Of a stretch of 64,000 nucleotides of DNA, positions 1-64,000 are shown piece by piece. The position numbers and the translations under genes were made by a program. Every line of letters begins with the position of its first letter. Within the stretch, counting starts at the first letter, position 1. Origin of the DNA: Prevotella sp. (lineage in GTDB: Bacteria > Bacteroidota > Bacteroidia > Bacteroidales > Bacteroidaceae); the NCBI GenBank assembly GCA_017960525.1, contig JAGCZA010000145.1, positions 16,611 to 80,610 on the forward strand, written 5' to 3'. Under the pieces are notes generated by a model, which saw only the letters and a program-made list of their open reading frames with translations, did no database searches and was not told the DNA's origin.

Positions 1-1
1 G

Positions 2-1252
2 TATGCCTTCAACAAGAGCCACGCCGCCTGCTACTCGTGGGTGGCTTACCAGACGGCCTACTTGAAGGCCAACTATCCCGCCGAGTTTATGGCCGCCATT
101 ATGACGCGCCGCCGCGACCAGATTACGGAAATCACGAAACTGATGGACGAGTGCAAGCAAATGGGAATTGCCACTCTGGGCCCCGACGTGAACGAGTCGT
201 ACCTGAAGTTCGGTGTGAACAAGAAGGGCGAGATACGCTTCGGCCTGGCCGCCATCAAGGGAATGGGCGACGGTGCCGCCAACGCCATTATCGACGAGCG
301 CGAGAAGAACGGCCCCTACAAGGACATCTTCGACTTCTGCCAGCGTGTGCCGTCAACCAGCGTCAACCGCAAGGCTTACGAGTCGCTGGCTCTTAGTGGC
401 GGCTTCGACGGCTTCGGCATTCGCCGTGAGTCCTTCTTTGCCGAGAATGTCAAGGGCGAAGTGTTCCTCGACACGCTTGTGCGCTATGGCCAGATGTACC
501 AGCAGGCCAAGGCGGAGGCGCAGAACTCGCTCTTCGGCGGCTTCGACAGCATAGAGATTGCCACGCCGCCAATCCCGAAAACCGATGTGCGCTGGAGCGA
601 CATAGAACGGCTGAACAAGGAGCGCGACCTGGTGGGCATCTACCTCTCGGCGCATCCGCTCGACGAGTACAAGATTGTGCTCGACAACCTGTGCAATGCC
701 AAGTGTGCGGAACTGGCCGACCGTTGTGCCGCCCTTGCCGACCGCGAGGACATCACGCTGGGTGGCATCGTCACTGGCGTACAGTCGCGTTTCAGCGCCA
801 AGACCAACAAGCCTTGGGGCATCGTCACGCTGGAAGACTTTGAAGGTTCGGGCGAACTGGTGCTCTTTGGCGAAGACTGGCTCAACCTGAACGGCAAGTT
901 CATTGATGGGGCCGCCGTCTATGTCACTGGGAAGATGCAGCAGCGTTTCCGCGACAGGGAACAGAAGGAGTTCAAGGTGAGCGGCGTCGAACTGCTCCAG
1001 ACGATTAAGGAGAAGGCCATCGACCGCATCACCATCCTGATGAACACCGACAAACTGAACGAGGGCATCGTGGCCGATTTGGGCGAGATTGTCAGCGAAC
1101 ATCCCGGCAAGACCAAACTTTTCTTCCAGTTGCGTGACTCAACCGGCAAGCACCACGTGCTGCTGGAATCGAAGAACAGACTTGTCGACGTGAAACACCA
1201 GTTGATAGACTATATTGAGCGAAATGAGGCCCTTGACTATAAAATAAATTAA
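2..1252 (+). CDS. dnaE: DNA polymerase III alpha subunit, C-terminal part (5' end outside window)
   Basis: Catalytic subunit of the replicative polymerase. Only about the last 416 codons are present; the reading frame is open from base 2 and begins inside the finger region (YAFNKSHAACYS, then AYQTAYLKANYP). After it comes the helix-hairpin-helix segment (FGLAAIKGMGDGAANAI) and an OB-fold (roughly residues 255-330 of the visible part, ITLGGIVTGVQSRF...GIVTLEDFEG). It ends at TAA 1250-1252. The family is normally near 1200 aa, so about two thirds lies upstream. Identification is secure. Confidence 0.95.
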   Translation, partial: YAFNKSHAACYSWVAYQTAYLKANYPAEFMAAIMTRRRDQITEITKLMDECKQMGIATLGPDVNESYLKFGVNKKGEIRFGLAAIKGMGDGAANAIIDEREKNGPYKDIFDFCQRVPSTSVNRKAYESLALSGGFDGFGIRRESFFAENVKGEVFLDTLVRYGQMYQQAKAEAQNSLFGGFDSIEIATPPIPKTDVRWSDIERLNKERDLVGIYLSAHPLDEYKIVLDNLCNAKCAELADRCAALADREDITLGGIVTGVQSRFSAKTNKPWGIVTLEDFEGSGELVLFGEDWLNLNGKFIDGAAVYVTGKMQQRFRDREQKEFKVSGVELLQTIKEKAIDRITILMNTDKLNEGIVADLGEIVSEHPGKTKLFFQLRDSTGKHHVLLESKNRLVDVKHQLIDYIERNEALDYKIN

Positions 1253-1313
1253 GGAAGGCCTCGGATGTATGGTTAAAAGGAGTTAAACTGCGGTAGTTAC
1301 GTGAAAAAATGCG

Positions 1314-1321
1314 TACCTTTG
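1314..1321 (+). promoter_or_regulatory. Bacteroidota -7 box (TACCTTTG)
   Basis: TACCTTTG matches the TAnnTTTG consensus and lies 21 nt before the ATG at 1343. No clear TTTG -33 element is seen, so this is a moderate call. Confidence 0.5.
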
Positions 1322-1342
1322 TAGGCTCAAAGAAAGTGTGAA

Positions 1343-2032
1343 ATGGATAAAGAGACTTACAACAATAACGAGGATGCTCTGAGCGCCATCCTGGCAGCCT
1401 ATGGCGGCGAGGAGTTCTTGATGGACGAACTGCTCAAACTGGAGCAGGGAAGTGCAAATCCTGTGGACAAGGAGCAACTCAAACGGCTGGCAGGCCATCT
1501 GCGTTCTCTGGCCCCCAAGGGCGGACTTGGTTTCGCAGGATTGGCTACGGTGTGCGAGGTGCGGCCCCAGGAACTGGAGTGCGACGTGGTGCGCTTCCAG
1601 AACAACAAGGAGAAGTGGGTGGCGCTCGTTGGTCTGCTTGACGGCTATCCCTACGAGATATTCACAGGTTTGCAGGACGACGACGAAGGCATTATGCTGC
1701 CCAAGTCGGTGACAAAGGGCAAAATAGTGAAACAGGCCAATGCCGACGGCACGAAGCGCTACGACTTCCAGTTTACGAATACACGTGGCTACAAGATTAC
1801 GGTGGAGGGGCTTTCGGAGAAGTTCAACCCCGAATACTGGAACTATGCCAAACTCATCAGCGGCGTGCTGCGCTACCGTATGCCCATCGAGCATGTCATA
1901 CGTCTCGTGGCTTCGCTCCAGTTGAACGACGAGAGCATCAACACGTGGAAGAACGGCGTGGAAAGAGCCTTGAAGAAATATTTGCCTGGCAATGCTGAGA
2001 CGGAGTTGAGTGATGAGTGTGATCGTGCTTGA
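1343..2032 (+). CDS. Stand-alone C-terminal domain of B12-dependent (class II) ribonucleotide reductase
   Basis: 229 aa, no signal peptide. From about residue 75 onward (CDVVRFQNNKEKW, PYEIFTGL, RYDFQFTNTRGYK, NPEYWNYAKLISGVLRYRMP, DESINTWKNGVERALKKY) it resembles, from memory, the C-terminal TSCPD-like tail of the about 850-aa adenosylcobalamin-dependent ribonucleotide reductases of Bacteroidota. The catalytic barrel is absent: upstream sequence is an intergenic region with its own promoter, and the preceding gene is dnaE. The N-terminal 70 residues are not recognised. It may be a remnant, an accessory domain acting in trans, or a regulator. Its stop overlaps the folB start. Confidence 0.55.
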   Translation: MDKETYNNNEDALSAILAAYGGEEFLMDELLKLEQGSANPVDKEQLKRLAGHLRSLAPKGGLGFAGLATVCEVRPQELECDVVRFQNNKEKWVALVGLLDGYPYEIFTGLQDDDEGIMLPKSVTKGKIVKQANADGTKRYDFQFTNTRGYKITVEGLSEKFNPEYWNYAKLISGVLRYRMPIEHVIRLVASLQLNDESINTWKNGVERALKKYLPGNAETELSDECDRA

Positions 2033-2369
2033 TGACGTGCGTCTCTATGCCTATCACGGCGTGATGGAGCAGGAGGGCAGGGTAGGAGGCTGGTTCTCGG
2101 TCTCGCTACGTGTCCATTGCGACATCTCCAAGGCGATGGAGACGGACTGTGTGGCCGATACCGTCAGTTATGCCGACCTGTTGGAGACTGTGAAGCGGGA
2201 GATGGACATTCCTTCGAAACTGCTGGAGCATGTGGCGGGTCGCATCTGTAAGTCCGTTATGAAGAATTTCCCGCAAGTGAAGAAGACGGAACTGCGGCTG
2301 ATGAAACTGAATCCCCCAATGGGAGCCGACTGTGCTGGTGCAGGCGTTGAGATGAGTATTGAGAGTTGA
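2013..2369 (+). CDS. folB: Dihydroneopterin aldolase
   Basis: Converts 7,8-dihydroneopterin to 6-hydroxymethyl-dihydropterin and glycolaldehyde in folate synthesis. 118 aa, the usual family length. Visible family motifs are VRLYAYHGVMEQE near the N-terminus, DTVSYADL in the middle, LLEHVAGRI (catalytic-region helix) and KLNPPMGADCAGAGVE at the end. A GTG at 2010 would add one residue; ATG 2013 is preferred. It overlaps the previous gene and is followed 3 bp later by the amidase, so the three genes are probably cotranscribed. folE of the same pathway lies 5.4 kb downstream. Confidence 0.9.
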   Translation: MSVIVLDDVRLYAYHGVMEQEGRVGGWFSVSLRVHCDISKAMETDCVADTVSYADLLETVKREMDIPSKLLEHVAGRICKSVMKNFPQVKKTELRLMKLNPPMGADCAGAGVEMSIES

Positions 2370-2372
2370 GCG

Positions 2373-3539
2373 ATGAATAAGTTTGGTTGTTTCGTATTAG
2401 TGCTGTTCCTGCAAGTGGCTGTGGCTGCTGCCGGGGCGGGCTTTACGCTTGTGATTGATGCCGGGCACGGGGGAAAGGATGCAGGCGCATTGGGGAAATA
2501 CTCCAAGGAGAAAACCATCAACCTGAATGTGGCCCTGGCATTCGGTCGCTATGTGGAGCAGAACTGCCCCGATGTGAAGGTCATCTACACGCGCAAGACC
2601 GATGTGTTCATTCCCCTTCACGAGCGGGCAGCCATTGCCAATCGCAACAAAGCCGATGTCTTTGTGAGCATTCACACTAACTCTGTAGCCAGCAAGAAAC
2701 CCATAGCGGGGCTGGAAACATATACGATGGGTATGCGCCGCAGCGACGAGAAACTGAGCGCGGCTATGCGCGAAAACGATGTCATCCTCATCGAGAAAGA
2801 TTACAAGCAGCACTATGCCGGCTTCGACCCGCGCTCGCCTGAAAGTTATATCATCTTTGAGATGATTAACGACGCCAATATGCTGGAGAGCGTGGAACTG
2901 GCAAAGAGCATCCAGAAGAATGTGTGCCGTACCGCCCGCAGACCTGACAAGGGCGTCAAGCAGGATGCCTTCCTCGTGTTGCGAGAGACGTCGATGCCTG
3001 CTTGTCTGGTGGAGTTGGGCTACATCACCACTCCTGCGGAAGAGGCTTATCTGAACGACAAGAAGAACATCGATGCCTTAGGCAAGGGCATCTATCAGGC
3101 TTTTGTCGAATACAAAGCCAAGAGAACGGGAGGCAAGGCTCCTTCGCCAACCCCCTCCAAGAAGGAATCTGTTGAGCCGGCTCAGGAGAAAACGGACACA
3201 ACAGCACAGAAACCTGATACGACTCAGAAAGAAACCAGTCCTGAGCCAAAGAAAGACGTCAGCAGCGAGGCCCCCGTGTTCAAAGTGCAACTTCTGGCCA
3301 GCGACCATCAGTTGAAGTCGGGCGACCGTCAACTGAAGGGGCTGAAGGACGTGGATTTCTATAAAGAGGGAAAGATTTGGAAATACACCGTGGGTGCGAG
3401 TACCGACTATCAGCAAATACGCACCTTGCGTAAAGAAGTGGCCGAAAAGTTCCCGCAGGCTTTCATCATCGCCTTCAAGAACGGCGAGAAGATGGACACC
3501 CAAGCGGCCATACAGGAATACAAGAACAATAAGAAATAA
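2373..3539 (+). CDS. N-acetylmuramoyl-L-alanine amidase with C-terminal SPOR-like region
   Basis: Zinc amidase (Amidase_3) that cleaves the stem peptide from MurNAc during septal peptidoglycan splitting. 388 aa: signal peptide (1-22), catalytic domain about 24-240 with VIDAGHGGKDAGA (zinc His), KEKTINLNVAL, VFVSIHTNS and ACLVELGYITTPAEE (catalytic Glu). A Pro/Lys/Glu/Thr-rich linker covers about 250-300. The C-terminal stretch from about 308 (FKVQLLASD...) looks like a divergent SPOR peptidoglycan-binding domain. It is 9 bp before mlaD, a neighbour order familiar in Bacteroides. Confidence 0.88.
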   Translation: MNKFGCFVLVLFLQVAVAAAGAGFTLVIDAGHGGKDAGALGKYSKEKTINLNVALAFGRYVEQNCPDVKVIYTRKTDVFIPLHERAAIANRNKADVFVSIHTNSVASKKPIAGLETYTMGMRRSDEKLSAAMRENDVILIEKDYKQHYAGFDPRSPESYIIFEMINDANMLESVELAKSIQKNVCRTARRPDKGVKQDAFLVLRETSMPACLVELGYITTPAEEAYLNDKKNIDALGKGIYQAFVEYKAKRTGGKAPSPTPSKKESVEPAQEKTDTTAQKPDTTQKETSPEPKKDVSSEAPVFKVQLLASDHQLKSGDRQLKGLKDVDFYKEGKIWKYTVGASTDYQQIRTLRKEVAEKFPQAFIIAFKNGEKMDTQAAIQEYKNNKK

Positions 3540-3548
3540 ATACTTGAT

Positions 3549-4451
3549 ATGAAGTGGTTTACAAAAGAAGTTAAGATTGCGTTGGTGGCCATTGCCGGCA
3601 TCGTCATTCTGTTTTTCGGTATGCAGTTTCTGAAAGGGCTTACCTTGTTCTCCTCCAGCAACAGTTACTACGCCCTCTTCGATAATGTGAGCGGGCTGTC
3701 GTCGTCAAGTCCCGTCTATGCAAATGGCTTCAAAGTGGGCGTTGTCGAGGGCATTGACTATGATTATGCCCACCCCGATCATATTGTTGCCGTGATTGGC
3801 CTCGACAACCAACTGAGAGTGCCGAAGGGCACACGTGCTGAAATATCAAGTGACCTGCTGGGCAACGTGAAACTGGAACTGAAGTTCGGCCCTGATATGG
3901 CTGATATTCTGTCAAAGGGTGACACCATCGCAGGCGGAATGGAGTCTGGGCTGATGGGCAAGGCTGCGGGTATGGTTCCACAGATTGAACAAATGCTGCC
4001 TAAACTCGACTCCATACTCGCTTCTGTGAATGCTCTGCTGGCCGATCCTGCCATCAAGAGTTCAATGGGAAACATTGACCAAGTAACGGCCAATCTGACC
4101 ACCACCACCGCCCAGTTGAACCAACTCACAGCAGCGCTCAACAAACAGGTACCGCAAATGATGGACAAGGCCGATGGCGTGCTGGCCAACACGGAAAGTC
4201 TGACGCATAAACTAAATGACATTGACGTGGCTGCCACTATGCAGAAGGTGGACAACACGATGGCCAACATTGAGAAGACCACGGCCACGCTCAACAGCAA
4301 AGAGGGCACATTGGGGCTGCTGATGCGCGACCCGGCACTCTACCAGAATCTCAACGGGACAATGCGCAGCGCCGACTCGCTGCTCATCGACCTCAGGCAG
4401 CATCCCAAGCGTTACGTCCATTTTTCGCTCTTCGGCAAGAAGGCAAAGTGA
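3549..4451 (+). CDS. mlaD: MlaD/MCE family lipid-transport protein
   Basis: Probable substrate-binding subunit of a Mla-type phospholipid transporter spanning the periplasm. 300 aa: one N-terminal membrane anchor (about 8-27, IALVAIAGIVILFFGMQFL), then the MCE domain (about 38-120, YYALFDNVSGLSSSSPVYANGFKVGVV). A long helical, coiled-coil-prone tail follows (about 150-270) containing several T/N/L-rich heptad-like stretches. The ATPase and permease partners are not in this window. A terminator hairpin overlaps its stop codon, so the operon probably ends here. Confidence 0.85.
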   Translation: MKWFTKEVKIALVAIAGIVILFFGMQFLKGLTLFSSSNSYYALFDNVSGLSSSSPVYANGFKVGVVEGIDYDYAHPDHIVAVIGLDNQLRVPKGTRAEISSDLLGNVKLELKFGPDMADILSKGDTIAGGMESGLMGKAAGMVPQIEQMLPKLDSILASVNALLADPAIKSSMGNIDQVTANLTTTTAQLNQLTAALNKQVPQMMDKADGVLANTESLTHKLNDIDVAATMQKVDNTMANIEKTTATLNSKEGTLGLLMRDPALYQNLNGTMRSADSLLIDLRQHPKRYVHFSLFGKKAK

Positions 4452-4474
4452 TTTTTTTCACCCTTTGCTTTTCT
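4443..4474 (+). terminator. Rho-independent terminator after mlaD
   Basis: GCAAAG (4443-4448) pairs with CTTTGC (4463-4468), helped by TGA/TCA inside. The 3' arm runs into TTTTCT. It overlaps the mlaD stop and precedes the next promoter. Confidence 0.6.
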
Positions 4475-4491
4475 CTTCGGTCTTTTTTTTG

Positions 4492-4499
4492 TACCTTTG
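4492..4499 (+). promoter_or_regulatory. -7 box (TACCTTTG) directly before the DUF1599 gene
   Basis: TACCTTTG ends 9 nt before the ATG at 4509. Since transcription in this phylum starts a few nt past the box, the mRNA leader would be only about 5 nt. This also rules out the in-frame TTG at 4497 as a start. Confidence 0.65.
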
Positions 4500-4508
4500 C
4501 ACCCTGTT

Positions 4509-5048
4509 ATGGATAGATTTGAAAGAACAAACGCTCAATTTGAGGCAGCACTAGCCGAATGTCGCAGCATTTTCAGTAGCAAACTGCACGACTACAGGGC
4601 TTCTTGGCGCATCCTGAGACCCTCGTCGCTTACAGACCAACTCTTCATCAAGGCCAAGCGCATCAGGCAGTTGGAACTCACTGGAGAAACACTTGTGGGC
4701 GAAGGCATCAGACCCGAATTTGTTGCTTTGGTGAACTATGGCATAGTGGGCCTTATTCAGTTGGAGCGTGGATTTGTCGATACGGTGGACATTTCGGCTG
4801 AAGAAGCCCTGCAACTCTACGACCACTATGCCCACGAGGCGCTTGAACTGATGAAACGCAAGAACCATGACTACAACGAGGCATGGCGGGATATGCGGGT
4901 GAGCAGTTATACAGACCTCATACTGACCAAGATAGAACGTATAAAGGAAATAGAAAACCTGGGAGGGGCCACGCTCGTCAGCGAAGGCATCGATGCAAAC
5001 CTGATGGACATCATCAACTATTCGGTGTTTGGCCTCATTAAGTTATGA
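4509..5048 (+). CDS. DUF1599 (nucleotide-modification-associated) protein, two tandem repeats
   Basis: 179 aa, cytosolic. It consists of two copies of the same domain, about 5-85 and 95-179. Each has a Lys-x-His/Asn-DY motif (KLHDYRASWRILR; KNHDYNEAWRDMR), then S-x-TD-hydrophobic-x-K-x-xR (SLTDQLFIKAKRIRQ; SYTDLILTKIERIKE) and a closing VNYGIVGLIQL / INYSVFGLIKL helix. The biochemical role of DUF1599 is not established. Its TGA overlaps the next ATG (ATGA), so it is translationally coupled to the DoxX-like gene. Start chosen at ATG 4509 because an upstream TTG lies inside the promoter. Confidence 0.85.
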   Translation: MDRFERTNAQFEAALAECRSIFSSKLHDYRASWRILRPSSLTDQLFIKAKRIRQLELTGETLVGEGIRPEFVALVNYGIVGLIQLERGFVDTVDISAEEALQLYDHYAHEALELMKRKNHDYNEAWRDMRVSSYTDLILTKIERIKEIENLGGATLVSEGIDANLMDIINYSVFGLIKL

Positions 5049-6334
5049 AGAAAGTCGCTGTCAATCTTTGCCGCTTGTTGCTGGCTGCGGTGTTCATCCT
5101 TTCGGGGTTTGTGAAGGCCGTGGACCCCAGGGGCACGCAGTACAAGATAGAAGATTATGCACAGGCGCTGGGAATTGGCGACTTGCTGCCTTCTGTGGCG
5201 GCCTTGGCGATGTCGGTAGCACTTTCGGCTATAGAGTTTTGTCTCGGTATTTTCCTGCTCTTTGCCATTCGTCGGAGAACGACATCGCGGTTGGTCCTGT
5301 TATTACTGATTGTGATGACTCCCCTGACTTTATGGTTGGCACTAGCCAATCCTATCAGCGATTGTGGCTGTTTTGGCGATGCTTTGGTGCTAACTAACTG
5401 GCAGACGTTTTTCAAAAATGTATTGTTACTCCTGGCTGCCATTGTCGTGGCGTGGTGGCCGATGGAGATGTTCCGCTTTGTAAGTCGGTCAAACCAGTGG
5501 ATTGTCATCAATTACTCTACTTTGTTCATATTGGCAATCGCGGCCTGGAGTATCTACGATTTGCCGCAGTTCGACTTCCGCCCTTATCACATTGGAGCCA
5601 ATATTCCGAAAGGGATGGAGATTCCGGAGGGAGCAGAGCAGCCGCAGTTTGAAACCACTTTCATCCTGGAGAAAGACGGTCGAAAGCAGGAGTTTACGCT
5701 TGACAACTATCCTGACTCCACTTGGAGTTTTGTCGATTCCAAGACTACGCTAATACGCCAAGGTTATGTGCCACCCATACACGACTTCAGCATCATTTCT
5801 CCTGAAGAGGGTGACATTACCAACGACGTGCTGGCCAATAGCGGCTACACCATGCTACTCATTTCCCCGCATCTGGAGCAGGCAGACGACTCACGCCTTG
5901 ACCTCATCAATGAACTTTATGAGTACGCCCAGCAGCATCGCTATCCTTTCTACTGCCTGACGGCAAGCACAGAGTCTTCTATCGGCCATTGGAGAGAGAT
6001 AACAGGAGCCGAATACCCTTTCTGCCATACCGACGAAATCACTTTGAAGACCGTCATTAGAAGCAATCCTGGTTTGCTGTTGCTGCATAATGGTACTGTC
6101 ATTGGCAAATGGAGCCATAACCGTCTGCCCGTTATTGACGAAGAGCAGTGGGCGCTTCCATTGGAAAAATTGACAATCGGGCAGATGCCGCAAGACTCTA
6201 CGCCTGGCAAGATTCTGAAGTTGCTGCTATGGTTTGTGCTCCCCTTGGTCATACTGACCGTAGCCGACCGTCTTTGGATGTGGACCAGATGGGTGCGCCG
6301 CAAAGCCCCAAAAGAAATTAAGTCACAAGAATAA
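5045..6334 (+). CDS. BT_3928-family DoxX-like membrane protein
   Basis: 429 aa. The N-terminal 150 residues form a DoxX-like four-helix membrane unit (LCRLLLAAVFILSGFVKAVDP; ALAMSVALSAIEFCLGIFLLFAI; LVLLLLIVMTPLTLWLALANP with ISDCGCFGDAL). A fifth segment follows near 160-175, then a soluble region of about 190 residues with a thioredoxin-like outline (MLLISPHLEQADDSR..., FYCLTAS). A C-terminal helix lies near 385-405. The CGCFG motif suggests a redox-related role, as in MauE/DoxX relatives, but this is inference. It precedes tpiA by 29 bp, an order I recall from Bacteroides. Confidence 0.75.
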   Translation: MKKVAVNLCRLLLAAVFILSGFVKAVDPRGTQYKIEDYAQALGIGDLLPSVAALAMSVALSAIEFCLGIFLLFAIRRRTTSRLVLLLLIVMTPLTLWLALANPISDCGCFGDALVLTNWQTFFKNVLLLLAAIVVAWWPMEMFRFVSRSNQWIVINYSTLFILAIAAWSIYDLPQFDFRPYHIGANIPKGMEIPEGAEQPQFETTFILEKDGRKQEFTLDNYPDSTWSFVDSKTTLIRQGYVPPIHDFSIISPEEGDITNDVLANSGYTMLLISPHLEQADDSRLDLINELYEYAQQHRYPFYCLTASTESSIGHWREITGAEYPFCHTDEITLKTVIRSNPGLLLLHNGTVIGKWSHNRLPVIDEEQWALPLEKLTIGQMPQDSTPGKILKLLLWFVLPLVILTVADRLWMWTRWVRRKAPKEIKSQE

Positions 6335-6363
6335 CATTAACCCCAAAATAAAACTAAAAGATT

Positions 6364-7125
6364 ATGAGAAAGAAAATTGTTGCAGGAAACTGGAAGATGA
6401 ACATGAATCTCCAGGATGGTATCGCTCTGGCAAAAGAGCTTAACGAAACACTCAAGGCCGACAAGCCCAATTGCGGAGTGGTCATTTGCACCCCATTCAT
6501 CCACTTGGCCTCCATTGCACAGTTCCTCGACCAGGACATTATCGGCCTGGGAGCAGAAAACTGCGCTGACAAGGACAAAGGTGCTTTCACTGGTGAGGTG
6601 AGCGCTGAAATGGTGAAGAGCACTGGTGCACAGTACGTGATTCTGGGCCATTCAGAGCGTCGTGAGTACTACAAGGAGACGCCCGAAATCCTGAAGGAGA
6701 AAGTGCTTCTGGCTCAGAAGCAGGGCTTGAAGGTTATCTTCTGCATTGGCGAGAGCCTGGCAGAGCGCGAGGCCGGCAAGCAGAATGAAGTTGTGAAGGC
6801 CGAGTTGGAAGGCAGCGTATTCAATCTCTCGGAAGAGGACTTCCGTAAGATTGTCATCGCCTACGAACCCATCTGGGCTATCGGTACCGGCAAGACTGCC
6901 ACTGCAGAGCAGGCAGAGGAAATTCACGCCTACATCCGCAGCATCATTGCCGAGAAGTATGGACAGGCCGTAGCCGACGACACTACCATTCTCTATGGCG
7001 GATCGTGCAAGGCCAGCAACGCCCCCGAATTGTTCGCCAAACCCGACATCGACGGTGGCTTGATTGGCGGTGCTTCGCTGAAGGCAGCCGACTTCAAGGG
7101 TATCATCGACGCATTTGCCAAATGA
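6364..7125 (+). CDS. tpiA: Triosephosphate isomerase
   Basis: Interconverts dihydroxyacetone phosphate and glyceraldehyde 3-phosphate in glycolysis. 253 aa, the full TIM-barrel length. Catalytic and binding motifs are intact: NWKMN (Lys), GHSERR (catalytic His), [15 protein letters not shown] (catalytic Glu and loop 6) and YGGSCKASN plus GGLIGGASL for phosphate. Its TGA overlaps the ATG of the SPOR gene. Confidence 0.97.
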
Positions 7126-7736
7126 AAACATTTGCTATTCTGCTGGCTTGTTTCTTGCCGGCAGTAACTACTGACGCACAGACCTTCACCCAGCGTGTGC
7201 AGCAGCATACGGTGAGTGAAGGTACTGTGACCATACATCACGACAAAGCCATCGATGACTTGGTGAACGGCCCGGCAGAAATGCCAGTTCAGAAAAAGTC
7301 TGCCTCAACTGAAAAAACAGTAAAAACAGCAAAGCCTGCCACACCCGTCAAAAAGGTAGAAAAGCAGGAAGACAAATCGCAGACAGCAAAGCCTGTTCCT
7401 GTCACACCACAGGAGGAACAAGAACTGAAGACCAGCGTTGACACTACTACCACCAACACGTTGCGTCGTGCCTACAAAACCACGGGGTATCGCGTTCAGG
7501 CCTTTGCAGGAGGCAATACTCGCCGCGACCGCCAAAAAGCCGAACAGACAGGCAACTCCCTCCGCCAGCTCTTCCCAGGCGAGGAGGTGTATGTGCACTT
7601 CTACTCTCCCCGCTGGATTTGCCGTATGGGCAACTACCGCACCTATCAGGAAGCCCGCGAGAAAATGTTGGAGGTGAGGAAGATGGGCTATGAGTCGGCC
7701 ACGGTGGTAAAAGGGAAAATCACAGTAACACGATAA
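7122..7736 (+). CDS. Exported SPOR-domain protein
   Basis: 204 aa. Signal peptide about 1-19 ([19 protein letters not shown]), a low-complexity Lys/Pro/Thr/Glu linker about 45-115, and a SPOR domain about 125-204 ([44 protein letters not shown]). SPOR domains bind denuded glycan strands at division sites, so a periplasmic cell-wall role is likely. ATG 7122 was chosen because it overlaps the tpiA stop and opens directly on a signal peptide. Confidence 0.85.
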
Positions 7737-7743
7737 GATTGTC

Positions 7744-8322
7744 ATGACTGAAAATGCTGAGTACAGGGAAGGGCTCGATGAGTTATCCGCCCACTACAAG
7801 AGAGTGATTGAACTGCTTGGAGAGGATGCAGACAGGGAGGGATTGTTGAAGACACCTATGCGTGTGGCCAAGGCTATGCAAGTACTCACCAGAGGCTATG
7901 CTATGGATGCACACAAAGTGCTCACCGATGCCCTTTTCAGGGAGGATTATAGCCAGATGGTCATTGTCAAGGACATTGACTTTTTTTCCCTCTGCGAACA
8001 CCACATGCTGCCTTTCTATGGTAAGGTGCACGTGGCCTATATTCCTAACGGCTACATTACGGGGCTCTCGAAGATAGCCCGTGTGGTGGACATCTTCAGC
8101 CACCGGCTTCAAGTGCAGGAGCGCATGACCTTGCAAATACGTCAGTGCATCGAAGATACCCTGAAGCCCTTGGGTGTGATGGTAGTGGTTGAAGCCAAGC
8201 ACATGTGTATGCAGATGCGTGGTGTGGAGAAGCAAAACTCTATAACGACTACCAGCGAATTTAGTGGTGCTTTCAACCAGGCCAAGACCCGTCAGGAGTT
8301 TATGAACCTTATTTCGCATTAA
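7744..8322 (+). CDS. folE: GTP cyclohydrolase I
   Basis: Converts GTP to 7,8-dihydroneopterin triphosphate, first step of folate synthesis. 192 aa, normal length. Zinc and active-site motifs are present: [20 protein letters not shown] (Cys, two His), [23 protein letters not shown], and [15 protein letters not shown] (second Cys). It sits 8 bp after the SPOR gene, probably in the DUF1599-tpiA transcription unit. Confidence 0.96.
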
Positions 8323-8345
8323 ACAAGTAAAATCTGATTAATTCT

Positions 8346-8915
8346 ATGGACCAAAACAACAACGGTGATTTCCGTAAGAATGAATCACTCTTCAAAGAGT
8401 TTCGCCAAAGCTGCCTGGGGCGTATCATCATTTGGGCGGCCATCATTGGGGCTATTCTTTTGATTGCCTTTATCACCTGTCCTTCGGAAGAGAAGATGTT
8501 TGCCGAGGTGCAGGACAACATCAAAGAAAATATCTTGCCTAACGACAGCATCAATACCGACTGGATGGACGACGCTGTCAGTAATTTAGGGTATATGTTT
8601 ACCTCAGCCGACTCGCTTGACAATAGCAACCAGCGTGAGGTAGACCTTTTCTACACGCACAACCGTCTGGAGTACTTCAACCACACATTCTTCTCCACTA
8701 TGCGTATCAACAGCAATATACGTCCTGAGAGTGTGCGTTGTGCATTCGGTTTCTTCGGCTTAGTGCTTACCACTGTCAATTTCAACGATTTCCTCGTGCA
8801 TGAGGGTCCGCTGCGTAAGGACTACAACCAGCCTGCTGTCCAGGACTACAATAATGATGAGTATTTCGGTGAGAACCCAGATTTGGGCGGCGTGTTCCAA
8901 TACAATGGGGAATAG
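8346..8915 (+). CDS. Membrane-anchored protein of unknown function
   Basis: 189 aa. Hydrophilic N-terminus of about 26 residues, one strong transmembrane helix (about 28-46, IIIWAAIIGAILLIAFITC), then an acidic soluble region rich in Asn/Asp. The helix ends in Cys47 but is too far from the start to be a lipoprotein signal. FGFFGLVLTTVNFNDF near residues 138-153 may touch the membrane. I do not recognise the family. It lies between folE and the inositol-monophosphatase-like gene with small gaps, so it is probably cotranscribed. Confidence 0.7.
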   Translation: MDQNNNGDFRKNESLFKEFRQSCLGRIIIWAAIIGAILLIAFITCPSEEKMFAEVQDNIKENILPNDSINTDWMDDAVSNLGYMFTSADSLDNSNQREVDLFYTHNRLEYFNHTFFSTMRINSNIRPESVRCAFGFFGLVLTTVNFNDFLVHEGPLRKDYNQPAVQDYNNDEYFGENPDLGGVFQYNGE

Positions 8916-8924
8916 TTAGAGTTG

Positions 8925-9743
8925 ATGGGCGTGTTACATTTGGAAGAACTGACGTTGGCGGTCTGCAACGTGGCTCGTCAGGCTGGTGCTTTTATCCGTC
9001 AGGAGCGCACTCATTTTTCTGCGGCAAGCATTGAGCGTAAACATTCTCACGACTATGTGTCGTATGTAGACAAGCAGTCGGAGATGCTGATTGTCGAGAG
9101 TCTTAGACACCTCCTGCCCCAGGCTGATTTCATCACCGAAGAGGGTACTGCCGCTTCTGCTGCCGAAAGGACTGACCCTTCAGAACAGCTATGTTGGGTC
9201 ATTGACCCACTTGACGGCACCACCAATTTCATCCATCGTTTCCCTCCATACGCTGTCAGCATCGCGCTGGTGCAAGGTTCCGACATTCTGTTGGGAGCAG
9301 TCTATGAAATATGTGCCGACGAGTGCTTTTATGCCTGGAAGGGTGGCGGCAGTTATGTCGACGGTCAACCGTTGCACGTCAGCCAGTCAGCCATCGACGA
9401 TGCGCTTCTTTGTTTGCAGCTTCCCTACAACAGCCAGGCTTACAAGCCTGTCATACAATGCCTTATTAATACTTTCTATGGACGTGCTGCCAGCGTCCGT
9501 ATGCTTGGCTCGGCTGCTATTGCCCTCTGCTATGTCGCAGCAGGAAGGCTCGATGCCTACGTGGAAAAGTATATTGGCCAATGGGACTATATGGCCGGCG
9601 CACTCATTGTGAGCGAAGCAGGTGGTAGGGTGACCAACTTCGACGGCTCCCCCCAGTTCACCCAGGGCAACAGCATTGTGGCAACCAATGCCATCATCCA
9701 TAACGAAATGCTGCAAGTGACAGCTGGGGAGATAATAGAGTAA
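8925..9743 (+). CDS. Inositol monophosphatase family protein
   Basis: 272 aa, Mg-dependent sugar-phosphate phosphatase fold. Metal-site motifs: FITEEGT (about 69-75), WVIDPLDGTTNFIH (about 89-102) and GQWDYMAGALIVSEAGG (about 219-235). In vivo substrate (inositol phosphate, another sugar phosphate, or a nus-related SuhB role) cannot be read from sequence. ATG 8925 is preferred over the TTG just before it. It is 2 bp from the permease gene. Confidence 0.9.
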   Translation: MGVLHLEELTLAVCNVARQAGAFIRQERTHFSAASIERKHSHDYVSYVDKQSEMLIVESLRHLLPQADFITEEGTAASAAERTDPSEQLCWVIDPLDGTTNFIHRFPPYAVSIALVQGSDILLGAVYEICADECFYAWKGGGSYVDGQPLHVSQSAIDDALLCLQLPYNSQAYKPVIQCLINTFYGRAASVRMLGSAAIALCYVAAGRLDAYVEKYIGQWDYMAGALIVSEAGGRVTNFDGSPQFTQGNSIVATNAIIHNEMLQVTAGEIIE

Positions 9744-9745
9744 AG

Positions 9746-11749
9746 ATGTTCAGAATAAAGAAGTTAGACATTTTCGTAGCCAAGCAGTTTGGTCTGCTCT
9801 TTGTGGGGACTTTCTTCATCTGCCAGTTTGTGCTGATGATGCAGTTCTTGTGGCGCTACGTCGATGAGCTGATAGGCAAGGGGCTTACCCTCGACGTGCT
9901 GGCCCAGTTCTTTTGGTATATGGGTCTGATGCTGATGCCGCAGGCATTTCCTTTGGCCATCCTTCTTTCTTCACTCATCACCTTTGGCAACTTGGGCGAG
10001 AGTTCCGAGCTGACAGCCATCAAGGCAGCTGGCATTTCGCTGATGCAGGCTATGCGCTCACTCATCATCATCTCTGTCCTGATGGCCGGCCTGTCGTTCT
10101 ATTTCCAGGATGTCATCGGCCCTATGGCCAATTTGCGCTTTTCCGAGTTGCTCCTTTCGATGAAGCAGAAGAGTCCGGAACTGGAAATACCTGAGGGCAT
10201 CTTCTACGATGGGCTGCCAAACACCAATCTCTATGTGCAGCACAAGAATCTGGACACGGGCAAGCTCTATGGCATAATGATTTACAGACAGTCGGGGTCA
10301 TACGAAGACCAGGCCATTATCCTGGCCGATTCGGGTATGCTCCAGACCACGGCCGAGAAGAAACACCTCCTGCTCACGTTGTGGAGCGGTGAATGGTTTG
10401 AGAATATGCGCTCCCAAGACATAGGCGGGACGGCGGAGGTGCCTTACCGGCGTGAGACGTTTGCCAACAAGCAGATTCTCCTCGATTTCGACAGCGGCTT
10501 CAATATGACCGATGCCGACCTTTCGGGAAATGCCAAAGCAAAGTCGGCCAAGCAAATAGTACATGACCTGGACTCCATCCGCCTGTTCATCGACTCCGTT
10601 GGGCGCAACTTCTATGCCGAGGCGAAACACTATGTGCTCTATTCGCCCCAGCTGACCAGCGAAGACTCTGTCAAGCTGCAGCAGACGTCAACGGTTGCTC
10701 TGCCACAGCTTGACAGCGTCTATGCCCACCTTGACAAGGAAGAGAAGCGAAACGTGATGATGACTGCTGCACGGCAGGCTCAGAGTGTGCTCAACGACCT
10801 GGCGATGAAGTCGGACTATGCCAACCATATTAACCGTCAGGAGCGTACCCACTGGCTGGAACTCATTGGCAAGTTCACTCTGGCTCTCTCCTGCGTTATC
10901 TTCTTCTTTATTGGTGCCCCTCTCGGTGCCATAATCCGCAAAGGCGGATTGGGCGTGCCAGTTATCATTTCGGTTGTAGTGTTTATCATTTACTATATTT
11001 TCGAGAACTCCGGCACCCGAATGGCTCGCGACGACAACTGGGCCATCTGGTTCGGAAAGGGCATTTCCACTTTTGTGCTGGCACCTATGGCCGTCTTCTT
11101 CACCTACAAGGCAAACAGCGACTCGGCTGTGTTCAACATCGACGCTTACCGCCTGCTGCTCATCCGTATGCTTGGCCTGCGCCAGAAGCGGCATATTGCC
11201 AGCAAGGAGGTCATCATCGAAGATCCCATCTATCCCTTGGACGCTTACTACCTGTTGCATGTCAGCGAAAGCATCAGGCAATACAGCATAGAGCACAAGT
11301 TGCTCCATCTGCCCAACCCCATCGAGGTGTTCTTCCGTTCTGGCGACGACCAAAAGGTAGAGACCATAGTGGCAGAGCTGGAGGATGCCATCGACGACCT
11401 GACAAACACGAAGGACCGCCAGATGATTGCCTATCTGAACCATTATCCTATCGTGGCTACTCACGCACACACACGGCCTTTCCGCAGGAAGTGGCTGAAC
11501 GTTGCCACGGGCCTGTTCTTGCCGACAGGGCTGTTCTTCTATCTGAGGATGTGCCGCTTCCGCTACAGGCTGCGGGGAGACCTGAACACCGTCGTCGAGA
11601 CCAACCAGCTCGTCGTCAACCGCATAGCAGAGATTGAGCCTCCCGCACCTGTCACCATGGCAGACTTGGAGAACATGCCATTCATTGCTGACCTTGCAAA
11701 GAAGGCTAAAGAGAGGAAATCGACAACAAAACAGCAAGACCAAATATGA
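9746..11749 (+). CDS. LptF/LptG family lipopolysaccharide export permease
   Basis: Inner-membrane permease that extracts LPS for transport to the outer membrane (YjgP/YjgQ family). 667 aa: three N-terminal helices (about 13-35, 55-85, 108-126), a beta-jellyroll periplasmic domain (about 135-350), three more helices (about 370-470). A cytosolic extension of about 120 residues follows, then a last hydrophobic segment (about 585-605). This is roughly 300 residues longer than LptF/G of proteobacteria; similar long forms occur in Bacteroides. Its stop overlaps the ribBA start (ATGA). Confidence 0.88.
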
Positions 11750-12963
11750 TTACTATGGACGAAATGAAACTGAACACAATAGAGGAGGCTATAGGCGACT
11801 TCCGCGACGGCAAATTTGTCATCGTAGTCGACGATGAAGACAGGGAGAACGAAGGCGACCTCATCTGTGCCGCCGAGAAGATTACGTCCGAAATGGTGAA
11901 CTTCATGCTAAAGCATGCCCGTGGAGTGCTCTGTGCCCCTATTACCATCAGCCGCAGCGAGGAGTTGCAGCTGGCCCACCAGGTGCAGGACAACACGTCG
12001 CTCCTTGGCACCCCCTTCACCGTCACCATCGACAAGCTGGAAGGGTGCACCACAGGTGTTTCAGCCCACGACCGTGCTGCCACCATCCGTGCATTGGCCG
12101 ACCCAGCCTCCACGCCGCAGACCTTCGGACGGCCTGGCCACGTCAATCCTCTTTACGCCCAGGACAACGGCGTGCTCCGCCGCAGCGGCCACACCGAGGC
12201 AGCCATCGACCTGTGCAAGTTGGCTGGGCTTTATCCAGCCGGTGCCCTCATCGAGATTATGAACGACGACGGCACACTGGCACGCATGCCCCAGTTGCAG
12301 GAGTACGCCCAGCAGCACGGCCTGAAAATCATCACTATCAAAGACCTCATTGCCTATCGGCTGCGCCAGGAGTCGCTCATCGAGGTGGGGGTCGAAGCCG
12401 ACCTTCCCACGCAGTTCGGCCATTTCCGCATCATTCCCTTCCGCCAGAAAGTGGGCGGACAGGAGCATTTCGCCCTCATTAAGGGTCAGTGGCGCGAGGA
12501 CGAACCCATTCTCGTGCGTGTTCATTCTTCCTGTATGACGGGCGACATACTTGGCTCTATGCGTTGTGACTGTGGCGAACAGCTGCACCGTGCTATGGAG
12601 ATGATTGAGCGCGAGGGCAAGGGTGTCATTGTCTATATGCAGCAGGAGGGCCGCGGCATCGGGCTGATGAACAAGCTGGCGGCCTATCGTTTGCAGGAAG
12701 AGGGCTACGACACCGTCGACGCCAACCTCTGCCTGGGCTTCAAGGCCGACGAGCGCGACTACGGCTGTGGGGCGCAGATGCTGCGCCATCTGGGTGTCCA
12801 TAAGATGCGCCTGATGACCAACAATCCCGTGAAGCGTGTCGGACTGGAAGCCTACGGACTGGAAATCGTAGAGAATGTTCCTATCGAGATAGAGCCAAAC
12901 GAATACAATCTGCGCTATCTTCAGACCAAGCAGCAGCGCATGGGGCACACGCTGCATCTATAG
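11746..12963 (+). CDS. ribBA: Bifunctional 3,4-dihydroxy-2-butanone-4-phosphate synthase / GTP cyclohydrolase II
   Basis: Makes both early precursors of riboflavin. 405 aa. RibB half about 1-205: [44 protein letters not shown]. RibA half about 210-405: [20 protein letters not shown] with the zinc cysteines, [12 protein letters not shown], and [11 protein letters not shown]. Both active sites look complete. ATG 11746 overlaps the permease stop; an in-frame ATG at 11755 is an alternative. A perfect ribosome-binding site for recG begins directly after its stop. Confidence 0.95.
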
Positions 12964-12971
12964 AAAGGAGG
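12964..12971 (+). promoter_or_regulatory. Strong Shine-Dalgarno before the recG GTG start
   Basis: AAAGGAGG lies 4 nt before GTG 12976 and supports this non-ATG start. Most other starts in the window have no recognisable SD. Confidence 0.75.
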
Positions 12972-12975
12972 CACC

Positions 12976-15090
12976 GTGACCGACATTCTCCAGCAGGACA
13001 TTATGTACCTGACGGGCGTTGGCCCTAACAGGAAGAAGTTGCTCAATGCCGAACTTGGCATCAGCACCTTCGGTGAACTGCTGGAGTACTATCCTTATAA
13101 ATATGTAGACCGCTCGAAAGTCTATCAAATTGACGAGCTGACGGGCGACATGCCCTTCGTTCAGGTGGTGGGCCATATCCTCAGCTTCGAGACTTTCGAT
13201 ATGGGGCCGCGCAAAGAGCGTGTCGTCGCCCATTTCACCGACGGCACGGCCCTGCTCGACCTTGTCTGGTTCAACGGGGGCAAGTATGCCCGCGACCACT
13301 ACAAGATAGGCCAGCAGTATATGGCTTTTGGCCGCCCTTCGGTGTTCAACAACCGTATTCAAATCCAGCATCCGGATATGGAAGCATGGGGAGGTGAGGT
13401 ACAAGAGGCGAACTCTTACCTTTCACTCCGTCCCTATTACAACACGACGGAGAAGATGAAGAAATACAGTCTCACATCGAAAGGTGTGGAGCGGCTGGTG
13501 CGCAATCTTCTGGAGAAACTGACGGAGCCTCTACCGGAGACTATTCCCCTCCATATCACTTCCAAACTTCATCTGATAAGCCGCGACCAGGCACTCCGCG
13601 CCATCCACTATCCCCAGGATGCCAAGGAACTGTCGCGGGCCCGTGTGCGCCTGAAGTTCGAGGAGTTGTTCTTCGTCCAGCTCAACATTCTCAGGTATGC
13701 CAGCGACCAGCGCCGCAAGTATGGCGGCTACGTCTTTCCGCGCATTGGCGATGTTTTCAATACGTTCTACCACTACCATCTGCCTTTCAGTTTGACCGAT
13801 GCCCAGAAGCGGGTGATGCACGAAATCAGGAACGACTTATGCTCAGGACGGCAGATGAACCGCCTGCTTCAGGGCGATGTGGGTAGCGGCAAGACGCTCG
13901 TGGCGCTGATGACCATGCTCATCGCCATCGACAATGGCTATCAGGCCTGTATGATGGCCCCTACCGAGATATTGGCCGAACAGCATCTGGCCACCATTCA
14001 GGATTTCCTCAAAGGTATGGCCGTCCGTGTTGAACTGCTTACTGGCGTCGTCAAGGGGAAGAAGCGAAAGGAAGTGCTCGACGGTTTGCTCGACGGCAGC
14101 GTACAGATACTGGTGGGTACCCACGCCGTTATCGAAGACACCGTGCAATTCAGCCGCCTAGGCCTTGTCGTCATCGACGAGCAGCACCGTTTCGGCGTGG
14201 CTCAAAGGGCAAAGATGTGGGGGAAAGGGTCTCATCCAGCTATCCCTCACGTCCTTGTGATGACCGCAACCCCCATACCGCGCACATTGGCTATGACACT
14301 CTATGGCGACCTCGACGTGAGTGTCATCGACGAACTGCCGCCAGGCCGTAAGCCCATCCAAACCACACATGTCTTTGACAGCCGCATGACCTCGCTCTAC
14401 GACGGCATCCGCCGGCAGATACAGGCAGGGCGGCAAGTCTATGTTGTCTTTCCGCTCATTGAAGAGAGCGAGAAGATGGACCTGAAGAATCTGGAGCAAG
14501 GCTTTGAGACCCTGTGCCAGGTGTTCCCAGAATACCGACTCAGTAAGGTGCACGGGCGGATGAACCCACGTGACAAAGAGGAGGAGATGCAGCGTTTCGT
14601 CCGTGGAGAGACGCAGATACTTGTAGCTACGACCGTCATCGAGGTGGGCGTAAACGTACCAAACGCATCGGTTATGGTCATCATCGACGCCCAGCGCTTT
14701 GGCCTTTCCCAACTGCACCAGTTGCGGGGCAGGGTGGGGCGCGGTGCCGAACAGAGTTACTGCATCCTTGTCACCAACTACAAACTCTCAGAAGTGACCC
14801 GCAAGCGCATCGACATTATGTGCGAGACCAACGACGGCTTCCGCATAGCCGAGGCCGACCTGAAACTTCGCGGCCCTGGCGACCTGGAGGGCACCCAGCA
14901 GAGCGGCATGGCCTTCGACTTGAAGATTGCCGACATTGCCCGCGACGGGCAACTTGTCCAGATGGCCCGCGACGAGGCCCGCATCGTTGTCGACGAAGAC
15001 CCTCTGTGCAACTCCGCCAAATACCAGCTCCTCTGGCAGCGACTTAACGAAATACGAAAGACAAACATCAACTGGGGGGCCATATCCTGA
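12976..15090 (+). CDS. recG: ATP-dependent DNA helicase RecG
   Basis: Branch-migration helicase that regresses stalled forks and processes Holliday junctions. 704 aa, full length. N-terminal wedge/OB domain about 10-170 (LTGVGPNRKKLLNAELGISTFGELLEYYPYKYVDRS), helicase motifs QGDVGSGKTLVALM (Walker A), VVIDEQHRFGVAQR (motif II), VMTATPIPRTLAMT (motif III), VHGRMNPRDKE, and QLHQLRGRVGRG (motif VI). The tail LRGPGDLEGTQQSG is the usual RecG end. Starts with GTG behind an AAAGGAGG site. Confidence 0.97.
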   Translation: MTDILQQDIMYLTGVGPNRKKLLNAELGISTFGELLEYYPYKYVDRSKVYQIDELTGDMPFVQVVGHILSFETFDMGPRKERVVAHFTDGTALLDLVWFNGGKYARDHYKIGQQYMAFGRPSVFNNRIQIQHPDMEAWGGEVQEANSYLSLRPYYNTTEKMKKYSLTSKGVERLVRNLLEKLTEPLPETIPLHITSKLHLISRDQALRAIHYPQDAKELSRARVRLKFEELFFVQLNILRYASDQRRKYGGYVFPRIGDVFNTFYHYHLPFSLTDAQKRVMHEIRNDLCSGRQMNRLLQGDVGSGKTLVALMTMLIAIDNGYQACMMAPTEILAEQHLATIQDFLKGMAVRVELLTGVVKGKKRKEVLDGLLDGSVQILVGTHAVIEDTVQFSRLGLVVIDEQHRFGVAQRAKMWGKGSHPAIPHVLVMTATPIPRTLAMTLYGDLDVSVIDELPPGRKPIQTTHVFDSRMTSLYDGIRRQIQAGRQVYVVFPLIEESEKMDLKNLEQGFETLCQVFPEYRLSKVHGRMNPRDKEEEMQRFVRGETQILVATTVIEVGVNVPNASVMVIIDAQRFGLSQLHQLRGRVGRGAEQSYCILVTNYKLSEVTRKRIDIMCETNDGFRIAEADLKLRGPGDLEGTQQSGMAFDLKIADIARDGQLVQMARDEARIVVDEDPLCNSAKYQLLWQRLNEIRKTNINWGAIS

Positions 15091-15113
15091 TTGGTGAACT
15101 AAAACATAGAACT

Positions 15114-16175
15114 ATGAAAATAGGAGACAAAGTAAGATTTCTGAGTGAGATTGGAGGTGGCCGAGTAGCCGGCTTCCAGGGAAAAAACATTGTGCTCGTC
15201 GAGGACGAGGACGGATTCCAGGTGCCTATGCAGATGAACGAGGTGGTGGTCATAGGTGAAGAGAACTATGACACGAGCCACGTTGTGGAGGTGAAACAGC
15301 AGCAGAAAACGAAGCAGGCAGTAGCGGAGCTGGAGCCTGCCGACCGTCCCGTCACGTTTAAGCCGGCACCGTCGGAACGCAAGGGCGGTGACCAGTTGTC
15401 GGCCTATCTCGCCTTCGTGCCGATGGACGTGAAGGAACTCTCGCAGACACGCTTCGAGACCTACTTTGTGAACGACAGCAACTACTATATGCGCTTCACC
15501 TACTCGGTGGCCGAAGGGGCCAGTTGGCGGCTCGTCTCAACGGCAGAGGTGGAGCCCAACACCAAACTCTTCCTGGAGGAGTTCGGACGCGAAGACTTGA
15601 ACCAGATGGAGCGTGTCGCCGTGCAAGTGCTGTCCTACAAACGGGAGAAACCTTTTATGCTGAAGCCAGCCATCGACGCGCAGATACGCATCGACGGCGT
15701 GAAATTCTACAAACTGCACACTTTCCAGGAGAACGATTTCTTCGAGCAGCCCGCCCTCATCCACACCATCGTAGAGAACGACATCCCCGCCCGTCCTTTA
15801 GTCATCGACGCAAAGCAGTTGAAGGCCAATATGTATCAAAAGGGCGACGAACCCAAGCAACGCCCACTCATCACGCCAGCACGGAAAGAGGGCGACCCCA
15901 TCGTCGTCGACCTCCACGCCTCAGAACTGCTCGACAACACCAACGGCCTTTCCCCCACCGACATCCTGAACTACCAACTTGACGCGATGCGAAAGACCCT
16001 CAAGGAGTACGAAAAGAAGAAGGGCACCAAAATCGTCTTCATCCACGGCAAGGGCGAGGGCGTCCTCCGCAAGGCCATCCTCAACGAACTGCAATACCGC
16101 TACAAGACATACACCTACCAGGATGCCTCCTTCCGCGAATACGGCTACGGAGCCACCCAGGTGACCATCAAATAG
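15114..16175 (+). CDS. DUF2027-Smr domain protein
   Basis: 353 aa, cytosolic. N-terminal DUF2027 region (MKIGDKVRFLSEIGGGRVAGFQG...VPMQMNEVVVIG) resembles an SH3-like barrel. The middle (about 90-230) is beta-rich, and the C-terminal about 265-353 is an Smr domain (VVDLHASEL, KIVFIHGKGEGVLRKAILNEL, YRYKTYTYQDAS...YGYGATQVTIK). Smr domains, as in MutS2, nick branched DNA or act on RNA. The HGKGEG and DLHA motifs are intact. It lies 23 bp after recG, which suggests a nucleic-acid role, but that is inference. Confidence 0.85.
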   Translation: MKIGDKVRFLSEIGGGRVAGFQGKNIVLVEDEDGFQVPMQMNEVVVIGEENYDTSHVVEVKQQQKTKQAVAELEPADRPVTFKPAPSERKGGDQLSAYLAFVPMDVKELSQTRFETYFVNDSNYYMRFTYSVAEGASWRLVSTAEVEPNTKLFLEEFGREDLNQMERVAVQVLSYKREKPFMLKPAIDAQIRIDGVKFYKLHTFQENDFFEQPALIHTIVENDIPARPLVIDAKQLKANMYQKGDEPKQRPLITPARKEGDPIVVDLHASELLDNTNGLSPTDILNYQLDAMRKTLKEYEKKKGTKIVFIHGKGEGVLRKAILNELQYRYKTYTYQDASFREYGYGATQVTIK

Positions 16176-16185
16176 AGTTAATCCT

Positions 16186-17040
16186 ATGCAACAAATCAAG
16201 AAACTGCTTGTCTGCATAATGTTGCTGGCAATGCTCGGGTGCCTGAGTGTGGCAGCACAAAGCCTCAAAGGTGACGTTAACGGCGACAATCGTGTAGATA
16301 TAGGCGACGTGGTCACCATCTTAGAGATTATTGCCAATGGCGGTTCTGCCGAAACGAGCAAGGCTCCCGCTGGAGTAGAGGCCATTGACTTGGGACTGCC
16401 AAGTGGCACGTTATGGGCCAATATGAACGTGGGGGCAGAGAAACCAGAGGACTATGGCCTCTACTTTGCCTGGGGTGAGACAACTGGCTATACATCAGAC
16501 ACCTCCGACGGACGCTCATTCGACTGGGCATCGTACAAATGGATGGCCGAAGGGCAGTCGTCGTGGAAGTATATCAACAAATATCAAATTGACGACGGGC
16601 AGACAGAGGGATGTTGGTATCAATACCTTTATCTTCTCCCAGAAATCGAATTTGTCGGTGATCGTAAGACGGTGCTCGATGCTGAGGACGATGCTGCCGC
16701 TGCAAACTGGGGTGGCAGGTGGGTGATGCCAACATACGAGGAAATCACAGAATTGCTTGACAATACCGAAAAAGAATGGAACACAATAAACGGTGTGAAC
16801 GGACTGAAATTCAAAAGCAAGGTAAACGGAAAATCCATTTTCCTGCCAGCCTCTGGCTATCGCACGAATGACAAACTTGAGACAAAAGTGACTGGTGGTA
16901 ACTATTGGTCGGCATCGCTTAGCACGGCATGGTCGGCAGAGGCATATCGTCTGGTGTTTAATTCAAAAGGTGTTGATACAGAAAACAATTCATACTTCCG
17001 CTACGGAGGCCGTACCGTCCGCCCTGTAATCAGGAAGTAA
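16186..17040 (+). CDS. Secreted protein with dockerin-like motif and FISUMP-type domain
   Basis: 284 aa. Signal peptide about 1-25 (LLVCIMLLAMLGCLSVAAQ). Residues about 28-48 (KGDVNGDNRVDIGDVVTILE) read as a single dockerin type I calcium-binding repeat. From about 63 the protein follows the Fibrobacter succinogenes major paralogous pattern: VEAIDLGLPSGTLWANMNVGA, YGLYFAWGETTG, GGRWVMPTYEEI, LPASGYR, GGNYWSASL and RYGGRTVRPVIR at the end. Function of the family is unknown; surface or extracellular location is likely. Whether Cys18 is lipidated is unclear because the AAQ site looks like a signal peptidase I site. Confidence 0.75.
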   Translation: MQQIKKLLVCIMLLAMLGCLSVAAQSLKGDVNGDNRVDIGDVVTILEIIANGGSAETSKAPAGVEAIDLGLPSGTLWANMNVGAEKPEDYGLYFAWGETTGYTSDTSDGRSFDWASYKWMAEGQSSWKYINKYQIDDGQTEGCWYQYLYLLPEIEFVGDRKTVLDAEDDAAAANWGGRWVMPTYEEITELLDNTEKEWNTINGVNGLKFKSKVNGKSIFLPASGYRTNDKLETKVTGGNYWSASLSTAWSAEAYRLVFNSKGVDTENNSYFRYGGRTVRPVIRK

Positions 17041-17225
17041 GCCCACGGCTCTGTTCCGTCGAATTTGTAATACAACGGAATGGGATATTAGCATTTGCAA
17101 TGCGAAAGACCTCTGATGCTGTATGATGGGTAGTCGCCGTATGGTCTCACCGCCCCTTAAGGGAAGGGGTTGGGGGTGCGGTCTGTAATTAATTCATCGA
17201 CAGGGAGATACTGACTCCACCCCAG

Positions 17226-17248
17226 CCCCTCCCCTGCGAGGGGAGGGG
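17226..17248. repeat. Perfect GC-rich hairpin, 9-bp stem and 5-nt loop
   Basis: CCCCTCCCC (17226-17234), loop TGCGA, GGGGAGGGG (17240-17248). A weaker related stretch (CCCCTT...AAGGGG type) lies near 17152-17170, and a similar element occurs at 63895-63917. It looks like a dispersed palindromic repeat rather than a terminator because no T-run follows. Confidence 0.7.
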
Positions 17249-17366
17249 AGTGTCATCTGTTCCGTCGGATTTGCAAATCCCGTCGAACAGGTCGAGCAGG
17301 TTCCGTCGAACAGGGGCTTTATCCGTTTAATTCGTGAAATCCGTTGTTTCCAAAATGGGCTGTGAA

Positions 17367-17432
17367 GTTTGGACGAACCAAACTCCTGGTTTGGACGAAC
17401 CAAACTCATAGTTTGGACGAACCAAATTTTTG
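17367..17432. repeat. 22-bp alternating-hairpin array, 3 units
   Basis: Three contiguous 22-bp units at 17367, 17389 and 17411. Each has the core TTTGGACGAACCAAA (5-bp arms, loop ACGAA), extended to 7-bp arms in places. Linkers are CTCCTG and CTCATA; the last unit runs into TTTTTG. It lies between convergent gene ends. Bases 17368-17407 are identical to the reverse complement of 47557-47596. Confidence 0.9.
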
Positions 17433-17466
17433 CGTTGTTACAGGTAACAACCCTTCCCTTTGGTTT

Positions 17467-18105
17467 TCAAAGGGAATTGGAGGCGAAGACAAACTGGTGG
17501 TTGTCCAGTTGCCACGATATGAGGCCGTAGCGTATGAGGCGGGCGAGAAGGGTGATGACTTTGGGGCGGGGTAGGCGGGTCTGGCGCACCAGTTGGTTCA
17601 GCGTGTGGCTGGCGTCGTCGGACAGGACGGAGAGCAAGCGCTGTTCGGCCTCGCCGTAAGTGAAGGTCGTGGCCTTTGGCGACTGCTCTTCACGCCAGAT
17701 GCACAGATGGACGGGCGACGCCACAATGTTCTCGTCGTCGATGCGGATGAAGGCCCGCTGGCGTCCGTCCTCGTCGATGGCACAGACGGGGCGGTGGTCC
17801 GACTTCGGCACGGTGGCGATGACGATGACCCTCCCCTGGACGTGATAGGTGTCGAACTTGATGCTGGCCTCCGGGCGGCAGTAGCGGTAGGCGGCTTGGT
17901 GCATCATATAGATCTCCTCCTCGGAGCGCACACCGCAGAGGCAGCCGTCGTCGCGCACGCCGATGAGCAGGCGGCCACCGCAGGTATTGGCAAAGGCCGA
18001 GACAGAACGCGCCAGCTTCCTGGCGTCTTCAACGCGATACTTGAAGTCTTGCTGCTGGTGCTCCCCCTCGCGTATAAGCCCTTGCAGATAGCGCAGGTCA
18101 TCCAT
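17467..18105 (-). CDS. AlbA_2 (Schlafen-type ATP-binding) domain protein
   Basis: 212 aa. Residues about 5-130 match the AlbA_2 pattern: LIREGEHQQQDFKYRVEDARKLARSVSAFANTCGGRLLIGVRDDGCLCGV and the later VIVIATVPKSDHRPVCAIDEDGRQRAFIRIDDENI. The C-terminal 70 residues look like a winged helix (AEQRLLSVLSDDASHTLNQLVRQTRLPRPKVITLLARLIRYGLI). This suggests a DNA-binding regulator, but ligand and targets are unknown. ATG 18105 lies 8 bp after the rodA stop, so it probably follows rodA in one transcript. Longer upstream starts would overlap rodA. Confidence 0.8.
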   Translation of the reverse strand: MDDLRYLQGLIREGEHQQQDFKYRVEDARKLARSVSAFANTCGGRLLIGVRDDGCLCGVRSEEEIYMMHQAAYRYCRPEASIKFDTYHVQGRVIVIATVPKSDHRPVCAIDEDGRQRAFIRIDDENIVASPVHLCIWREEQSPKATTFTYGEAEQRLLSVLSDDASHTLNQLVRQTRLPRPKVITLLARLIRYGLISWQLDNHQFVFASNSL

Positions 18106-18113
18106 TGTATCGT

Positions 18114-19583
18114 TCAGTTTCCCTTGGTCAGGTTGCGCTCTGCGTCGATGCGCAGGAAAATAAAGAGCAGCAGGGTGAAGCCCCACAACGACGAGCCGCC
18201 GTAGGAGAAAAACGGCAGGGGGATGCCGATGACGGGCGTCAGGCCCAGCACCATGCCCACATTGATGAACACGTGGATAAGGAAGATGCTCAACACGCAG
18301 TAGCCATAGACGCGCCCGAAGACGGAGGGTTGTCGTTCAGACAGGTGGATGAGCCTCAGTATGAGTGCCAAGAAGAGCAGCAGCACGCCGGCGGCTCCCA
18401 CAAAGCCCTCTTCTTCGCCCACGGTGCAGAAGATGAAGTCGGTGTCCTGCTCCGGCACGTATTTCAGTTTCGTCTGTGTGCCGTTGAGGAATCCCTTGCC
18501 CTCCAGTCCGCCGGAACCAATGGCGATCTCGCTCTGGTGCACGTTGTAGCCCACGCCCTTGGGGTCTTCCACCAGGCCCAGCAGCACGTTGATGCGCGTG
18601 CGCTGGTGCTTCTCAAGCAGGTTGTTGAGGGCATAGTCGGCAGTATTGTAGAAGGCCAGCGAGCCGATGGTAAAGGCCGCTATCCACCAGTAGTTGCGCA
18701 GCGTGGTGCCAAATCCCCGCAGCACCAGCCAGACAATGAGCACCACACACAACGACAACTGCACCCAAAAGAGGTCGAAGGGAATGACAAAGAGCGAGAA
18801 CAGCACGCACGCAAGGGTGATGGCAAGGGAAATGCCCATACACCACAGCGCCTCACGCCAGTTGCGGCAGTAGATGCCCACAAGCGCCGACGAGAACACC
18901 TGAATGAGCAACAGCACCACGAAAGGACCTATCTGCGTCGAATTGTTAAGCATCGTCGGCTCGGCGTAGCGTATGCCCACCACAAAGTAGACGACCATAG
19001 CCAGCCCCGTGAACAGCACGCTGCCCGTCATCCCTTCGCGGTAAAGCATCAGGAAGAAAGCCAGATAGACCAAGGCCGACCCCGTCTCACGCTGGAGGAC
19101 AATGCACACCATAGGCACAAAGATGATGGCGAGCGTCAGCAGGAAGTCCTTGTTGCGGTGGATGTCGTAGCCATATTTCCCCATAAACTTCGCCAAGGCT
19201 AAGGCGGTGGCAAACTTGGCAAACTCTGCCGGTTGCAGGCGCAGCGGCCCCAGCACCAGCCAGGAGTGGGAACCCTTGATGCTGTGTGGGTTGAAAATGG
19301 TGGCAAACAGCAGTAGCAGCAGCACCCCGTAGGTGACGAATGAGAAGGTCTCGTAGATGCGCTCGTCGAGTAGCAGCAGCACCAGAGCCAGCACCAGCGA
19401 CGTGCCTATCCACACGATCTGCATGCCAGAGCGCGAATCCAGCGACAACAGGTTTGTGTCGCCGTAGGTATAACTGGCACCGCAGACGCTCATCCAGCCG
19501 AAAATCAGGAGGGCCACGTAGATGAGGATGGTCCAATAGTCAAGCGACCGCAGTACGCCTTTCTCTTTATGGTCGTTGTGCAT
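18114..19583 (-). CDS. rodA: Rod-shape peptidoglycan polymerase RodA
   Basis: SEDS-family glycosyltransferase that polymerises lipid II during elongation. 489 aa, longer than the 370-420 aa of many RodA proteins, with extra hydrophobic helices in the middle (about 185-310). SEDS signatures include KGSHSWLVLGPLRLQPAEFAKFATALALA, QRETGSALVY, IAIGSGGLEGKGFLNGTQ, KYVPEQDTDFIFCTVGEEEGF and the end LTPVIGIPLPFFSYGGSSL. The cognate transpeptidase is not in the window, although mrdA-rodA pairs are common. hicAB lies upstream. Confidence 0.93.
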   Translation of the reverse strand: MHNDHKEKGVLRSLDYWTILIYVALLIFGWMSVCGASYTYGDTNLLSLDSRSGMQIVWIGTSLVLALVLLLLDERIYETFSFVTYGVLLLLLFATIFNPHSIKGSHSWLVLGPLRLQPAEFAKFATALALAKFMGKYGYDIHRNKDFLLTLAIIFVPMVCIVLQRETGSALVYLAFFLMLYREGMTGSVLFTGLAMVVYFVVGIRYAEPTMLNNSTQIGPFVVLLLIQVFSSALVGIYCRNWREALWCMGISLAITLACVLFSLFVIPFDLFWVQLSLCVVLIVWLVLRGFGTTLRNYWWIAAFTIGSLAFYNTADYALNNLLEKHQRTRINVLLGLVEDPKGVGYNVHQSEIAIGSGGLEGKGFLNGTQTKLKYVPEQDTDFIFCTVGEEEGFVGAAGVLLLFLALILRLIHLSERQPSVFGRVYGYCVLSIFLIHVFINVGMVLGLTPVIGIPLPFFSYGGSSLWGFTLLLFIFLRIDAERNLTKGN

Positions 19584-19602
19584 AGTGTCGGATGCAATAT
19601 AT

Positions 19603-19965
19603 TTAGGGAACTTCTGTTAATTCAACCGCTACCGCTTCCTCCACCTTTTCCTCCAATGCTTCCTTGATATAGGAATTGATGGAAACACCAGCCTGCATGG
19701 CAAGCATTGCTATCTGACGATGGATGGCAGGGGTAAGGCGCACGTTCAGCATACCGGTATAACTCTTGTCTGGTTCTATGCCCTCATCCTCGCAATAAGC
19801 CAGATAGTCGTCCACGGCCTCGTGGAAGGCTTCTGTCAGTTCCTTGACACTCTCGCCCTCGAAGTTCACCAGACCATTGATGCCCTCAACTTTCCCGAAA
19901 AACACCTGGTCTTTGTCGCTGTAGTTCACCGACCCCAAATAACCCTTGTAAGTCATTGTGTTCAT
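19603..19965 (-). CDS. hicB: HicB-family antitoxin
   Basis: 120 aa. N-terminal HicB fold about 5-75 (YKGYLGSVNYSDKDQVFFGKVEGINGLVNFEGESVKELTEAFHEAVDDYL) and a C-terminal ribbon-helix-helix about 82-110 (LNVRLTPAIHRQIAMLAMQAGVSINSYIKEAL). It would neutralise HicA and bind operator DNA. ATG 19965 has an AGGAGG site (19973-19978) at 7-nt spacing, which favours it over the GTG at 19971. The start lies 17 bp after the hicA stop; the order toxin-antitoxin is typical. Confidence 0.88.
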   Translation of the reverse strand: MNTMTYKGYLGSVNYSDKDQVFFGKVEGINGLVNFEGESVKELTEAFHEAVDDYLAYCEDEGIEPDKSYTGMLNVRLTPAIHRQIAMLAMQAGVSINSYIKEALEEKVEEAVAVELTEVP

Positions 19966-19982
19966 ATTCACTCCTCCTATAT

Positions 19983-20240
19983 TTATTTTATAAAACTTGC
20001 TTCGCGTAAGTCTTCCAGAACCTGCTTCATAGCATACTCCTTCACTATATTTCCTGGATGTGGCTTGTGCAACATAATAGGGCGTTTGTCACCGTTCTTG
20101 AAAATCAGTCGGGAACCCGATGTCCTTCCTTTATTGCCACGTTCGTAACCATAGCCCTCCAGCAACCGCTGCATCTTTTCAAACGTAAAGTCAGGAGGGA
20201 GTTTCAGAAACCTTTCACGAAGTTTTTCTCTTGTTCCCAT
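19983..20240 (-). CDS. hicA: HicA-family toxin (variant active site)
   Basis: 85 aa, a small basic protein with dsRBD-like fold, expected to be an mRNA interferase. The core reads EKMQRLLEGYGYERGNKGRTSGSRLIFKNG...RPIMLHKPHPGNIVKEYAMKQVL. In classical HicA the GSH motif carries the catalytic His; here the position reads GSR. Other His residues (LHKPHP) might substitute. This variant looks familiar from other Bacteroidota. A -7 box and an inverted repeat lie upstream. Confidence 0.85.
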   Translation of the reverse strand: MGTREKLRERFLKLPPDFTFEKMQRLLEGYGYERGNKGRTSGSRLIFKNGDKRPIMLHKPHPGNIVKEYAMKQVLEDLREASFIK

Positions 20241-20262
20241 TTGTATGATTGTTTTTCGCCTG

Positions 20263-20286
20263 CAAATGTAACTATAATTTAGTTAC
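20263..20286 (-). promoter_or_regulatory. hicAB promoter with candidate operator palindrome
   Basis: On the minus strand TACATTTG (20263-20270) is a good -7 box for hicA. It overlaps a perfect inverted repeat GTAACTA-TAATT-TAGTTAC (20268-20286). A ribbon-helix-helix antitoxin binding such a site would autoregulate the operon; this is inference from position and symmetry. Confidence 0.6.
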
Positions 20287-20351
20287 AATCCAAATCTTTA
20301 CCCGATTATTTGATTTATTTATGCAACCTTTATCAAATTTGCCTGAAAGAT

Positions 20352-20382
20352 TTTGCTGTTTGCAGAAATACTTGTAATTTTG
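20352..20382 (+). promoter_or_regulatory. glnN promoter (TTTG-19 nt-TAATTTTG)
   Basis: TTTG at 20352-20355 and TAATTTTG at 20375-20382 with 19 nt between them, a near-ideal Bacteroidota promoter. The ATG is at 20416, giving a leader of about 30 nt. Confidence 0.75.
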
Positions 20383-20415
20383 CAGCCCGTATGGAAAAGA
20401 CAACAAGCAAGGATA

Positions 20416-22644
20416 ATGGCAAACAATCTCAGATTTCAAGTTGTAGAGGAAGCGTTTAAGAAGCACGCCCTCGAAGTGGAGACGCCGTTGGAGTGCCCTT
20501 CGGAGTATTTCGGCAAGTATGTTTTCAATCGCCAGAAGATGTACAAGTATCTGCCCAGCGACGTGTATAACAAGTTCATCGACGTCATCGACAACGGTGC
20601 CCGGCTCGACCGCTCGATAGCCGACCCCGTGGCTGCCGGTATGAAGCAATGGGCACAGGAGATGGGCGCCACCCACTACACCCATTGGTTCCAGCCGCTG
20701 ACGGAGGGTACTGCCGAGAAGCACGACGCCTTCGTGGAGCACGATGGCAAGGGCGGTATGATAGAGAAGTTCTCGGGCAAACTGCTCGTTCAGCAGGAAC
20801 CCGACGCCTCCAGTTTCCCCAACGGCGGCATACGCAACACCTTCGAGGCCCGTGGCTACTCGGCCTGGGACCCCACCAGCCCTGTCTTCATCATCGACGA
20901 CACGCTCTGCATCCCCACCATATTTATTGCATATACGGGCGAGGCCCTCGACTACAAGGCTCCGCTGCTGCGTGCCCTCCACGCCGTGGACAAGGCTGCT
21001 ACCGAGGTATGCCAGTATTTCTACGACGACGTGAAGAAGGTGCAGGTGAACTTGGGATGGGAGCAGGAGTATTTCCTTGTCGATGAGGGCCTTTATTCCG
21101 CACGTCCCGACCTGATGCTCACAGGACGCACGCTGATGGGGCATGAGAGTGCCAAGAACCAGCAGATGGACGACCACTATTTCGGCACAATCCCCGACCG
21201 TGTGCAGGCTTTTATGAAGGACTTGGAGATTCAGGCCTTAGAGTTGGCCATCCCTTGCAAGACACGCCATAACGAGGTGGCTCCCAACCAGTTTGAACTG
21301 GCTCCTATCTTTGAGGAGTGCAACCTGGCCGTCGACCACAATATGCTGCTGATGTCGTTGATGAAGCGCGTGGCACGCAAGCACGGCTTCCGTGTGCTGC
21401 TCCACGAAAAGCCCTTTGCCGGCATCAATGGCAGCGGTAAGCACAACAACTGGAGCCTCTCCACCGACACGGGCGTGCTGCTCCACGCATTGGGGAAGAC
21501 ATCGGGTGTGAATGAGACGTTGCGCTTCGTCACCTTCATCGTGGAGACGCTGATGGCCGTCTATAAGCACAACGGACTGCTGAAGGCCTCGATTATGAGT
21601 GCCACCAACGCCCATCGTCTGGGCGGCAACGAGGCACCGCCAAGCATCATCAGTTCGTTCTTGGGGAAATACGTCTCAGAACTGCTTGACACCATCGAGC
21701 AAACGTCAAACCTCAAGACGCAGGCATCGAATCTGCAGAAGGAGATTGACATCCCGCAGATTCCCGACCTCATTGTCGACAATACCGACCGCAACCGCAC
21801 CTCGCCTTTTGCCTTCACCGGCAATCGCTTCGAGTTCCGTGCTCCCGGCAGTAGTGCCAACTGTGCCTCGGCCATGATTGCGCTCAATGCCGCTATGGCC
21901 GATGCCCTCTGTTCGTTCAAGCAGCGTGTCGACGCAAAGATGTCCGACTATGCCCAACGCCCTGAATACGCTTCCGGTACTGGCCATACGGCCAAGTTCC
22001 ACGCCATCGTCGACGTGCTCCGCGAGGACATCAAGACTTGCAAGCCCGTGCGCTTCGACGGTAACGGCTACAGCGACGAGTGGGTAAAGGAGGCTGCCCG
22101 ACGAGGCCTTGACGTTGAGAAGTCGTGCCCAGTCATCTTCGAGCATTACTTGGACGACAGTAGTGTGCAGATGTTTGAGCAGACGAAGGTGATGAACCGC
22201 AAGGAATTGGAGGCCCGCAACGAGGTGAAGTGGGAAATGTACGTGAAGACGGTGCAGATAGAGGCCCGCGTTCTGGGCGACCTGGCCATGAACCACATCA
22301 TTCCCGTGGCCACCCACTACCAGAGTCAACTCATCAAGAATGTGCAAGGCACCAAGAGCGTCTTTACCGAGGAAAAGGCCCTGCGCCTCTCGGCTCGCAA
22401 TATGAAACTCATCGAGGAGATTGCCGAGCGCACCGAGGCCATAGAAAGGCTGGTGGAGGAACTGACCGACGCCCGCCGTGTGGCCAACCGCATCGCCGAC
22501 GTTCACCAGCGTGCTATTGCCTATCACGACACCGTCTGCCCGCACATGGAGGCCATCAGAAAAGAGGCCGACCACCTGGAAATGATTGTGGAGGACGGCC
22601 TCTGGACCTTGCCCAAATATCGGGAACTGCTCTTTATTCGCTAA
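20416..22644 (+). CDS. glnN: Glutamine synthetase type III
   Basis: ATP-dependent ligation of ammonia to glutamate; GSIII is the large dodecameric form typical of Bacteroidota. 742 aa, slightly above the usual about 730. Motifs include WEQEYFLVDEG, HNEVAPNQFELAP, NGSGKHNNWSLSTD and NTDRNRTSPFAFTGNRFEFRAPGSS. The linker about residues 430-443 (QTSNLKTQASNLQK) differs from the rest and looks repeat-derived. ATG 20416 was chosen since an upstream ATG lies inside the promoter. It converges on iorA with only 2 bp between stop codons. Confidence 0.95.
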   Translation: MANNLRFQVVEEAFKKHALEVETPLECPSEYFGKYVFNRQKMYKYLPSDVYNKFIDVIDNGARLDRSIADPVAAGMKQWAQEMGATHYTHWFQPLTEGTAEKHDAFVEHDGKGGMIEKFSGKLLVQQEPDASSFPNGGIRNTFEARGYSAWDPTSPVFIIDDTLCIPTIFIAYTGEALDYKAPLLRALHAVDKAATEVCQYFYDDVKKVQVNLGWEQEYFLVDEGLYSARPDLMLTGRTLMGHESAKNQQMDDHYFGTIPDRVQAFMKDLEIQALELAIPCKTRHNEVAPNQFELAPIFEECNLAVDHNMLLMSLMKRVARKHGFRVLLHEKPFAGINGSGKHNNWSLSTDTGVLLHALGKTSGVNETLRFVTFIVETLMAVYKHNGLLKASIMSATNAHRLGGNEAPPSIISSFLGKYVSELLDTIEQTSNLKTQASNLQKEIDIPQIPDLIVDNTDRNRTSPFAFTGNRFEFRAPGSSANCASAMIALNAAMADALCSFKQRVDAKMSDYAQRPEYASGTGHTAKFHAIVDVLREDIKTCKPVRFDGNGYSDEWVKEAARRGLDVEKSCPVIFEHYLDDSSVQMFEQTKVMNRKELEARNEVKWEMYVKTVQIEARVLGDLAMNHIIPVATHYQSQLIKNVQGTKSVFTEEKALRLSARNMKLIEEIAERTEAIERLVEELTDARRVANRIADVHQRAIAYHDTVCPHMEAIRKEADHLEMIVEDGLWTLPKYRELLFIR

Positions 22645-22646
22645 TC

Positions 22647-24248
22647 TTATTTCTTCTTCTGCTGCTTCAAGTGGCGCTGGAGCGTCTGCATACATTCCCG
22701 TCGGGGAATGATAACGCTTGTGCCGTGGTAGTTCAACTCGTCGCGGATGACCTGGGTAATCTCCGGCATATTCTTTGGCAGGGGCACCACCACACGCAGA
22801 TGCTCGTCGCTTAGACCCAGACCTCGGCAGATGGCCTCGAACTTGTTGGTGCCGGCAGAATCCTGTCCGCCCGTCATACCCGTTGTCAGGTTGTCGCTGA
22901 TGATGACGGTAATATCGGCATTCTCGTTGATGGCATCGAGCAGGCCGGTCATACCGCTATGGGTGAATGTTGAGTCGCCGATGACGGCTACTGATGGCCA
23001 TTGTCCGGCATCGGCAGCGCCCTTGGCCATTGTGATGCTCGCACCCATGTCCACACACGAATGGATGGCGCGGAAAGGTGGCAGGAATCCCAGCGTATAA
23101 CAACCGATGTCGCCAAAGACACGCGGGTTTTCGTACTCCTTCAGCACCTCGTTCAGGGCAGCATATACATCGCGGTGGCCACAGCCCTGACAGAGTGCGG
23201 GCGGGCGCGGAGCCACGTCGGCACAGGGGTCGAAGCATTCGCCGACCTCCATACCAAAGGCTTTCTTCACCACGTCAGGATTCAACTCGCCCGTGCGGGG
23301 CAGCGTACCGTCGAGTTTGCCCAGCACATTGGGCATTTCGGCCACACCACGCACAATGTCCTCGATGAAGGGCTGGCCCTCCTCGACGATGAGCACACGC
23401 TTGCACTCGCCGAGCATACGGCGCACCAGTTTCTTGGGCAGCGGGTACTGCGAAATCTTCAGGACGGGGAACGGGCATCCGTCTGGGAAGCACTCCATCA
23501 CGTAGTTGAAACCGATTCCGCTGGCAATGACGCCGAGGGAACGGTCTTGGCCCTCCATATATATATTATAGGTGGAGTTGGCGGCAGCATCTTCCAAGGC
23601 GGCTTGCTGCTTGGTCACGACTTCGTTGCGACGACGGGCGTTGGCGGGCAGCAGCACCCAGTTCTTGGCTTCGGCATCGTAGTTCAGCCCGTTTTGCTGG
23701 CGCGGCTCCGTCTTCACTTCGACCACGGCACGACTATGAGCCATACGGGTGGTGACGCGCAAGAGCACGGGGAGTTTCTGCTGCTCAGAGAAGTCGAAGG
23801 CCGTCTGCATCATGTCGTAAGCCTCTTGCTGGCTGGACGGCTCGAAGGTGGGAATCATGGCAAACTTGCCGTAGAAGCGGGAGTCCTGCTCGTCCTGAGA
23901 GGAGTGCATAGACGGGTCGTCGGCAGCCAGCACCACCACGCCGCCATTGACGCCTGTCATACCGCTGTTTACGAAGGGGTCGGCACAGACGTTCATACCC
24001 ACGTGCTTCATGCACACCAGGGCACGCTTGCCCATAAACGACATACCCAGGGCTTCTTCCATAGCCGTCTTCTCGTTGGTGCTCCAGCGGCTGTGGATGT
24101 CGCGCTCGGCGGCCAGAGGGTTGCCCTGAATGAACTCGGTAATCTCGGTCGACGGGGTGCCGGGATAGGCATAGACGCCGGAAAGGCCGGCATGGATGGC
24201 TCCCAAGGCAATGGCCTCGTCGCCCAACAGTAGTTTCTTTTCTGTCAT
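22647..24248 (-). CDS. iorA: Indolepyruvate ferredoxin oxidoreductase, alpha subunit
   Basis: Catalyses CoA-dependent oxidative decarboxylation of aryl pyruvates, linking aromatic amino acid degradation to ferredoxin. 533 aa: N-terminal pyrimidine domain (LLLGDEAIALGAIHAGLSGVYAYPGTPSTEI), DDPSMHSSQDEQDSR, and a C-terminal TPP-binding domain (ALCQGCGHRDVYAAL, GDIGCYTLG, VAVIGDSTFTHSGMTGL, ISDNLTTGMTGGQ). The 4Fe-4S ferredoxin tail found in archaeal IorA is absent. The beta subunit gene iorB, usually adjacent, is not here: recQ lies upstream and glnN is convergent. Confidence 0.9.
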   Translation of the reverse strand: MTEKKLLLGDEAIALGAIHAGLSGVYAYPGTPSTEITEFIQGNPLAAERDIHSRWSTNEKTAMEEALGMSFMGKRALVCMKHVGMNVCADPFVNSGMTGVNGGVVVLAADDPSMHSSQDEQDSRFYGKFAMIPTFEPSSQQEAYDMMQTAFDFSEQQKLPVLLRVTTRMAHSRAVVEVKTEPRQQNGLNYDAEAKNWVLLPANARRRNEVVTKQQAALEDAAANSTYNIYMEGQDRSLGVIASGIGFNYVMECFPDGCPFPVLKISQYPLPKKLVRRMLGECKRVLIVEEGQPFIEDIVRGVAEMPNVLGKLDGTLPRTGELNPDVVKKAFGMEVGECFDPCADVAPRPPALCQGCGHRDVYAALNEVLKEYENPRVFGDIGCYTLGFLPPFRAIHSCVDMGASITMAKGAADAGQWPSVAVIGDSTFTHSGMTGLLDAINENADITVIISDNLTTGMTGGQDSAGTNKFEAICRGLGLSDEHLRVVVPLPKNMPEITQVIRDELNYHGTSVIIPRRECMQTLQRHLKQQKKK

Positions 24249-24278
24249 AATTGTCTCTTGGTTTTGTTTTTATTTTGT

Positions 24279-26105
24279 TTATGTGAACTTCTGGATAAGG
24301 GCCACAAAGCGTGCCCCGTATTTCTTGCACTTGTATTCGCCCACGCCCGACACGTTGGAAAACTGTTCGGTAGTGACGGGCTTGAAGGCAGCCATAGCGT
24401 GGAGCACCTTGTCGCTGAAGACGATGTAGGGCGGGAAGCCTTCTTCTTTGGCACACGTCTGGCGCAACTGGCGCAAGGCCTCGAAGAGTTTCTCGTCCTC
24501 TAGAGGTGAGGGGATAGGGTAAGGGGTGTTTACCGGGATGTGCAGTTGTAACTTGGGCTTCGGCTTGCGCGGAGCCTCCTTGACACTACGGTCGGGCACA
24601 CTCAACTGGATGGTTCTGTGGCCGAAGAGCACCTCCTCCCCCAGCGGCGTAATCTTGGCACGGTTCCCCTCATCGTAGGCAATCTCGATGAGACCCATCT
24701 GCAACATCTGCAACAAGTAGTCCTGCCAGTCGTTGGGGGTGATGTCGTTCCCCACGCCGAATGTCTTCAACTGGTTGTAGCCCCGGCGTTTCACTTCCGG
24801 CGACATAATGCCCTTGACAATCTCGATGGTGGTTGAAATGCGTATCTGTTCGCCCGTGCGGCGCATAGCGCTAAGGGCCATCTGGCAGAGGCGTGTGCCG
24901 TCGAAGCGTTGTGGCGGATTCTGACACACGTCGCAGTTGCCGCAATCGTGGTCAGATTGTTCACCGAAATAGTTGAGCAGGATGCGCCGACGGCAGACGC
25001 TCGACTCAGCATATTCCCGCATGCGGCGCAACTTCTCCATATTCACCTCTTTCTGGCCGCTCTGCTTGGCAAACTCAGAAAGTTGAACGATGTCTTGCAG
25101 CGAGTAGAAGAGCACGGTGTCGGCGGGGGCACCGTCGCGCCCGGCACGCCCTATCTCCTGGTAGAAACTCTCAATGCTCTTGGGCATATTGTAGTGGATG
25201 ACCCAGCGCACGTTGCTCTTGTCGATGCCCATACCGAAGGCCACGGTGGCACACATCACCTGCACTTGGTCCTGCTTGAACTGTTCTTGTGTCTGGCTGC
25301 GTTCCCAGGCCGACAAGGCGGCGTGGTAAGGCAAGGCCTTGATGCCCGCACGGCGAAGGTCTTCGGCCACGTCCTCAGTGGACTTTCTGCTCAGGCAGTA
25401 GACGATGCCAGTATCGAGGGGGCGTGCCTTGATGAAGTTGGTGATGAAGGTCAACTTCTCCTTTGACCTGTACCCGCGCTTCACCGAAAGGCTCAGGTTC
25501 GGGCGGTCGAAACTGGAAATAAATTCCCTGAATGACGGTTGCCCGTCCAGGTGCAATTGCCGCACAATGTCGTTGCGTGTAATCTTGTCGGCGGTGGCGG
25601 TCAGCGCCATTATGGGCACCTTTGGGAAACGCTCGCGCAGCACGCCCAATTGGGTGTACTCAGGGCGGAAATCGTGCCCCCATTGGCTGATGCAATGGGC
25701 CTCGTCGATGGCGAAAAGCGAAATGCTGATGCCTTGTAGCAGATAATCCATTTCGGCCAGTAACTTCTCGGGAGAGATGTAGAGCAGTTTCAGTTCGCCC
25801 GATGCACACCAACGGCGAATCACCGTGTCCTGCGTCAAGTCGTTGTTCGAGTTGAGGGCTTCGGCAGCAATGCCATTGGCCCGCAGCGTTTCCACCTGGT
25901 CCTTCATCAGACTGATGAGGGGCGAGACAACAATGGCCGTGCCGTTCATCGCCAATGCGGGAATCTGGTAGCAAAGGCTCTTCCCGCCACCGGTGGGCAT
26001 CAGCACCAGGGCGTCGCCACCACTCATCACGTGGCGGATGATGGCCTCCTGGTTGGGGCGGAAGGTGTCGTAACCGTAATAACGTTTCAGCAGTTGGTGA
26101 ATCAT
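24279..26105 (-). CDS. recQ: ATP-dependent DNA helicase RecQ
   Basis: 3'-5' helicase for recombination and repair. 608 aa: helicase core with MPTGGGKSLCYQIPAL (Walker A) and DEAHCISQWGHDFRPEY (motif II). QEIGRAGRDG is motif VI, and the zinc-binding Cys cluster is CRRRILLNYFGEQSDHDCGNCDVC. A winged helix lies about 400-500 and an HRDC domain about 535-608 (LFEALRQLRQTCAKEEGFPPYIVFSDK...FSNVSGVGEYK). The linker just before HRDC (NTPYPIPSPLEDEK) is probably repeat-derived. It is 4 bp from pepC and 30 bp from iorA. Confidence 0.95.
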   Translation of the reverse strand: MIHQLLKRYYGYDTFRPNQEAIIRHVMSGGDALVLMPTGGGKSLCYQIPALAMNGTAIVVSPLISLMKDQVETLRANGIAAEALNSNNDLTQDTVIRRWCASGELKLLYISPEKLLAEMDYLLQGISISLFAIDEAHCISQWGHDFRPEYTQLGVLRERFPKVPIMALTATADKITRNDIVRQLHLDGQPSFREFISSFDRPNLSLSVKRGYRSKEKLTFITNFIKARPLDTGIVYCLSRKSTEDVAEDLRRAGIKALPYHAALSAWERSQTQEQFKQDQVQVMCATVAFGMGIDKSNVRWVIHYNMPKSIESFYQEIGRAGRDGAPADTVLFYSLQDIVQLSEFAKQSGQKEVNMEKLRRMREYAESSVCRRRILLNYFGEQSDHDCGNCDVCQNPPQRFDGTRLCQMALSAMRRTGEQIRISTTIEIVKGIMSPEVKRRGYNQLKTFGVGNDITPNDWQDYLLQMLQMGLIEIAYDEGNRAKITPLGEEVLFGHRTIQLSVPDRSVKEAPRKPKPKLQLHIPVNTPYPIPSPLEDEKLFEALRQLRQTCAKEEGFPPYIVFSDKVLHAMAAFKPVTTEQFSNVSGVGEYKCKKYGARFVALIQKFT

Positions 26106-26109
26106 CGTA

Positions 26110-27507
26110 TCACTCGTCGGGCAGGAACAGCGGGTCTTCGGGCATAACCATCACAGGCGTGGTGTTGTAGGCCTGCATCACTTTCTCTGGCACAAACTCA
26201 TTGGGCACCACCAGTCGGAACATATACTCGCGGAACCAGCGGTCGGTCATAATGAGGCAGCCCTTCTGCCCCCAGTCGGCACCCCACGAGTTCTCCACTT
26301 TCCACTTCACGGCTTTGCCCTTCTTGTCGAGGTCGACGGCACAAAGGGTCATAGCGTGGGTGGAGCCGCTGTCGAAAGTCTGGATGCGCTCGGCCTTGTT
26401 CATACCGAAAGTGGTGCCGAAGAGCGGGCCGTAGTCGAAATTCTCCGTATCGCAGTAGCCGCGCTTGCGGTCGAGTTGCTTGCCCACGTCGTAACTGCTG
26501 TACAGTTTGTGACCGGCACGCAGGGTGGCGATGGCCATCTCCTCGATGTCGTCCATAGGCAGATTGACATATTTCCAGTTATGCCCGTCGTAGGTATGGC
26601 GGTCAAGTTCCACCTCGTAGGTCTTATAGTAGGGGCGGCGCGGGTCGTTCATCACCATAATGAAGGTGCCGTTGAGATTCTTACCCACCACCTCCTTGTA
26701 GAACGACTGGGGAGTGTACTCTTTGGCTTCACCTACGGCGTTGCCCTTGGTGGAGCGGAAGGTGTAGGTGAACTTCTGGGGTGGCTCGCCAATGGTGTAC
26801 TGGAGCATATGGTAAATCTGGCAGAGCATACGTGTCTTGGCCTTCTCTATCGAGGCACCCTTCTTGCCTTTCTGCACCATTTCGCGCAACTGGAGACCGA
26901 ACTCACGAAGTTTCGACGAGATGAGTTGGCGGGCTTTCGACGTGTTGTCGCTGGTGAACGACTCAGGCATTGCCTCGCGTGGCACCAAGCCGTACTTGTC
27001 GGCCAGGTCGGCCACACCGCAGAAGGTTCCGCCGTCGCCAATAGGATAGTGGAAGAAGAACTGCACGCGCTGGTCGTCGATGGGCTTCTGTCCTGTGTCT
27101 ATGCACCCTTGCAGCATCAGGTTGGCCTTCTCCAACTGGTCGTAGAAGAAGAGGTAGGCCTGCGAAAACTCCACGCTGACCGAGTCGGTACGCAACAGAT
27201 AGTCGCCGCGCAGCACGTTCATACCCGAGAACATCCAGCAGCGTCCGCTCTGCTTCTGGTCGGTGATGCTCTGCTTTTTCGTCTCTATGCTGAAGTGGGT
27301 GTCCAGCGCTCCTGCATTCTGATGGTTCTTGGCTACGTCGTCGATGGCGTTGGCGGCAATGGCGTTCATCAGAGCCTTGTCGCTGGCAGCCAGTTTCTGC
27401 TCTTTCTGTATCTCACTGAGCATCTTGTTGCTGATGCCGCCATCTTTCTTTTGCGCCTGCGTGGCGATAGCCAAACAGAGGCACGTCAGTAATAGGGTTT
27501 TTCTCAT
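26110..27507 (-). CDS. Exported C1 peptidase, aminopeptidase C / bleomycin hydrolase type
   Basis: 465 aa with a signal peptide (MRKTLLLTCLCLAIATQA). The papain-like triad is intact: Cys in DQKQSGRCWMFSGMNVLR (about residue 89), His in DSGSTHAMTLCAVD, Asn in WKVENSWGADWG. The order and spacing fit PepC/bleomycin hydrolase, which cleaves N-terminal residues from peptides. Family members are often cytosolic, so the signal peptide indicates a periplasmic or exported form. A minus-strand -7 box TAACTTTG lies at 27547-27554. Confidence 0.9.
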   Translation of the reverse strand: MRKTLLLTCLCLAIATQAQKKDGGISNKMLSEIQKEQKLAASDKALMNAIAANAIDDVAKNHQNAGALDTHFSIETKKQSITDQKQSGRCWMFSGMNVLRGDYLLRTDSVSVEFSQAYLFFYDQLEKANLMLQGCIDTGQKPIDDQRVQFFFHYPIGDGGTFCGVADLADKYGLVPREAMPESFTSDNTSKARQLISSKLREFGLQLREMVQKGKKGASIEKAKTRMLCQIYHMLQYTIGEPPQKFTYTFRSTKGNAVGEAKEYTPQSFYKEVVGKNLNGTFIMVMNDPRRPYYKTYEVELDRHTYDGHNWKYVNLPMDDIEEMAIATLRAGHKLYSSYDVGKQLDRKRGYCDTENFDYGPLFGTTFGMNKAERIQTFDSGSTHAMTLCAVDLDKKGKAVKWKVENSWGADWGQKGCLIMTDRWFREYMFRLVVPNEFVPEKVMQAYNTTPVMVMPEDPLFLPDE

Positions 27508-27546
27508 ATTTTGCGGTTATGTGTTATTACAAATGTTGTTCGTGTG

Positions 27547-27554
27547 CAAAGTTA
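27547..27554 (-). promoter_or_regulatory. -7 box for the C1 peptidase gene
   Basis: TAACTTTG on the minus strand, 39 nt before the ATG at 27507. No clear -33 TTTG. Confidence 0.5.
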
Positions 27555-27649
27555 CTGTTTTTATCTGGGATAGCGGCATTGCTTACCGTTAAATATTCTT
27601 TATAGAAACACAGGATTTGTGAGATATGGTGTTGGTGGGGGCAAAAAAG

Positions 27650-27733
27650 TTAAATCAACGACATTGATTTAACGTTCAATGTCATTGATTTAATGTTCAT
27701 TGTCGTTGATTTATCGTTCAATGTCGTTGATTT
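27650..27733. repeat. 21-bp tandem hairpin array (TTGATTTAA type)
   Basis: Three 21-bp units begin at 27671, 27692 and 27713, all ending TTGATTT, with the core GTTCAATGTC. A half-unit in front forms TTAAATCAA-CGACA-TTGATTTAA (27650-27672): 9-bp arms and a 5-nt loop. Sequence is unrelated to the neighbouring 22-bp array but the design (arms, 5-nt loop, about two helical turns) is the same. Together with that array it fills the 331-bp gap 27508-27838, where no gene is seen. Confidence 0.85.
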
Positions 27734-27737
27734 AACT

Positions 27738-27838
27738 TTTGCTCCGTCCAATTGGATCAATTGGTTCGTCCAATTGAAGCAAATGGTTCGTCCAATCTCG
27801 GAGAAAGGACGAACCAATTTTTTCTTATGGACGAATCA
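27738..27838. repeat. Degenerate 22-bp hairpin array, ATTGGTTCGTCCAAT variant
   Basis: Units begin at about 27738, 27760, 27782 and 27804, with cores such as ATTGGTTCGTCCAAT and a last pair in the opposite orientation (GGACGAACCAATT, GGACGAATCA). The TTCGT/ACGAA loop is kept while arms drift from TTTGG to ATTGG. The array begins at the stop codon of the SSS transporter gene on the minus strand. Confidence 0.8.
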
Positions 27839-29362
27839 TCACTTGTAGCACTCGAACATCTGGTCGAGTTGCTGGCGTGGAAGTTTCGGCGAGAGCAGAC
27901 TGACCAACCAAACCACGGGGAAACCGCCCACCATAGCGATGGCACCGCAATTGATGGGGTTGATGGGGTTGCCTGCAAGCATATTGATGACCGTGAGACC
28001 GACGCCCCAGATGAAGCAAGCCCAGACGGAAGCGGTGGTGACGCCGCGCCAATAGAGACCCAGCATAAACGGGGCCAGGAAGGCTCCGGCCAACGCTCCC
28101 CAAGAAATGCCCATCAACTGTGCAATGAACGTGGGCGGATTGAGGGCGATGAGCAGCGAAATGGCAATGAAGAACATAATGAGCACGCGCATCACCACCA
28201 CCTTACGGCGCTCAATCTTCTCGGCCACTACGTCGTCGATGCTTCCCTCTTCAACTTCGCCAGGAAGCGACTTCTTGTCGCGATAGATGAGGTCGAGCGT
28301 CATTGTCGACGAAGAGGTGAGTACCAGCGAGGCCAGGGTCGACATCGAAGCCGAGAGCACCAACAGCACCACAAGGGCGATGAGTGCTGGTGACAGCTGT
28401 ACGAGCATAGCTGGCACGATGGAGTCGTAGGCTATCTTGCCGTTGGCACCGATGACAGGGTCGTAGAGACGACCGAAGCCGCCAAGGAAATAGCATCCGC
28501 CAGCCACAATGAAGGCGAATACGGTAGAAATGACGGTGCCGCGCTTGATGGCACTCTCGTCGGTGATGCTATAGAACTTGCCAACCATCTGCGGCAGTCC
28601 CATAGTGCCAAGCGATGTGAGAATGACTACGCCGAAGAGACCCCAAGGGTCAGGGCCAAAGAGGGTGGCAAACATACCGCTGCCTGGCTCGGTGGCGCCG
28701 TCGGCAGGCAGTTCAGCCAGTTTCTCAACGGCAGCTGTCAGCCCGCCCTGGGCACTTAGCACGGCGAGGATGACGGCTACAATGCCGAAGAGCATAATGA
28801 TGCCCTGAATGAAGTCGTTCATAGCCGTAGCCTTATAGCCGCCAATGATGACATAGACGGCAGTAAGTATCGACATAATGACAACACAATACTCGTAGGG
28901 AATGTCGAACCCCATTTCGAAAAGCCTTGATATACCGCTATATACGCCTGCGGTATAAGGGATGAGGAATACAAAGGCAATGATACTGGCAGCCACACGC
29001 AGACCCTGGTCGTTGAAACGGGTGCCGAAGAAGTCGGGCATTGTGCGGCTCTCAATGTGCTGCGTCATCAGTTTTGTGCGCCGCCCCAGAATCACCCAGG
29101 CTAAGAGCGAGCCGATGACGGCATTGCCAATGCCAATCCAGGCCGAGGAAAGACCGTATTTCCATCCGAACTGTCCGGCGTAGCCCACGAAGACCACAGC
29201 CGAGAAATAACTGGTGCCGAAAGCGAAAGCCGTGAGCCAAGGCCCTACAGAGCGCCCACCGAGCACAAATCCGTCAACACTTCTGGCCTGCTTGCGGGAA
29301 TAGATGCCCACGCCCACCATAATGGCCAGGAAAACAATGGTTAAAAGAACTTTGATAAACAT
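27839..29362 (-). CDS. Sodium:solute symporter (SSS family)
   Basis: 507 aa with about 13 hydrophobic segments, a Na+-coupled importer. Starts MFIKVLLTIVFLAIMVGVGIYSRKQARSVDGFVLGGRSVGPWLTAFAFGTSYFSAVVFVGYAG, which is the usual SSS opening. PDFFGTRF and LVLLVLSASMSTLASLVLTSSSTMTLDLI (Na2-site Ser/Thr helix) are also seen. Closest in style to PutP/NIS-type members, but substrate cannot be assigned. A cytosolic loop near 390-410 is acidic. Both flanks of the gene carry repeat arrays. Confidence 0.88.
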   Translation of the reverse strand: MFIKVLLTIVFLAIMVGVGIYSRKQARSVDGFVLGGRSVGPWLTAFAFGTSYFSAVVFVGYAGQFGWKYGLSSAWIGIGNAVIGSLLAWVILGRRTKLMTQHIESRTMPDFFGTRFNDQGLRVAASIIAFVFLIPYTAGVYSGISRLFEMGFDIPYEYCVVIMSILTAVYVIIGGYKATAMNDFIQGIIMLFGIVAVILAVLSAQGGLTAAVEKLAELPADGATEPGSGMFATLFGPDPWGLFGVVILTSLGTMGLPQMVGKFYSITDESAIKRGTVISTVFAFIVAGGCYFLGGFGRLYDPVIGANGKIAYDSIVPAMLVQLSPALIALVVLLVLSASMSTLASLVLTSSSTMTLDLIYRDKKSLPGEVEEGSIDDVVAEKIERRKVVVMRVLIMFFIAISLLIALNPPTFIAQLMGISWGALAGAFLAPFMLGLYWRGVTTASVWACFIWGVGLTVINMLAGNPINPINCGAIAMVGGFPVVWLVSLLSPKLPRQQLDQMFECYK

Positions 29363-29367
29363 CTTTT

Positions 29368-29470
29368 TTGTTTACGATTTACTAATTTGCGATTTATTAC
29401 CAATTTGCGGATTTGCGATTTACTGTGGGGTAGCCAAATCGTAAATCTAAAATCCGTAAATCGAAAATCA
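29368..29470. repeat. 7-8-nt tandem repeat region with inverted halves
   Basis: Left half repeats TTTACGA/TTTGCGA; right half repeats AAATCGT/AAATCTA/AAATCGA, so the two halves are roughly inverted copies. The right half starts directly at the porin stop codon (29468-29470), and the left half is 5 bp from the SSS start codon on the minus strand. No gene is present. Confidence 0.75.
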
Positions 29471-30559
29471 GAATGCCACCTGCACCTGTGCCTGTAGCCA
29501 GTTGTAGTCTTTTGAACTGATGTTATCGCCACAGAGGCAGCGGGTGTACTGCACCTGGAAGCGGCACTTCTTGTAGAACCAGTACTGAAGGCCCAGCGTC
29601 AGGTTGGTCTGGTCCCATCCGTCCACCTTGGTGTTGCGGTCGAAGGTTTCGCCGCTGGCCACCACATCGAGCGCCTCATAGACTGGGATGCACGTCGTCA
29701 CATAGCCGCCGCGACTGCCCACGTCGCCGTCTTTGCCGCCCAGCCACTCAGCACGTATGCTGGCGGGACGGGCCTCCTTGTATTTGCCCTTGGAGTAGGG
29801 TGCGGTTTTATACTCGGCACCAACCGAGTAGCGGTTGCGCTTGTAGTTGTCACCCTTCTGAATGTTAGGGTTCCAGGCCGCCGTTCCTACGGCATTGCCC
29901 GTTCCCAGATAGCCAGAGCCAACGATACGGAAACCGTCGAAGGGCCGCACCTCCAGTTTGGCCAGGAAGTCTTTCTGGTTGTTGGCATCCTTGCGATTGA
30001 TACCCTGGCCGCTCATCAGGGCCAGTTCATAGTGCAGGAAATCGTTGGCAAGGTCGCCAAAGACCATCAGGCCTTGGTCACGACCATAGTTCACGCCATT
30101 GAGTGGGTCGGGGCCTTCGCCGGCCAGATAAAGCACAGCCTGGGAATAGACGTCAATCAGTTCCAACTGCGTGGGCGACATAGGGTTCTCCATCGTGTAC
30201 GAGTGTTTGAACTGACCCAGGCGCACGGTGAGGCTCTTGTCGTTTGTGATGCGATAGTCGGTGTAGAACTCCTGCACCACGCTCGAGAAGTCGTGCATAA
30301 ACAGGAACGACCATCGGTCGGTGATGCGGGCCTTTGCCCACAGCAGCGTGCGCTTCAGGTTGTAACTGTTGGTTTTCTGGCCGTTAGGGTCTTGGTACGA
30401 CCATCCGCCCTGGGCATAGCCATTGAGCGTGATGCGAGAGGTGAAGTCCTTCATCCAGTCAATCTCCTGATTGTCCGATTTCTGTTGTGCCACAGCAGTA
30501 AGGCTGTTTAATGCAACTAATGCAGCAGCCAGTGTGACGGTCAAAATGGTTTTCTTCAT
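29468..30559 (-). CDS. Outer-membrane porin, OprP/OprO-like
   Basis: 363 aa. Signal peptide about 1-24 (MKKTILTVTLAAALVALNSLTAVAQ). The mature protein alternates short amphipathic strands ending in aromatic residues and closes with QAQVQVAF, the C-terminal Phe typical of barrels assembled by the Bam complex. Segments SRITLNGYAQGGWSYQD, LKRTLLWAKARITDRWSFLFMHDF and RLGQFKHSYTMENPMSPTQLELID resemble phosphate-selective porin O/P proteins. The substrate is not known. ATG 30559 was chosen because the longer frame reads through a promoter. Confidence 0.82.
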   Translation of the reverse strand: MKKTILTVTLAAALVALNSLTAVAQQKSDNQEIDWMKDFTSRITLNGYAQGGWSYQDPNGQKTNSYNLKRTLLWAKARITDRWSFLFMHDFSSVVQEFYTDYRITNDKSLTVRLGQFKHSYTMENPMSPTQLELIDVYSQAVLYLAGEGPDPLNGVNYGRDQGLMVFGDLANDFLHYELALMSGQGINRKDANNQKDFLAKLEVRPFDGFRIVGSGYLGTGNAVGTAAWNPNIQKGDNYKRNRYSVGAEYKTAPYSKGKYKEARPASIRAEWLGGKDGDVGSRGGYVTTCIPVYEALDVVASGETFDRNTKVDGWDQTNLTLGLQYWFYKKCRFQVQYTRCLCGDNISSKDYNWLQAQVQVAF

Positions 30560-30601
30560 TGTTTTTATGTCGGTTTGGTGGTTTGTCGCCGAAAAACGCT
30601 G

Positions 30602-30609
30602 CAAAATTA
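30602..30609 (-). promoter_or_regulatory. -7 box for the porin gene
   Basis: TAATTTTG on the minus strand, 42 nt before ATG 30559, in the divergent gap shared with uxaB. Confidence 0.6.
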
Positions 30610-30778
30610 CACATAATTCCGCAATGCACAAACAAAAAGTCAGATATTTTGTTCTTTTACTACGTTTTTATGCTTTATGTAAATCCGCGCTATGAGTCAT
30701 TAACCTTGGCAATGCTTATCGGTAATAAGGCTGAATGTGGTCAACTGAACAAGCGCCAGCAAATAGTTGTCAATAAAA

Positions 30779-30810
30779 TTTGGTGGTTTGGAAATAAAGT
30801 TGTAATTTTG
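30779..30810 (+). promoter_or_regulatory. uxaB promoter (TTTG-20 nt-TAATTTTG)
   Basis: TTTG 30779-30782 and TAATTTTG 30803-30810 separated by 20 nt. Leader of about 38 nt to ATG 30852. No operator-like symmetry was noticed. Confidence 0.7.
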
Positions 30811-30851
30811 CAGCCGATTCCCAAATATAACTAACTAAAACACTAAAAACA

Positions 30852-32294
30852 ATGTTGAAACCACTAAACAAACATTTCGCCCCTAAGAGCGTGATGCCCG
30901 AGAAAGTCATTCAGTTTGGCGAGGGCAACTTCCTGCGTGCATTTGTTGACTGGATTATCTGGAACATGGACCAGAAGACCAATTTTAATGGCTCTGTGGT
31001 CGTTGTCCAGCCTTTGGCACAGGGTATGGTGGAATGGCTGAACGGCCAGGACTGCCTCTACCACGTGAACCTGCAAGGGCGCGAGAACGGCAAGCCCGTG
31101 AACACGCTGGAGCGCATCGATGTCATCAGCCGCTGTCTGAACCCCTACAGCCAGAATGATGCCTTTATGGCCCTGGCCGACCAGCCGGAAATCCGCTTTG
31201 TCATCTCGAACACCACCGAGGCCGGCATCGCCTTCGACCCCGTATGCAAGCTCGACGACAAACCCGCCAGCTCGTATCCCGGCAAACTTGTGCAGCTGCT
31301 ATATCGCCGTTACCAGACCTTCAACGGCGACCCCACCAAGGGCCTCATCATCTTCCCCTGCGAGCTGATCTTCCTCAACGGCCACGTGCTGAAGGACTGC
31401 ATCCGCAAGTATATCGACCATTGGGAGCTGCCCGAAGGCTTCCGTAAGTGGTTTGAGGACTGCTGCGGTGTCTACGCAACCCTCGTGGACCGCATCGTGC
31501 CAGGCTTCCCCCGCAAGGAGATTGCCCAGATTCAGGAGAAGGTGGGCTATCGCGACAATCTCGTTGTCCAGGCTGAGAACTTCCACCTGTGGGTCATCGA
31601 GGCCCCGAAGGAAGTGGCACAAGAGTTCCCCGCAGACAAGGCCGGCCTGCACGTGCTCTTCGTTCCCAGCGAGGAACCTTACCACAAGCGCAAGGTCACG
31701 CTGCTCAACGGCCCGCACACCGTGCTCTCGCCTGTGGCTTACCTTAGTGGCGTGAATATTGTGCGCGACGCCTGTCAGCACGAGGTCATCGGCAAGTATA
31801 TCCACAAGGTGCAGTTTGAGGAACTGATGCAGACTCTCGACCTGCCAATGGAGGAACTGGAGAAGTTTGCCGGCGACGTGCTGGAGCGCTTCGACAATCC
31901 CTTCGTAGACCATGCAGTTACGAGTATTATGCTCAACTCATTCCCGAAGTTCCAGGCTCGCGACCTCCCAGGTGTTAAAACCTATCTGGAGCGAAAGGGT
32001 GAACTGCCAAAGGGACTCGTCTTCGGCCTGGCTGCCATCATCACCTACTACAAGGGTGGCAAGCGTGCCGACGGCGCAGAAATCACGCCCAACGACGACC
32101 CGAAGATTATGGAACTCCTGCAGCAGCTCTGGGAAACTGGCGATACTCAGAAGGTGGCCGACGGCGTGCTCTCGGCAGAGTTCATCTGGCAGGAAAACCT
32201 CAACAAGGTGAAGGGTCTTAACGCCCTCGTCAAGCAGTATCTCGACCTCATCCAGCAGGTGGGTATGCTTGAGGCCGTGAAAACCATTCTCTAA
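30852..32294 (+). CDS. uxaB: Tagaturonate reductase (altronate oxidoreductase)
   Basis: NADH-dependent reduction of D-tagaturonate to D-altronate in galacturonate breakdown. 480 aa, family length. Starts LNKHFAPKSVMPEKVIQFGEGNFLRAFVDWIIWNMD with the Rossmann glycine motif. Further motifs are FVISNTTEAGIAF, IIFPCELIFLNGHVLKDCI, VDRIVPGFPR, FHLWVIEAP and KRKVTLLNGPHTVLSPVAYL (catalytic Lys region). It stands alone: uxaA, uxaC and a kdg transporter are absent from the window. A PL9-like pectate lyase gene is 31 kb away and could feed the same pathway. Confidence 0.93.
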   Translation: MLKPLNKHFAPKSVMPEKVIQFGEGNFLRAFVDWIIWNMDQKTNFNGSVVVVQPLAQGMVEWLNGQDCLYHVNLQGRENGKPVNTLERIDVISRCLNPYSQNDAFMALADQPEIRFVISNTTEAGIAFDPVCKLDDKPASSYPGKLVQLLYRRYQTFNGDPTKGLIIFPCELIFLNGHVLKDCIRKYIDHWELPEGFRKWFEDCCGVYATLVDRIVPGFPRKEIAQIQEKVGYRDNLVVQAENFHLWVIEAPKEVAQEFPADKAGLHVLFVPSEEPYHKRKVTLLNGPHTVLSPVAYLSGVNIVRDACQHEVIGKYIHKVQFEELMQTLDLPMEELEKFAGDVLERFDNPFVDHAVTSIMLNSFPKFQARDLPGVKTYLERKGELPKGLVFGLAAIITYYKGGKRADGAEITPNDDPKIMELLQQLWETGDTQKVADGVLSAEFIWQENLNKVKGLNALVKQYLDLIQQVGMLEAVKTIL

Positions 32295-32353
32295 TGCAAT
32301 CCGGCATATACAACAATTGTATGTACTCGTAGAAGTACACCCGCACAAAGAAT

Positions 32354-32390
32354 GGCAGCGACAATGGTAGTACCCCTGTCGCTGTCATTA
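32354..32390 (+). terminator. Possible terminator after uxaB
   Basis: GGCAGCGACA (32354-32363) pairs with TGTCGCTGTC (32377-32386) across a 13-nt loop, followed by ATTATTT. The T-run is interrupted, so strength is uncertain. Confidence 0.5.
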
Positions 32391-32413
32391 TTTGCACGGC
32401 AAACCTCAACACT

Positions 32414-33226
32414 ATGACCATCATCGAACAGGCCGTTGTGGCCAAGAACCCTGGTAGAAAGAGTGAGGACGGTATCGTCGTCACCCCTGACTTTATTGCC
32501 GTCATCGACGGCTCGACATCGAAGAGTATGCGCCGCTGCCACCGCGACCTCTCTCTGAGGAAGCGCAGCAATGGCGAACTAGCTATGCTCACAATTGCCG
32601 ATACCCTGCGCCATCTGAAGAACGAGGCCAGCTGCCATCTGTTCTGTACGGCAGCTACCGCTGCCATACGCAGCCGCTACAAGAAGTCGCTGCTCAATCA
32701 CCTGGCGCAGCATCCCGAAGACCGACTGGCTGCCTCGTGCGTGGTGTTCAGCCGCCTGCGACGTGAACTGTGGATGGTGGGCGACTGCCAGGCGCTCGTT
32801 GGGGGTGAACTGTTCGACAATCCCAAGCCCTACGAGCAGGAGTTGGCCGAGCGGCGTGCCGACATTATCAAGGCCAGTCCGAAACCCTGGGAGCATTTCC
32901 TGGAGAATGATACGGCGCGTGCAGCCATTATCCCCCGTATGCTGGAGACGATGCAGCACCAGAACAACGGCTATAGCGTCATCGACGGTTTCCCCGTGGA
33001 CGAGCAGCATGTGCGTGTGATTCCCTTGGACTTCCGCCCTTGGGAGATTGTGCTGGCCTCGGACGGTTATCCCTTCCTCTGCCCCACATTGGCGGAAAGC
33101 GAGGAGCGGCTGGCACGTCAGCGTGAAGGAGATCCTCTGAACATCGGCGACTTCAAGGCAACAAAAGCTTTCACGCCTGGCAACAATTCGTTTGACGACA
33201 GGGCGTATATAAGGTTTTTGGTGTAG
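32414..33226 (+). CDS. PPM/PP2C-like phosphatase-fold protein
   Basis: 270 aa, cytosolic. It carries the metal-site pattern of PPM phosphatases: KNPGRKSEDGIVVTPDFIAVIDGSTSK (about 12-38), LAASCVVFSRLRRELWMVGDCQALVGG (about 102-128) and IVLASDGYPFL (about 212-222). The late Asp motif (NSFDDRAYIRFL) closes the protein. Sequence similarity to Ser/Thr phosphatases is weak and the substrate is unknown. It faces porX tail to tail, and only a 7-nt tandem repeat separates the two stop codons. Confidence 0.7.
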   Translation: MTIIEQAVVAKNPGRKSEDGIVVTPDFIAVIDGSTSKSMRRCHRDLSLRKRSNGELAMLTIADTLRHLKNEASCHLFCTAATAAIRSRYKKSLLNHLAQHPEDRLAASCVVFSRLRRELWMVGDCQALVGGELFDNPKPYEQELAERRADIIKASPKPWEHFLENDTARAAIIPRMLETMQHQNNGYSVIDGFPVDEQHVRVIPLDFRPWEIVLASDGYPFLCPTLAESEERLARQREGDPLNIGDFKATKAFTPGNNSFDDRAYIRFLV

Positions 33227-33229
33227 TGA

Positions 33230-33250
33230 CTATTGAACATTGAACACTCC
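33230..33250. repeat. ATTGAAC 7-nt repeat between two stop codons
   Basis: ATTGAAC occurs twice in tandem followed by ACTCCC, filling nearly the whole 24-bp gap between the convergent stops of the PPM-like gene and porX. Confidence 0.65.
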
Positions 33251-34852
33251 CTACCTCTTTTTTCCCGTCATCGTGATGAGGGGGATGAGCATTTCCTCCA
33301 TCGAGATGCCGCCGTGTTGGAAGGTGTCCTTGTAGTAGCTGACGTAATAATTATAGTTGTTGGGATAGGCAAAGAAGGCATCGCCGGTAGCAAAGACGTA
33401 GCTCGTTGAGAGATTAGGCGAGGGCAGTTGGGCCTCGGCGGGGTTCTTGATGACAAAGAGTTCCTTCGAGTCGTAACTTAAGTTCTTGCCTAATTTATAG
33501 CGTAAGTTGGTGTTTGTGTTGCGGTCGCCCACTATCTTCACGGGCTTGGTGCAGCGAATGGAGCCGTGGTCGGTGGTGACGATGACGCGGCAGCCCGTCT
33601 GCGCCAGCCATCGGAAGAAATCGGCAATGACGGAGTGGCGGAACCAGGAGAGGGTGATGCTGCGGTAGGCCGACTCATTACTGGCCAGCTCGCGAACCAT
33701 TCGACTTTCGGTGCGGGCATGGGAGAGCATATCTATGAAGTTGAACACCACCACGTTCAAGTTGTAGCGTTGCAGGGTGTTGAGCTGCTGCATCAGCTTG
33801 TCGGCCTCGGAGGAGTTGTTGATTTTGTGGTACGAGAAGGTGTCGTGGCGGCGGTAGCGGTCAATCTGTGTCTTGATGAGCGGCCCCTCGTTCAGGTTTT
33901 TGCCCTCCTCTTCGTCTTCATCGACCCAGAGGTCGGGGAACAGCTCGGCTATCTTGTTGGGCATAAGGCCTGAGAAAATGGCGTTGCGGGCATACTGTGT
34001 GGCCGTCGGGAGGATGCTGCAGTAAAGTTCCTCGTCGATGTCAAACTGGTCGCCAATCTCCTGTGAGATAACCCGCCACTGGTCGTAGCGGAAGTTGTCG
34101 AGCACCACGAGGAACACCTTTTCGCCCTTGTCAAGCAGGGGGAAGACACGCTCCTTGAAGATGCGGTGGGAGAGCAGAGGGGTGTAGGGGGTTTCAATTT
34201 GACCATTGACCATTGGCCATTGAGGATTTTCGATTTTCGATTTGGGTTTCACCCAATCGAGGTAGTTCTTCTTGATATACTTGGCAAAGGCGGTGTTGGC
34301 TTCCTCTTTCTGCATGGCCAGCATATCGGTCATCTGCGAGTCGGTGCTGGAGAGTTGAAGTTCCCAATGGACGAGTTGGCGGTACACCTGCACCCAGTCC
34401 TGCCAGGTGCGGCAGTCCATAATCTGCATAGCAATCTGCTGGAACTGCTGCTGGTACTGGCTCTGAGTCACCTCGGTCTCAATCTCCCGTCGGTGGATGT
34501 TCTTCTTCAGCACCAGCAGGATTTGGTTGGGGTTGACGGGTTTGATGAGATAGTCGGCAATCTTCTGGCCGATGGCCTGCTCCATAATATTCTCTTCCTC
34601 GCTCTTAGTGACCATCACAACAGGTGTCGAGGGCGAAATCTGCTTGATGCGCTGAAGGGTCTCAAGCCCGGAGAGGCCTGGCATCTGCTCGTCGAGCATC
34701 ACCAGGTCAAACGACCGTTCACGGCACAGGTCTACGGCATCGGTGCCGTTGCTGCACGTTGTCACTTCATAGCCTTTCTTTTCGAGGAAGATGACGTGTG
34801 CCTTTAGTAGCTCCATCTCGTCATCCACCCACAACAGTTGTCCGTTAGTCAT
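33251..34852 (-). CDS. porX: PorX-type response regulator with PglZ-like phosphatase domain
   Basis: 533 aa. Receiver domain about 1-120 (LLWVDDEMELLKAH, VMLDEQMPGLSGLE with the phospho-Asp, VVMVTKSEEE, DYLIKPVNPNQIL). A helical linker follows about 125-230, then an alkaline-phosphatase-like PglZ domain about 235-533 (VFLVVLDNFRYDQW, FNFIDMLSHARTESRM, RVIVTTDHGSI). In Bacteroidota PorX pairs with PorY and the sigma factor SigP to control type IX secretion; none of these partners is in the window. Residues about 202-222 (KSKIENPQWPMVNGQIETP) are encoded by 7-nt tandem repeats. Confidence 0.92.
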   Translation of the reverse strand: MTNGQLLWVDDEMELLKAHVIFLEKKGYEVTTCSNGTDAVDLCRERSFDLVMLDEQMPGLSGLETLQRIKQISPSTPVVMVTKSEEENIMEQAIGQKIADYLIKPVNPNQILLVLKKNIHRREIETEVTQSQYQQQFQQIAMQIMDCRTWQDWVQVYRQLVHWELQLSSTDSQMTDMLAMQKEEANTAFAKYIKKNYLDWVKPKSKIENPQWPMVNGQIETPYTPLLSHRIFKERVFPLLDKGEKVFLVVLDNFRYDQWRVISQEIGDQFDIDEELYCSILPTATQYARNAIFSGLMPNKIAELFPDLWVDEDEEEGKNLNEGPLIKTQIDRYRRHDTFSYHKINNSSEADKLMQQLNTLQRYNLNVVVFNFIDMLSHARTESRMVRELASNESAYRSITLSWFRHSVIADFFRWLAQTGCRVIVTTDHGSIRCTKPVKIVGDRNTNTNLRYKLGKNLSYDSKELFVIKNPAEAQLPSPNLSTSYVFATGDAFFAYPNNYNYYVSYYKDTFQHGGISMEEMLIPLITMTGKKR

Positions 34853-34875
34853 AGTTCTTCTTGTTTCTTTTTCTG

Positions 34876-34883
34876 CAAAGTTA
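34876..34883 (-). promoter_or_regulatory. -7 box for porX
   Basis: TAACTTTG on the minus strand, 23 nt before ATG 34852. Confidence 0.55.
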
Positions 34884-34942
34884 CGAAATAAATGCCGATT
34901 GTGACCTTTCGTTTATGAATAGTTAAGAAAATATGACATACA

Positions 34943-34974
34943 TTTGGCTGTTTCGCCGAAAATGTGTAACTTTG
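34943..34974 (+). promoter_or_regulatory. S41 peptidase promoter (TTTG-20 nt-TAACTTTG)
   Basis: TTTG 34943-34946 and TAACTTTG 34967-34974, spacing 20 nt, 24 nt before ATG 34999. Confidence 0.7.
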
Positions 34975-34998
34975 CGCCAACTTTACTACTTATAAGCA

Positions 34999-36024
34999 AT
35001 GATGCACCGCCTTTCACTCATATCACTTTTTATGGCAGTACTACTGTCGTTGTGTTTCGTATCGTGTGTAGACGAGGAGGAATTTGCCGACACACCGCAA
35101 GGCAATCTGGAGGCGTTGTGGAAAATCATTGACGAGCACTACTGCTTCTTCGACGTCAAGCAACAGGCGTATGGGCTGGACTGGAACCAGGTGCGTGAGA
35201 AGTACAGAGTGAGAGTGGACGACGTGATGACTGAGGCGCAACTTTTTGAGGTGCTGGCCAATATGCTCTCAGAATTGCGTGACGGCCATGTGAACCTGAC
35301 AGCCGCCCACGACTATGCCCGATACTGGACTTGGTACGAGGCGTTCCCTGCCAACTATAGCGACTCGCTCAACCGTCTCTATATGGGTTCCGACTACAAG
35401 ATTGCCTCAGGGCTGTCTTACCGAGTGCTCGACGACAACATCGGCTACATACGCTACGAGAGTTTTATGAGCAGCATTGGTAATGGCAACCTCGACGAGG
35501 TACTGATGTACATGATGCTTTGCCAAGGTCTTATCATCGACATCCGAAACAATGGTGGCGGCGAACTGACCAACGCCGAAAAACTGGCATCCCGTTTCGC
35601 CAACGAGAGCACACTTGTGGGGTACTACCGGCACAAAACAGGCCCAGGCCATTCCGACTTTTCTTCGATGGAAGAGCGCTACCTGGAGCCTTCCGCCAAC
35701 TTGCGGTGGCAGAAGCCGGTTGTGGTGCTTACCAACCGCCACGTCTTCTCTGCCGCTAACGAGTTTGTCATGTATATGAAGGCCCTCCCGAAGGTCAAGA
35801 TTGTGGGCGACCATACTGGTGGCGGAGCAGGTATGCCCTTCAGCAGTTCCCTGCCCTGTGGCTGGAGTGTCCGCTTCTCCGCCGTTCCTATGTACGATGC
35901 CCAAAAGCAGAGTTGCGAGTTTGGCATCGCCCCTGACTACTACGTGGAGCAAACCGATGACGACTTCCATCGAGGCCGTGACACACTCATAGAGTTTGCC
36001 CGACAACTACTTCGCAATTCGTAA
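34999..36024 (+). CDS. S41-family peptidase, predicted lipoprotein
   Basis: 341 aa. Lipoprotein signal with lipobox ending FVSC (about residue 23), so membrane anchored in the cell envelope. The S41 (C-terminal processing peptidase/tricorn-like) domain spans about 80-335. It includes [34 protein letters not shown] and [23 protein letters not shown] (nucleophile Ser), then [12 protein letters not shown]. No PDZ domain is obvious. The last codons and stop (AATTCG TAA) are part of an AATTC-type tandem repeat, so its C-terminus may be a recent change. ATG 35002 is an equal alternative start. Confidence 0.85.
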
Positions 36025-36034
36025 TTCATAATTA
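36015..36034. repeat. AATTCRTA-type tandem repeat at the S41 stop codon
   Basis: AATTCGT-AATTCAT-AATTATT: three 7-nt steps containing the TAA stop at 36022-36024. Confidence 0.6.
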
Positions 36035-36044
36035 TTCTACAGAT

Positions 36045-37619
36045 ATGTACGACAAAGAACACGGGCTGTACATAGCCCATTGCCCCGACGGGGAATTATC
36101 AATTGTAGGAAAGATGGCCAACCGGCACGGACTTATTGCCGGCGCCACAGGTACAGGAAAGACCGTCTCGCTCCAGGTGATGGCCGAGTCGTTCTGCCAG
36201 GCAGGCGTTCCCTGCTTTATGGCCGATATGAAGGGAGACCTTAGCGGCATCTCACAGGCAGGCAAGATGAGCAGTTTCATCGAGAAACGGCTCCCCGACT
36301 TCTTTCCCAACGGACTGAACCAGGACTTCCAGCCATGCCCGGTACGTTTCTTCGATGTGTATGGCGAGCAGGGCCACCCTATGCGTGCTACTGTCAGCCA
36401 GATGGGGCCACAACTCTTGAGCCGACTGCTGGGCCTGAACGACACGCAGGATGGTGTGCTCAACATCGTCTTCCGCATTGCCGACGAGCGGGGCCTGCTC
36501 ATTCTCGACCTCAAAGACCTGCGCTCGATGCTCGACTGGGTGGCAAAGAACGCACGGCAGTACACCACCAAGTATGGCAACATTTCAACACAGACCGTTG
36601 GTGCTATCCAACGCTCACTCCTCCAACTCGAAGACCAAGGGGCTGACCGCTTCTTCGGAGAGCCAGCCTTCGACATTGCCGACCTCATGCAGACAGAAGG
36701 CGGAAAGGGTGTCATGAGCGTGCTCGCCGCCGACAAACTGATGCTCCAGCCAAAACTCTACAGCACCTTCCTGCTCTGGCTGCTTTCCGAACTCTACAGC
36801 ACACTCCCCGAGGTTGGCGACCTGCCCCTGCCGCGACTCGTATTCTTCTTCGACGAGGCACACATGCTCTTCGACGGAACCAGCAAGGCACTACTCGACA
36901 AGATTGAACAAGTCATCCGACTCATTCGCTCCAAAGGCGTCGGCATCTACTTTGTCACACAGAACCCGACTGATATACCCGAAGTCATCCTCGGACAACT
37001 CGGCAACCGCGTACAGCACGCACTACGTGCCTATACGCCTAAAGACCAGAAAGCAGTCAAGACTGCTGCCGACACCTTCCGTGCCAATCCTGACTTCAAG
37101 ACCGACGAGGCCATCACACAATTGGAAACTGGCGAGGCCCTTGTGTCGTTCCTGGACGAAAAGGGCGCCCCCACCATTGTACAACGAGCCAGAGTGCTCT
37201 TCCCCCTCTCGCAAATTGGAGCCATCACAGCCGGGCAACGTGACACCATCATCCGCCAAAGCGGCATCTATGGCAAGTACGATACAATGATAGACCGAGT
37301 GAGTGCCTATGAGATACTGACTGGTGAAGCCGAAGAAGCCCAACTGCCCCAGGAGACTGATGAGACGGAAACGCCCCAGAAGGCACAAAAGTCCAAGAAA
37401 CCTGGTATCATGGGTAAGGTGTGGAAAGCAGTACTTACGGCTGTCACCTCCACAGTAGCCGCCATACTTGGCACATGGGTAAGCGATAAGGTTCAAGGCA
37501 AGACCACCAAGACGCGCACGTCATCAACGGGACGGGTCGTGAAAAACGCCACATCGGCAGCCACACGTACCATCACCCGCGAACTCACCCGCGACATCCT
37601 GGGCAATCTGGTGAAATAA
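36045..37619 (+). CDS. HerA-like ATPase (DUF853 family)
   Basis: 524 aa. HerA/FtsK-superfamily ATPase with Walker [22 protein letters not shown] (about 29-49), [14 protein letters not shown], Walker [15 protein letters not shown] (about 265-278), and the arginine-finger region [20 protein letters not shown]. Residues about 440-465 are Glu/Thr/Lys rich, followed by a weakly hydrophobic stretch and a Thr/Arg-rich tail. The family is assigned to DNA processing by similarity to HerA, but the bacterial DUF853 role is not established and no NurA nuclease gene is adjacent. Confidence 0.88.
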
Positions 37620-37653
37620 GCCCTCTGAGAATCGCATCTCCCCAGTGTAGAAA

Positions 37654-38364
37654 TTATATTTCCTCTAAAGCATAATACTGGTAGTCGCGCAATACCCTTT
37701 TCAAAAATGCGGCATCTGTAGGCTCAGCCCTGCTGATGCCCATTTTTTGCTGCACCTTCTGAGAGAGTAGCGACACTTGTGGAGCCAGGTCTGAACCCTC
37801 CGAACCGATGGTGCGACGGATGATTTCCACCTGTTCCAACGAGAGGTCGGCGGCCTGCGGATAACGGGGCGTGTAGCCCTGTTGCAGATAGTCGTAGTCG
37901 TCAAGTGAGACCTGTATCTTCTTGTAGTCATGCAACTTGATGACCACAGTACCTGCAGCCAAGTCACCCAGTCGCTGGTTGTTGCGCGTGAGAATCATTG
38001 GAACAAGGCCAACAAAACTGAGCATAGGCCCGTCAATCAAGTAGAGCAGCCATCGCAGTAGATAAGCGCCCAACGTGGGTGTGCTGCCGTCGGCCTTCAC
38101 CACCTGCAACTTCATCGCCATCTTACCAAGACTTTGGCCGTGATTGAACAGTTCGCACAACAACGAATAAAACAAAAGGGGGAAAACAAAAACCAGTAAA
38201 GCAAACCATAATGAAGAAATCTTCAACTGGCTCGCCGTCCATCCCACCATAATAGAATAAACCAGCATAACCAGCCAGTCAATCAACTGAGCGAAAATGC
38301 GGTCACCCACACTCCCTACCGTCTGATCAATGCGCACATACTGCGCGGTCAATATTCCAGCCAT
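37654..38364 (-). CDS. RDD-family membrane protein
   Basis: 236 aa. RDD domain about 1-150 with three predicted helices (VGDRIFAQLIDWLVMLVYSIMVGW; LWFALLVFVFPLLFYSLLCELFNHGQSLGKMAMKLQVV; LLRWLLYLIDGPMLSFVGLVPMILTRNNQRLGDLAAGTVVI). The usual Arg-Asp-Asp triad reads here as R-x4-D. A cytosolic helical tail follows. RDD proteins are poorly understood, some linked to ion transport. It overlaps the nudC stop by 16 bp and is cotranscribed with it. Confidence 0.85.
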   Translation of the reverse strand: MAGILTAQYVRIDQTVGSVGDRIFAQLIDWLVMLVYSIMVGWTASQLKISSLWFALLVFVFPLLFYSLLCELFNHGQSLGKMAMKLQVVKADGSTPTLGAYLLRWLLYLIDGPMLSFVGLVPMILTRNNQRLGDLAAGTVVIKLHDYKKIQVSLDDYDYLQQGYTPRYPQAADLSLEQVEIIRRTIGSEGSDLAPQVSLLSQKVQQKMGISRAEPTDAAFLKRVLRDYQYYALEEI

Positions 38365-39140
38365 GCGTCTATCAGTTTACGTGCAATAGAAAGTTTCTCC
38401 GGCAGTTGCGGCAGATTGTCGCGGCCGAACCACCCTGCCTTACACAATTCCTCCCGTTGCAAATGCAGTTCCCCGCTCTCATAGTCGGCATTGAAGCCCA
38501 CCATCAGACCGCTCGGATAAGGCCAGGGCTGGGAGTCGAAGTAGCGAATGTTCTTGATGCGCAGACCAGTCTCCTCCATCACCTCACGTTCCACAGCCTG
38601 CTCCAACGTCTCTCCTGTCTCCACAAAACCAGCAATGAGGCCGTAGAAATCAGACTTGAAACTGCGACCCCTTGCCAATAACACTTCGTCCGGGCCACGA
38701 TGGATGAGCACAATCACAGCAGGAGCCAACTGAGGCCACACCTCCTTGCCACACATCTCACAACGCTTGGAAATGTCCGTGTGAAAATGCATCATACCAC
38801 CACACACCCCACAAAACTTGGTGTTGCGGTCCCAGTACAACAATTCAGCACACTTCCCAGCCTTCAGATAGAGCGGGTAGGGAAGCTTGTAGTAGCTTTG
38901 GCGAAGAGGGCACATTTCTAATGTCTCATTTGTCTCTTTATGCTCTTGCGAAGCACAAACTGGAGAGTCCACACTATATGTCTTCACTTCAATGCCATCG
39001 ATGGGAGTGACATTGAGTATGGTTGTCCAAGGCTTGACAGGCGTGGGAGGTTCTTCCTGCAATGGAATGGTGTAGGAACCGTCGTCCTGCCGTTGCAGCA
39101 GCAACTCGTCCTTGCAGAATACAAAATAGTATTTTGGCAT
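38349..39140 (-). CDS. nudC: NAD(H) pyrophosphatase / RNA-decapping Nudix hydrolase NudC
   Basis: Hydrolyses NADH to NMNH and AMP, and removes NAD caps from RNA. 263 aa. Zinc ribbon CGVCGGMMHFHTDISKRCEMCG, Nudix box GFVETGETLEQAVEREVMEETGL, and the NudC-specific SQPWPYPSG motif are all present, which separates it from other Nudix hydrolases. The N-terminal 90 residues are the variable NudC domain. ATG 39140 was chosen because the upstream extension lacks conservation and reaches toward the promoter. Confidence 0.93.
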   Translation of the reverse strand: MPKYYFVFCKDELLLQRQDDGSYTIPLQEEPPTPVKPWTTILNVTPIDGIEVKTYSVDSPVCASQEHKETNETLEMCPLRQSYYKLPYPLYLKAGKCAELLYWDRNTKFCGVCGGMMHFHTDISKRCEMCGKEVWPQLAPAVIVLIHRGPDEVLLARGRSFKSDFYGLIAGFVETGETLEQAVEREVMEETGLRIKNIRYFDSQPWPYPSGLMVGFNADYESGELHLQREELCKAGWFGRDNLPQLPEKLSIARKLIDAWLEY

Positions 39141-39159
39141 AAGTCGATTTCTTTTTCTG

Positions 39160-39191
39160 CAAAAGTACGACATTTTTCTTTTACGCCCAAA
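39160..39191 (-). promoter_or_regulatory. nudC promoter (TTTG-20 nt-TACTTTTG, minus strand)
   Basis: On the minus strand TTTG (39188-39191) and TACTTTTG (39160-39167) are 20 nt apart; ATG 39140 follows after 19 nt. Confidence 0.7.
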
Positions 39192-39247
39192 TTTTCCCTG
39201 ACTTTTCTTTGTTACGACCCCACAATTATATATATAAGATCCTAAAA

Positions 39248-39285
39248 GTTTGGTTCGTCCAAATTTTCAGGGAGGATGAACTAAT
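39248..39285. repeat. Single 22-bp hairpin unit plus degenerate second copy
   Basis: GTTTGGTTCGTCCAAATTTT at 39248-39267 is one intact unit. GGAGGATGAACTAAT, 22 bp further on, is a decayed unit in the opposite orientation. It lies in a divergent gap (nudC and TRL), unlike the arrays between convergent ends. Confidence 0.7.
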
Positions 39286-39308
39286 GTAAAAAAAATATCG
39301 GATTTTGT

Positions 39309-39338
39309 TTTGTGGAAAGAAAATTTTTATTAATTTTG
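39309..39338 (+). promoter_or_regulatory. TRL lipoprotein promoter
   Basis: TTTG 39309-39312 and TAATTTTG 39331-39338 with 18 nt between; leader of about 48 nt to ATG 39391. Confidence 0.6.
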
Positions 39339-39390
39339 CACCTCGAAAGTGTTTTTACACATTTATTGTCTAATTTTAATTAACTGTATT

Positions 39391-39714
39391 ATGAAAAAAA
39401 CATTTATGAGTTTGGCAGTTGCAGCTGTTAGCTGCCTGTTCTTCACCAGTTGTGCAGTTCTCAACACACAGACCGGTATGGGTGCTCTGTATACCAGCAC
39501 TACCGATCCCGGTGCAGTGACCAGCAATAGCGTTGGCTCAAAGGTTGGCGTTTCTGGCGCATCGAACATCCTCGGCCTTGTTGTTACTGGCGATGCCAGC
39601 ATCAATGCAGCTGCCAAGAACGGTGGCATCAAGAAGGTGAGCCACGTCGACGTTCAGAAGTCTACCATTCTGGGTATCTACAGCACCACAAAGACTTTTG
39701 TTTACGGCGACTAA
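39391..39714 (+). CDS. TRL-like lipoprotein
   Basis: 107 aa. Lipoprotein signal ending CLFFTSC (Cys21). The mature part is small, Gly/Ser/Thr/Val rich, with GALYTSTTDPGAVTSN, SKVGVSGASNILGLVVTGDASINAAAKNGGIKKVSHVDVQKSTILGIYSTTKTFVYG, the pattern of the TRL family. Function is unknown; such proteins are often abundant envelope components. It has a strong promoter and its own terminator, so it is probably monocistronic. Confidence 0.85.
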   Translation: MKKTFMSLAVAAVSCLFFTSCAVLNTQTGMGALYTSTTDPGAVTSNSVGSKVGVSGASNILGLVVTGDASINAAAKNGGIKKVSHVDVQKSTILGIYSTTKTFVYGD

Positions 39715-39735
39715 TTATTTAATGGACAAACAAAA

Positions 39736-39770
39736 GGGAAGGCAAAATCATCTTGTCTTCCCTCTTTATT
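39736..39770 (+). terminator. Terminator after the TRL gene
   Basis: GGGAAGGCAA (39736-39745) pairs with TTGTCTTCCC (39753-39762) with one mismatch, followed by TCTTTATTT. Confidence 0.75.
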
Positions 39771-39774
39771 TCCA

Positions 39775-40287
39775 ATGAAAAAATACATACTTTTCCTGCT
39801 TGTCCTTTTATGTGCGGCCACTACTGGTATGGCAGCCAAAAAGAAATATACCACGCACATGACAGACAAGGGAATGATATACTTTATCTGTCCTGCCAAG
39901 ATGGAGAAAACTAAGGGGTCACTGGCAGAGAAACCCCTCTTGTACGATATCACGTGCCCTCCGCAGAACGATACAGTCTCAGTCACAGCCACGATTTGGA
40001 CAAAGAACCCCTATCGCGCCGAAAAGGCTGGCATTGTCGTCTCAGGAAACATACAAAAAACTGTCGACGTGGAGAATATATACGTCGAACCCTGCAAGTC
40101 ACGCTATATCAGCAGGGTGCGATTCAAAATCCTATGGACAGAGTTAAAAGAACTCTTCCAGTCGCAAACCCCCTTTGCCATAGAGTTCAACGATAACGTC
40201 TCGTTTATGTTCCCTGTTAAGCAATGGGCGGCGCGACGTGAAGAAGTAAGCAATATTATCCAAATAATAGAATTCAATAGGAAATAA
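39775..40287 (+). CDS. Secreted protein of unknown function
   Basis: 170 aa. Signal peptide about 1-20 (MKKYILFLLVLLCAATTGMA), then a basic soluble domain. Visible segments: MIYFICPAKMEK, PLLYDITCPPQNDTVSVTATIWT, VENIYVEPCKSRYISRVRFKILWTELKELFQSQTPFAIEFND and VSFMFPVKQWAARREEVSNIIQIIEFNRK. Three Cys residues in the mature part may form a disulfide. I do not recognise a family. It is 9 bp before the kinase-like gene and probably in the same transcript. Confidence 0.7.
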   Translation: MKKYILFLLVLLCAATTGMAAKKKYTTHMTDKGMIYFICPAKMEKTKGSLAEKPLLYDITCPPQNDTVSVTATIWTKNPYRAEKAGIVVSGNIQKTVDVENIYVEPCKSRYISRVRFKILWTELKELFQSQTPFAIEFNDNVSFMFPVKQWAARREEVSNIIQIIEFNRK

Positions 40288-40296
40288 GATTCGGAT

Positions 40297-41811
40297 ATGA
40301 ACAAAAAGATTGTCTTTCTCTCCCTCATCCTCTCTATCTGCCTCTGTGGTGCCCGTACTTTGGCACAGGAGGTACAGAAGAGCGACCTTCAGCAGCGTGC
40401 CGAGGCTGTAGACCCCAAGGAGCACATCGCCCAGGCCCGCTCGCTTTACATACATGCCTTCAACGACTATGCCAACAAGGGGCAGACGGCTCACGGAATG
40501 GAATGTGCCGTGAAGGCCGCAGCCCTTTACTATAAGGAGAACTTCTACAAGGAGGCTTTCGACCTGTTGCGCCGTGCCGACCAAATCGTTAACGACGACA
40601 GCAGACTGGCGAACAGCGCCAAGGCAGCACTCCACTATCAGGCCACCAAGGAGCGCATGCAGATGTACGTCAAGTTGCGCCGTAGCGAGAGTGCCAAGGA
40701 ACAACTGGGCATAATGGAAAGTTATGCCGCCCAGTCTGGTGACGAGCAACTCAAGAACGACCTTCTCTACAACAAGGCCATCTGCTACTACACCTTCGGA
40801 CAGACGGCCCAGGGCAATGCCGTGTTCAAGGAAATGACCAGCAAACTCACCTCCGTTGCCGATTATGACAAGGTGGACGAGGTCTACCAGACGCTCATCG
40901 ACAACGGCCGCAAAAGCAACAACGTCAGTTTCCTGGCACAGTCGTACAGCAGTTACATGGCCTGGAAGGACTCTACCAACGCCATCAAGGCCGCTGCCGA
41001 GGTGGACAGTCTGCAACAGCAGATAGCCGCCAACGAGGCTTCCATCGCCGAGAAAGACAGTTCGCTCTCCACCCGTCAGGCCATCATCGTGGGCCTCTGC
41101 ATCCTGGCCGTAGCCCTGGCGGCAGCCCTTCTCGTGGGTGCTGTGGTGCTGATGCGCTACATCATGCTCACTCGCCGACAGAAGAAGACCATCCGTCTGG
41201 CCGACGAGAGCAATGCCCTGAAGGCCAAGTTCATCAGCAACATCTCGGCACAGTTGGAGCCTACGCTCCGCAAACTGGACAGCCGCCAGCCTGAGGTGAA
41301 GGCCCTGCTCGACTTCTCCAGCCACGTCCACACCTTGTCTGAACTGGAGAACACGCCTGCCGAAGCCGTGGAAATGGAGGATGTTCAGGTGCCGCAGTTC
41401 TGCGAGGCGCTGGTAGAAGAGATTCGTGGCAAGGTGAAGCAGGGCGTCAACCTGACCGTGAACGCCCCGAAGATGAGTGCACGCTTCAACAAGGAATATG
41501 TGTCGCACATCCTGCTCCATCTGCTCAACAATGCCGCCAAATACACGCCGGAGGGCGGAAGCATCAGCCTCGACGCCAAGAAGCGCGGCCCGCACACATT
41601 CCAGTTCCTGGTGTCCGACACGGGCACAGGCATCCCCGAAGAGAAACGCGAGGACGTGTTCAAGCCCTTCCTCGAAGTGCGCGACCTGACTACCGGCGAC
41701 GGCCTCGGCCTGCCCATCTGCCGCCAAATGGCGCTGAAGATGAATGGCGACCTTGAGATAGACCCACAATTTACAAAGGGAACCCGCTTCGTCCTCGACC
41801 TGCGCGCCTAA
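40297..41811 (+). CDS. TPR-like sensor histidine-kinase homologue lacking the phospho-acceptor His
   Basis: 504 aa. Signal peptide about 1-24, a helical repeat sensor region about 30-235, coiled coil about 225-260 and a transmembrane helix about 266-290. A DHp-like segment and a HATPase domain follow (about 375-504). Where kinases read SHEIRTP, this protein reads FISNISAQLEPTLRKL, so the H-box His is Ala. The ATP-binding boxes look intact: HILLHLLNNAAKYT (N), VSDTGTGIPEE (G1), GDGLGLPICRQM (G2). No response regulator is adjacent. It could act on another protein, bind ATP only, or use another residue. Confidence 0.8.
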   Translation: MNKKIVFLSLILSICLCGARTLAQEVQKSDLQQRAEAVDPKEHIAQARSLYIHAFNDYANKGQTAHGMECAVKAAALYYKENFYKEAFDLLRRADQIVNDDSRLANSAKAALHYQATKERMQMYVKLRRSESAKEQLGIMESYAAQSGDEQLKNDLLYNKAICYYTFGQTAQGNAVFKEMTSKLTSVADYDKVDEVYQTLIDNGRKSNNVSFLAQSYSSYMAWKDSTNAIKAAAEVDSLQQQIAANEASIAEKDSSLSTRQAIIVGLCILAVALAAALLVGAVVLMRYIMLTRRQKKTIRLADESNALKAKFISNISAQLEPTLRKLDSRQPEVKALLDFSSHVHTLSELENTPAEAVEMEDVQVPQFCEALVEEIRGKVKQGVNLTVNAPKMSARFNKEYVSHILLHLLNNAAKYTPEGGSISLDAKKRGPHTFQFLVSDTGTGIPEEKREDVFKPFLEVRDLTTGDGLGLPICRQMALKMNGDLEIDPQFTKGTRFVLDLRA

Positions 41812-43211
41812 CGTTTTGGCAACAAGATATACAAAGCGCGGCACACCAATGCCAGCAACACATAGCATGCGACGGTCTGTACTACTGAAGGGTGCAGGCC
41901 GTTGATGCTTGAATAGGGTAGGGAGGCGATGAACTGTAGAGCGTCGTTGAGCCGACCCACCAACCAAAGTAGTGGCGTGAAAGCTGGAGGAAAGACAAAT
42001 GCAACCAACGCTCCGTAAAGAATAATTGTGGCAGCAGGCACAACGATGAAGTTGGTGAGCAGGAAGTAGGTGGGCAGACGCCCGAAGTGATAGGCCACCA
42101 AGGGTGCCACGCCAAGCTGGGCACAGACCGACACACCTACTAATGCCCACGCCCAGCGAATCAATCGATGCCTTGGACACCACAACCTTTCGACAAGTGG
42201 TATGCCAACCAGGATGGAAGCCACAGCAGTAAATGACATCTGGAACCCTATGTCGAAGAGCGTGCCTGCGTCGGCCACAAGCATTGCAATGGCCGCAAAG
42301 GCCAGTACATTGAGCGTGGGCAGACGGTGGCTGCGCACGGCAAAGATGGCATTGAGACTGAACATAGTGGCGGCACGGGTGACACTTGGCGAGAGACCCG
42401 TGAGGAAGGCAAATGCCCAGATATTGGACACAAGGACTAACTGCGAGAGCCAGAACCGACGCCGGCGCAGCGTGAGCCACGTAAGTAGTGCATAGACAAT
42501 GCTTAAATGCAGACCGCTTAGGGCCAGAATATGCGAGGCACCGCTCACTGCGTAGGTGTCTCGCAGTTCAGATGAGAGGGCCGACTTGTCGCCGAGAGTC
42601 ATAGCTGCCAGCACAGCGTACAGCGGCTCGTCAGCATTGGTGTCGCGGTAGGTGGCCAGCAGGCGGTGGCGCTGATGCAGGAACCATAGTCGCGTGCGCT
42701 CCCATCGCGACAGTTTCTGAAGGGCGTCACCACCGTAATTCCAGCTGGAGCTACGCACGAAAAACATATTTGATGCCCTCCCCTCCAGCTGGTGGTCAAG
42801 TGTCACTGTCAGAACATCGCCCAGCCTGACGTTGCGGCTGTGCCCATCTTTCAAAAGATAGCATCTGATAGTATTCCCTTCCGTTGGCAGAAACAGGTCG
42901 ATGCCTATGGTGCGGGGCTTTTCTGCCGGTTCGCTCATCACAACGCCTTCTACCGTCTGCCCATTGTCGGCAGTCACGCCTCTGTCCGCCCATCGCAATT
43001 GCGCCAGCGTCATACCCAGCACCACGAAGCAGCCGCATACGGCAACACTTTGCACCACCGCCCATTTGTAACAAGCAATGGCCAGCATCACCATAGACGC
43101 AAGAATGGTGACCAGCGGAAAAGTGGGCATCAGCCAATGTCCGGCCACGATGCCCAAAATGAGGCTCGCAGCAATGGGGAGCAGTGGCGCGGTGATATTT
43201 CTTGGGTACAA
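41808..43211 (-). CDS. comEC: ComEC/Rec2-type competence membrane channel
   Basis: 467 aa with the TTG at 43211. N-terminal helices and a DUF4131-like region about 10-150, then the Competence domain about 190-460 (DKSALSSELRDTYAVSGASHILALSGLHLSIVYALL, GLSPSVTRAATMFSL, DIGFQMSFTAVASILVGIPL, QLGVAPLVAYHFGRLPTYFLLTNFIVVPA). The C-terminal beta-lactamase-like domain of Gram-positive ComEC is absent. The frame is open through engB and has no ATG before the conserved region; TTG 43211 overlaps the engB 3' end region (stop at 43214), suggesting coupled translation. Moves single-stranded DNA across the inner membrane. Confidence 0.85.
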   Translation of the reverse strand: MYPRNITAPLLPIAASLILGIVAGHWLMPTFPLVTILASMVMLAIACYKWAVVQSVAVCGCFVVLGMTLAQLRWADRGVTADNGQTVEGVVMSEPAEKPRTIGIDLFLPTEGNTIRCYLLKDGHSRNVRLGDVLTVTLDHQLEGRASNMFFVRSSSWNYGGDALQKLSRWERTRLWFLHQRHRLLATYRDTNADEPLYAVLAAMTLGDKSALSSELRDTYAVSGASHILALSGLHLSIVYALLTWLTLRRRRFWLSQLVLVSNIWAFAFLTGLSPSVTRAATMFSLNAIFAVRSHRLPTLNVLAFAAIAMLVADAGTLFDIGFQMSFTAVASILVGIPLVERLWCPRHRLIRWAWALVGVSVCAQLGVAPLVAYHFGRLPTYFLLTNFIVVPAATIILYGALVAFVFPPAFTPLLWLVGRLNDALQFIASLPYSSINGLHPSVVQTVACYVLLALVCRALYILLPKR

Positions 43212-43213
43212 TT

Positions 43214-43816
43214 TTAGGCCAGTTCCTTGTTGATTTGCTCGATGTAGTTGAGCAGCTCCACACGCCCGTCGCGCTTTTCTGCCGAGGTGATGAAGTGAGG
43301 CGGCAGCTCTTCCCACGTCTCCAGCATCTTCTGCTTGTAGGCCTCCACGTTTGCACGCACTTTGGCTGAGGAAAGCTTGTCAGCCTTGGTGAAGACGATG
43401 GAGAAAGGCACGCCCGACAGGCCAAGCCAGTTCATAAACTCCAGGTCGATGGCTTGTGGCTCCAGTCGGATGTCGATGAGCACGAAGACGTTTACTAGTT
43501 GCTCACGCTCCAGGATGTAGCCACGAATCATCTGGTCGAGGCGCTGCACTTCCTTCTTCGAGCGCTTGGCAAAGCCGTAACCGGGCAGGTCTACCAAATA
43601 CCACTCCTTGTTTATAATAAAGTGATTGATGAGGAGGGTTTTTCCGGGGGTTGCCGATGTCTTTGCCAGCTTCTTGTTACAGCAAAGCATATTGATGAGA
43701 CTCGATTTGCCCACGTTTGAGCGGCCTATGAAGGCATACTCAGGTTTTGTGTCTTTCGGACACATAGACACCATCGGTGAGGAAATGCTGAATTCAGCAG
43801 TCTTTATCTCCATCAC
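43214..43816 (-). CDS. engB: Ribosome-biogenesis GTPase EngB (YihA/YsxC)
   Basis: GTPase needed for large ribosomal subunit assembly. 200 aa. G motifs: [17 protein letters not shown] (G1), the Thr-containing [15 protein letters not shown] (G2), [17 protein letters not shown] (G3) and FTKADKLSS (G4). The C-terminal [20 protein letters not shown] covers G5. Lies between DUF4293 and comEC in a five-gene minus-strand run (bamD, rpoZ, DUF4293, engB, comEC). Confidence 0.95.
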
Positions 43817-43819
43817 TCT

Positions 43820-44179
43820 TTACCTGATGCGATCCAGGGAGCGGACCAGTTTTTCGTCCTTAAGAATAGCCTTGCTAGCCAGGAACCAGCAGAAGGTGGC
43901 TCCTAATGTGTAGCCAACAGACCATACGAGCGTGGAGGAAGGCACTTCGCCGGAATGATATACCGCGAGCAGGATGAGATTAACCACTCCGAGACCGCAA
44001 AGACAGCGGCAGAAGAGTGCCTGCTTCGGACGCTTCTTGTAAAGGAAAATGGTGCCAAGTGACACCAAAGCGGCCAGCACTCCCCCCACGATGAGCGGGA
44101 GTGTTGGGGCCACAAAAGCAAACAAGCCCATGAACACGAATGCCACGAGCAGATAAATGGTTTGTATGCGCTGTATCAT
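43820..44179 (-). CDS. DUF4293 membrane protein
   Basis: 119 aa with four hydrophobic helices (about 8-26, 28-46, 58-76, 86-105) and the start MIQRIQTIYLLVAFVFM characteristic of DUF4293. It is a Bacteroidota-specific family of unknown function, usually next to rpoZ, as here: its ATG overlaps the rpoZ stop (ATGA). Confidence 0.88.
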   Translation of the reverse strand: MIQRIQTIYLLVAFVFMGLFAFVAPTLPLIVGGVLAALVSLGTIFLYKKRPKQALFCRCLCGLGVVNLILLAVYHSGEVPSSTLVWSVGYTLGATFCWFLASKAILKDEKLVRSLDRIR

Positions 44180-44514
44180 ACTTCGGCAGGCTGCTGTGCG
44201 GGCTGCTGTTCGCGCCAGTAGATTTTGTCTTCAATAAATTCCTGTGTGGCCAGCAGAGTGGGCTTCGGCAGTTTCTCGTAGTAGCGCGAAATCTCTATTT
44301 GTTCGCGATTCTCAAACACCTCTTCGAGTGTGTCGTTGTATGAGGCGAACTCGGCCAGCTTCTTCGACAGGTCTTCCTTGATCTGTACTGAAATCTGGTT
44401 GGCCCGCTTTGCAATGATTGCCACAGACTCGTAGATGTTGCCTGTTTCTTCGCAGAGTTCCATAATGTTGCGCGTCACGGTGTTGATTGGCGCTTTCGAT
44501 TTCTTGTAATCCAT
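44176..44514 (-). CDS. rpoZ: RNA polymerase omega subunit, Bacteroidota type
   Basis: 112 aa. MDYKKSKAPINTVTRNIMELCEETGNIYESVAIIAKRANQI matches the omega core (xYexVxixxkRAxqi). The C-terminal half (LEEVFENREQIEISRYYEKLPKPTLLATQEFIED) is the lineage-specific extension. Omega stabilises the beta-prime subunit. It sits 6 bp after bamD. Confidence 0.92.
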   Translation of the reverse strand: MDYKKSKAPINTVTRNIMELCEETGNIYESVAIIAKRANQISVQIKEDLSKKLAEFASYNDTLEEVFENREQIEISRYYEKLPKPTLLATQEFIEDKIYWREQQPAQQPAEV

Positions 44515-44520
44515 ATTTCT

Positions 44521-45351
44521 TTAGGGGTTTAATGTCACTTTTTTGCACTTCTGGATGTATTTCTCGGCCAGCTCGCACTCTTTCGATTCTGGGTACTCGT
44601 TGAGGAAGCCGTAGCACTCGTCCTCGGCATCGCGGTAACGCTCAAGTTTGCGATCTTCGGTGCTGTTTTCTGCTAACTGGAACTTGCTCTTCATAATGAG
44701 CACCGAGAAGTCTTCGCGGTGTTTCGAGTCGGGGTATTTCTTCAGCGCGTTCTGTGCTACAATGATGCTCGACGAATAGTTGCTCTCGCTGTTCGAGTTG
44801 ATGTTGCCAAAATAGCCGCCCAGGTTGTAATAGAGTTGTGCCGAGAGCAGTTCCTTTATTTCCAGCTTCTCTCTGAGTTGGAAGAGGTGGTCTGTAGCTT
44901 TCTCTGCCAATGGCGACTCTGGGTAGAGGTTGATGAAGTCTTGATAGGCGTTCATCGCTCCGATTGTGGGCGTCTGGTCCAACCGAGGTTCCGGCGCCCC
45001 CACGTAGAGTGACTCGCCCACGTAGAACATAGCCTGTTCGGCATAGAGGCCCCTGGGGTAAGTTTGGTGGTATTTCTTGAATGTTTCTGAAGCCGACTCG
45101 TAGTCGCGGTCCATATATTCCGCCATTGCGAGCATATAGAGTGACTCCTGTGCTTCTTCAGAGCCTTTCTTCATTGTGACGATGCCTCCCAGGAACGTGG
45201 CTGCCTGATTGGGTTTTCCCATTGCGAAACACTCCTTGGCGTACTCGTACCGATAGTTCATATCGGCATACTTGTACACCTTGTTAAACTCGCCTGCGCA
45301 ACCACTCAGCAGTATGGCGAGAGAAGCCCATAATAATGCGCACTTTTTCAT
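44521..45351 (-). CDS. bamD: Outer membrane assembly lipoprotein BamD
   Basis: 276 aa. Lipobox LLSGC (Cys18) and TPR-type helices across the mature chain (ADMNYRYEYAKECFAMGKPNQAATFLG, EESLYMLAMAEYMDRDYESASETFKKYHQTYPRGLYAEQAMFYVGESLY, MNAYQDFINLYPESPLAEKA). Part of the Bam complex that inserts barrels such as the porin and Omp peptidases. ATG 45351 is preferred over an upstream start because a -7 box lies just before it. Confidence 0.92.
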   Translation of the reverse strand: MKKCALLWASLAILLSGCAGEFNKVYKYADMNYRYEYAKECFAMGKPNQAATFLGGIVTMKKGSEEAQESLYMLAMAEYMDRDYESASETFKKYHQTYPRGLYAEQAMFYVGESLYVGAPEPRLDQTPTIGAMNAYQDFINLYPESPLAEKATDHLFQLREKLEIKELLSAQLYYNLGGYFGNINSNSESNYSSSIIVAQNALKKYPDSKHREDFSVLIMKSKFQLAENSTEDRKLERYRDAEDECYGFLNEYPESKECELAEKYIQKCKKVTLNP

Positions 45352-45360
45352 TTCGGGTTG

Positions 45361-45391
45361 CAAAATTACGCATTTTCGGCTGAATGCCAAA
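45361..45391 (-). promoter_or_regulatory. bamD promoter with near-zero leader
   Basis: On the minus strand TTTG (45388-45391), 19-nt spacer, TAATTTTG (45361-45368), then only 9 nt to ATG 45351. Confidence 0.7.
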
Positions 45392-45442
45392 CTTTTCTGT
45401 ACGTTTTTTGCCATTTATAACGTTTATTACCACAAAAATTTG

Positions 45443-45450
45443 TAATTTTG
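45443..45450 (+). promoter_or_regulatory. uvrB -7 box with near-zero leader
   Basis: TAATTTTG followed by 8 nt (CCGACGAA) and ATG 45459. No TTTG at the ideal distance; TTTA at 45423 is the closest candidate. Confidence 0.6.
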
Positions 45451-45458
45451 CCGACGAA

Positions 45459-47480
45459 ATGAACTTCAAACTGTCATCACGATTCCAGCCCACGGGCGAC
45501 CAGCCGGAGGCCATCCGCCAACTTACAGAGGGTGTCCTGAGGGGCGACCGCGCACAGGTGCTGCTGGGTGTCACTGGCTCCGGCAAGACGTTTACTATGG
45601 CCAATGTTATTGCCAACATCAACCGCCCCACGCTCATCCTCTCCCACAACAAGACACTGGCAGCCCAACTCTTTCAGGAGATGCGCGGCTTCTTCCCAGA
45701 GAACGCCGTCGACTACTACGTGAGTTACTACGACTACTACCAGCCCGAAGCCTACCTCCCTTCCACCGACACCTATATCGAGAAAGACTTGGCCATCAAC
45801 GACGAGATTGACCGCCTGCGGCTGGCGGCTGTGAGCAATCTGCTTTCTGGAAGGCGTGATGTGGTGGTGGTTTCCAGCGTGTCGTGCATCTACGGTATGG
45901 GCAGCCCTAACGCGCTCTCCGACAATGTCATAGAAATCTGTCAGGGACAGCACATCGACCGCAACGCCCTGCTCCGCAAACTGGTGCAGTCGCTCTACGT
46001 GCGCAACGACCTGGCGCTGGAGCGCGGCAACTTCCGCGTGAAGGGCGATACGGTGGACATCTATATGGCCTACAGCGAAATGATTTTGCGCGTCACCTTC
46101 TGGGACGACGAAATCGACGCCATCGAGGAACTGGATCCTGTCACGTTGCAGCGTCTGGGCACATACGCTGACTATAAACTCTATCCTGCCAACCTCTTTA
46201 TGACCACCGAGGAGCAGACGCATAAGGCCATCCGTATGATTCAGGACGACCTGGTGAAGCAGGTGGACTTCTTCCACGAACTGGGTGATGACATCAAGGC
46301 ACAGCGCATCAAGGAGCGTGTGGAGTACGATATGGAGATGATTAAGGAACTGGGCCATTGCTCTGGCATCGAGAACTACTCCCGCTACTTCGACGGGCGC
46401 CAGGCTGGCGAGCGGCCCTACTGCCTGCTCGACTTCTTCCCCAAGGACTTCCTGCTCTTCATCGATGAAAGTCACGTCAGTGTACCCCAAATCGGGGCTA
46501 TGTACGGAGGAGACCGCGCCCGCAAGACCAATCTGGTGGAGTACGGCTTCCGTCTGCCTGCCGCTTTCGACAATCGTCCGCTCACCTTCGAGGAGTTCCA
46601 GGAGAACACGGGCCAGACCATCTACGTCTCGGCTACGCCTGCCGATTTTGAGTTGCAACAGTCTGAGGGTGTGGTCGTTGAACAGTTGATACGTCCAACA
46701 GGGCTGCTTGACCCGGAGATAGAGGTGCGGCCCAGCGAGCACCAGATAGACGATTTGCTCGAAGAGATTCGTGTGCGTTCAGAACAGAAGGAGCGCGTGT
46801 TGGTGACAACGCTCACCAAGCGTATGGCCGAGGAGTTGTCGGAGTATCTGCTGGAGCATGGTGTGCAGACAGCCTATATCCATAGCGATGTGGCCACGCT
46901 CGACCGTGTGAAGATTCTGGAAGACCTGCGCAACGGTGTCTACGATGTGCTTGTGGGCGTCAATCTGCTGCGTGAGGGCCTCGACCTCCCGGAGGTGTCG
47001 CTCGTGGCTATCCTTGATGCCGACAAGGAAGGATTTTTGCGTAGCCGCCGCTCGCTGGTGCAGACCGCAGGCCGTGCAGCACGCAATGTGAACGGGCGCG
47101 TCATCATGTACGCAGACACCATCACCCGCTCTATGCAGGAGACCATCGACGAGACCAACCGCCGTCGCACCAAGCAGCTGCACTACAACGAGGAGCACGG
47201 TATCACTCCGACCCAGATAGTGAAGGCAGTTGGCGGTGAGTGGTCAGAGCTGAGAGGTGAGAGAATGGAGGTGAGAGGTGGCAAGTTGGAGACGGTGCCC
47301 ATCACTTCTGGAATCGCTGCCGACCCCATTATTGAGCATCTAACCCGTCCGCAGATGGAGAAACTCATTGCCGAGACCACAAGGAGGATGAAGGAGGCCG
47401 CCAAGAATATGGACTTCCTGCAGGCGGCACAATACCGAGATGAAATACTGCGCATGCAGAAAGAGCTGGAGCTGAAATAG
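45459..47480 (+). CDS. uvrB: Excinuclease ABC subunit B
   Basis: Damage-verifying helicase-like subunit of nucleotide excision repair. 673 aa. LLGVTGSGKTFTMANV (Walker A), the beta-hairpin YYDYYQPEAYLPSTDTYIEK, LLFIDESHVSVPQI (motif II), LLREGLDLPEVSLVAILDADKEGFLR and QTAGRAARN (motif VI). The C-terminal UVR motif is MKEAAKNMDFLQAAQYRDEI. The linker before the UVR domain (about residues 592-611) is encoded by AGAGGTG-type 7-nt repeats. Divergent from bamD. Confidence 0.96.
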   Translation: MNFKLSSRFQPTGDQPEAIRQLTEGVLRGDRAQVLLGVTGSGKTFTMANVIANINRPTLILSHNKTLAAQLFQEMRGFFPENAVDYYVSYYDYYQPEAYLPSTDTYIEKDLAINDEIDRLRLAAVSNLLSGRRDVVVVSSVSCIYGMGSPNALSDNVIEICQGQHIDRNALLRKLVQSLYVRNDLALERGNFRVKGDTVDIYMAYSEMILRVTFWDDEIDAIEELDPVTLQRLGTYADYKLYPANLFMTTEEQTHKAIRMIQDDLVKQVDFFHELGDDIKAQRIKERVEYDMEMIKELGHCSGIENYSRYFDGRQAGERPYCLLDFFPKDFLLFIDESHVSVPQIGAMYGGDRARKTNLVEYGFRLPAAFDNRPLTFEEFQENTGQTIYVSATPADFELQQSEGVVVEQLIRPTGLLDPEIEVRPSEHQIDDLLEEIRVRSEQKERVLVTTLTKRMAEELSEYLLEHGVQTAYIHSDVATLDRVKILEDLRNGVYDVLVGVNLLREGLDLPEVSLVAILDADKEGFLRSRRSLVQTAGRAARNVNGRVIMYADTITRSMQETIDETNRRRTKQLHYNEEHGITPTQIVKAVGGEWSELRGERMEVRGGKLETVPITSGIAADPIIEHLTRPQMEKLIAETTRRMKEAAKNMDFLQAAQYRDEILRMQKELELK

Positions 47481-47514
47481 CCCCCTTGATGGGTCGCTGT
47501 ATTGCAGGCTCAGA

Positions 47515-47602
47515 ATTTGGTTCGTCCAAACTTGGAGTTTGGTTCGTCCAAAGTGTGAGTTTGGTTCGTCCAAACCAGGAGTTTGGTTCGTCCAAATTTT
47601 TG
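47515..47602. repeat. 22-bp alternating-hairpin array, 4 units
   Basis: Units begin at 47515, 47537, 47559 and 47581, each with the core TTTGGTTCGTCCAAA. Linkers are CTTGGA, GTGTGA and CCAGGA; the last unit runs into TTTTTG, as in the 17.4 kb array. It lies between the convergent ends of uvrB and the sensor kinase gene. The orientation is opposite to the 17.4 kb array. Confidence 0.92.
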
Positions 47603-47630
47603 GGATGCCCAAACGTCTATTTTGCGACTG

Positions 47631-48884
47631 TCAGAGATTCACGGGAATGTCGAGGGAGAATTTGGAGCCTTCGCCCAGCTTCGACTCCACGCCTATGCTG
47701 CCCCCCAGCGAGTTGGCCATTGTGGTGCAGACGTTCAGCCCCAGACCAGCACCGGGTATAAACTCGTCCACCTTGTAGAATCGCTCGAATATGTGCTTCA
47801 GGTTCTCCTCAGAGATACCCTTGCCCGTATCGCTCACCCAGATGCTCACACGGCCCTCTTCAGGGTGGTTGTAGCCAACGTTGATGCTGCCTTGTGTTGT
47901 GAATTTGATGGCATTCGACAACAGGTGGCCCATAATCTCTTCCAGTTTTTCCCTGTCGCTGGTCAGGGTGAAGCTGTCGTAGGCAAAGGTGCTGTCAAGC
48001 TTCACACCCGGATTCAGGCGTTCTGCCCACTGGTTCATCGATTCGCGCAGAGCCTCGTTCAGGTTGAAGGCGGTTTTGTTGATTTCAGTTCTTCCCGACT
48101 CCACCTTCGATATGTTCACTACGTCGTCGATGATGCGTAACAGTTTCTGCGTGTTCTCCTGGATAAGGTCTAGCAGTCCGTGGCGTTCCTCGTCGGTGGT
48201 CACGTCGGGGAGCACGCTGGTGAATCCGATGATGGCATTAAGGGGCGTGCGTATTTCATGACTCATATTGGCAATGAAGGCCGACTTCAGCCTGTCGCTT
48301 TCCTCGGCGCGTATGCGTGCCTGAACCAGGGCCTCCTCCAGGTCTTTGCGCTCGTCTATGCGCATCGTTGTCCCCACAATCTTCGTCGGCATTCCCTCCA
48401 CGTCGCGCTCGGCCACGGTTGCATAGCTCTCCTCCCAGTAGAAACTCTTGCTGGAGTAAGGACTCTTCACACGGTACACTTCGTGGTAATCGTCAATTTT
48501 CCCCTCGCAAATGTCTTTCACCGTTTTGGCTATGCGCTCTGCGTCGCGCTCGTCCAGCATGTTGGTGTTTTCATCAACCGTCGCGTTGTTGGGCAAAATC
48601 AGGTGGCTCGACTTCTCACGGAAATCCTGGTCGTAAGTCAGTTTGTTGCTCTTGACGTCGAGATGCCAGACGGCCAAGTCCATAGCTTTCAGCACAAACT
48701 CGAATTCCACATTGTGCTCGTGCATCTTGTCCAGCTCGGCCAGCTCGCCCTTCAGCTCCTTGTAGTGGCGCTGCTGAATGAAAAGCATAAGCACCATACC
48801 AATAATGACCAGGGCGAAGAAACCCCAGATGATGATGTCCTTGATGACGGACTCCTGGCTGATATAAAAGAGAAAGTCGTTCAT
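47631..48884 (-). CDS. Membrane sensor histidine kinase
   Basis: 417 aa. One transmembrane helix about 15-35, coiled coil about 38-58, PAS-like region about 60-175 (EFVLKAMDLAVWHLDVKSNKLTYDQDF...WEESYATVAERD...IVGTTMRIDERKDLEEAL). The DHp domain carries the intact SHEIRTPLNAIIGF (phospho-His), then HATPase with HLLSNAIKFT, VSDTGKGI, GAGLGLNVCTTMANSLGG. No receiver domain and no adjacent response regulator, so the partner is unknown. PAS assignment is by pattern only. Confidence 0.88.
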   Translation of the reverse strand: MNDFLFYISQESVIKDIIIWGFFALVIIGMVLMLFIQQRHYKELKGELAELDKMHEHNVEFEFVLKAMDLAVWHLDVKSNKLTYDQDFREKSSHLILPNNATVDENTNMLDERDAERIAKTVKDICEGKIDDYHEVYRVKSPYSSKSFYWEESYATVAERDVEGMPTKIVGTTMRIDERKDLEEALVQARIRAEESDRLKSAFIANMSHEIRTPLNAIIGFTSVLPDVTTDEERHGLLDLIQENTQKLLRIIDDVVNISKVESGRTEINKTAFNLNEALRESMNQWAERLNPGVKLDSTFAYDSFTLTSDREKLEEIMGHLLSNAIKFTTQGSINVGYNHPEEGRVSIWVSDTGKGISEENLKHIFERFYKVDEFIPGAGLGLNVCTTMANSLGGSIGVESKLGEGSKFSLDIPVNL

Positions 48885-48891
48885 TGCCGTG

Positions 48892-48921
48892 CAAAGTTAC
48901 TAATTATTTCCGAAATGCAAA
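48892..48921 (-). promoter_or_regulatory. Sensor kinase promoter with near-zero leader
   Basis: Minus strand: TTTG (48918-48921), 18-nt spacer, TAACTTTG (48892-48899), then 7 nt to ATG 48884. Confidence 0.65.
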
Positions 48922-48938
48922 ACTTTTTGCCTTTTTAT

Positions 48939-48969
48939 TTTGTTCTTTCGCAAACTTAATGTAATTTTG
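48939..48969 (+). promoter_or_regulatory. rlmL promoter (TTTG-19 nt-TAATTTTG)
   Basis: TTTG 48939-48942 and TAATTTTG 48962-48969; ATG 48993 follows 23 nt later. Confidence 0.72.
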
Positions 48970-48992
48970 CACCTCGAAACTTATTAATTTTC

Positions 48993-50528
48993 ATGGAACA
49001 ACAATTTGAACTCATCGCCAAGACCTTTATGGGCCTCGAACCTGTCTTGGCGAAAGAACTGACCCAACTGGGGGCGAACGACATCCAGATAGGCAGACGT
49101 ATGGTGTCGTTCAAGGGTGACAAAGAGATGATGTACCGTGCTAATTTCCAACTTCATACGGCCATCAAGATTCTGAAACCAATTTATCATTTCAAGGCCA
49201 GTTGTGCCGACGATGTCTACGAAGCAGTCAAGCAGATAGACTGGACTGAATACTTGGGCACTGACCGCACCTTTGCTGTCGATGCAGTCGTGTTTTCGGA
49301 AGAGTTCCGCCACTCCAAGTTCGTCAGTTATAAGGTGAAGGACGCTATCGTGGACCAGTTCAGGGAGAAGACGGGTGTCAGGCCTAACATCTCGGTCTCC
49401 AATCCTGATTTACGCCTGCACATACACATTGCCGAGGACGATGCCACCCTCTGTCTGGATAGTAGTGGCGAGAGTCTGCACCGCAGGGGCTACCGGCAGG
49501 AGAGTGTGGAGGCTCCCCTCAACGAGGTGCTTGCCGCAGGAATGATTATGCTGACGGGTTGGCAGGGCGACACCGACTTCATCGACCCTATGTGCGGTTC
49601 TGGTACGCTGCTCATCGAGGCGGCTCTCATTGCCCGCAATATGGCTCCGGGTGTCTTCCGCAAAGAGTATGCCTTCGAGAAATGGCCCGACTTCGATGCC
49701 GACCTCTTCGACAGCATCTACAACGACGACTCGCAGGAGCGTGAGTTTACTCATCATATTTACGGCTACGACATTGATATGAAGGCCGTGAATACCGCAC
49801 GCATCAACGTGAAGGCTGCCGGGCTTACTGCCGACATCACGGTGGAACAGCAGGACTTCAAGGATTTCACCCAGCCCTCTGCAAAGAGCATTATGGTGAC
49901 CAATCCGCCATACGGAGAGCGCATATCCACGCCCGATTTGCTGGGCACTTACCGTATGATAGGCGAAAGGCTCAAACACCAGTTCCAGGGCAACGACGCC
50001 TGGATTCTCAGTTATCGTGAGGAATGTTTCGAGCAAATCGGACTGAAGCCCAGCCTGAAGATTCCCCTCTACAACGGTTCGCTGGAGTGCGAGTTGCGCA
50101 AGTACCAGATGTTCGACGGCAAACTCAAGCAGTTCCGTAGTGAGGGCGGCGAGGTGAAAACTGAGGAGGAGAAACGCCTGATGGCCGAGCGCCACCGCTT
50201 TAAGAAAGAGCGTGAGTTCAAGCAACGGCTCACAGAGCAGGAAGAAAACGAAGAGGGCGACATCCGCTCGTTCACCTTCCACCGTCGTGAGTTGGGAAGC
50301 GAGAGAAAAGCGGAAAAGCGTGAGCGGATGGAAAGGAAAGGCGACCGATTCGACCGGAAGGAAGACCGTTTCGAGAGGAAAGGCAACCGCTTCGATCGCA
50401 AAGAAGACCGCTTCGACCGTAAGGGTGACCGCTTTGACAAGCGGAGCGGTAAATCGCAGTACAGAAGTTCGGAGAATCGTGGAGGCCACGAGCGCTTCGA
50501 CCGCAGCGGCGGCGGTAGGAAAAAGTAA
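48993..50528 (+). CDS. rlmL: THUMP-domain 23S rRNA methyltransferase (RlmL type) with repeat tail
   Basis: 511 aa. THUMP domain about 45-160 and SAM-dependent N2-guanine methyltransferase domain about 165-385 with FIDPMCGSGTLLIEAALIARN, IYGYDIDMKAV and the catalytic MVTNPPYGERI. This matches the RlmL half of E. coli RlmKL (m2G2445); the RlmK half is missing, as in many bacteria. Residues about 395-511 form a highly charged tail with five tandem 7-residue repeats of the form G/E-D/N-R-F-D/E-R-K (about 450-485), then an Arg/Gly/Ser-rich end, probably disordered and RNA-binding. Confidence 0.9.
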   Translation: MEQQFELIAKTFMGLEPVLAKELTQLGANDIQIGRRMVSFKGDKEMMYRANFQLHTAIKILKPIYHFKASCADDVYEAVKQIDWTEYLGTDRTFAVDAVVFSEEFRHSKFVSYKVKDAIVDQFREKTGVRPNISVSNPDLRLHIHIAEDDATLCLDSSGESLHRRGYRQESVEAPLNEVLAAGMIMLTGWQGDTDFIDPMCGSGTLLIEAALIARNMAPGVFRKEYAFEKWPDFDADLFDSIYNDDSQEREFTHHIYGYDIDMKAVNTARINVKAAGLTADITVEQQDFKDFTQPSAKSIMVTNPPYGERISTPDLLGTYRMIGERLKHQFQGNDAWILSYREECFEQIGLKPSLKIPLYNGSLECELRKYQMFDGKLKQFRSEGGEVKTEEEKRLMAERHRFKKEREFKQRLTEQEENEEGDIRSFTFHRRELGSERKAEKRERMERKGDRFDRKEDRFERKGNRFDRKEDRFDRKGDRFDKRSGKSQYRSSENRGGHERFDRSGGGRKK

Positions 50529-50548
50529 AATCATATTGACAGTAGACT

Positions 50549-52759
50549 ATGAATAATATAAAGTGTCTGACGGCATTGTCTGCCTTTCTATTTGCCTTCA
50601 TACCTATGAACGCCCAGCAGAAGAAACTCTTCACACTTGAAGACTTGAACTTTGGTGGCACCAACTACCACAATCTGCGCCCCAAAACTATGCAGTTGGC
50701 TTGGTGGGGCGACCAATTGGTGCATACCGATGTGGAGGAGTGCAACCTCGTAGACCCGAAGACGGGCAAGGAGACGTTGCTCTTCACCCTCGACGACATC
50801 AACAAATGGGCTAAGAGCGATGACTTCCATTATGTGCGTCACCTCCAGTCGGCCACGTTCCCATATCCCGACCAGCCCATCGTGGCTGTCGGCAACAAGA
50901 AAGCCTATACGCTCATCGATTTTAAGAAAAAGCAGATAGTGTGGCAGGACAGTCTCTCTGGTCAGACAGCCAACGACTGGAACCCGCAGTCGCGGGCAAC
51001 AGCCTACGTTGAGGACAACCAACTGTGGGTGGTCGATGCCGAAAGTCATAAGCATCAACTTACTACCGACGGCTCACGCGAGATTGTCTACGGACAGAGT
51101 GTGCACCGCGACGAGTGGGGTATCACAAAGGGAACTTTCTGGAGCCCCGACGGCCAGCGTCTCGCCTTTTACCGTATGGACCAGTCGATGGTCACCGACT
51201 ATCCCCAGGTGAGCATTGACCCGCGCATCGCCGAGATGCAGCCCGACAAATACCCAATGGCCGGCACCAACACCCACGTCGTCACCATCGGCGTCTACGA
51301 CCTCCGCACCCACAAGACCCTCTACCTCCAGACTCCCCCCGTCCAGTATGCTGCGCTACCTGCACAGCCAGACACCCCCGTCTTCTTCACCAACCTCGCC
51401 TGGAGCCCCGACGGCAGTACCATCTATCTCCAAGAACTGAACCGCGACCAGAACGACTGCCGCCTCGTCTCCTACGATGCCGCTACAGGCCAGCGCCTTG
51501 CCGAACTCTACCGCGAGACCAGCGAGAAATACGTGGAGCCCCTTCATCCCATCCAGTTCCTCCCCTGGGACAGCACTAAGTTCCTCCTCCAGAGCCAGAA
51601 GGACGGCTACAACCACCTCTACCTCTTCGACCTTTCCTCTTCTGTAGGGGCAGGCCCCGTGCCAGCCCGCCAACTCACCAGCGGCCTGTGGGTGGTGCTT
51701 GATGTGCTGGGATTCAACAAGAAGCAGAAGGCCGTCATCATCGCCTCTAACGAGAAACACCCCTTGCAGCGCAACCTCTACGCCGTCAATATCAAGACGG
51801 GCAATCGTACACCCCTCGACAATTGCGAGGGTGTCCATCGTGCTGTGCTTTCCAATTCAGGCACAATACTTTACGACAAGTGGCAGACACCTGCGACACC
51901 TAATACCGTCAGTGTTACCCAATTCTCAAATTCCAAGCCACAGACCACAAATATTCTCATCGCACCCGACCCTTGGGCCGACTATGAGCAACCGATGTTT
52001 GAGAGTGGAAAACTGAAAGCAGCCGACGGCACTACAGACCTCTATTACAGGATGGTGAAGCCCAAGGACTTCAATCCCGCGAAAAAATATCCTACGGTGG
52101 TCTACGTCTACGGCGGCCCTCACGCCCATAACGTCGAGGCCTCGTGGCATTGGTACAGCCGTTCCTGGGAAACCTATATGGCGCAGAAGGGCTACATCGT
52201 CTTCATTCTCGACAACCGAGGGAGCGAGAATCGTGGCCGCGACTTCGAGCAGGCCACTTTCCGTCAGTTGGGACAGGTGGAGATGAAAGACCAGATGAAG
52301 GGTGTGGAGTTCCTGAAGAGCCTTCCATACGTCGACAGCAACCGTTTAGGCGTGCACGGCTGGAGTTACGGCGGCTATATGACCATCTCCTTGATGACCA
52401 ACTATCCCGATGTGTTCAAGGTGGGAGTGGCCGGTGGCCCTGTCATCGACTGGCAGTGGTACGAGGTGATGTACGGCGAGCGTTATATGGACACTCCACA
52501 GCAGAACCCCGACGGCTACGCCAAGTGCAGTCTTGTCAATCAGGCAAAGAATTTGAAGGGGAAACTCCAGATTATCATTGGCTACAACGACCCGACGGTG
52601 GTGCCCCAGCACGCCCTTTCGTTTATCAAGGCTTGCAATGAGGCCGGCACCCAGCCAGACTTCTACGTCTATCCTGGCGAAGGCCACAACATGATGGGCC
52701 ACGCCAGCGTTCACTTGCACGAGCGCATCACGCAATATTTCGAGGACTACCTGAAATGA
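50549..52759 (+). CDS. Exported S9-family dipeptidyl peptidase (DPP IV/PTP-A-like)
   Basis: 736 aa. Signal peptide about 1-22, N-terminal beta-propeller (DPPIV_N) about 40-470 with GTFWSPDGQRLAFYRMDQSMV, and an alpha/beta hydrolase domain about 490-736. Triad: Ser in GWSYGGYMT, Asp in IGYNDPTVVPQHA, His in GEGHNMMGHA. It releases Xaa-Pro di- or tripeptides in the periplasm; exact specificity is not decided by sequence. The segment SSSVGAGPVPARQL (about 365-377) is encoded by a GC-rich palindrome. Its stop overlaps the mntP start. Confidence 0.92.
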   Translation: MNNIKCLTALSAFLFAFIPMNAQQKKLFTLEDLNFGGTNYHNLRPKTMQLAWWGDQLVHTDVEECNLVDPKTGKETLLFTLDDINKWAKSDDFHYVRHLQSATFPYPDQPIVAVGNKKAYTLIDFKKKQIVWQDSLSGQTANDWNPQSRATAYVEDNQLWVVDAESHKHQLTTDGSREIVYGQSVHRDEWGITKGTFWSPDGQRLAFYRMDQSMVTDYPQVSIDPRIAEMQPDKYPMAGTNTHVVTIGVYDLRTHKTLYLQTPPVQYAALPAQPDTPVFFTNLAWSPDGSTIYLQELNRDQNDCRLVSYDAATGQRLAELYRETSEKYVEPLHPIQFLPWDSTKFLLQSQKDGYNHLYLFDLSSSVGAGPVPARQLTSGLWVVLDVLGFNKKQKAVIIASNEKHPLQRNLYAVNIKTGNRTPLDNCEGVHRAVLSNSGTILYDKWQTPATPNTVSVTQFSNSKPQTTNILIAPDPWADYEQPMFESGKLKAADGTTDLYYRMVKPKDFNPAKKYPTVVYVYGGPHAHNVEASWHWYSRSWETYMAQKGYIVFILDNRGSENRGRDFEQATFRQLGQVEMKDQMKGVEFLKSLPYVDSNRLGVHGWSYGGYMTISLMTNYPDVFKVGVAGGPVIDWQWYEVMYGERYMDTPQQNPDGYAKCSLVNQAKNLKGKLQIIIGYNDPTVVPQHALSFIKACNEAGTQPDFYVYPGEGHNMMGHASVHLHERITQYFEDYLK

Positions 52760-53334
52760 CGCTCTTCGATATGCTCCTGTTGGCAGTAGCCCTGGCGATG
52801 GACTGCTTCACGGTCTCCATCGTTAGCGGAGTCATTCTGCGCAGGCGGGAGTGGCGTGTCATCGGGCAGATGAGTTTTCTTTTCGGGCTGTTCCAGGCTG
52901 CTATGCCTTTCATCGGATGGATATGCACCGCTCACTTTGCCCACTATGTGGAGGCTTACGACCATTGGGTGGCTTTCCTCCTGTTGGCTTTCTTGGGCGG
53001 CAGGATGATTCGTGAGGCCTTTTTGCCCGAAGAGCAGCAGACTTTCAATCCACGGCGGCTGTCCACACAGTTGATGCTGTCTGTTGCCACCAGTATCGAT
53101 GCATTGGCTATCGGCATATCTCTGGCTGTCTCAGGCTTTACCACCATCACCCAACTGTGGGTGCCGTTGGCACTCATCGGCCTGGTGTCACTGCTTTTCG
53201 GAATTGCAGGACATCTGCTGGGCATACGCTTCGGAAGGGAGGTGAGCCGCAGGATGAAACCCAGTCTTATCGGGGGTATCATCCTGTTGCTGATAGGCTT
53301 TAAGGTGCTGTTAAGCCATCTGTTTAACTTATAA
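52756..53334 (+). CDS. mntP: Manganese efflux pump MntP
   Basis: 192 aa, six hydrophobic helices forming two inverted halves. Conserved membrane Asp residues are visible in LLAVALAMDCFTVSIVSGV and SVATSIDALAIGISLAVSGF, the hallmark of MntP/YebN. No mntP riboswitch (yybP-ykoY) is expected since the gene overlaps the peptidase stop by 4 bp and shares its transcript. Confidence 0.88.
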   Translation: MTLFDMLLLAVALAMDCFTVSIVSGVILRRREWRVIGQMSFLFGLFQAAMPFIGWICTAHFAHYVEAYDHWVAFLLLAFLGGRMIREAFLPEEQQTFNPRRLSTQLMLSVATSIDALAIGISLAVSGFTTITQLWVPLALIGLVSLLFGIAGHLLGIRFGREVSRRMKPSLIGGIILLLIGFKVLLSHLFNL

Positions 53335-53348
53335 AAAGAATTGGAACT

Positions 53349-53618
53349 ATGCCAACAAAACACATTCAGTATGAAACGACAGGCACGTGCTCGAAACTCA
53401 TCGACGTGACCTGCGACGAGAACGACATCATCCAGCAAGTATTCTTTTTGGGAGGCTGTAACGGCAACCTGCAAGGCATCAGCCAACTGGTGAGAGGACA
53501 GAAGATAGACGATGTCATCAAGCGTATCGACGGCATACGTTGCGGCGTGAAGCGCACATCGTGCCCCGACCAACTCTGCCGCGCTTTGGAGCGGCTGAAA
53601 GAGGCTCCGCTGGAGTAA
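53349..53618 (+). CDS. TSCPD-domain protein, TIGR03905 type
   Basis: 89 aa. YETTGTCSKLIDVTCDENDIIQQVFFLGGCNGNLQGISQLVRG and CGVKRTSCPDQLCRAL give the family name-motif TSCPD and four Cys residues, likely metal-binding. The stand-alone small form has no assigned reaction; related domains occur at the C-terminus of class II ribonucleotide reductases, as in the gene at 1343. Follows mntP by 14 bp. Confidence 0.88.
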   Translation: MPTKHIQYETTGTCSKLIDVTCDENDIIQQVFFLGGCNGNLQGISQLVRGQKIDDVIKRIDGIRCGVKRTSCPDQLCRALERLKEAPLE

Positions 53619-53628
53619 TAATCAGCCT

Positions 53629-54021
53629 TTACTGATAGTCCTCTGGGGTAATAGTTGTCTCCAGATAGACCTTTTGAGGGTTGTTGGTGGAGCGGTAGAC
53701 GTAGTGGAAATTCACACCGGCCTTCATCAGCGCCTTGTAGTTAGGCGTGTTCTTCAGTTCTTTCACCAGCACATTCTTGGCATCGCTAAGGAAGGTGACG
53801 ACGCTGTCGTTGTCCGATTCGCCTGTGAAGCGGAAATACTGCGACTGTGTGCGTGACGGAATGTCAAACACGACGCTGTCAAGAAACATATTGTCGCCGA
53901 TGGGCATAGGGCACTTGGCCTCAGTCACTTCACGGGCTTCGCGGGCAGCCCGTTCCTCAAGGGTTTCCTGGCAGGCAGCCAAAACAAGTGTGGCAGCTAA
54001 AAGAATGATGGTTTTTCTCAT
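53629..54021 (-). CDS. Small lipoprotein of unknown function
   Basis: 130 aa. Lipobox LAAC (Cys17) after MRKTIILLAATLVLA. Mature part: a charged helix (ETLEERAAREAREVTEAKCPMPI), then a mixed domain (NMFLDSVVFDIPSRTQSQYFRFTGESDNDSVVTFLSDAKNVLVKELKNTPNYKALMKAGVNFHYVYRS). I do not recognise a named family. ATG 54021 is used because longer frames run into the tRNA. Convergent with the TSCPD gene. Confidence 0.75.
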   Translation of the reverse strand: MRKTIILLAATLVLAACQETLEERAAREAREVTEAKCPMPIGDNMFLDSVVFDIPSRTQSQYFRFTGESDNDSVVTFLSDAKNVLVKELKNTPNYKALMKAGVNFHYVYRSTNNPQKVYLETTITPEDYQ

Positions 54022-54087
54022 TTTGATGATGTTTGTTTTAAAAGCGAAACAGCAAACTACTGTCTGTCGTAGATTGCTGTCTCTCTG

Positions 54088-54161
54088 TAGCGGGAGCCGG
54101 GATTGAACCGGCGACCTCATGATTATGAATCATGCGCTCTAACCAGCTGAGCTATCCCGCC
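54088..54161 (-). tRNA. tRNA with CAT anticodon (elongator Met, or lysidine-modified Ile)
   Basis: Minus-strand cloverleaf: acceptor arms GGCGGGA/TCCCGCT (G-U at the first pair), D-arm with AGCTCAGCTGGTTAGAGC, anticodon stem CATGA/TCATG around loop TTCATAA, and T-arm GCCGG-TTCAATC-CCGGC. CCA is not encoded. It is not the initiator, because the anticodon stem lacks the GGG/CCC pairs. Met versus Ile2 cannot be settled by eye; elongator Met is more likely. Confidence 0.93.
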
Positions 54162-54318
54162 ATCATGTTTTTGCTTTGTTTTTGAAAGCGGGTGCAAAAT
54201 TACTACATTTTATTTAATAAAAGAAACAGTATGGATAAAATTAATGAAGGCTTAACGTTTTTTATGAATTTTCGCTAAAAAACTTTGGCTATTGGTTTTC
54301 TATATCCTGCTTTTTTCG

Positions 54319-54326
54319 TATCTTTG
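54319..54326 (+). promoter_or_regulatory. -7 box (TATCTTTG) before the START-like gene
   Basis: TATCTTTG, 50 nt before ATG 54377. The -33 element is not ideal (TTGG about 24 nt upstream). Confidence 0.55.
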
Positions 54327-54376
54327 TCGCCGAATTGCGAAATTATTTCTAACAAAAACTAAAACCTAAACAGAAT

Positions 54377-54775
54377 ATGTTCAAAGAAAGACTAGAGTTG
54401 GAATATCCTTTATCAGCGCGAACCCCCGATTTGCTGTGGATGCTGATGAGTACAGATCATGGTCTTGAACGTTGGCTTGCCGACCGGGTGGTTGAGGAAA
54501 ACGGGATTCTCAGTCTGACGTGGGGCAATGTTTATGCCGAACATCATACGTTGCACGCCAATATTGTTGAGCGTGTGCGGAATAGTCATATACGCCTGAG
54601 GTGGGTTGATGAGGAAGACCCCGATGCGTTTTGGGAGATGCGTATCATACGGAGCGAATTGACCGAGGAACTTTGTCTGCAAGTGATTGACTATGCGCTA
54701 TCTGAAGACATTGATGACCTTCACGATCTCTGGGACGGCAATATGGACAGGCTTCACCAGTCGAGCGGATTCTGA
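54377..54775 (+). CDS. START-like domain protein
   Basis: 132 aa, cytosolic. MFKERLELEYPLSARTPDLLWMLMSTDHGLERWLADRVVEENGILSLTWG and the end ELCLQVIDYALSEDIDDLHDLWDGNMDRLHQSSGF match the Bacteroidota START-like family, a lipid-pocket fold whose ligand is unknown. The stop lies in a 6-nt repeat (GATTCT, GATTCT, AATTCT, AATAAA), giving three in-frame stops in a row. Confidence 0.85.
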   Translation: MFKERLELEYPLSARTPDLLWMLMSTDHGLERWLADRVVEENGILSLTWGNVYAEHHTLHANIVERVRNSHIRLRWVDEEDPDAFWEMRIIRSELTEELCLQVIDYALSEDIDDLHDLWDGNMDRLHQSSGF

Positions 54776-54791
54776 TTCTAATTCTAATAAA
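54768..54791. repeat. 6-nt tandem repeat at the START-like stop codon
   Basis: GATTCT-GATTCT-AATTCT-AATAAA. The in-frame codons read TGA TTC TAA TTC TAA, so the repeat provides the stop and two backups. Confidence 0.65.
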
Positions 54792-54815
54792 ACAAAGGTG
54801 TTACTATTCGTTATT

Positions 54816-56324
54816 ATGAAAAAGAAATTCATTATATTTTTCTCCCTGTGCTGCTTCGCAATAAGTTTGGCAGCACAGTCTCAGTTTGGCGAGCAGCCCA
54901 AACTGGTAGTCGGTATCGTGGTAGACCAGATGCGCTGGGACTATCTCTCGCGCTACTACGACCGTTTCTCCGATGACGGCTTCAAGCGACTCATAACCGA
55001 GGGCTATTCGTGCAACAACTGTCTGATTAACTATGTGCCGACAATAACGGCCATCGGCCATACCTCAGTCTACACGGGAACTACGCCTGCCTTCCACGGC
55101 ATTTGTGGCAATAGTTTTTATATTGATGGCAGGAAAACCTATTGTACGTCTGACACTACGGTCCAGACCGTGGGCGCCAAAGGGCAGAGAGGACAGCACT
55201 CGCCCCGCAATTTGCTTTCGACGACCATCGGCGACCAGTTGCGTCTGCATACCGACTTCCGTTCGCGGGTTGTGGGCGTGAGTTATAAAGACCGCGCCGC
55301 CATCCTGCCTGCAGGCCATTCGGCCAATGCCGCCTACTGGCTGGACACCAAGAACTTGTGTTTTGTGTCGAGTACCTATTATATGCAGGAGTTGCCAGAC
55401 TATGCCCTTCGAGTGAACAAGGCCATCAGCCAGAACAAGGAGGCAAAGCAGGCTGGCGAGCGCATCGGCTACACCCCCCTCTGTGGCACCATTATCACCG
55501 ATATGGCCATTGCCGCTTTGAAAGGAGAGAATCTGGGGCGTGGCGAGGTTACCGATATGCTCTGCGTGAGTTATAGTCAGACCGATGTCATTGGCCACGA
55601 ATGGGGCACCCGTGGCAGTCATACAGACGAGGCATATCTTTCTCTTGACCGTGATTTGGGCCGTCTGCTTAAAGCCCTCGACGAACAGGTGGGAGAGGGG
55701 AACTATCTGCTCTTCCTAACTGCCGACCACGGTGCGGCCCACAACTGGAAGTTTATGAACGAGCATCATCTGCCAGCAGGGCCTTTGTATATTAGCAGCC
55801 TAAAGAACAGTATAGAAGACGAAGTGTCCCTTCGCCTGGGAGCCACCAGGTCGGTCGTGGGTGACATTATGGACTATCGCGTCTTCCTGGACCACAGGAG
55901 CATTGCTGAACAAAAACTTGACCTGCAGCAGGTGAAGAAGGTCGTTGCAGACTTTCTTGGCAAGCAGCAGGGCGTCGTTGCGGCGGTCGATATGGAGCAC
56001 GTGCGCACAGCCGCCTTGCCACAGTTGTTGGTTGACCGTATTCTGATGGGCTATCATCCCCGTCGTTCAGGCGATGTTATCTTCATCCCTGAACCGCAGT
56101 ATTTTAGTTGGGGGGACAAACTGTCTCCAACCCACACCACTCACGGTGAATGGAATCCCTACGATGCCCACATCCCTCTCTTGTTCTATGGATGGCATAT
56201 TAGCCGAGGAGCCACCAGTCGAGAAGTTTATGTCAACGATATCGCCCCCACCGTATGCCAGTTGCTTCACATTCAGCAGCCCAACGCCTGTTCGGGCGAA
56301 GCCATTACGGAAATAACCAAGTAA
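54816..56324 (+). CDS. Exported alkaline-phosphatase-superfamily enzyme (PafA-like)
   Basis: 502 aa. Signal peptide about 1-21 (FIIFFSLCCFAISLAAQ). VVGIVVDQMRWDYLSRYYDRF (first metal Asp), NYVPTITAIGHTSVYTG (Thr nucleophile region), YSQTDVIGHEWG and FLTADHGAAHNW (metal ligands) follow the PafA pattern. PafA is a periplasmic phosphate-monoesterase in Bacteroidota. ATG 54816 gives a clean signal peptide. It lies 41 bp after the START-like gene. Confidence 0.88.
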   Translation: MKKKFIIFFSLCCFAISLAAQSQFGEQPKLVVGIVVDQMRWDYLSRYYDRFSDDGFKRLITEGYSCNNCLINYVPTITAIGHTSVYTGTTPAFHGICGNSFYIDGRKTYCTSDTTVQTVGAKGQRGQHSPRNLLSTTIGDQLRLHTDFRSRVVGVSYKDRAAILPAGHSANAAYWLDTKNLCFVSSTYYMQELPDYALRVNKAISQNKEAKQAGERIGYTPLCGTIITDMAIAALKGENLGRGEVTDMLCVSYSQTDVIGHEWGTRGSHTDEAYLSLDRDLGRLLKALDEQVGEGNYLLFLTADHGAAHNWKFMNEHHLPAGPLYISSLKNSIEDEVSLRLGATRSVVGDIMDYRVFLDHRSIAEQKLDLQQVKKVVADFLGKQQGVVAAVDMEHVRTAALPQLLVDRILMGYHPRRSGDVIFIPEPQYFSWGDKLSPTHTTHGEWNPYDAHIPLLFYGWHISRGATSREVYVNDIAPTVCQLLHIQQPNACSGEAITEITK

Positions 56325-56340
56325 AAACATTCTATTAGCT

Positions 56341-56913
56341 ATGCGACAATTACTGTTAGTCTTATTGCTTACCATTTGCACAGGCGTGTTGGCACAGAGT
56401 GCTGAAAAGCTCTATGAAGAGGGCAAGAAACTTTACGACGCCAAGAACTATACTGCCGCTGTACCCAAATTGCAGACGGCAGCCGAAAAGGGTCACAAGA
56501 AAGCCCAGTACCGGCTGGGTCGTTGCTATGACAAGGGTCACGGCGTGGAGAAAAACGACGAAAAGGCATACGAATGGTACCTGAAGTCAGCCAAGCAAGG
56601 TTCGGCCAAGGCTCAGTATCAGGTTGGCAAATGTCTGAAAAACGGCACTGGTGTTGAAAAAGACCGCAAGAAGGCTGTGGAGTGGTTCGTCAAGGCGGCC
56701 AAGCAGGACAACGGCGATGGACAGTTGGCCCTGGGCAAGGCTTATCTGAAGGGAAAGGGTATTGCTGCCGATGCTGACAAGGCCAAGTCTTGGCTGAAGA
56801 AGGCTGTCAACAATCCGAAGGACGGCAAGGAGATACTCGAAGAACTGCGGAAAGAAAAGGCTGAAGGCGACGAAGATGCTGTCAGAATTTTGGAAATAGT
56901 TGGAAAGAATTAA
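56341..56913 (+). CDS. Exported Sel1-repeat protein
   Basis: 190 aa. Signal peptide about 1-19, one TPR-like start (AEKLYEEGKKLYDAKNYTAAVPKLQTAAEKGH), then at least three Sel1 repeats of 36 residues (KAQYRLGRCYDKGHGVEKNDEKAYEWYLKSAKQG, KAQYQVGKCLKNGTGVEKDRKKAVEWFVKAAKQD, DGQLALGKAYLKGKGIAADADKAKSWLKKAV). Sel1 proteins are protein-interaction scaffolds. The periplasmic partner is unknown. Confidence 0.88.
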   Translation: MRQLLLVLLLTICTGVLAQSAEKLYEEGKKLYDAKNYTAAVPKLQTAAEKGHKKAQYRLGRCYDKGHGVEKNDEKAYEWYLKSAKQGSAKAQYQVGKCLKNGTGVEKDRKKAVEWFVKAAKQDNGDGQLALGKAYLKGKGIAADADKAKSWLKKAVNNPKDGKEILEELRKEKAEGDEDAVRILEIVGKN

Positions 56914-56926
56914 TTATCAAATAGTT

Positions 56927-57652
56927 ATGAATAGAAAAATCTTTTTGGCTCTCTGCCTGCTGCCTATGACTATGACAGCTGCACAGAAACAGGACGTATT
57001 CAAAGCCCCGTCGGGCAAGACCGTCACGATTAACCACATCAAGCATGCCAGCGTCCATATCGAATACGATGGTATGAACATTTATGTAGACCCTGTCAGC
57101 AGCCTTGAACCGAAGACCAATTTCTCTCTGATGCCCAAGGCAAACATTGTGCTGGTGACCCATGAGCACTTTGACCACTACGACAATCTGGCCATTGGAC
57201 ATCTTGCCTCTCCTGCCACCACTGTCTATACCAATAAGGCGGTGAACGGTATGCTCCACCGTGGATTGGTATTGAACAATGGCGACAGCATCACTTACAA
57301 TGCACATATCCGAATATGGGCCGTACCGGCCTATAACACTACTGAGGGTAGGGAGAAGTTCCATCCCAAGGGCCGTGACAATGGCTACATCATCTCATTC
57401 GACGGCCTGCGCATCTACTTTGCCGGCGACACGGAAGATATTCCCGAAATGGATCAGCTGAAAGACATCGACGTGGCATTTTTGCCGTGTAACCAGCCCT
57501 ACACCATGACAATAGACCAACTGGTGAAGGCTGCCAACACCATCAAACCTAAAGTGCTCTTCCCCTATCATTTCGGTGATACACCTATAAACCAAGTGCC
57601 TATGAAACTCATAGGCACTGGCATCGACGTAAGAATACGCGACTATAAATAA
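56927..57652 (+). CDS. Exported metallo-beta-lactamase-fold hydrolase
   Basis: 241 aa. Signal peptide about 1-19, then a UlaG/YycJ-style MBL domain: INHIKHASVHIEYDGMNIYVDPVSS, VLVTHEHFDHYDN (metal HxHxDH), YIISFDGLRIYFAGDTED, and FPYHFGDT near the end. The substrate is unknown. ATG 56927 was chosen for the signal peptide. It lies 13 bp after the Sel1 gene. Confidence 0.86.
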   Translation: MNRKIFLALCLLPMTMTAAQKQDVFKAPSGKTVTINHIKHASVHIEYDGMNIYVDPVSSLEPKTNFSLMPKANIVLVTHEHFDHYDNLAIGHLASPATTVYTNKAVNGMLHRGLVLNNGDSITYNAHIRIWAVPAYNTTEGREKFHPKGRDNGYIISFDGLRIYFAGDTEDIPEMDQLKDIDVAFLPCNQPYTMTIDQLVKAANTIKPKVLFPYHFGDTPINQVPMKLIGTGIDVRIRDYK

Positions 57653-57667
57653 TACGAAGTCGGAACG

Positions 57668-58537
57668 TTACGCCATGTCACTGGCATCAGTGGCTTTCTT
57701 TGACGTAGCGGTCTTACGGGCTGTAGACGAGGTGGTGCCTGTGCGCCTCCTTGTCTTCTTTTCTTCGGCTGCCACAGGCTTTTCAACCTTCATCCCGGCC
57801 AGTTCTGGGTCGATGAGGATGCGGCCACAATACTCGCAGACGATGATTTTTTTGTGCATCTTGATGTCGAGCTGGCGCTGGGGCGGCACTTTGTTGAAGC
57901 AGCCGCCGCAAGCATCGCGCTGCACGTAAACGATACCCAGACCGTTGCGGGCGTTTTTCCTGATGCGCTTGAATGAGTTGAGCAGACGGGGGTCAATCTT
58001 GGCTTCATAGTCGTAGACCTTGTCCTTCAACTTTTCTTCCTCGGCACGGGTTTCCTCGATGATTTCATCCAGTTCGCTCTTCTTCACTTCCAGGTCTTCC
58101 TTACGCTCGGCCAGGGTGGCCTTGCTGGTCTCCAGCTCTGCCTGCTTCTCGGCAATGCGCTTCTCCGCGTCGGCAATCTTCTTGTTGCATAGCTCTATCT
58201 CAAGCGTCTGGTACTCGATTTCTTTCGAAAGCGTGTCGTACTCACGGTTGTTGCGCACGTCGTTCAGTTGCTGCTTGTAGCGCTCCACCGTGTTTTCCGA
58301 CTCGATGATTTCACCGCGTTTCTGGGAGATGGCGCGCTCAAACTCACCTATTTCGCCCTCAATACGCTCAATGCGGGTGCTCAGGCCTTCTATTTCAGCC
58401 TCCAGGTCTTCCACTTCCAGTGGCAATTCGCCACGTAGTGCTTTCTTTTCGTCAATGGCCGAAAGGGCCGTCTGCAGTTGGAACAGGGTTTTCAGTCTCT
58501 CTTCCACACTCAAGTCTGTTGGATCTTTTTTTGCCAT
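57668..58537 (-). CDS. Coiled-coil protein with C4 zinc ribbon
   Basis: 289 aa. Residues about 10-185 are a long antiparallel coiled coil (Glu/Lys/Leu heptads). Residues about 205-245 hold a zinc ribbon with C-x2-C pairs (DACGGCFNKVPPQ and VCEYCGRILIDPEL). The tail about 260-289 is Lys/Thr/Ser rich. It resembles the CT398-type zinc-ribbon proteins; function is not settled. It directly follows the Nif3-like gene (2 bp), a conserved pair in Bacteroidota. Confidence 0.88.
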   Translation of the reverse strand: MAKKDPTDLSVEERLKTLFQLQTALSAIDEKKALRGELPLEVEDLEAEIEGLSTRIERIEGEIGEFERAISQKRGEIIESENTVERYKQQLNDVRNNREYDTLSKEIEYQTLEIELCNKKIADAEKRIAEKQAELETSKATLAERKEDLEVKKSELDEIIEETRAEEEKLKDKVYDYEAKIDPRLLNSFKRIRKNARNGLGIVYVQRDACGGCFNKVPPQRQLDIKMHKKIIVCEYCGRILIDPELAGMKVEKPVAAEEKKTRRRTGTTSSTARKTATSKKATDASDMA

Positions 58538-58539
58538 AG

Positions 58540-59325
58540 TTATAAATAAATAATTGGGTTAGTCTTAGTCTTTGCTATACAGCATCTTACGCCTGGGCAG
58601 CTGCGCTCTATGACGGTCCTGAACACCTCGCTGGTGAACTGTTCGCTCTCGTAGTGGCCAATGACGCATATCTGTATCTCCTGCTCGTGTCCGAAATACT
58701 GGTGGTAGTGCATTTCGCCCGTGATAAAGGCGTCGGCACCTGTTCCGATGGCTTCGTCGAGCAGAAAATCGCCTGCGCCGCCGCAGAGCGCCACCTTCCT
58801 GATGGGGCGTGCCAGCAGTTCGTTGCAATGGGCACAGGCTACGCCAAACGCTGCTTTCACCTGTTCGACGAAAGTGCGGGCGTCGGTGGAGTGGGGCAGT
58901 AGGCCTACTACGCCGCTGCCGCAATCGATGTCGCCCACCGTCTTGCGGGCGAAGAATTCCGCCTCCGTCAGTCCCAGCCGCTCTGCCATCTTCCAGTTCA
59001 CGCCGTCGCGGGCATTGTCCATATTGGTGTGCATCGATACCACGCAGATGTCGTGCTTGATGGCCTGCCAAACTGTGCGCTGTACGTCGTTGGCGTCGGC
59101 CACTTGCTTCAGTCCCCGGAACAGCAGTGGGTGGTGGCTCACCACCAGGTTGCAGCCACAACGGACAGCCTCGTCGATAATGGCGGGGGTGACGTCTAAA
59201 CACAATAATGCCCCTGAAACCTCCGCCTCTGTCAACCCAATCTGCAGGCCAGCATTGTCCCAGCTTTCCTGTAGCGGCAGGGGCGCGAACTGTTCAAGGG
59301 CGCTCAGCACTTGTTGTATTTTCAC
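58540..59325 (-). CDS. Nif3-like dinuclear-metal protein
   Basis: 261 aa. Metal-site motifs: NLVVSHHPLLFRGLKQV, VVSMHTNMDNARDGVNWKMAERLG and the closing ITGEMHYHQYFG...CVIGHYESEQ. It is the compact form without the extra PII-like insertion that makes Bacteroidota homologues about 365 aa. Often annotated as GTP cyclohydrolase I type 2, but that activity is uncertain. Confidence 0.9.
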   Translation of the reverse strand: MKIQQVLSALEQFAPLPLQESWDNAGLQIGLTEAEVSGALLCLDVTPAIIDEAVRCGCNLVVSHHPLLFRGLKQVADANDVQRTVWQAIKHDICVVSMHTNMDNARDGVNWKMAERLGLTEAEFFARKTVGDIDCGSGVVGLLPHSTDARTFVEQVKAAFGVACAHCNELLARPIRKVALCGGAGDFLLDEAIGTGADAFITGEMHYHQYFGHEQEIQICVIGHYESEQFTSEVFRTVIERSCPGVRCCIAKTKTNPIIYL

Positions 59326-59359
59326 GCTTCTTTTTCCGTTATTACCTAAAAAGAGATTG

Positions 59360-59367
59360 CAAAATTA
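59360..59367 (-). promoter_or_regulatory. -7 box for the Nif3-like operon
   Basis: TAATTTTG on the minus strand, 34 nt before ATG 59325. Confidence 0.55.
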
Positions 59368-59493
59368 CGACTTTTCTTCTGAATCCCGTTGCCCCAGCCC
59401 CGTTTTTTACCCATCTTTAACATTTTCAGAAGCGATACTATGATTGATAAAAAGAAAAACTGTTTTTCTTTCGTGTTTCTGCACGAAATTGTT

Positions 59494-59501
59494 TACCTTT
59501 G
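59494..59501 (+). promoter_or_regulatory. -7 box (TACCTTTG) before the hydroxyacid dehydrogenase gene
   Basis: TACCTTTG, 23 nt before ATG 59525. A TTTC at about 59475 is the only -33 candidate. Confidence 0.55.
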
Positions 59502-59524
59502 CACCGTATTCACAAAAACAAACG

Positions 59525-60478
59525 ATGATGAAGATAGTTGTACTCGACGGATGTGCTGCCAATCCTGGCGATTTGTCGTGGAGCAGGCTGGAGGAATTGG
59601 GCGAGGTGAAGGTGTATGACCTGACTAAGCCGGAAGAGTTGGAGCAGAGGGCTGCCGATGCAGACATAGTACTGACCAACAAGGTGATTATAGGCCGCAA
59701 GGAGTTGGCACTAATGCCACGCCTCAGATATATTGGCGTGCTGGCCACGGGCTACAATGTTGTGGATGTCGAGGCAGCCCACGAGCGGGGTGTCACGGTG
59801 ACCTACGTGCCGGCTTACAGCACAGAGGGCGTGGCCCAGATGGTATTTGCCCATCTGCTGACAGTGACAAACCGCATAGAGCACTATACCGACCTGAACC
59901 GCAAAGGCCGCTGGAGTGAAAGCCCTTGTTTCTGCTATTGGGACACGCCGCTGACTGAACTGGACGGTAAGTGCTTCGGCATAGTGGGGCTGGGTAATAT
60001 CGGGATGCGCGTGGCACAGATTGCCCTCGCCTTTCGTATGAAAGTGCAGGCATTGACCAGCAAGAAGGCCGAAGCATTACCAGAAGGCGTTAGGAAAGTG
60101 GGCTTGGACGAGTTGCTGGCCACGTCGGATGTGCTCTCGCTACATTGCCCGCTGACCGACACCACCCGCCACTTCATCAACGTCGGCACCCTCTCGAAGA
60201 TGAAGCCCACGGCCATACTCATCAATACAGGCCGGGGGCCATTAATAAACGACCAGGCCGTGGCCGATGCCCTCGCTGCCGGAAGGCTGGCTGCCTTCTG
60301 CGCCGATGTGCTCTCCGAAGAGCCTCCCCGCTCCGACAATCCCCTGCTGCGGCAGCCCAACGCTTACATCACCCCCCACATTGCCTGGGCCACAAAGGAG
60401 GCTCGTTCACGCCTGTTGGAAGTGGCCATTGGCAATGTCCGTGCTTTCTTGGAAGATAAACCACAAAATACAGTATAA
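59525..60478 (+). CDS. D-2-hydroxyacid dehydrogenase (glycerate/hydroxypyruvate type)
   Basis: 317 aa. NAD-binding GLGNIGMRVA, catalytic Arg in INTGRGPLIND, Glu in VLSEEPP, His in YITPHIAWAT. The variable ATGYNVVDVEAA and PAYSTEGVAQM segments are like those of hydroxypyruvate/glycerate dehydrogenases. Exact substrate is not decided. Two ATGs at 59525 and 59528 are equal candidates. It precedes the M3 peptidase by 4 bp. Confidence 0.88.
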   Translation: MMKIVVLDGCAANPGDLSWSRLEELGEVKVYDLTKPEELEQRAADADIVLTNKVIIGRKELALMPRLRYIGVLATGYNVVDVEAAHERGVTVTYVPAYSTEGVAQMVFAHLLTVTNRIEHYTDLNRKGRWSESPCFCYWDTPLTELDGKCFGIVGLGNIGMRVAQIALAFRMKVQALTSKKAEALPEGVRKVGLDELLATSDVLSLHCPLTDTTRHFINVGTLSKMKPTAILINTGRGPLINDQAVADALAAGRLAAFCADVLSEEPPRSDNPLLRQPNAYITPHIAWATKEARSRLLEVAIGNVRAFLEDKPQNTV

Positions 60479-60482
60479 AACT

Positions 60483-62600
60483 ATGAAAAAGACTATTATG
60501 GCTATTGCAATGTCGTCTGCTATGACGATGCAGTTCTGTGCCTGTCAGCAGGCTCAGCGTGAGAACCCCTTGTTGCAGGTGAGCACCCTGCCTTTCGGTG
60601 CCCCCGACTTCAGCCAAATCCAGACAGCTGACTATCTGCCCGCCTTTGAGGCTGCCATCGCACAGAAGCGGGAAAACATCCAGAAGATTGTGGACTGTCA
60701 GGACTCTGCCACCTTCGAGAACACCATCATCGCTTACGAGGAGAGTGGACGATTGCTTGACCGTGTGCGCCCCGTCTTCTTCGCCCTTGTCGAGGCTGAC
60801 AAGACGCCGGAGTTAGGCGAGATAGAGAAGCAGGTGCAGCCTATGCTCACCGACCTGGAGAACGAAATTATGTTCAACAAACCCCTCTTCGAGCGCATAC
60901 GTCAAGTGTACGACCGAGAGCACGACACGCTTACGGGCGAGGACAAGAAGCTCCTGGAGGAAATCTACAAGGAATTCGTCCGCAAGGGTGCCTTGCTGTC
61001 CGACGACAAGATGGAGCGGATGAAGGAGATAAACCTTCGCATCGCCGACCTTCAGCAGCAATGGGGCGACATACTGCCCGAAGCCACCAACGAGGCTGTT
61101 GTCTGGGTGGAAAACAAGGAAGACCTGGCGGGACTGAGCGACGCCGACATTGCCCAATGTGCAAAGGATGCCGAGAGTCGTGGCGGCAAGGCACCTTACG
61201 CCATCGTCATCGTGAACACCACGCAGCAGGCTCCGCTGGCCAGTCTTGACAACCGCGACTTGCGCCGCAAGGTCTATGAGGCATCTATCCACCGCGCTGA
61301 CGGCACCGGCAAATACAACACGTTTGCCATTGTCTGCGAGATTGCCAAGCTGCGTGCCGAGCAGGCCGAAATCATGGGATTCCCCAACTATGCCGCCTAC
61401 TCGCTGGACAACACGATGGCCAAGACACCTGAAAATGTCTACGCCTTCCTGAAGAGTCTCATCAGCCAGTACACGCCGAAGGCCGATGCTGAGACGAAAG
61501 CCATCGAGGACTTCGCCCGCCAGAGCGAAGGCCCTGACTTCCAACTGCAGCCCTACGACCGTTTCTACTATTCGGCCAAGATGAAAAAGCAGATGCTCGA
61601 CATCAGCGATGACGAGGTGAAGCCCTACTTCAATGTCGACAGCGTGCTCCTGAACGGTGTCTTCTACGCCGCAAACCGCGTTTACGGCCTCACGTTCAAG
61701 GAGCGCACCGACATTCCCACCTACCACCCCGATATGCGTGTCTTCGAGGTGTTCGACAAAGACGGCAAGCAAAAGGCACTCTTCTACTGCGACTATTTCC
61801 GCCGTCCCACCAAGCGTGGCGGCGCATGGATGGACGGTTTTGCCGAGCAGAGCCGCCAGCGCCAGCAACTGCCTATTATATACAATGTGTGTAATAGTGC
61901 CAAGGCTCCCGAAGGAAAACCGTCGCTGCTGACGTGGGATGAGGTGACGACAATGTTCCACGAGTTCGGACACGCCCTGCACGGCATCCTTTCCGACTGC
62001 CAGTACTACCGTCTGGGAGGCACTAATGTGGCCCGCGACTTCGTGGAAATGCCGTCACAGTTCAACGAGTCGTTTGCCTCCATTCCTGAGATTTTCGACA
62101 ATTACGCCCGCCATTGCGACACCGGCGAGCCCATGCCTGCCGACCTGAAGGAACGCATGCTGAAGAGCATCACTTTCCAGACAGCCTACGCCCTCGGCGA
62201 GAACCTTGCCGCCACCTGCGTCGACCTGGCCTGGCACATGCTGCCTGCCAGCCAGATTCCCACGCCAGAAGAGGCTCCTGCCTTCGAGAAAGAGGCCCTG
62301 CGCCAAGTGGGGCTGCTGAACCCGCAGATTCCGCCCCGCTACGGCACCAGCTACTTCAACCACGTTTGGGCGAGCGGCTATGCTGCCGGCTACTATAGTT
62401 ATCTGTGGACGGAAGTGCTGGCCGTGAACATTGCCGACGTCTTTGCCCAGCGAGGCCCTCTGGTTCCAGAAACAGGCCAGGATATGCGCGACAAGATTCT
62501 GAGCCGTGGCAACACCGGCGACCTGATGCAGATGTTCACCGACTTCACCGGCATGGCCCAGCCCGATGCCTCCAGCCTGCTGAAAGCAAGAGGACTTTGA
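60483..62600 (+). CDS. M3-family zinc peptidase, dipeptidyl carboxypeptidase (Dcp) type
   Basis: 705 aa. N-terminal signal with a possible lipobox (FCAC, Cys21), then the M3 fold. MTMFHEFGHALHGIL carries the HExxH zinc motif and GTNVARDFVEMPSQFNES the third ligand Glu. ASGYAAGYYSYLWTEVLAVNIADVF is the C-terminal substrate-binding region. The closest pattern is peptidyl-dipeptidase Dcp, which removes C-terminal dipeptides. Lipidation is uncertain because the lipobox is weak. Confidence 0.9.
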   Translation: MKKTIMAIAMSSAMTMQFCACQQAQRENPLLQVSTLPFGAPDFSQIQTADYLPAFEAAIAQKRENIQKIVDCQDSATFENTIIAYEESGRLLDRVRPVFFALVEADKTPELGEIEKQVQPMLTDLENEIMFNKPLFERIRQVYDREHDTLTGEDKKLLEEIYKEFVRKGALLSDDKMERMKEINLRIADLQQQWGDILPEATNEAVVWVENKEDLAGLSDADIAQCAKDAESRGGKAPYAIVIVNTTQQAPLASLDNRDLRRKVYEASIHRADGTGKYNTFAIVCEIAKLRAEQAEIMGFPNYAAYSLDNTMAKTPENVYAFLKSLISQYTPKADAETKAIEDFARQSEGPDFQLQPYDRFYYSAKMKKQMLDISDDEVKPYFNVDSVLLNGVFYAANRVYGLTFKERTDIPTYHPDMRVFEVFDKDGKQKALFYCDYFRRPTKRGGAWMDGFAEQSRQRQQLPIIYNVCNSAKAPEGKPSLLTWDEVTTMFHEFGHALHGILSDCQYYRLGGTNVARDFVEMPSQFNESFASIPEIFDNYARHCDTGEPMPADLKERMLKSITFQTAYALGENLAATCVDLAWHMLPASQIPTPEEAPAFEKEALRQVGLLNPQIPPRYGTSYFNHVWASGYAAGYYSYLWTEVLAVNIADVFAQRGPLVPETGQDMRDKILSRGNTGDLMQMFTDFTGMAQPDASSLLKARGL

Positions 62601-62613
62601 CTCCTACGCAACA

Positions 62614-63855
62614 ATGAGACCGCAGACATTCATCCTGACTATGCTGGCATTGGTTATTGCCAATGCCAGCATGGCTGTTGTACGCTATGCTGCGCCCAAA
62701 GGCACCGATCCTGAAGGTCTTTCCCCGGAAAGTCCAGGAAGTCTGAAGGCGATGGTCGACACGCTCAAGGCAGGCGACACGCTCTATCTGGCAGATGGCC
62801 AGTATAACCTGAAGAAGACGCTTGTTGTCAATATAAGTGGAAAGGCCGACAAGTGGGCCACCATCTGTCCAATGAGCGGAGCCAGGCCCGTCATCGACTT
62901 TCGCAAACAGCCCAACGGCACCAACGGCATCAAAGTCTCAGGACACTTCATCCACATCCGGGGCATCACCATCCGCTATGCTGGCAAAAAAGGCATCTGG
63001 CTCGAAAACGCCTCTCATTGCATACTCGAAAACCTCGATGTCTACGGCTGCTGCGACTCGGGCATACAGCTGCGCAAAGGGGGCTACAACACAGTCGTCA
63101 ACTGCGATTCCCACGACAATTTCGACTACCAGGACAACGGAGTAAACGCCGACGGATTTGCCGACAAGCAGGGAGGAGCACCATTCCCAGGAAACACCTA
63201 CATCGGATGCCGCGCCTGGAACAACTCTGACGACGGATGGGACTCTTTCCAGCGTGAGTCGAAGGACACGCCAACCGTCTACCTCTATTGTGTCACCTAC
63301 AACAACGGACCTGCCCACTTCGACCTGTCGTCACATCCGAGAGCAAACGGCGTAGACAGCACACTCACCTGTATGAAAGGCAAAGATTTTGCACACTTCC
63401 CCAACGGAGGCAACCCCAACGGCTTCAAGCTCGGAGGACAGGGCAAGGACAACAAGGCCAGCGGCAACTACACCCGCCACGACACCGAACTGAGGCATTG
63501 CCTTGCCGTGGGCCACCGGAAGAAGGGCTTCGACCAGAACAACAACGCCGGCCACATGGCCATCAGCCATTGCCTCGCCATCGGCAACGAAATCAACTAC
63601 GGCTTTGGCAACCCCTTTCCCTGCACCCTTGACATCAGCTATTGCATCAGCATCAGCCCGACCAGTGGCGAACACCTTGCCACAGCCGCCGAGACCACCG
63701 TCACCCAAGCCGACAACTCCTGGAACACGGGCTGGACTGGTAATCAGGGATTTGCGATTCCAGACACCCCAGCTATCGTCAAGCTGCTCCTTTCCCCCCG
63801 GCAACCAAGTGGTGCCCTACCCGAAGCCTTGCTCAACATCCTGAAAAACCTATAG
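62614..63855 (+). CDS. Exported pectate lyase, PL9-like right-handed beta-helix
   Basis: 413 aa. Signal peptide about 1-21, then APKGTDPEGLSPESPGSLKAMVDTLKAGDTLYLADGQYN and coils of a parallel beta-helix. GVNADGFADKQG, AWNNSDDGWDSFQ, NGFKLGGQG and AVGHRKKGFDQNNNAG follow the PL9 pattern in which Asp residues hold calcium and a Lys acts as base. It cleaves pectate by beta-elimination. No type IX sorting domain is seen at the C-terminus, so periplasmic location is likely. No SusC/D pair is nearby. Confidence 0.85.
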   Translation: MRPQTFILTMLALVIANASMAVVRYAAPKGTDPEGLSPESPGSLKAMVDTLKAGDTLYLADGQYNLKKTLVVNISGKADKWATICPMSGARPVIDFRKQPNGTNGIKVSGHFIHIRGITIRYAGKKGIWLENASHCILENLDVYGCCDSGIQLRKGGYNTVVNCDSHDNFDYQDNGVNADGFADKQGGAPFPGNTYIGCRAWNNSDDGWDSFQRESKDTPTVYLYCVTYNNGPAHFDLSSHPRANGVDSTLTCMKGKDFAHFPNGGNPNGFKLGGQGKDNKASGNYTRHDTELRHCLAVGHRKKGFDQNNNAGHMAISHCLAIGNEINYGFGNPFPCTLDISYCISISPTSGEHLATAAETTVTQADNSWNTGWTGNQGFAIPDTPAIVKLLLSPRQPSGALPEALLNILKNL

Positions 63856-63894
63856 AAGAATCTACTTTAAAAAAAGTCCATATCCCGGATGAAA

Positions 63895-63917
63895 CTCCCC
63901 TCCCCGTCAGGGGCGGG
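63895..63917. repeat. GC-rich hairpin related to the 17.2 kb element
   Basis: CTCCCCTCCCC-GTCA-GGGGCGGG, inner stem CCCC/GGGG (63902-63905 and 63910-63913). It resembles the hairpin at 17226-17248. Confidence 0.55.
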
Positions 63918-63961
63918 AAGCTGCTGCGCCGTGATACACCGAAGAAAACAACTGACCCAAA

Positions 63962-64000
63962 ATTTGGACGAACCAAACTATGAGTTTGGACGAACCAAAG
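63962..64000. repeat. 22-bp alternating-hairpin array, at least 2 units, cut by window end
   Basis: Units start at 63962 and 63984 with the core TTTGGACGAACCAAA. The linker CTATGA is the inverse of the CTCATA linker at 17.4 kb. The array continues beyond the window. Confidence 0.85.

Follow-up and report, generated by a model that had tools for sequence, protein, structure and literature searches.

Dispersed intergenic arrays with a strict 22-bp register in a Prevotella genome

What kind of element repeats a short palindrome in strict 22-bp steps at several separate places of one Prevotella genome? The question is raised by a stretch of 64,000 nucleotides (here referred to as the window), which belongs to contig C86 of a 94% complete draft assembly (3.97 Mb, 146 contigs). 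The original prediction placed a common core, GGTTCGTCC, at five loci, and all five are present as described. In fact, the core has 14 matches in the window against 0.53 expected (100 shuffles, largest 3); 13 of them lie at the five loci, and the remaining one (12498–12506) is lone and intragenic. Moreover, TTTGGTTCGTCCAAA with at most three mismatches has 13 matches in the window against 1.64 expected.

The first locus is a three-unit array on the minus strand (17366..17432; cores 17371–17379, 17393–17401 and 17415–17423) in a gap between convergent genes. A gene or gene fragment with Schlafen AlbA_2 and winged-helix matches (17467–18105) lies beside it. The second is a five-unit array without assigned strand (27738..27838) that keeps a single 22-bp register, with exact cores at 27763–27771 (+), 27785–27793 (+) and 27807–27815 (−); its two degenerate cores lie at 27741 and 27829. 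Directly beside this locus is another, separate tandem array with a 21-bp unit (TCAATGTCATTGATTTAACGT, 3.9 copies, 27655–27736), which is dyad-like too. A short plus-strand array (39249..39285, intact core 39252–39260) stands between divergent genes. The four-unit array on the plus strand (47515..47602; cores at 47519, 47541, 47563 and 47585) occupies a convergent gap, 35 bp after a UvrB-like gene, and a two-core array on the minus strand (63962..64000; cores 63966–63974 and 63988–63996) runs up to the window end. Exact 22-bp repetition had been claimed for all five loci; it holds between neighbouring cores at 17367–17432, 27738–27838, 47515–47602 and 63962–64000, whereas 39248–39285 has only one intact core and a degenerate one 22 bp on.

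Both the enrichment and the period extend to the rest of the genome, so neither of the outcomes named as refuting the original prediction arose. We found 347 copies of TTTGGTTCGTCCAAA (182 and 165 by strand) against none of the reversed control pattern, and 254 pairs of the form GGTTCGTCC-N13-GGTTCGTCC, which corresponds to 22-bp spacing (136 and 118 by strand; control 0). Same-orientation pairs of GGTTCGTCC with linkers of 0–12 or 14–34 bases are absent genome-wide, that is, none has any other spacing between 9 and 43 bp. As a positive control, linkers of 13–34 bases recovered the 254 pairs, so the gapped search works and every such same-orientation pair stands at exactly 22 bp. We further focused on a 447-kb sample (the window and a further 383 kb, some 11% of the genome). 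In its 20 multi-core arrays, successive cores are 22 bp apart in 39 cases and 44 bp apart in two; the skipped middle cores of the latter carry 5 and 2 mismatches. Beyond the outer cores, degenerate cores are most frequent at offset 22 (9 against 0.8 expected). There is also an unexplained excess of core-like 9-mers 18 bp past the outermost core (6 against 0.8 expected). Genes were called by a home-made codon-scored heuristic, used in place of longest-ORF calls, which are likewise heuristic. By these calls all 20 multi-core arrays are intergenic, and two of six lone exact cores lie inside genes.

Each 22-bp repeat unit is a dyad made up of AGTTTGG-TTCGT-CCAAACT and a trinucleotide that varies. 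Counting degenerate units, 2 of the 31 distinct arrays whose flanks were read have two units, 13 have three, 13 have four and 3 have five; the array ends are AT-rich, and the flanks hold little information past about 7–8 bp from the outer core. Our linker statistics cover the first 100 of the 254 linkers, from 49 arrays, 38 of which have two or more. The trinucleotide takes 29 of its 64 possible forms in these linkers, nine forms making up 75 of the 100, and the commonest are reverse-complement partners (ATG 16 and CAT 10, GGT 12 and ACC 4, CCC 10 and GGG 9, AGG 5 and CCT 5). It had been claimed that the arms vary while loop and period hold. Core and register do hold, but the arm changes are often uncompensated: the first position after the core is T in 27 of the 100 linkers and positions 11–13 remain T in 95–98, and the bases after the core read AAA, TAA or TTT with no matching change on the opposite side. 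The unit had also been described as two alternating hairpins. The second dyad, half a period away, does exist; however, it is not a separate feature, because any tandem palindrome has one.

The palindromy itself exceeds chance, with a value of 0.58 over a set of 31 arrays that includes the window's own at 47515, against 0.47 in shuffled units (z 11). It is clear (p < 0.01) in 11 of the 31 arrays, so the dyad reading cannot be the whole story; the window array at 47515 reaches p 0.08 because its centre and trinucleotide do not pair. A common 11-bp AT phasing, as in intrinsic curvature, was absent from the arrays tested (z 0.8).

The arrays appear to grow in place. Neighbouring linkers are identical in 8 of 51 pairs (0.7 expected) and belong to one subfamily in 43 of the 51 (28.4 expected), which indicates that units duplicate locally. 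Ordered pairs of non-identical linkers recur in different arrays twice, against 0.23 expected (p 0.02), which hints weakly that blocks are copied.

The word proved to be private to this genome. Tandem pairs of GGTTCGTCC are absent from 59 relatives and from 300 other genomes of the family (the two sets overlap), and ten near relatives together have a single 15-mer, with one mismatch; the reversed control pattern has 2 matches, in one genome (G270) of the 300. The array at 47500–47610 has no BLAST match in phages and plasmids. Viral contigs gave at least 120 matching stretches, and each of the 80 among the matches listed has a single 15-mer. A contig scan gave at least 27 matches, 20 among the matches listed being, by their titles, from outside Bacteroidota and mostly GC-rich. 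Of the other 7 listed, two (Prevotella RUG759, L072, and Prevotellaceae RUG13180, L073) combine the same 9-mer with other arms in 22-bp arrays, and five (L067, L074, L075, L081 and L084) have 11-bp arrays, as do L071 and L085 of other phyla. As the scan pattern itself selected for this spacing, we draw no conclusion from these matches; the 20-sequence group from other phyla was also chosen by the spacing and cannot serve as a control. In three of these contigs (L074, L075 and L081, Prolixibacteraceae McBI.27), 11-bp arrays of ATGGTTCGTCC are followed by inverted relatives of the word across a short loop.

The same genome holds a second 22-bp palindromic family of its own, TTTGCAGCG..CGCTGCAAA (L046:8958–9043 and L058:8349–8435), with 5 unit junctions genome-wide and none in 12 other genomes. 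A third 22-bp array consists of three copies of ACTTAGAAGGTATATAACTCCC (L050:14355–14421). With the main family masked, 3 of the 17 tandem runs in the genome are still at 22 bp.

A search of related Prevotella genomes had been proposed. The sequence is not common to them, but the period is present with other sequences. We sampled 25 further genomes of the family and scanned them for tandem periods of 12–44 bp, and 22 bp was the commonest, accounting for 30 of 94 runs, in 16 of the 25 genomes and with unrelated words; it is followed by 44 bp (10 runs), 33, 24 and 23 bp (5 each) and 21 bp (4). The first scan outside the window's genome gave 23 of 71 runs at 22 bp. These comprise 3 of 14 in G365, 2 of 5 in G024, 6 of 23 in G003, 1 of 2 in G016, 1 of 12 in G009, 4 of 4 in six more samples of the same genus and 6 of 11 in twelve samples from other genera (4 of these from one genome, G069); further stretches of seven of those genera added 7 of 23. 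The leading period is 23 bp in G009 and 44 bp in G024, and G004 and G010 have no tandem run of any period from 12 to 44 bp. As controls, viral contigs gave 0 of 28 runs at 22 bp in 988 kb, 272 kb from other families of the order gave 1 of 10, and E. coli had no run in 50 kb. The 30 of 94 corresponds to p 1e-22 if all periods are equally likely and p 5e-9 if the 22-bp share is one in ten; these values are indicative, as runs within one genome may share ancestry. Spacing of perfect palindromes, tried as a sequence-free test, gave an 11-bp ladder in G003 only, the criterion being too strict.

The words found elsewhere at 22 bp include TTATACACGTTTGTATAA plus 4 bases (G003), GCACAACAGCTGTTGTGC plus 4 (G365), TTTATCACGCGTGATAAA plus 4 (G069) and ACGTTTCC.. 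(G024). Those of G365 and G024 form private, dispersed families of their own, with 31 and 13 pattern matches and none in five other genomes each; as a symmetric junction is counted on both strands, these correspond to about 13 and 7 loci. Of the 7 loci in G024, 6 could be assigned a position relative to genes, and two of these 6 fall within short gene calls that are dubious. The G365 arrays lie inside a larger element that seemingly, by eye, ends in AGGGTGTGTCATAAG and its complement. This dispersed element with inverted ends (L344–L356) contains two distinct 22-bp repeats, of which the first is palindromic and the second (TGTTGTTGGAAGAGATAGGATA-like) is not. In G061 a long minisatellite with 22-bp units, also non-palindromic, extends over about 14 copies (L378:17041–17354). 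At 30 loci of the UvrB-like gene, a tandem run lies within 300 bp downstream in 5 and is at 22 bp in 3 (the window, G365 and G006), all with different words and too few to argue for conservation of the site. The geometry, unlike the word, is not private.

Three functions had been suggested for the repeat, namely a mobile repeat, a protein-binding platform and a bidirectional transcription end signal. Of these, a repeat that moves, or at least disperses, agrees best with the data, because the word is private, the arrays are scattered and intergenic, and the units are duplicated locally; judged from the sequences the family has dispersed, and it may also move. A protein platform on one helix face possibly applies as well, since it fits the fixed phase, but neither a binding protein nor a mobilising enzyme came to light. 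Taken as a whole, our reading is that these are species-private, dispersed, non-coding intergenic minisatellites whose 22-bp register is held by a protein or enzyme that meets the dyads, and we give it about an even chance of being right. Whole units would be duplicated and short blocks copied to new places. The sequence period of E. coli is close to 11 bp (PMC516772); at about 11 bp per turn, 22 bp would make two helical turns and bring the dyads to the same side, where a dimeric DNA-binding or DNA-processing protein could meet them on one helix face and so keep the register. The word would be replaced between species, while the spacing rule would stay.

The same arrays could also be a pure satellite with no host role, made and homogenised by duplication in whole double turns and spread by chance or selfish copying. 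We consider this possible but doubtful. The privacy of the words and the local duplication of units agree with it, as do the non-palindromic 22-bp arrays of some relatives. The neighbouring genes are also ordinary: 18 of 20 neighbouring proteins have a Pfam match and 2 do not, and the matches (glycosidases, SufB-like, DXP synthase, cytidylate kinase, symporter) follow no theme. However, blind duplication does not explain why the units of the 31 arrays compared with shuffles are more palindromic than chance, and the arms decay, yet the core and the register hold.

In a second alternative, the array works in both directions as an intrinsic terminator or as an RNA 3'-end hairpin: its transcript would form a long stem that has a T-run at each end. 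For two arrays, both strands (4 folds) indeed fold far better than shuffles (z −4.7 to −5.8); the minimum-energy folds of 17364–17432 (plus) and 47512–47602 (minus) are single long hairpins with internal loops, and the other two strands give two hairpins. The AT-rich array ends point the same way, as do the arrays of G365, 8 of 13 of which lie in convergent gaps (p 0.005, with a background that includes these loci). Against this, the 20 arrays of the 447-kb sample fall in 12 codirectional, 4 divergent and 2 convergent gaps, with 2 at a stretch edge. Gaps of at least 60 bp at large, the array gaps included, comprise 89 codirectional, 34 divergent and 12 convergent ones, so the 18 placed arrays have no enrichment in either type (convergent p 0.67, divergent p 1.0). 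The last units had been said to run into TTTTT; a T-run does follow one end at the window loci, but this is not general, as TTTT stands at the sense end of only 6 of the 12 codirectional arrays and at the antisense end of 3. Moreover, a hairpin does not need a fixed 22-bp step without length change. As the arrays prefer no gap orientation, ending transcription is not borne out as their main role, and we regard this explanation as unlikely.

We know of no earlier description of the 22-bp word, which agrees with the original prediction. That no such design had been described does not hold, since both species-specific dispersed palindromes (REP/BIME) and a 23-nt minisatellite MITE, BrickBuilt, are on record, and the present arrays are probably a dispersed repeat of this general kind. 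Porphyromonas, the host of BrickBuilt, belongs to the same order of bacteria as the host of the window. According to its description (PMC4596501), BrickBuilt of Porphyromonas gingivalis likewise has a spacer-free tandem unit of nearly equal length (23 against 22 nt), is dispersed, intergenic and species-specific, and is predicted to form long stem-loops. Unlike it, the 31 distinct arrays share no flank past about 7–8 bp, whereas BrickBuilt, in the same source (PMC4596501), has a leader and a tail whose ends are inverted repeats and occupies 19 loci in a single strain, far fewer copies than here. The G365 arrays come close to it, as their enclosing element with inverted ends seems, by eye, to provide both leader and tail.

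In the broad sense of a high-copy, dispersed, intergenic and species-private palindrome, the family is also a REP/BIME element. REPs, as outlined in PMC3733652 and PMC6006769, comprise a GTAG class with RAYT and a CGTC class and are short, mostly intergenic, clustered and often species-private palindromes of high copy number; most of them form dimers, head-to-head or tail-to-tail, whose spacers vary, whereas our arrays are head-to-tail with an exact 22-bp step. The CGTC type, as far as described there, carries its tag at one end of an 8–9 bp stem with a loop of 4–5, in head-to-head dimers that rarely cluster; here CGTC lies inside the centre GG-TTCGT-CC, the stems are 5–7 bp and the arrays mostly head-to-tail. 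By reading, the unit TTTGGTTCGTCCAAACTNNNAG has no constant GTAG or GTGG tag at the hairpin foot. The nearest system in design is therefore BrickBuilt and the nearest in copy number and privacy are the REPs, and the family shares all defining features of neither.

Dispersed, private, palindromic and intergenic arrays would also be expected of REP elements that a Y1 transposase (RAYT) mobilises. This is very improbable here: the only Y1_Tnp match of the 94% complete draft is partial (E 2.6e-7, profile 27–105 of 121), its gene has DRVH at what we take to be the position of the HuH motif, no core lies on its 10-kb contig, and G003 has 22-bp arrays but no Y1 match. The gene itself (L223:1016–1555) is a lone Y1-transposase-like one. 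The family resembles the CGTC-class REPs in having no known transposase (PMC3733652, PMC6006769). A CRISPR-like or TIGR-like guide array, which would share only the regular short repeats, is hardly credible, and the prediction rightly set CRISPR aside: spacers are absent, only 3 nt of the unit vary and these recur in a limited number of kinds (29 of 64), the arrays are scattered genome-wide, and the array compared with phages and plasmids had no match.

Arrays read by dimeric proteins are familiar from plasmids, where iteron-type arrays of origins and partition sites place tandem sites near two helical turns apart. Those stand one per replicon beside the gene of their protein, unlike the present family with its dozens of chromosomal loci and no known partner. 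Dispersed palindromes are already known, and the new part would be a strict period that outlives its sequence, for which we know of no precedent; we found no report of a family-wide 22-bp period in the open-licence literature. Tentatively, a sequence-independent 22-bp ruler may shape intergenic arrays throughout the family. Every species would retain the geometry and alter the word, as if a fast-evolving dimeric DNA-binding or DNA-processing protein were co-evolving with its private palindromic satellite, in a bacterial analogue of centromere satellites. If the period does outlive the sequence, it would provide a sequence-free signature for finding such arrays across the family and, if the reading is true, lead directly to whatever protein or process measures 22 bp.
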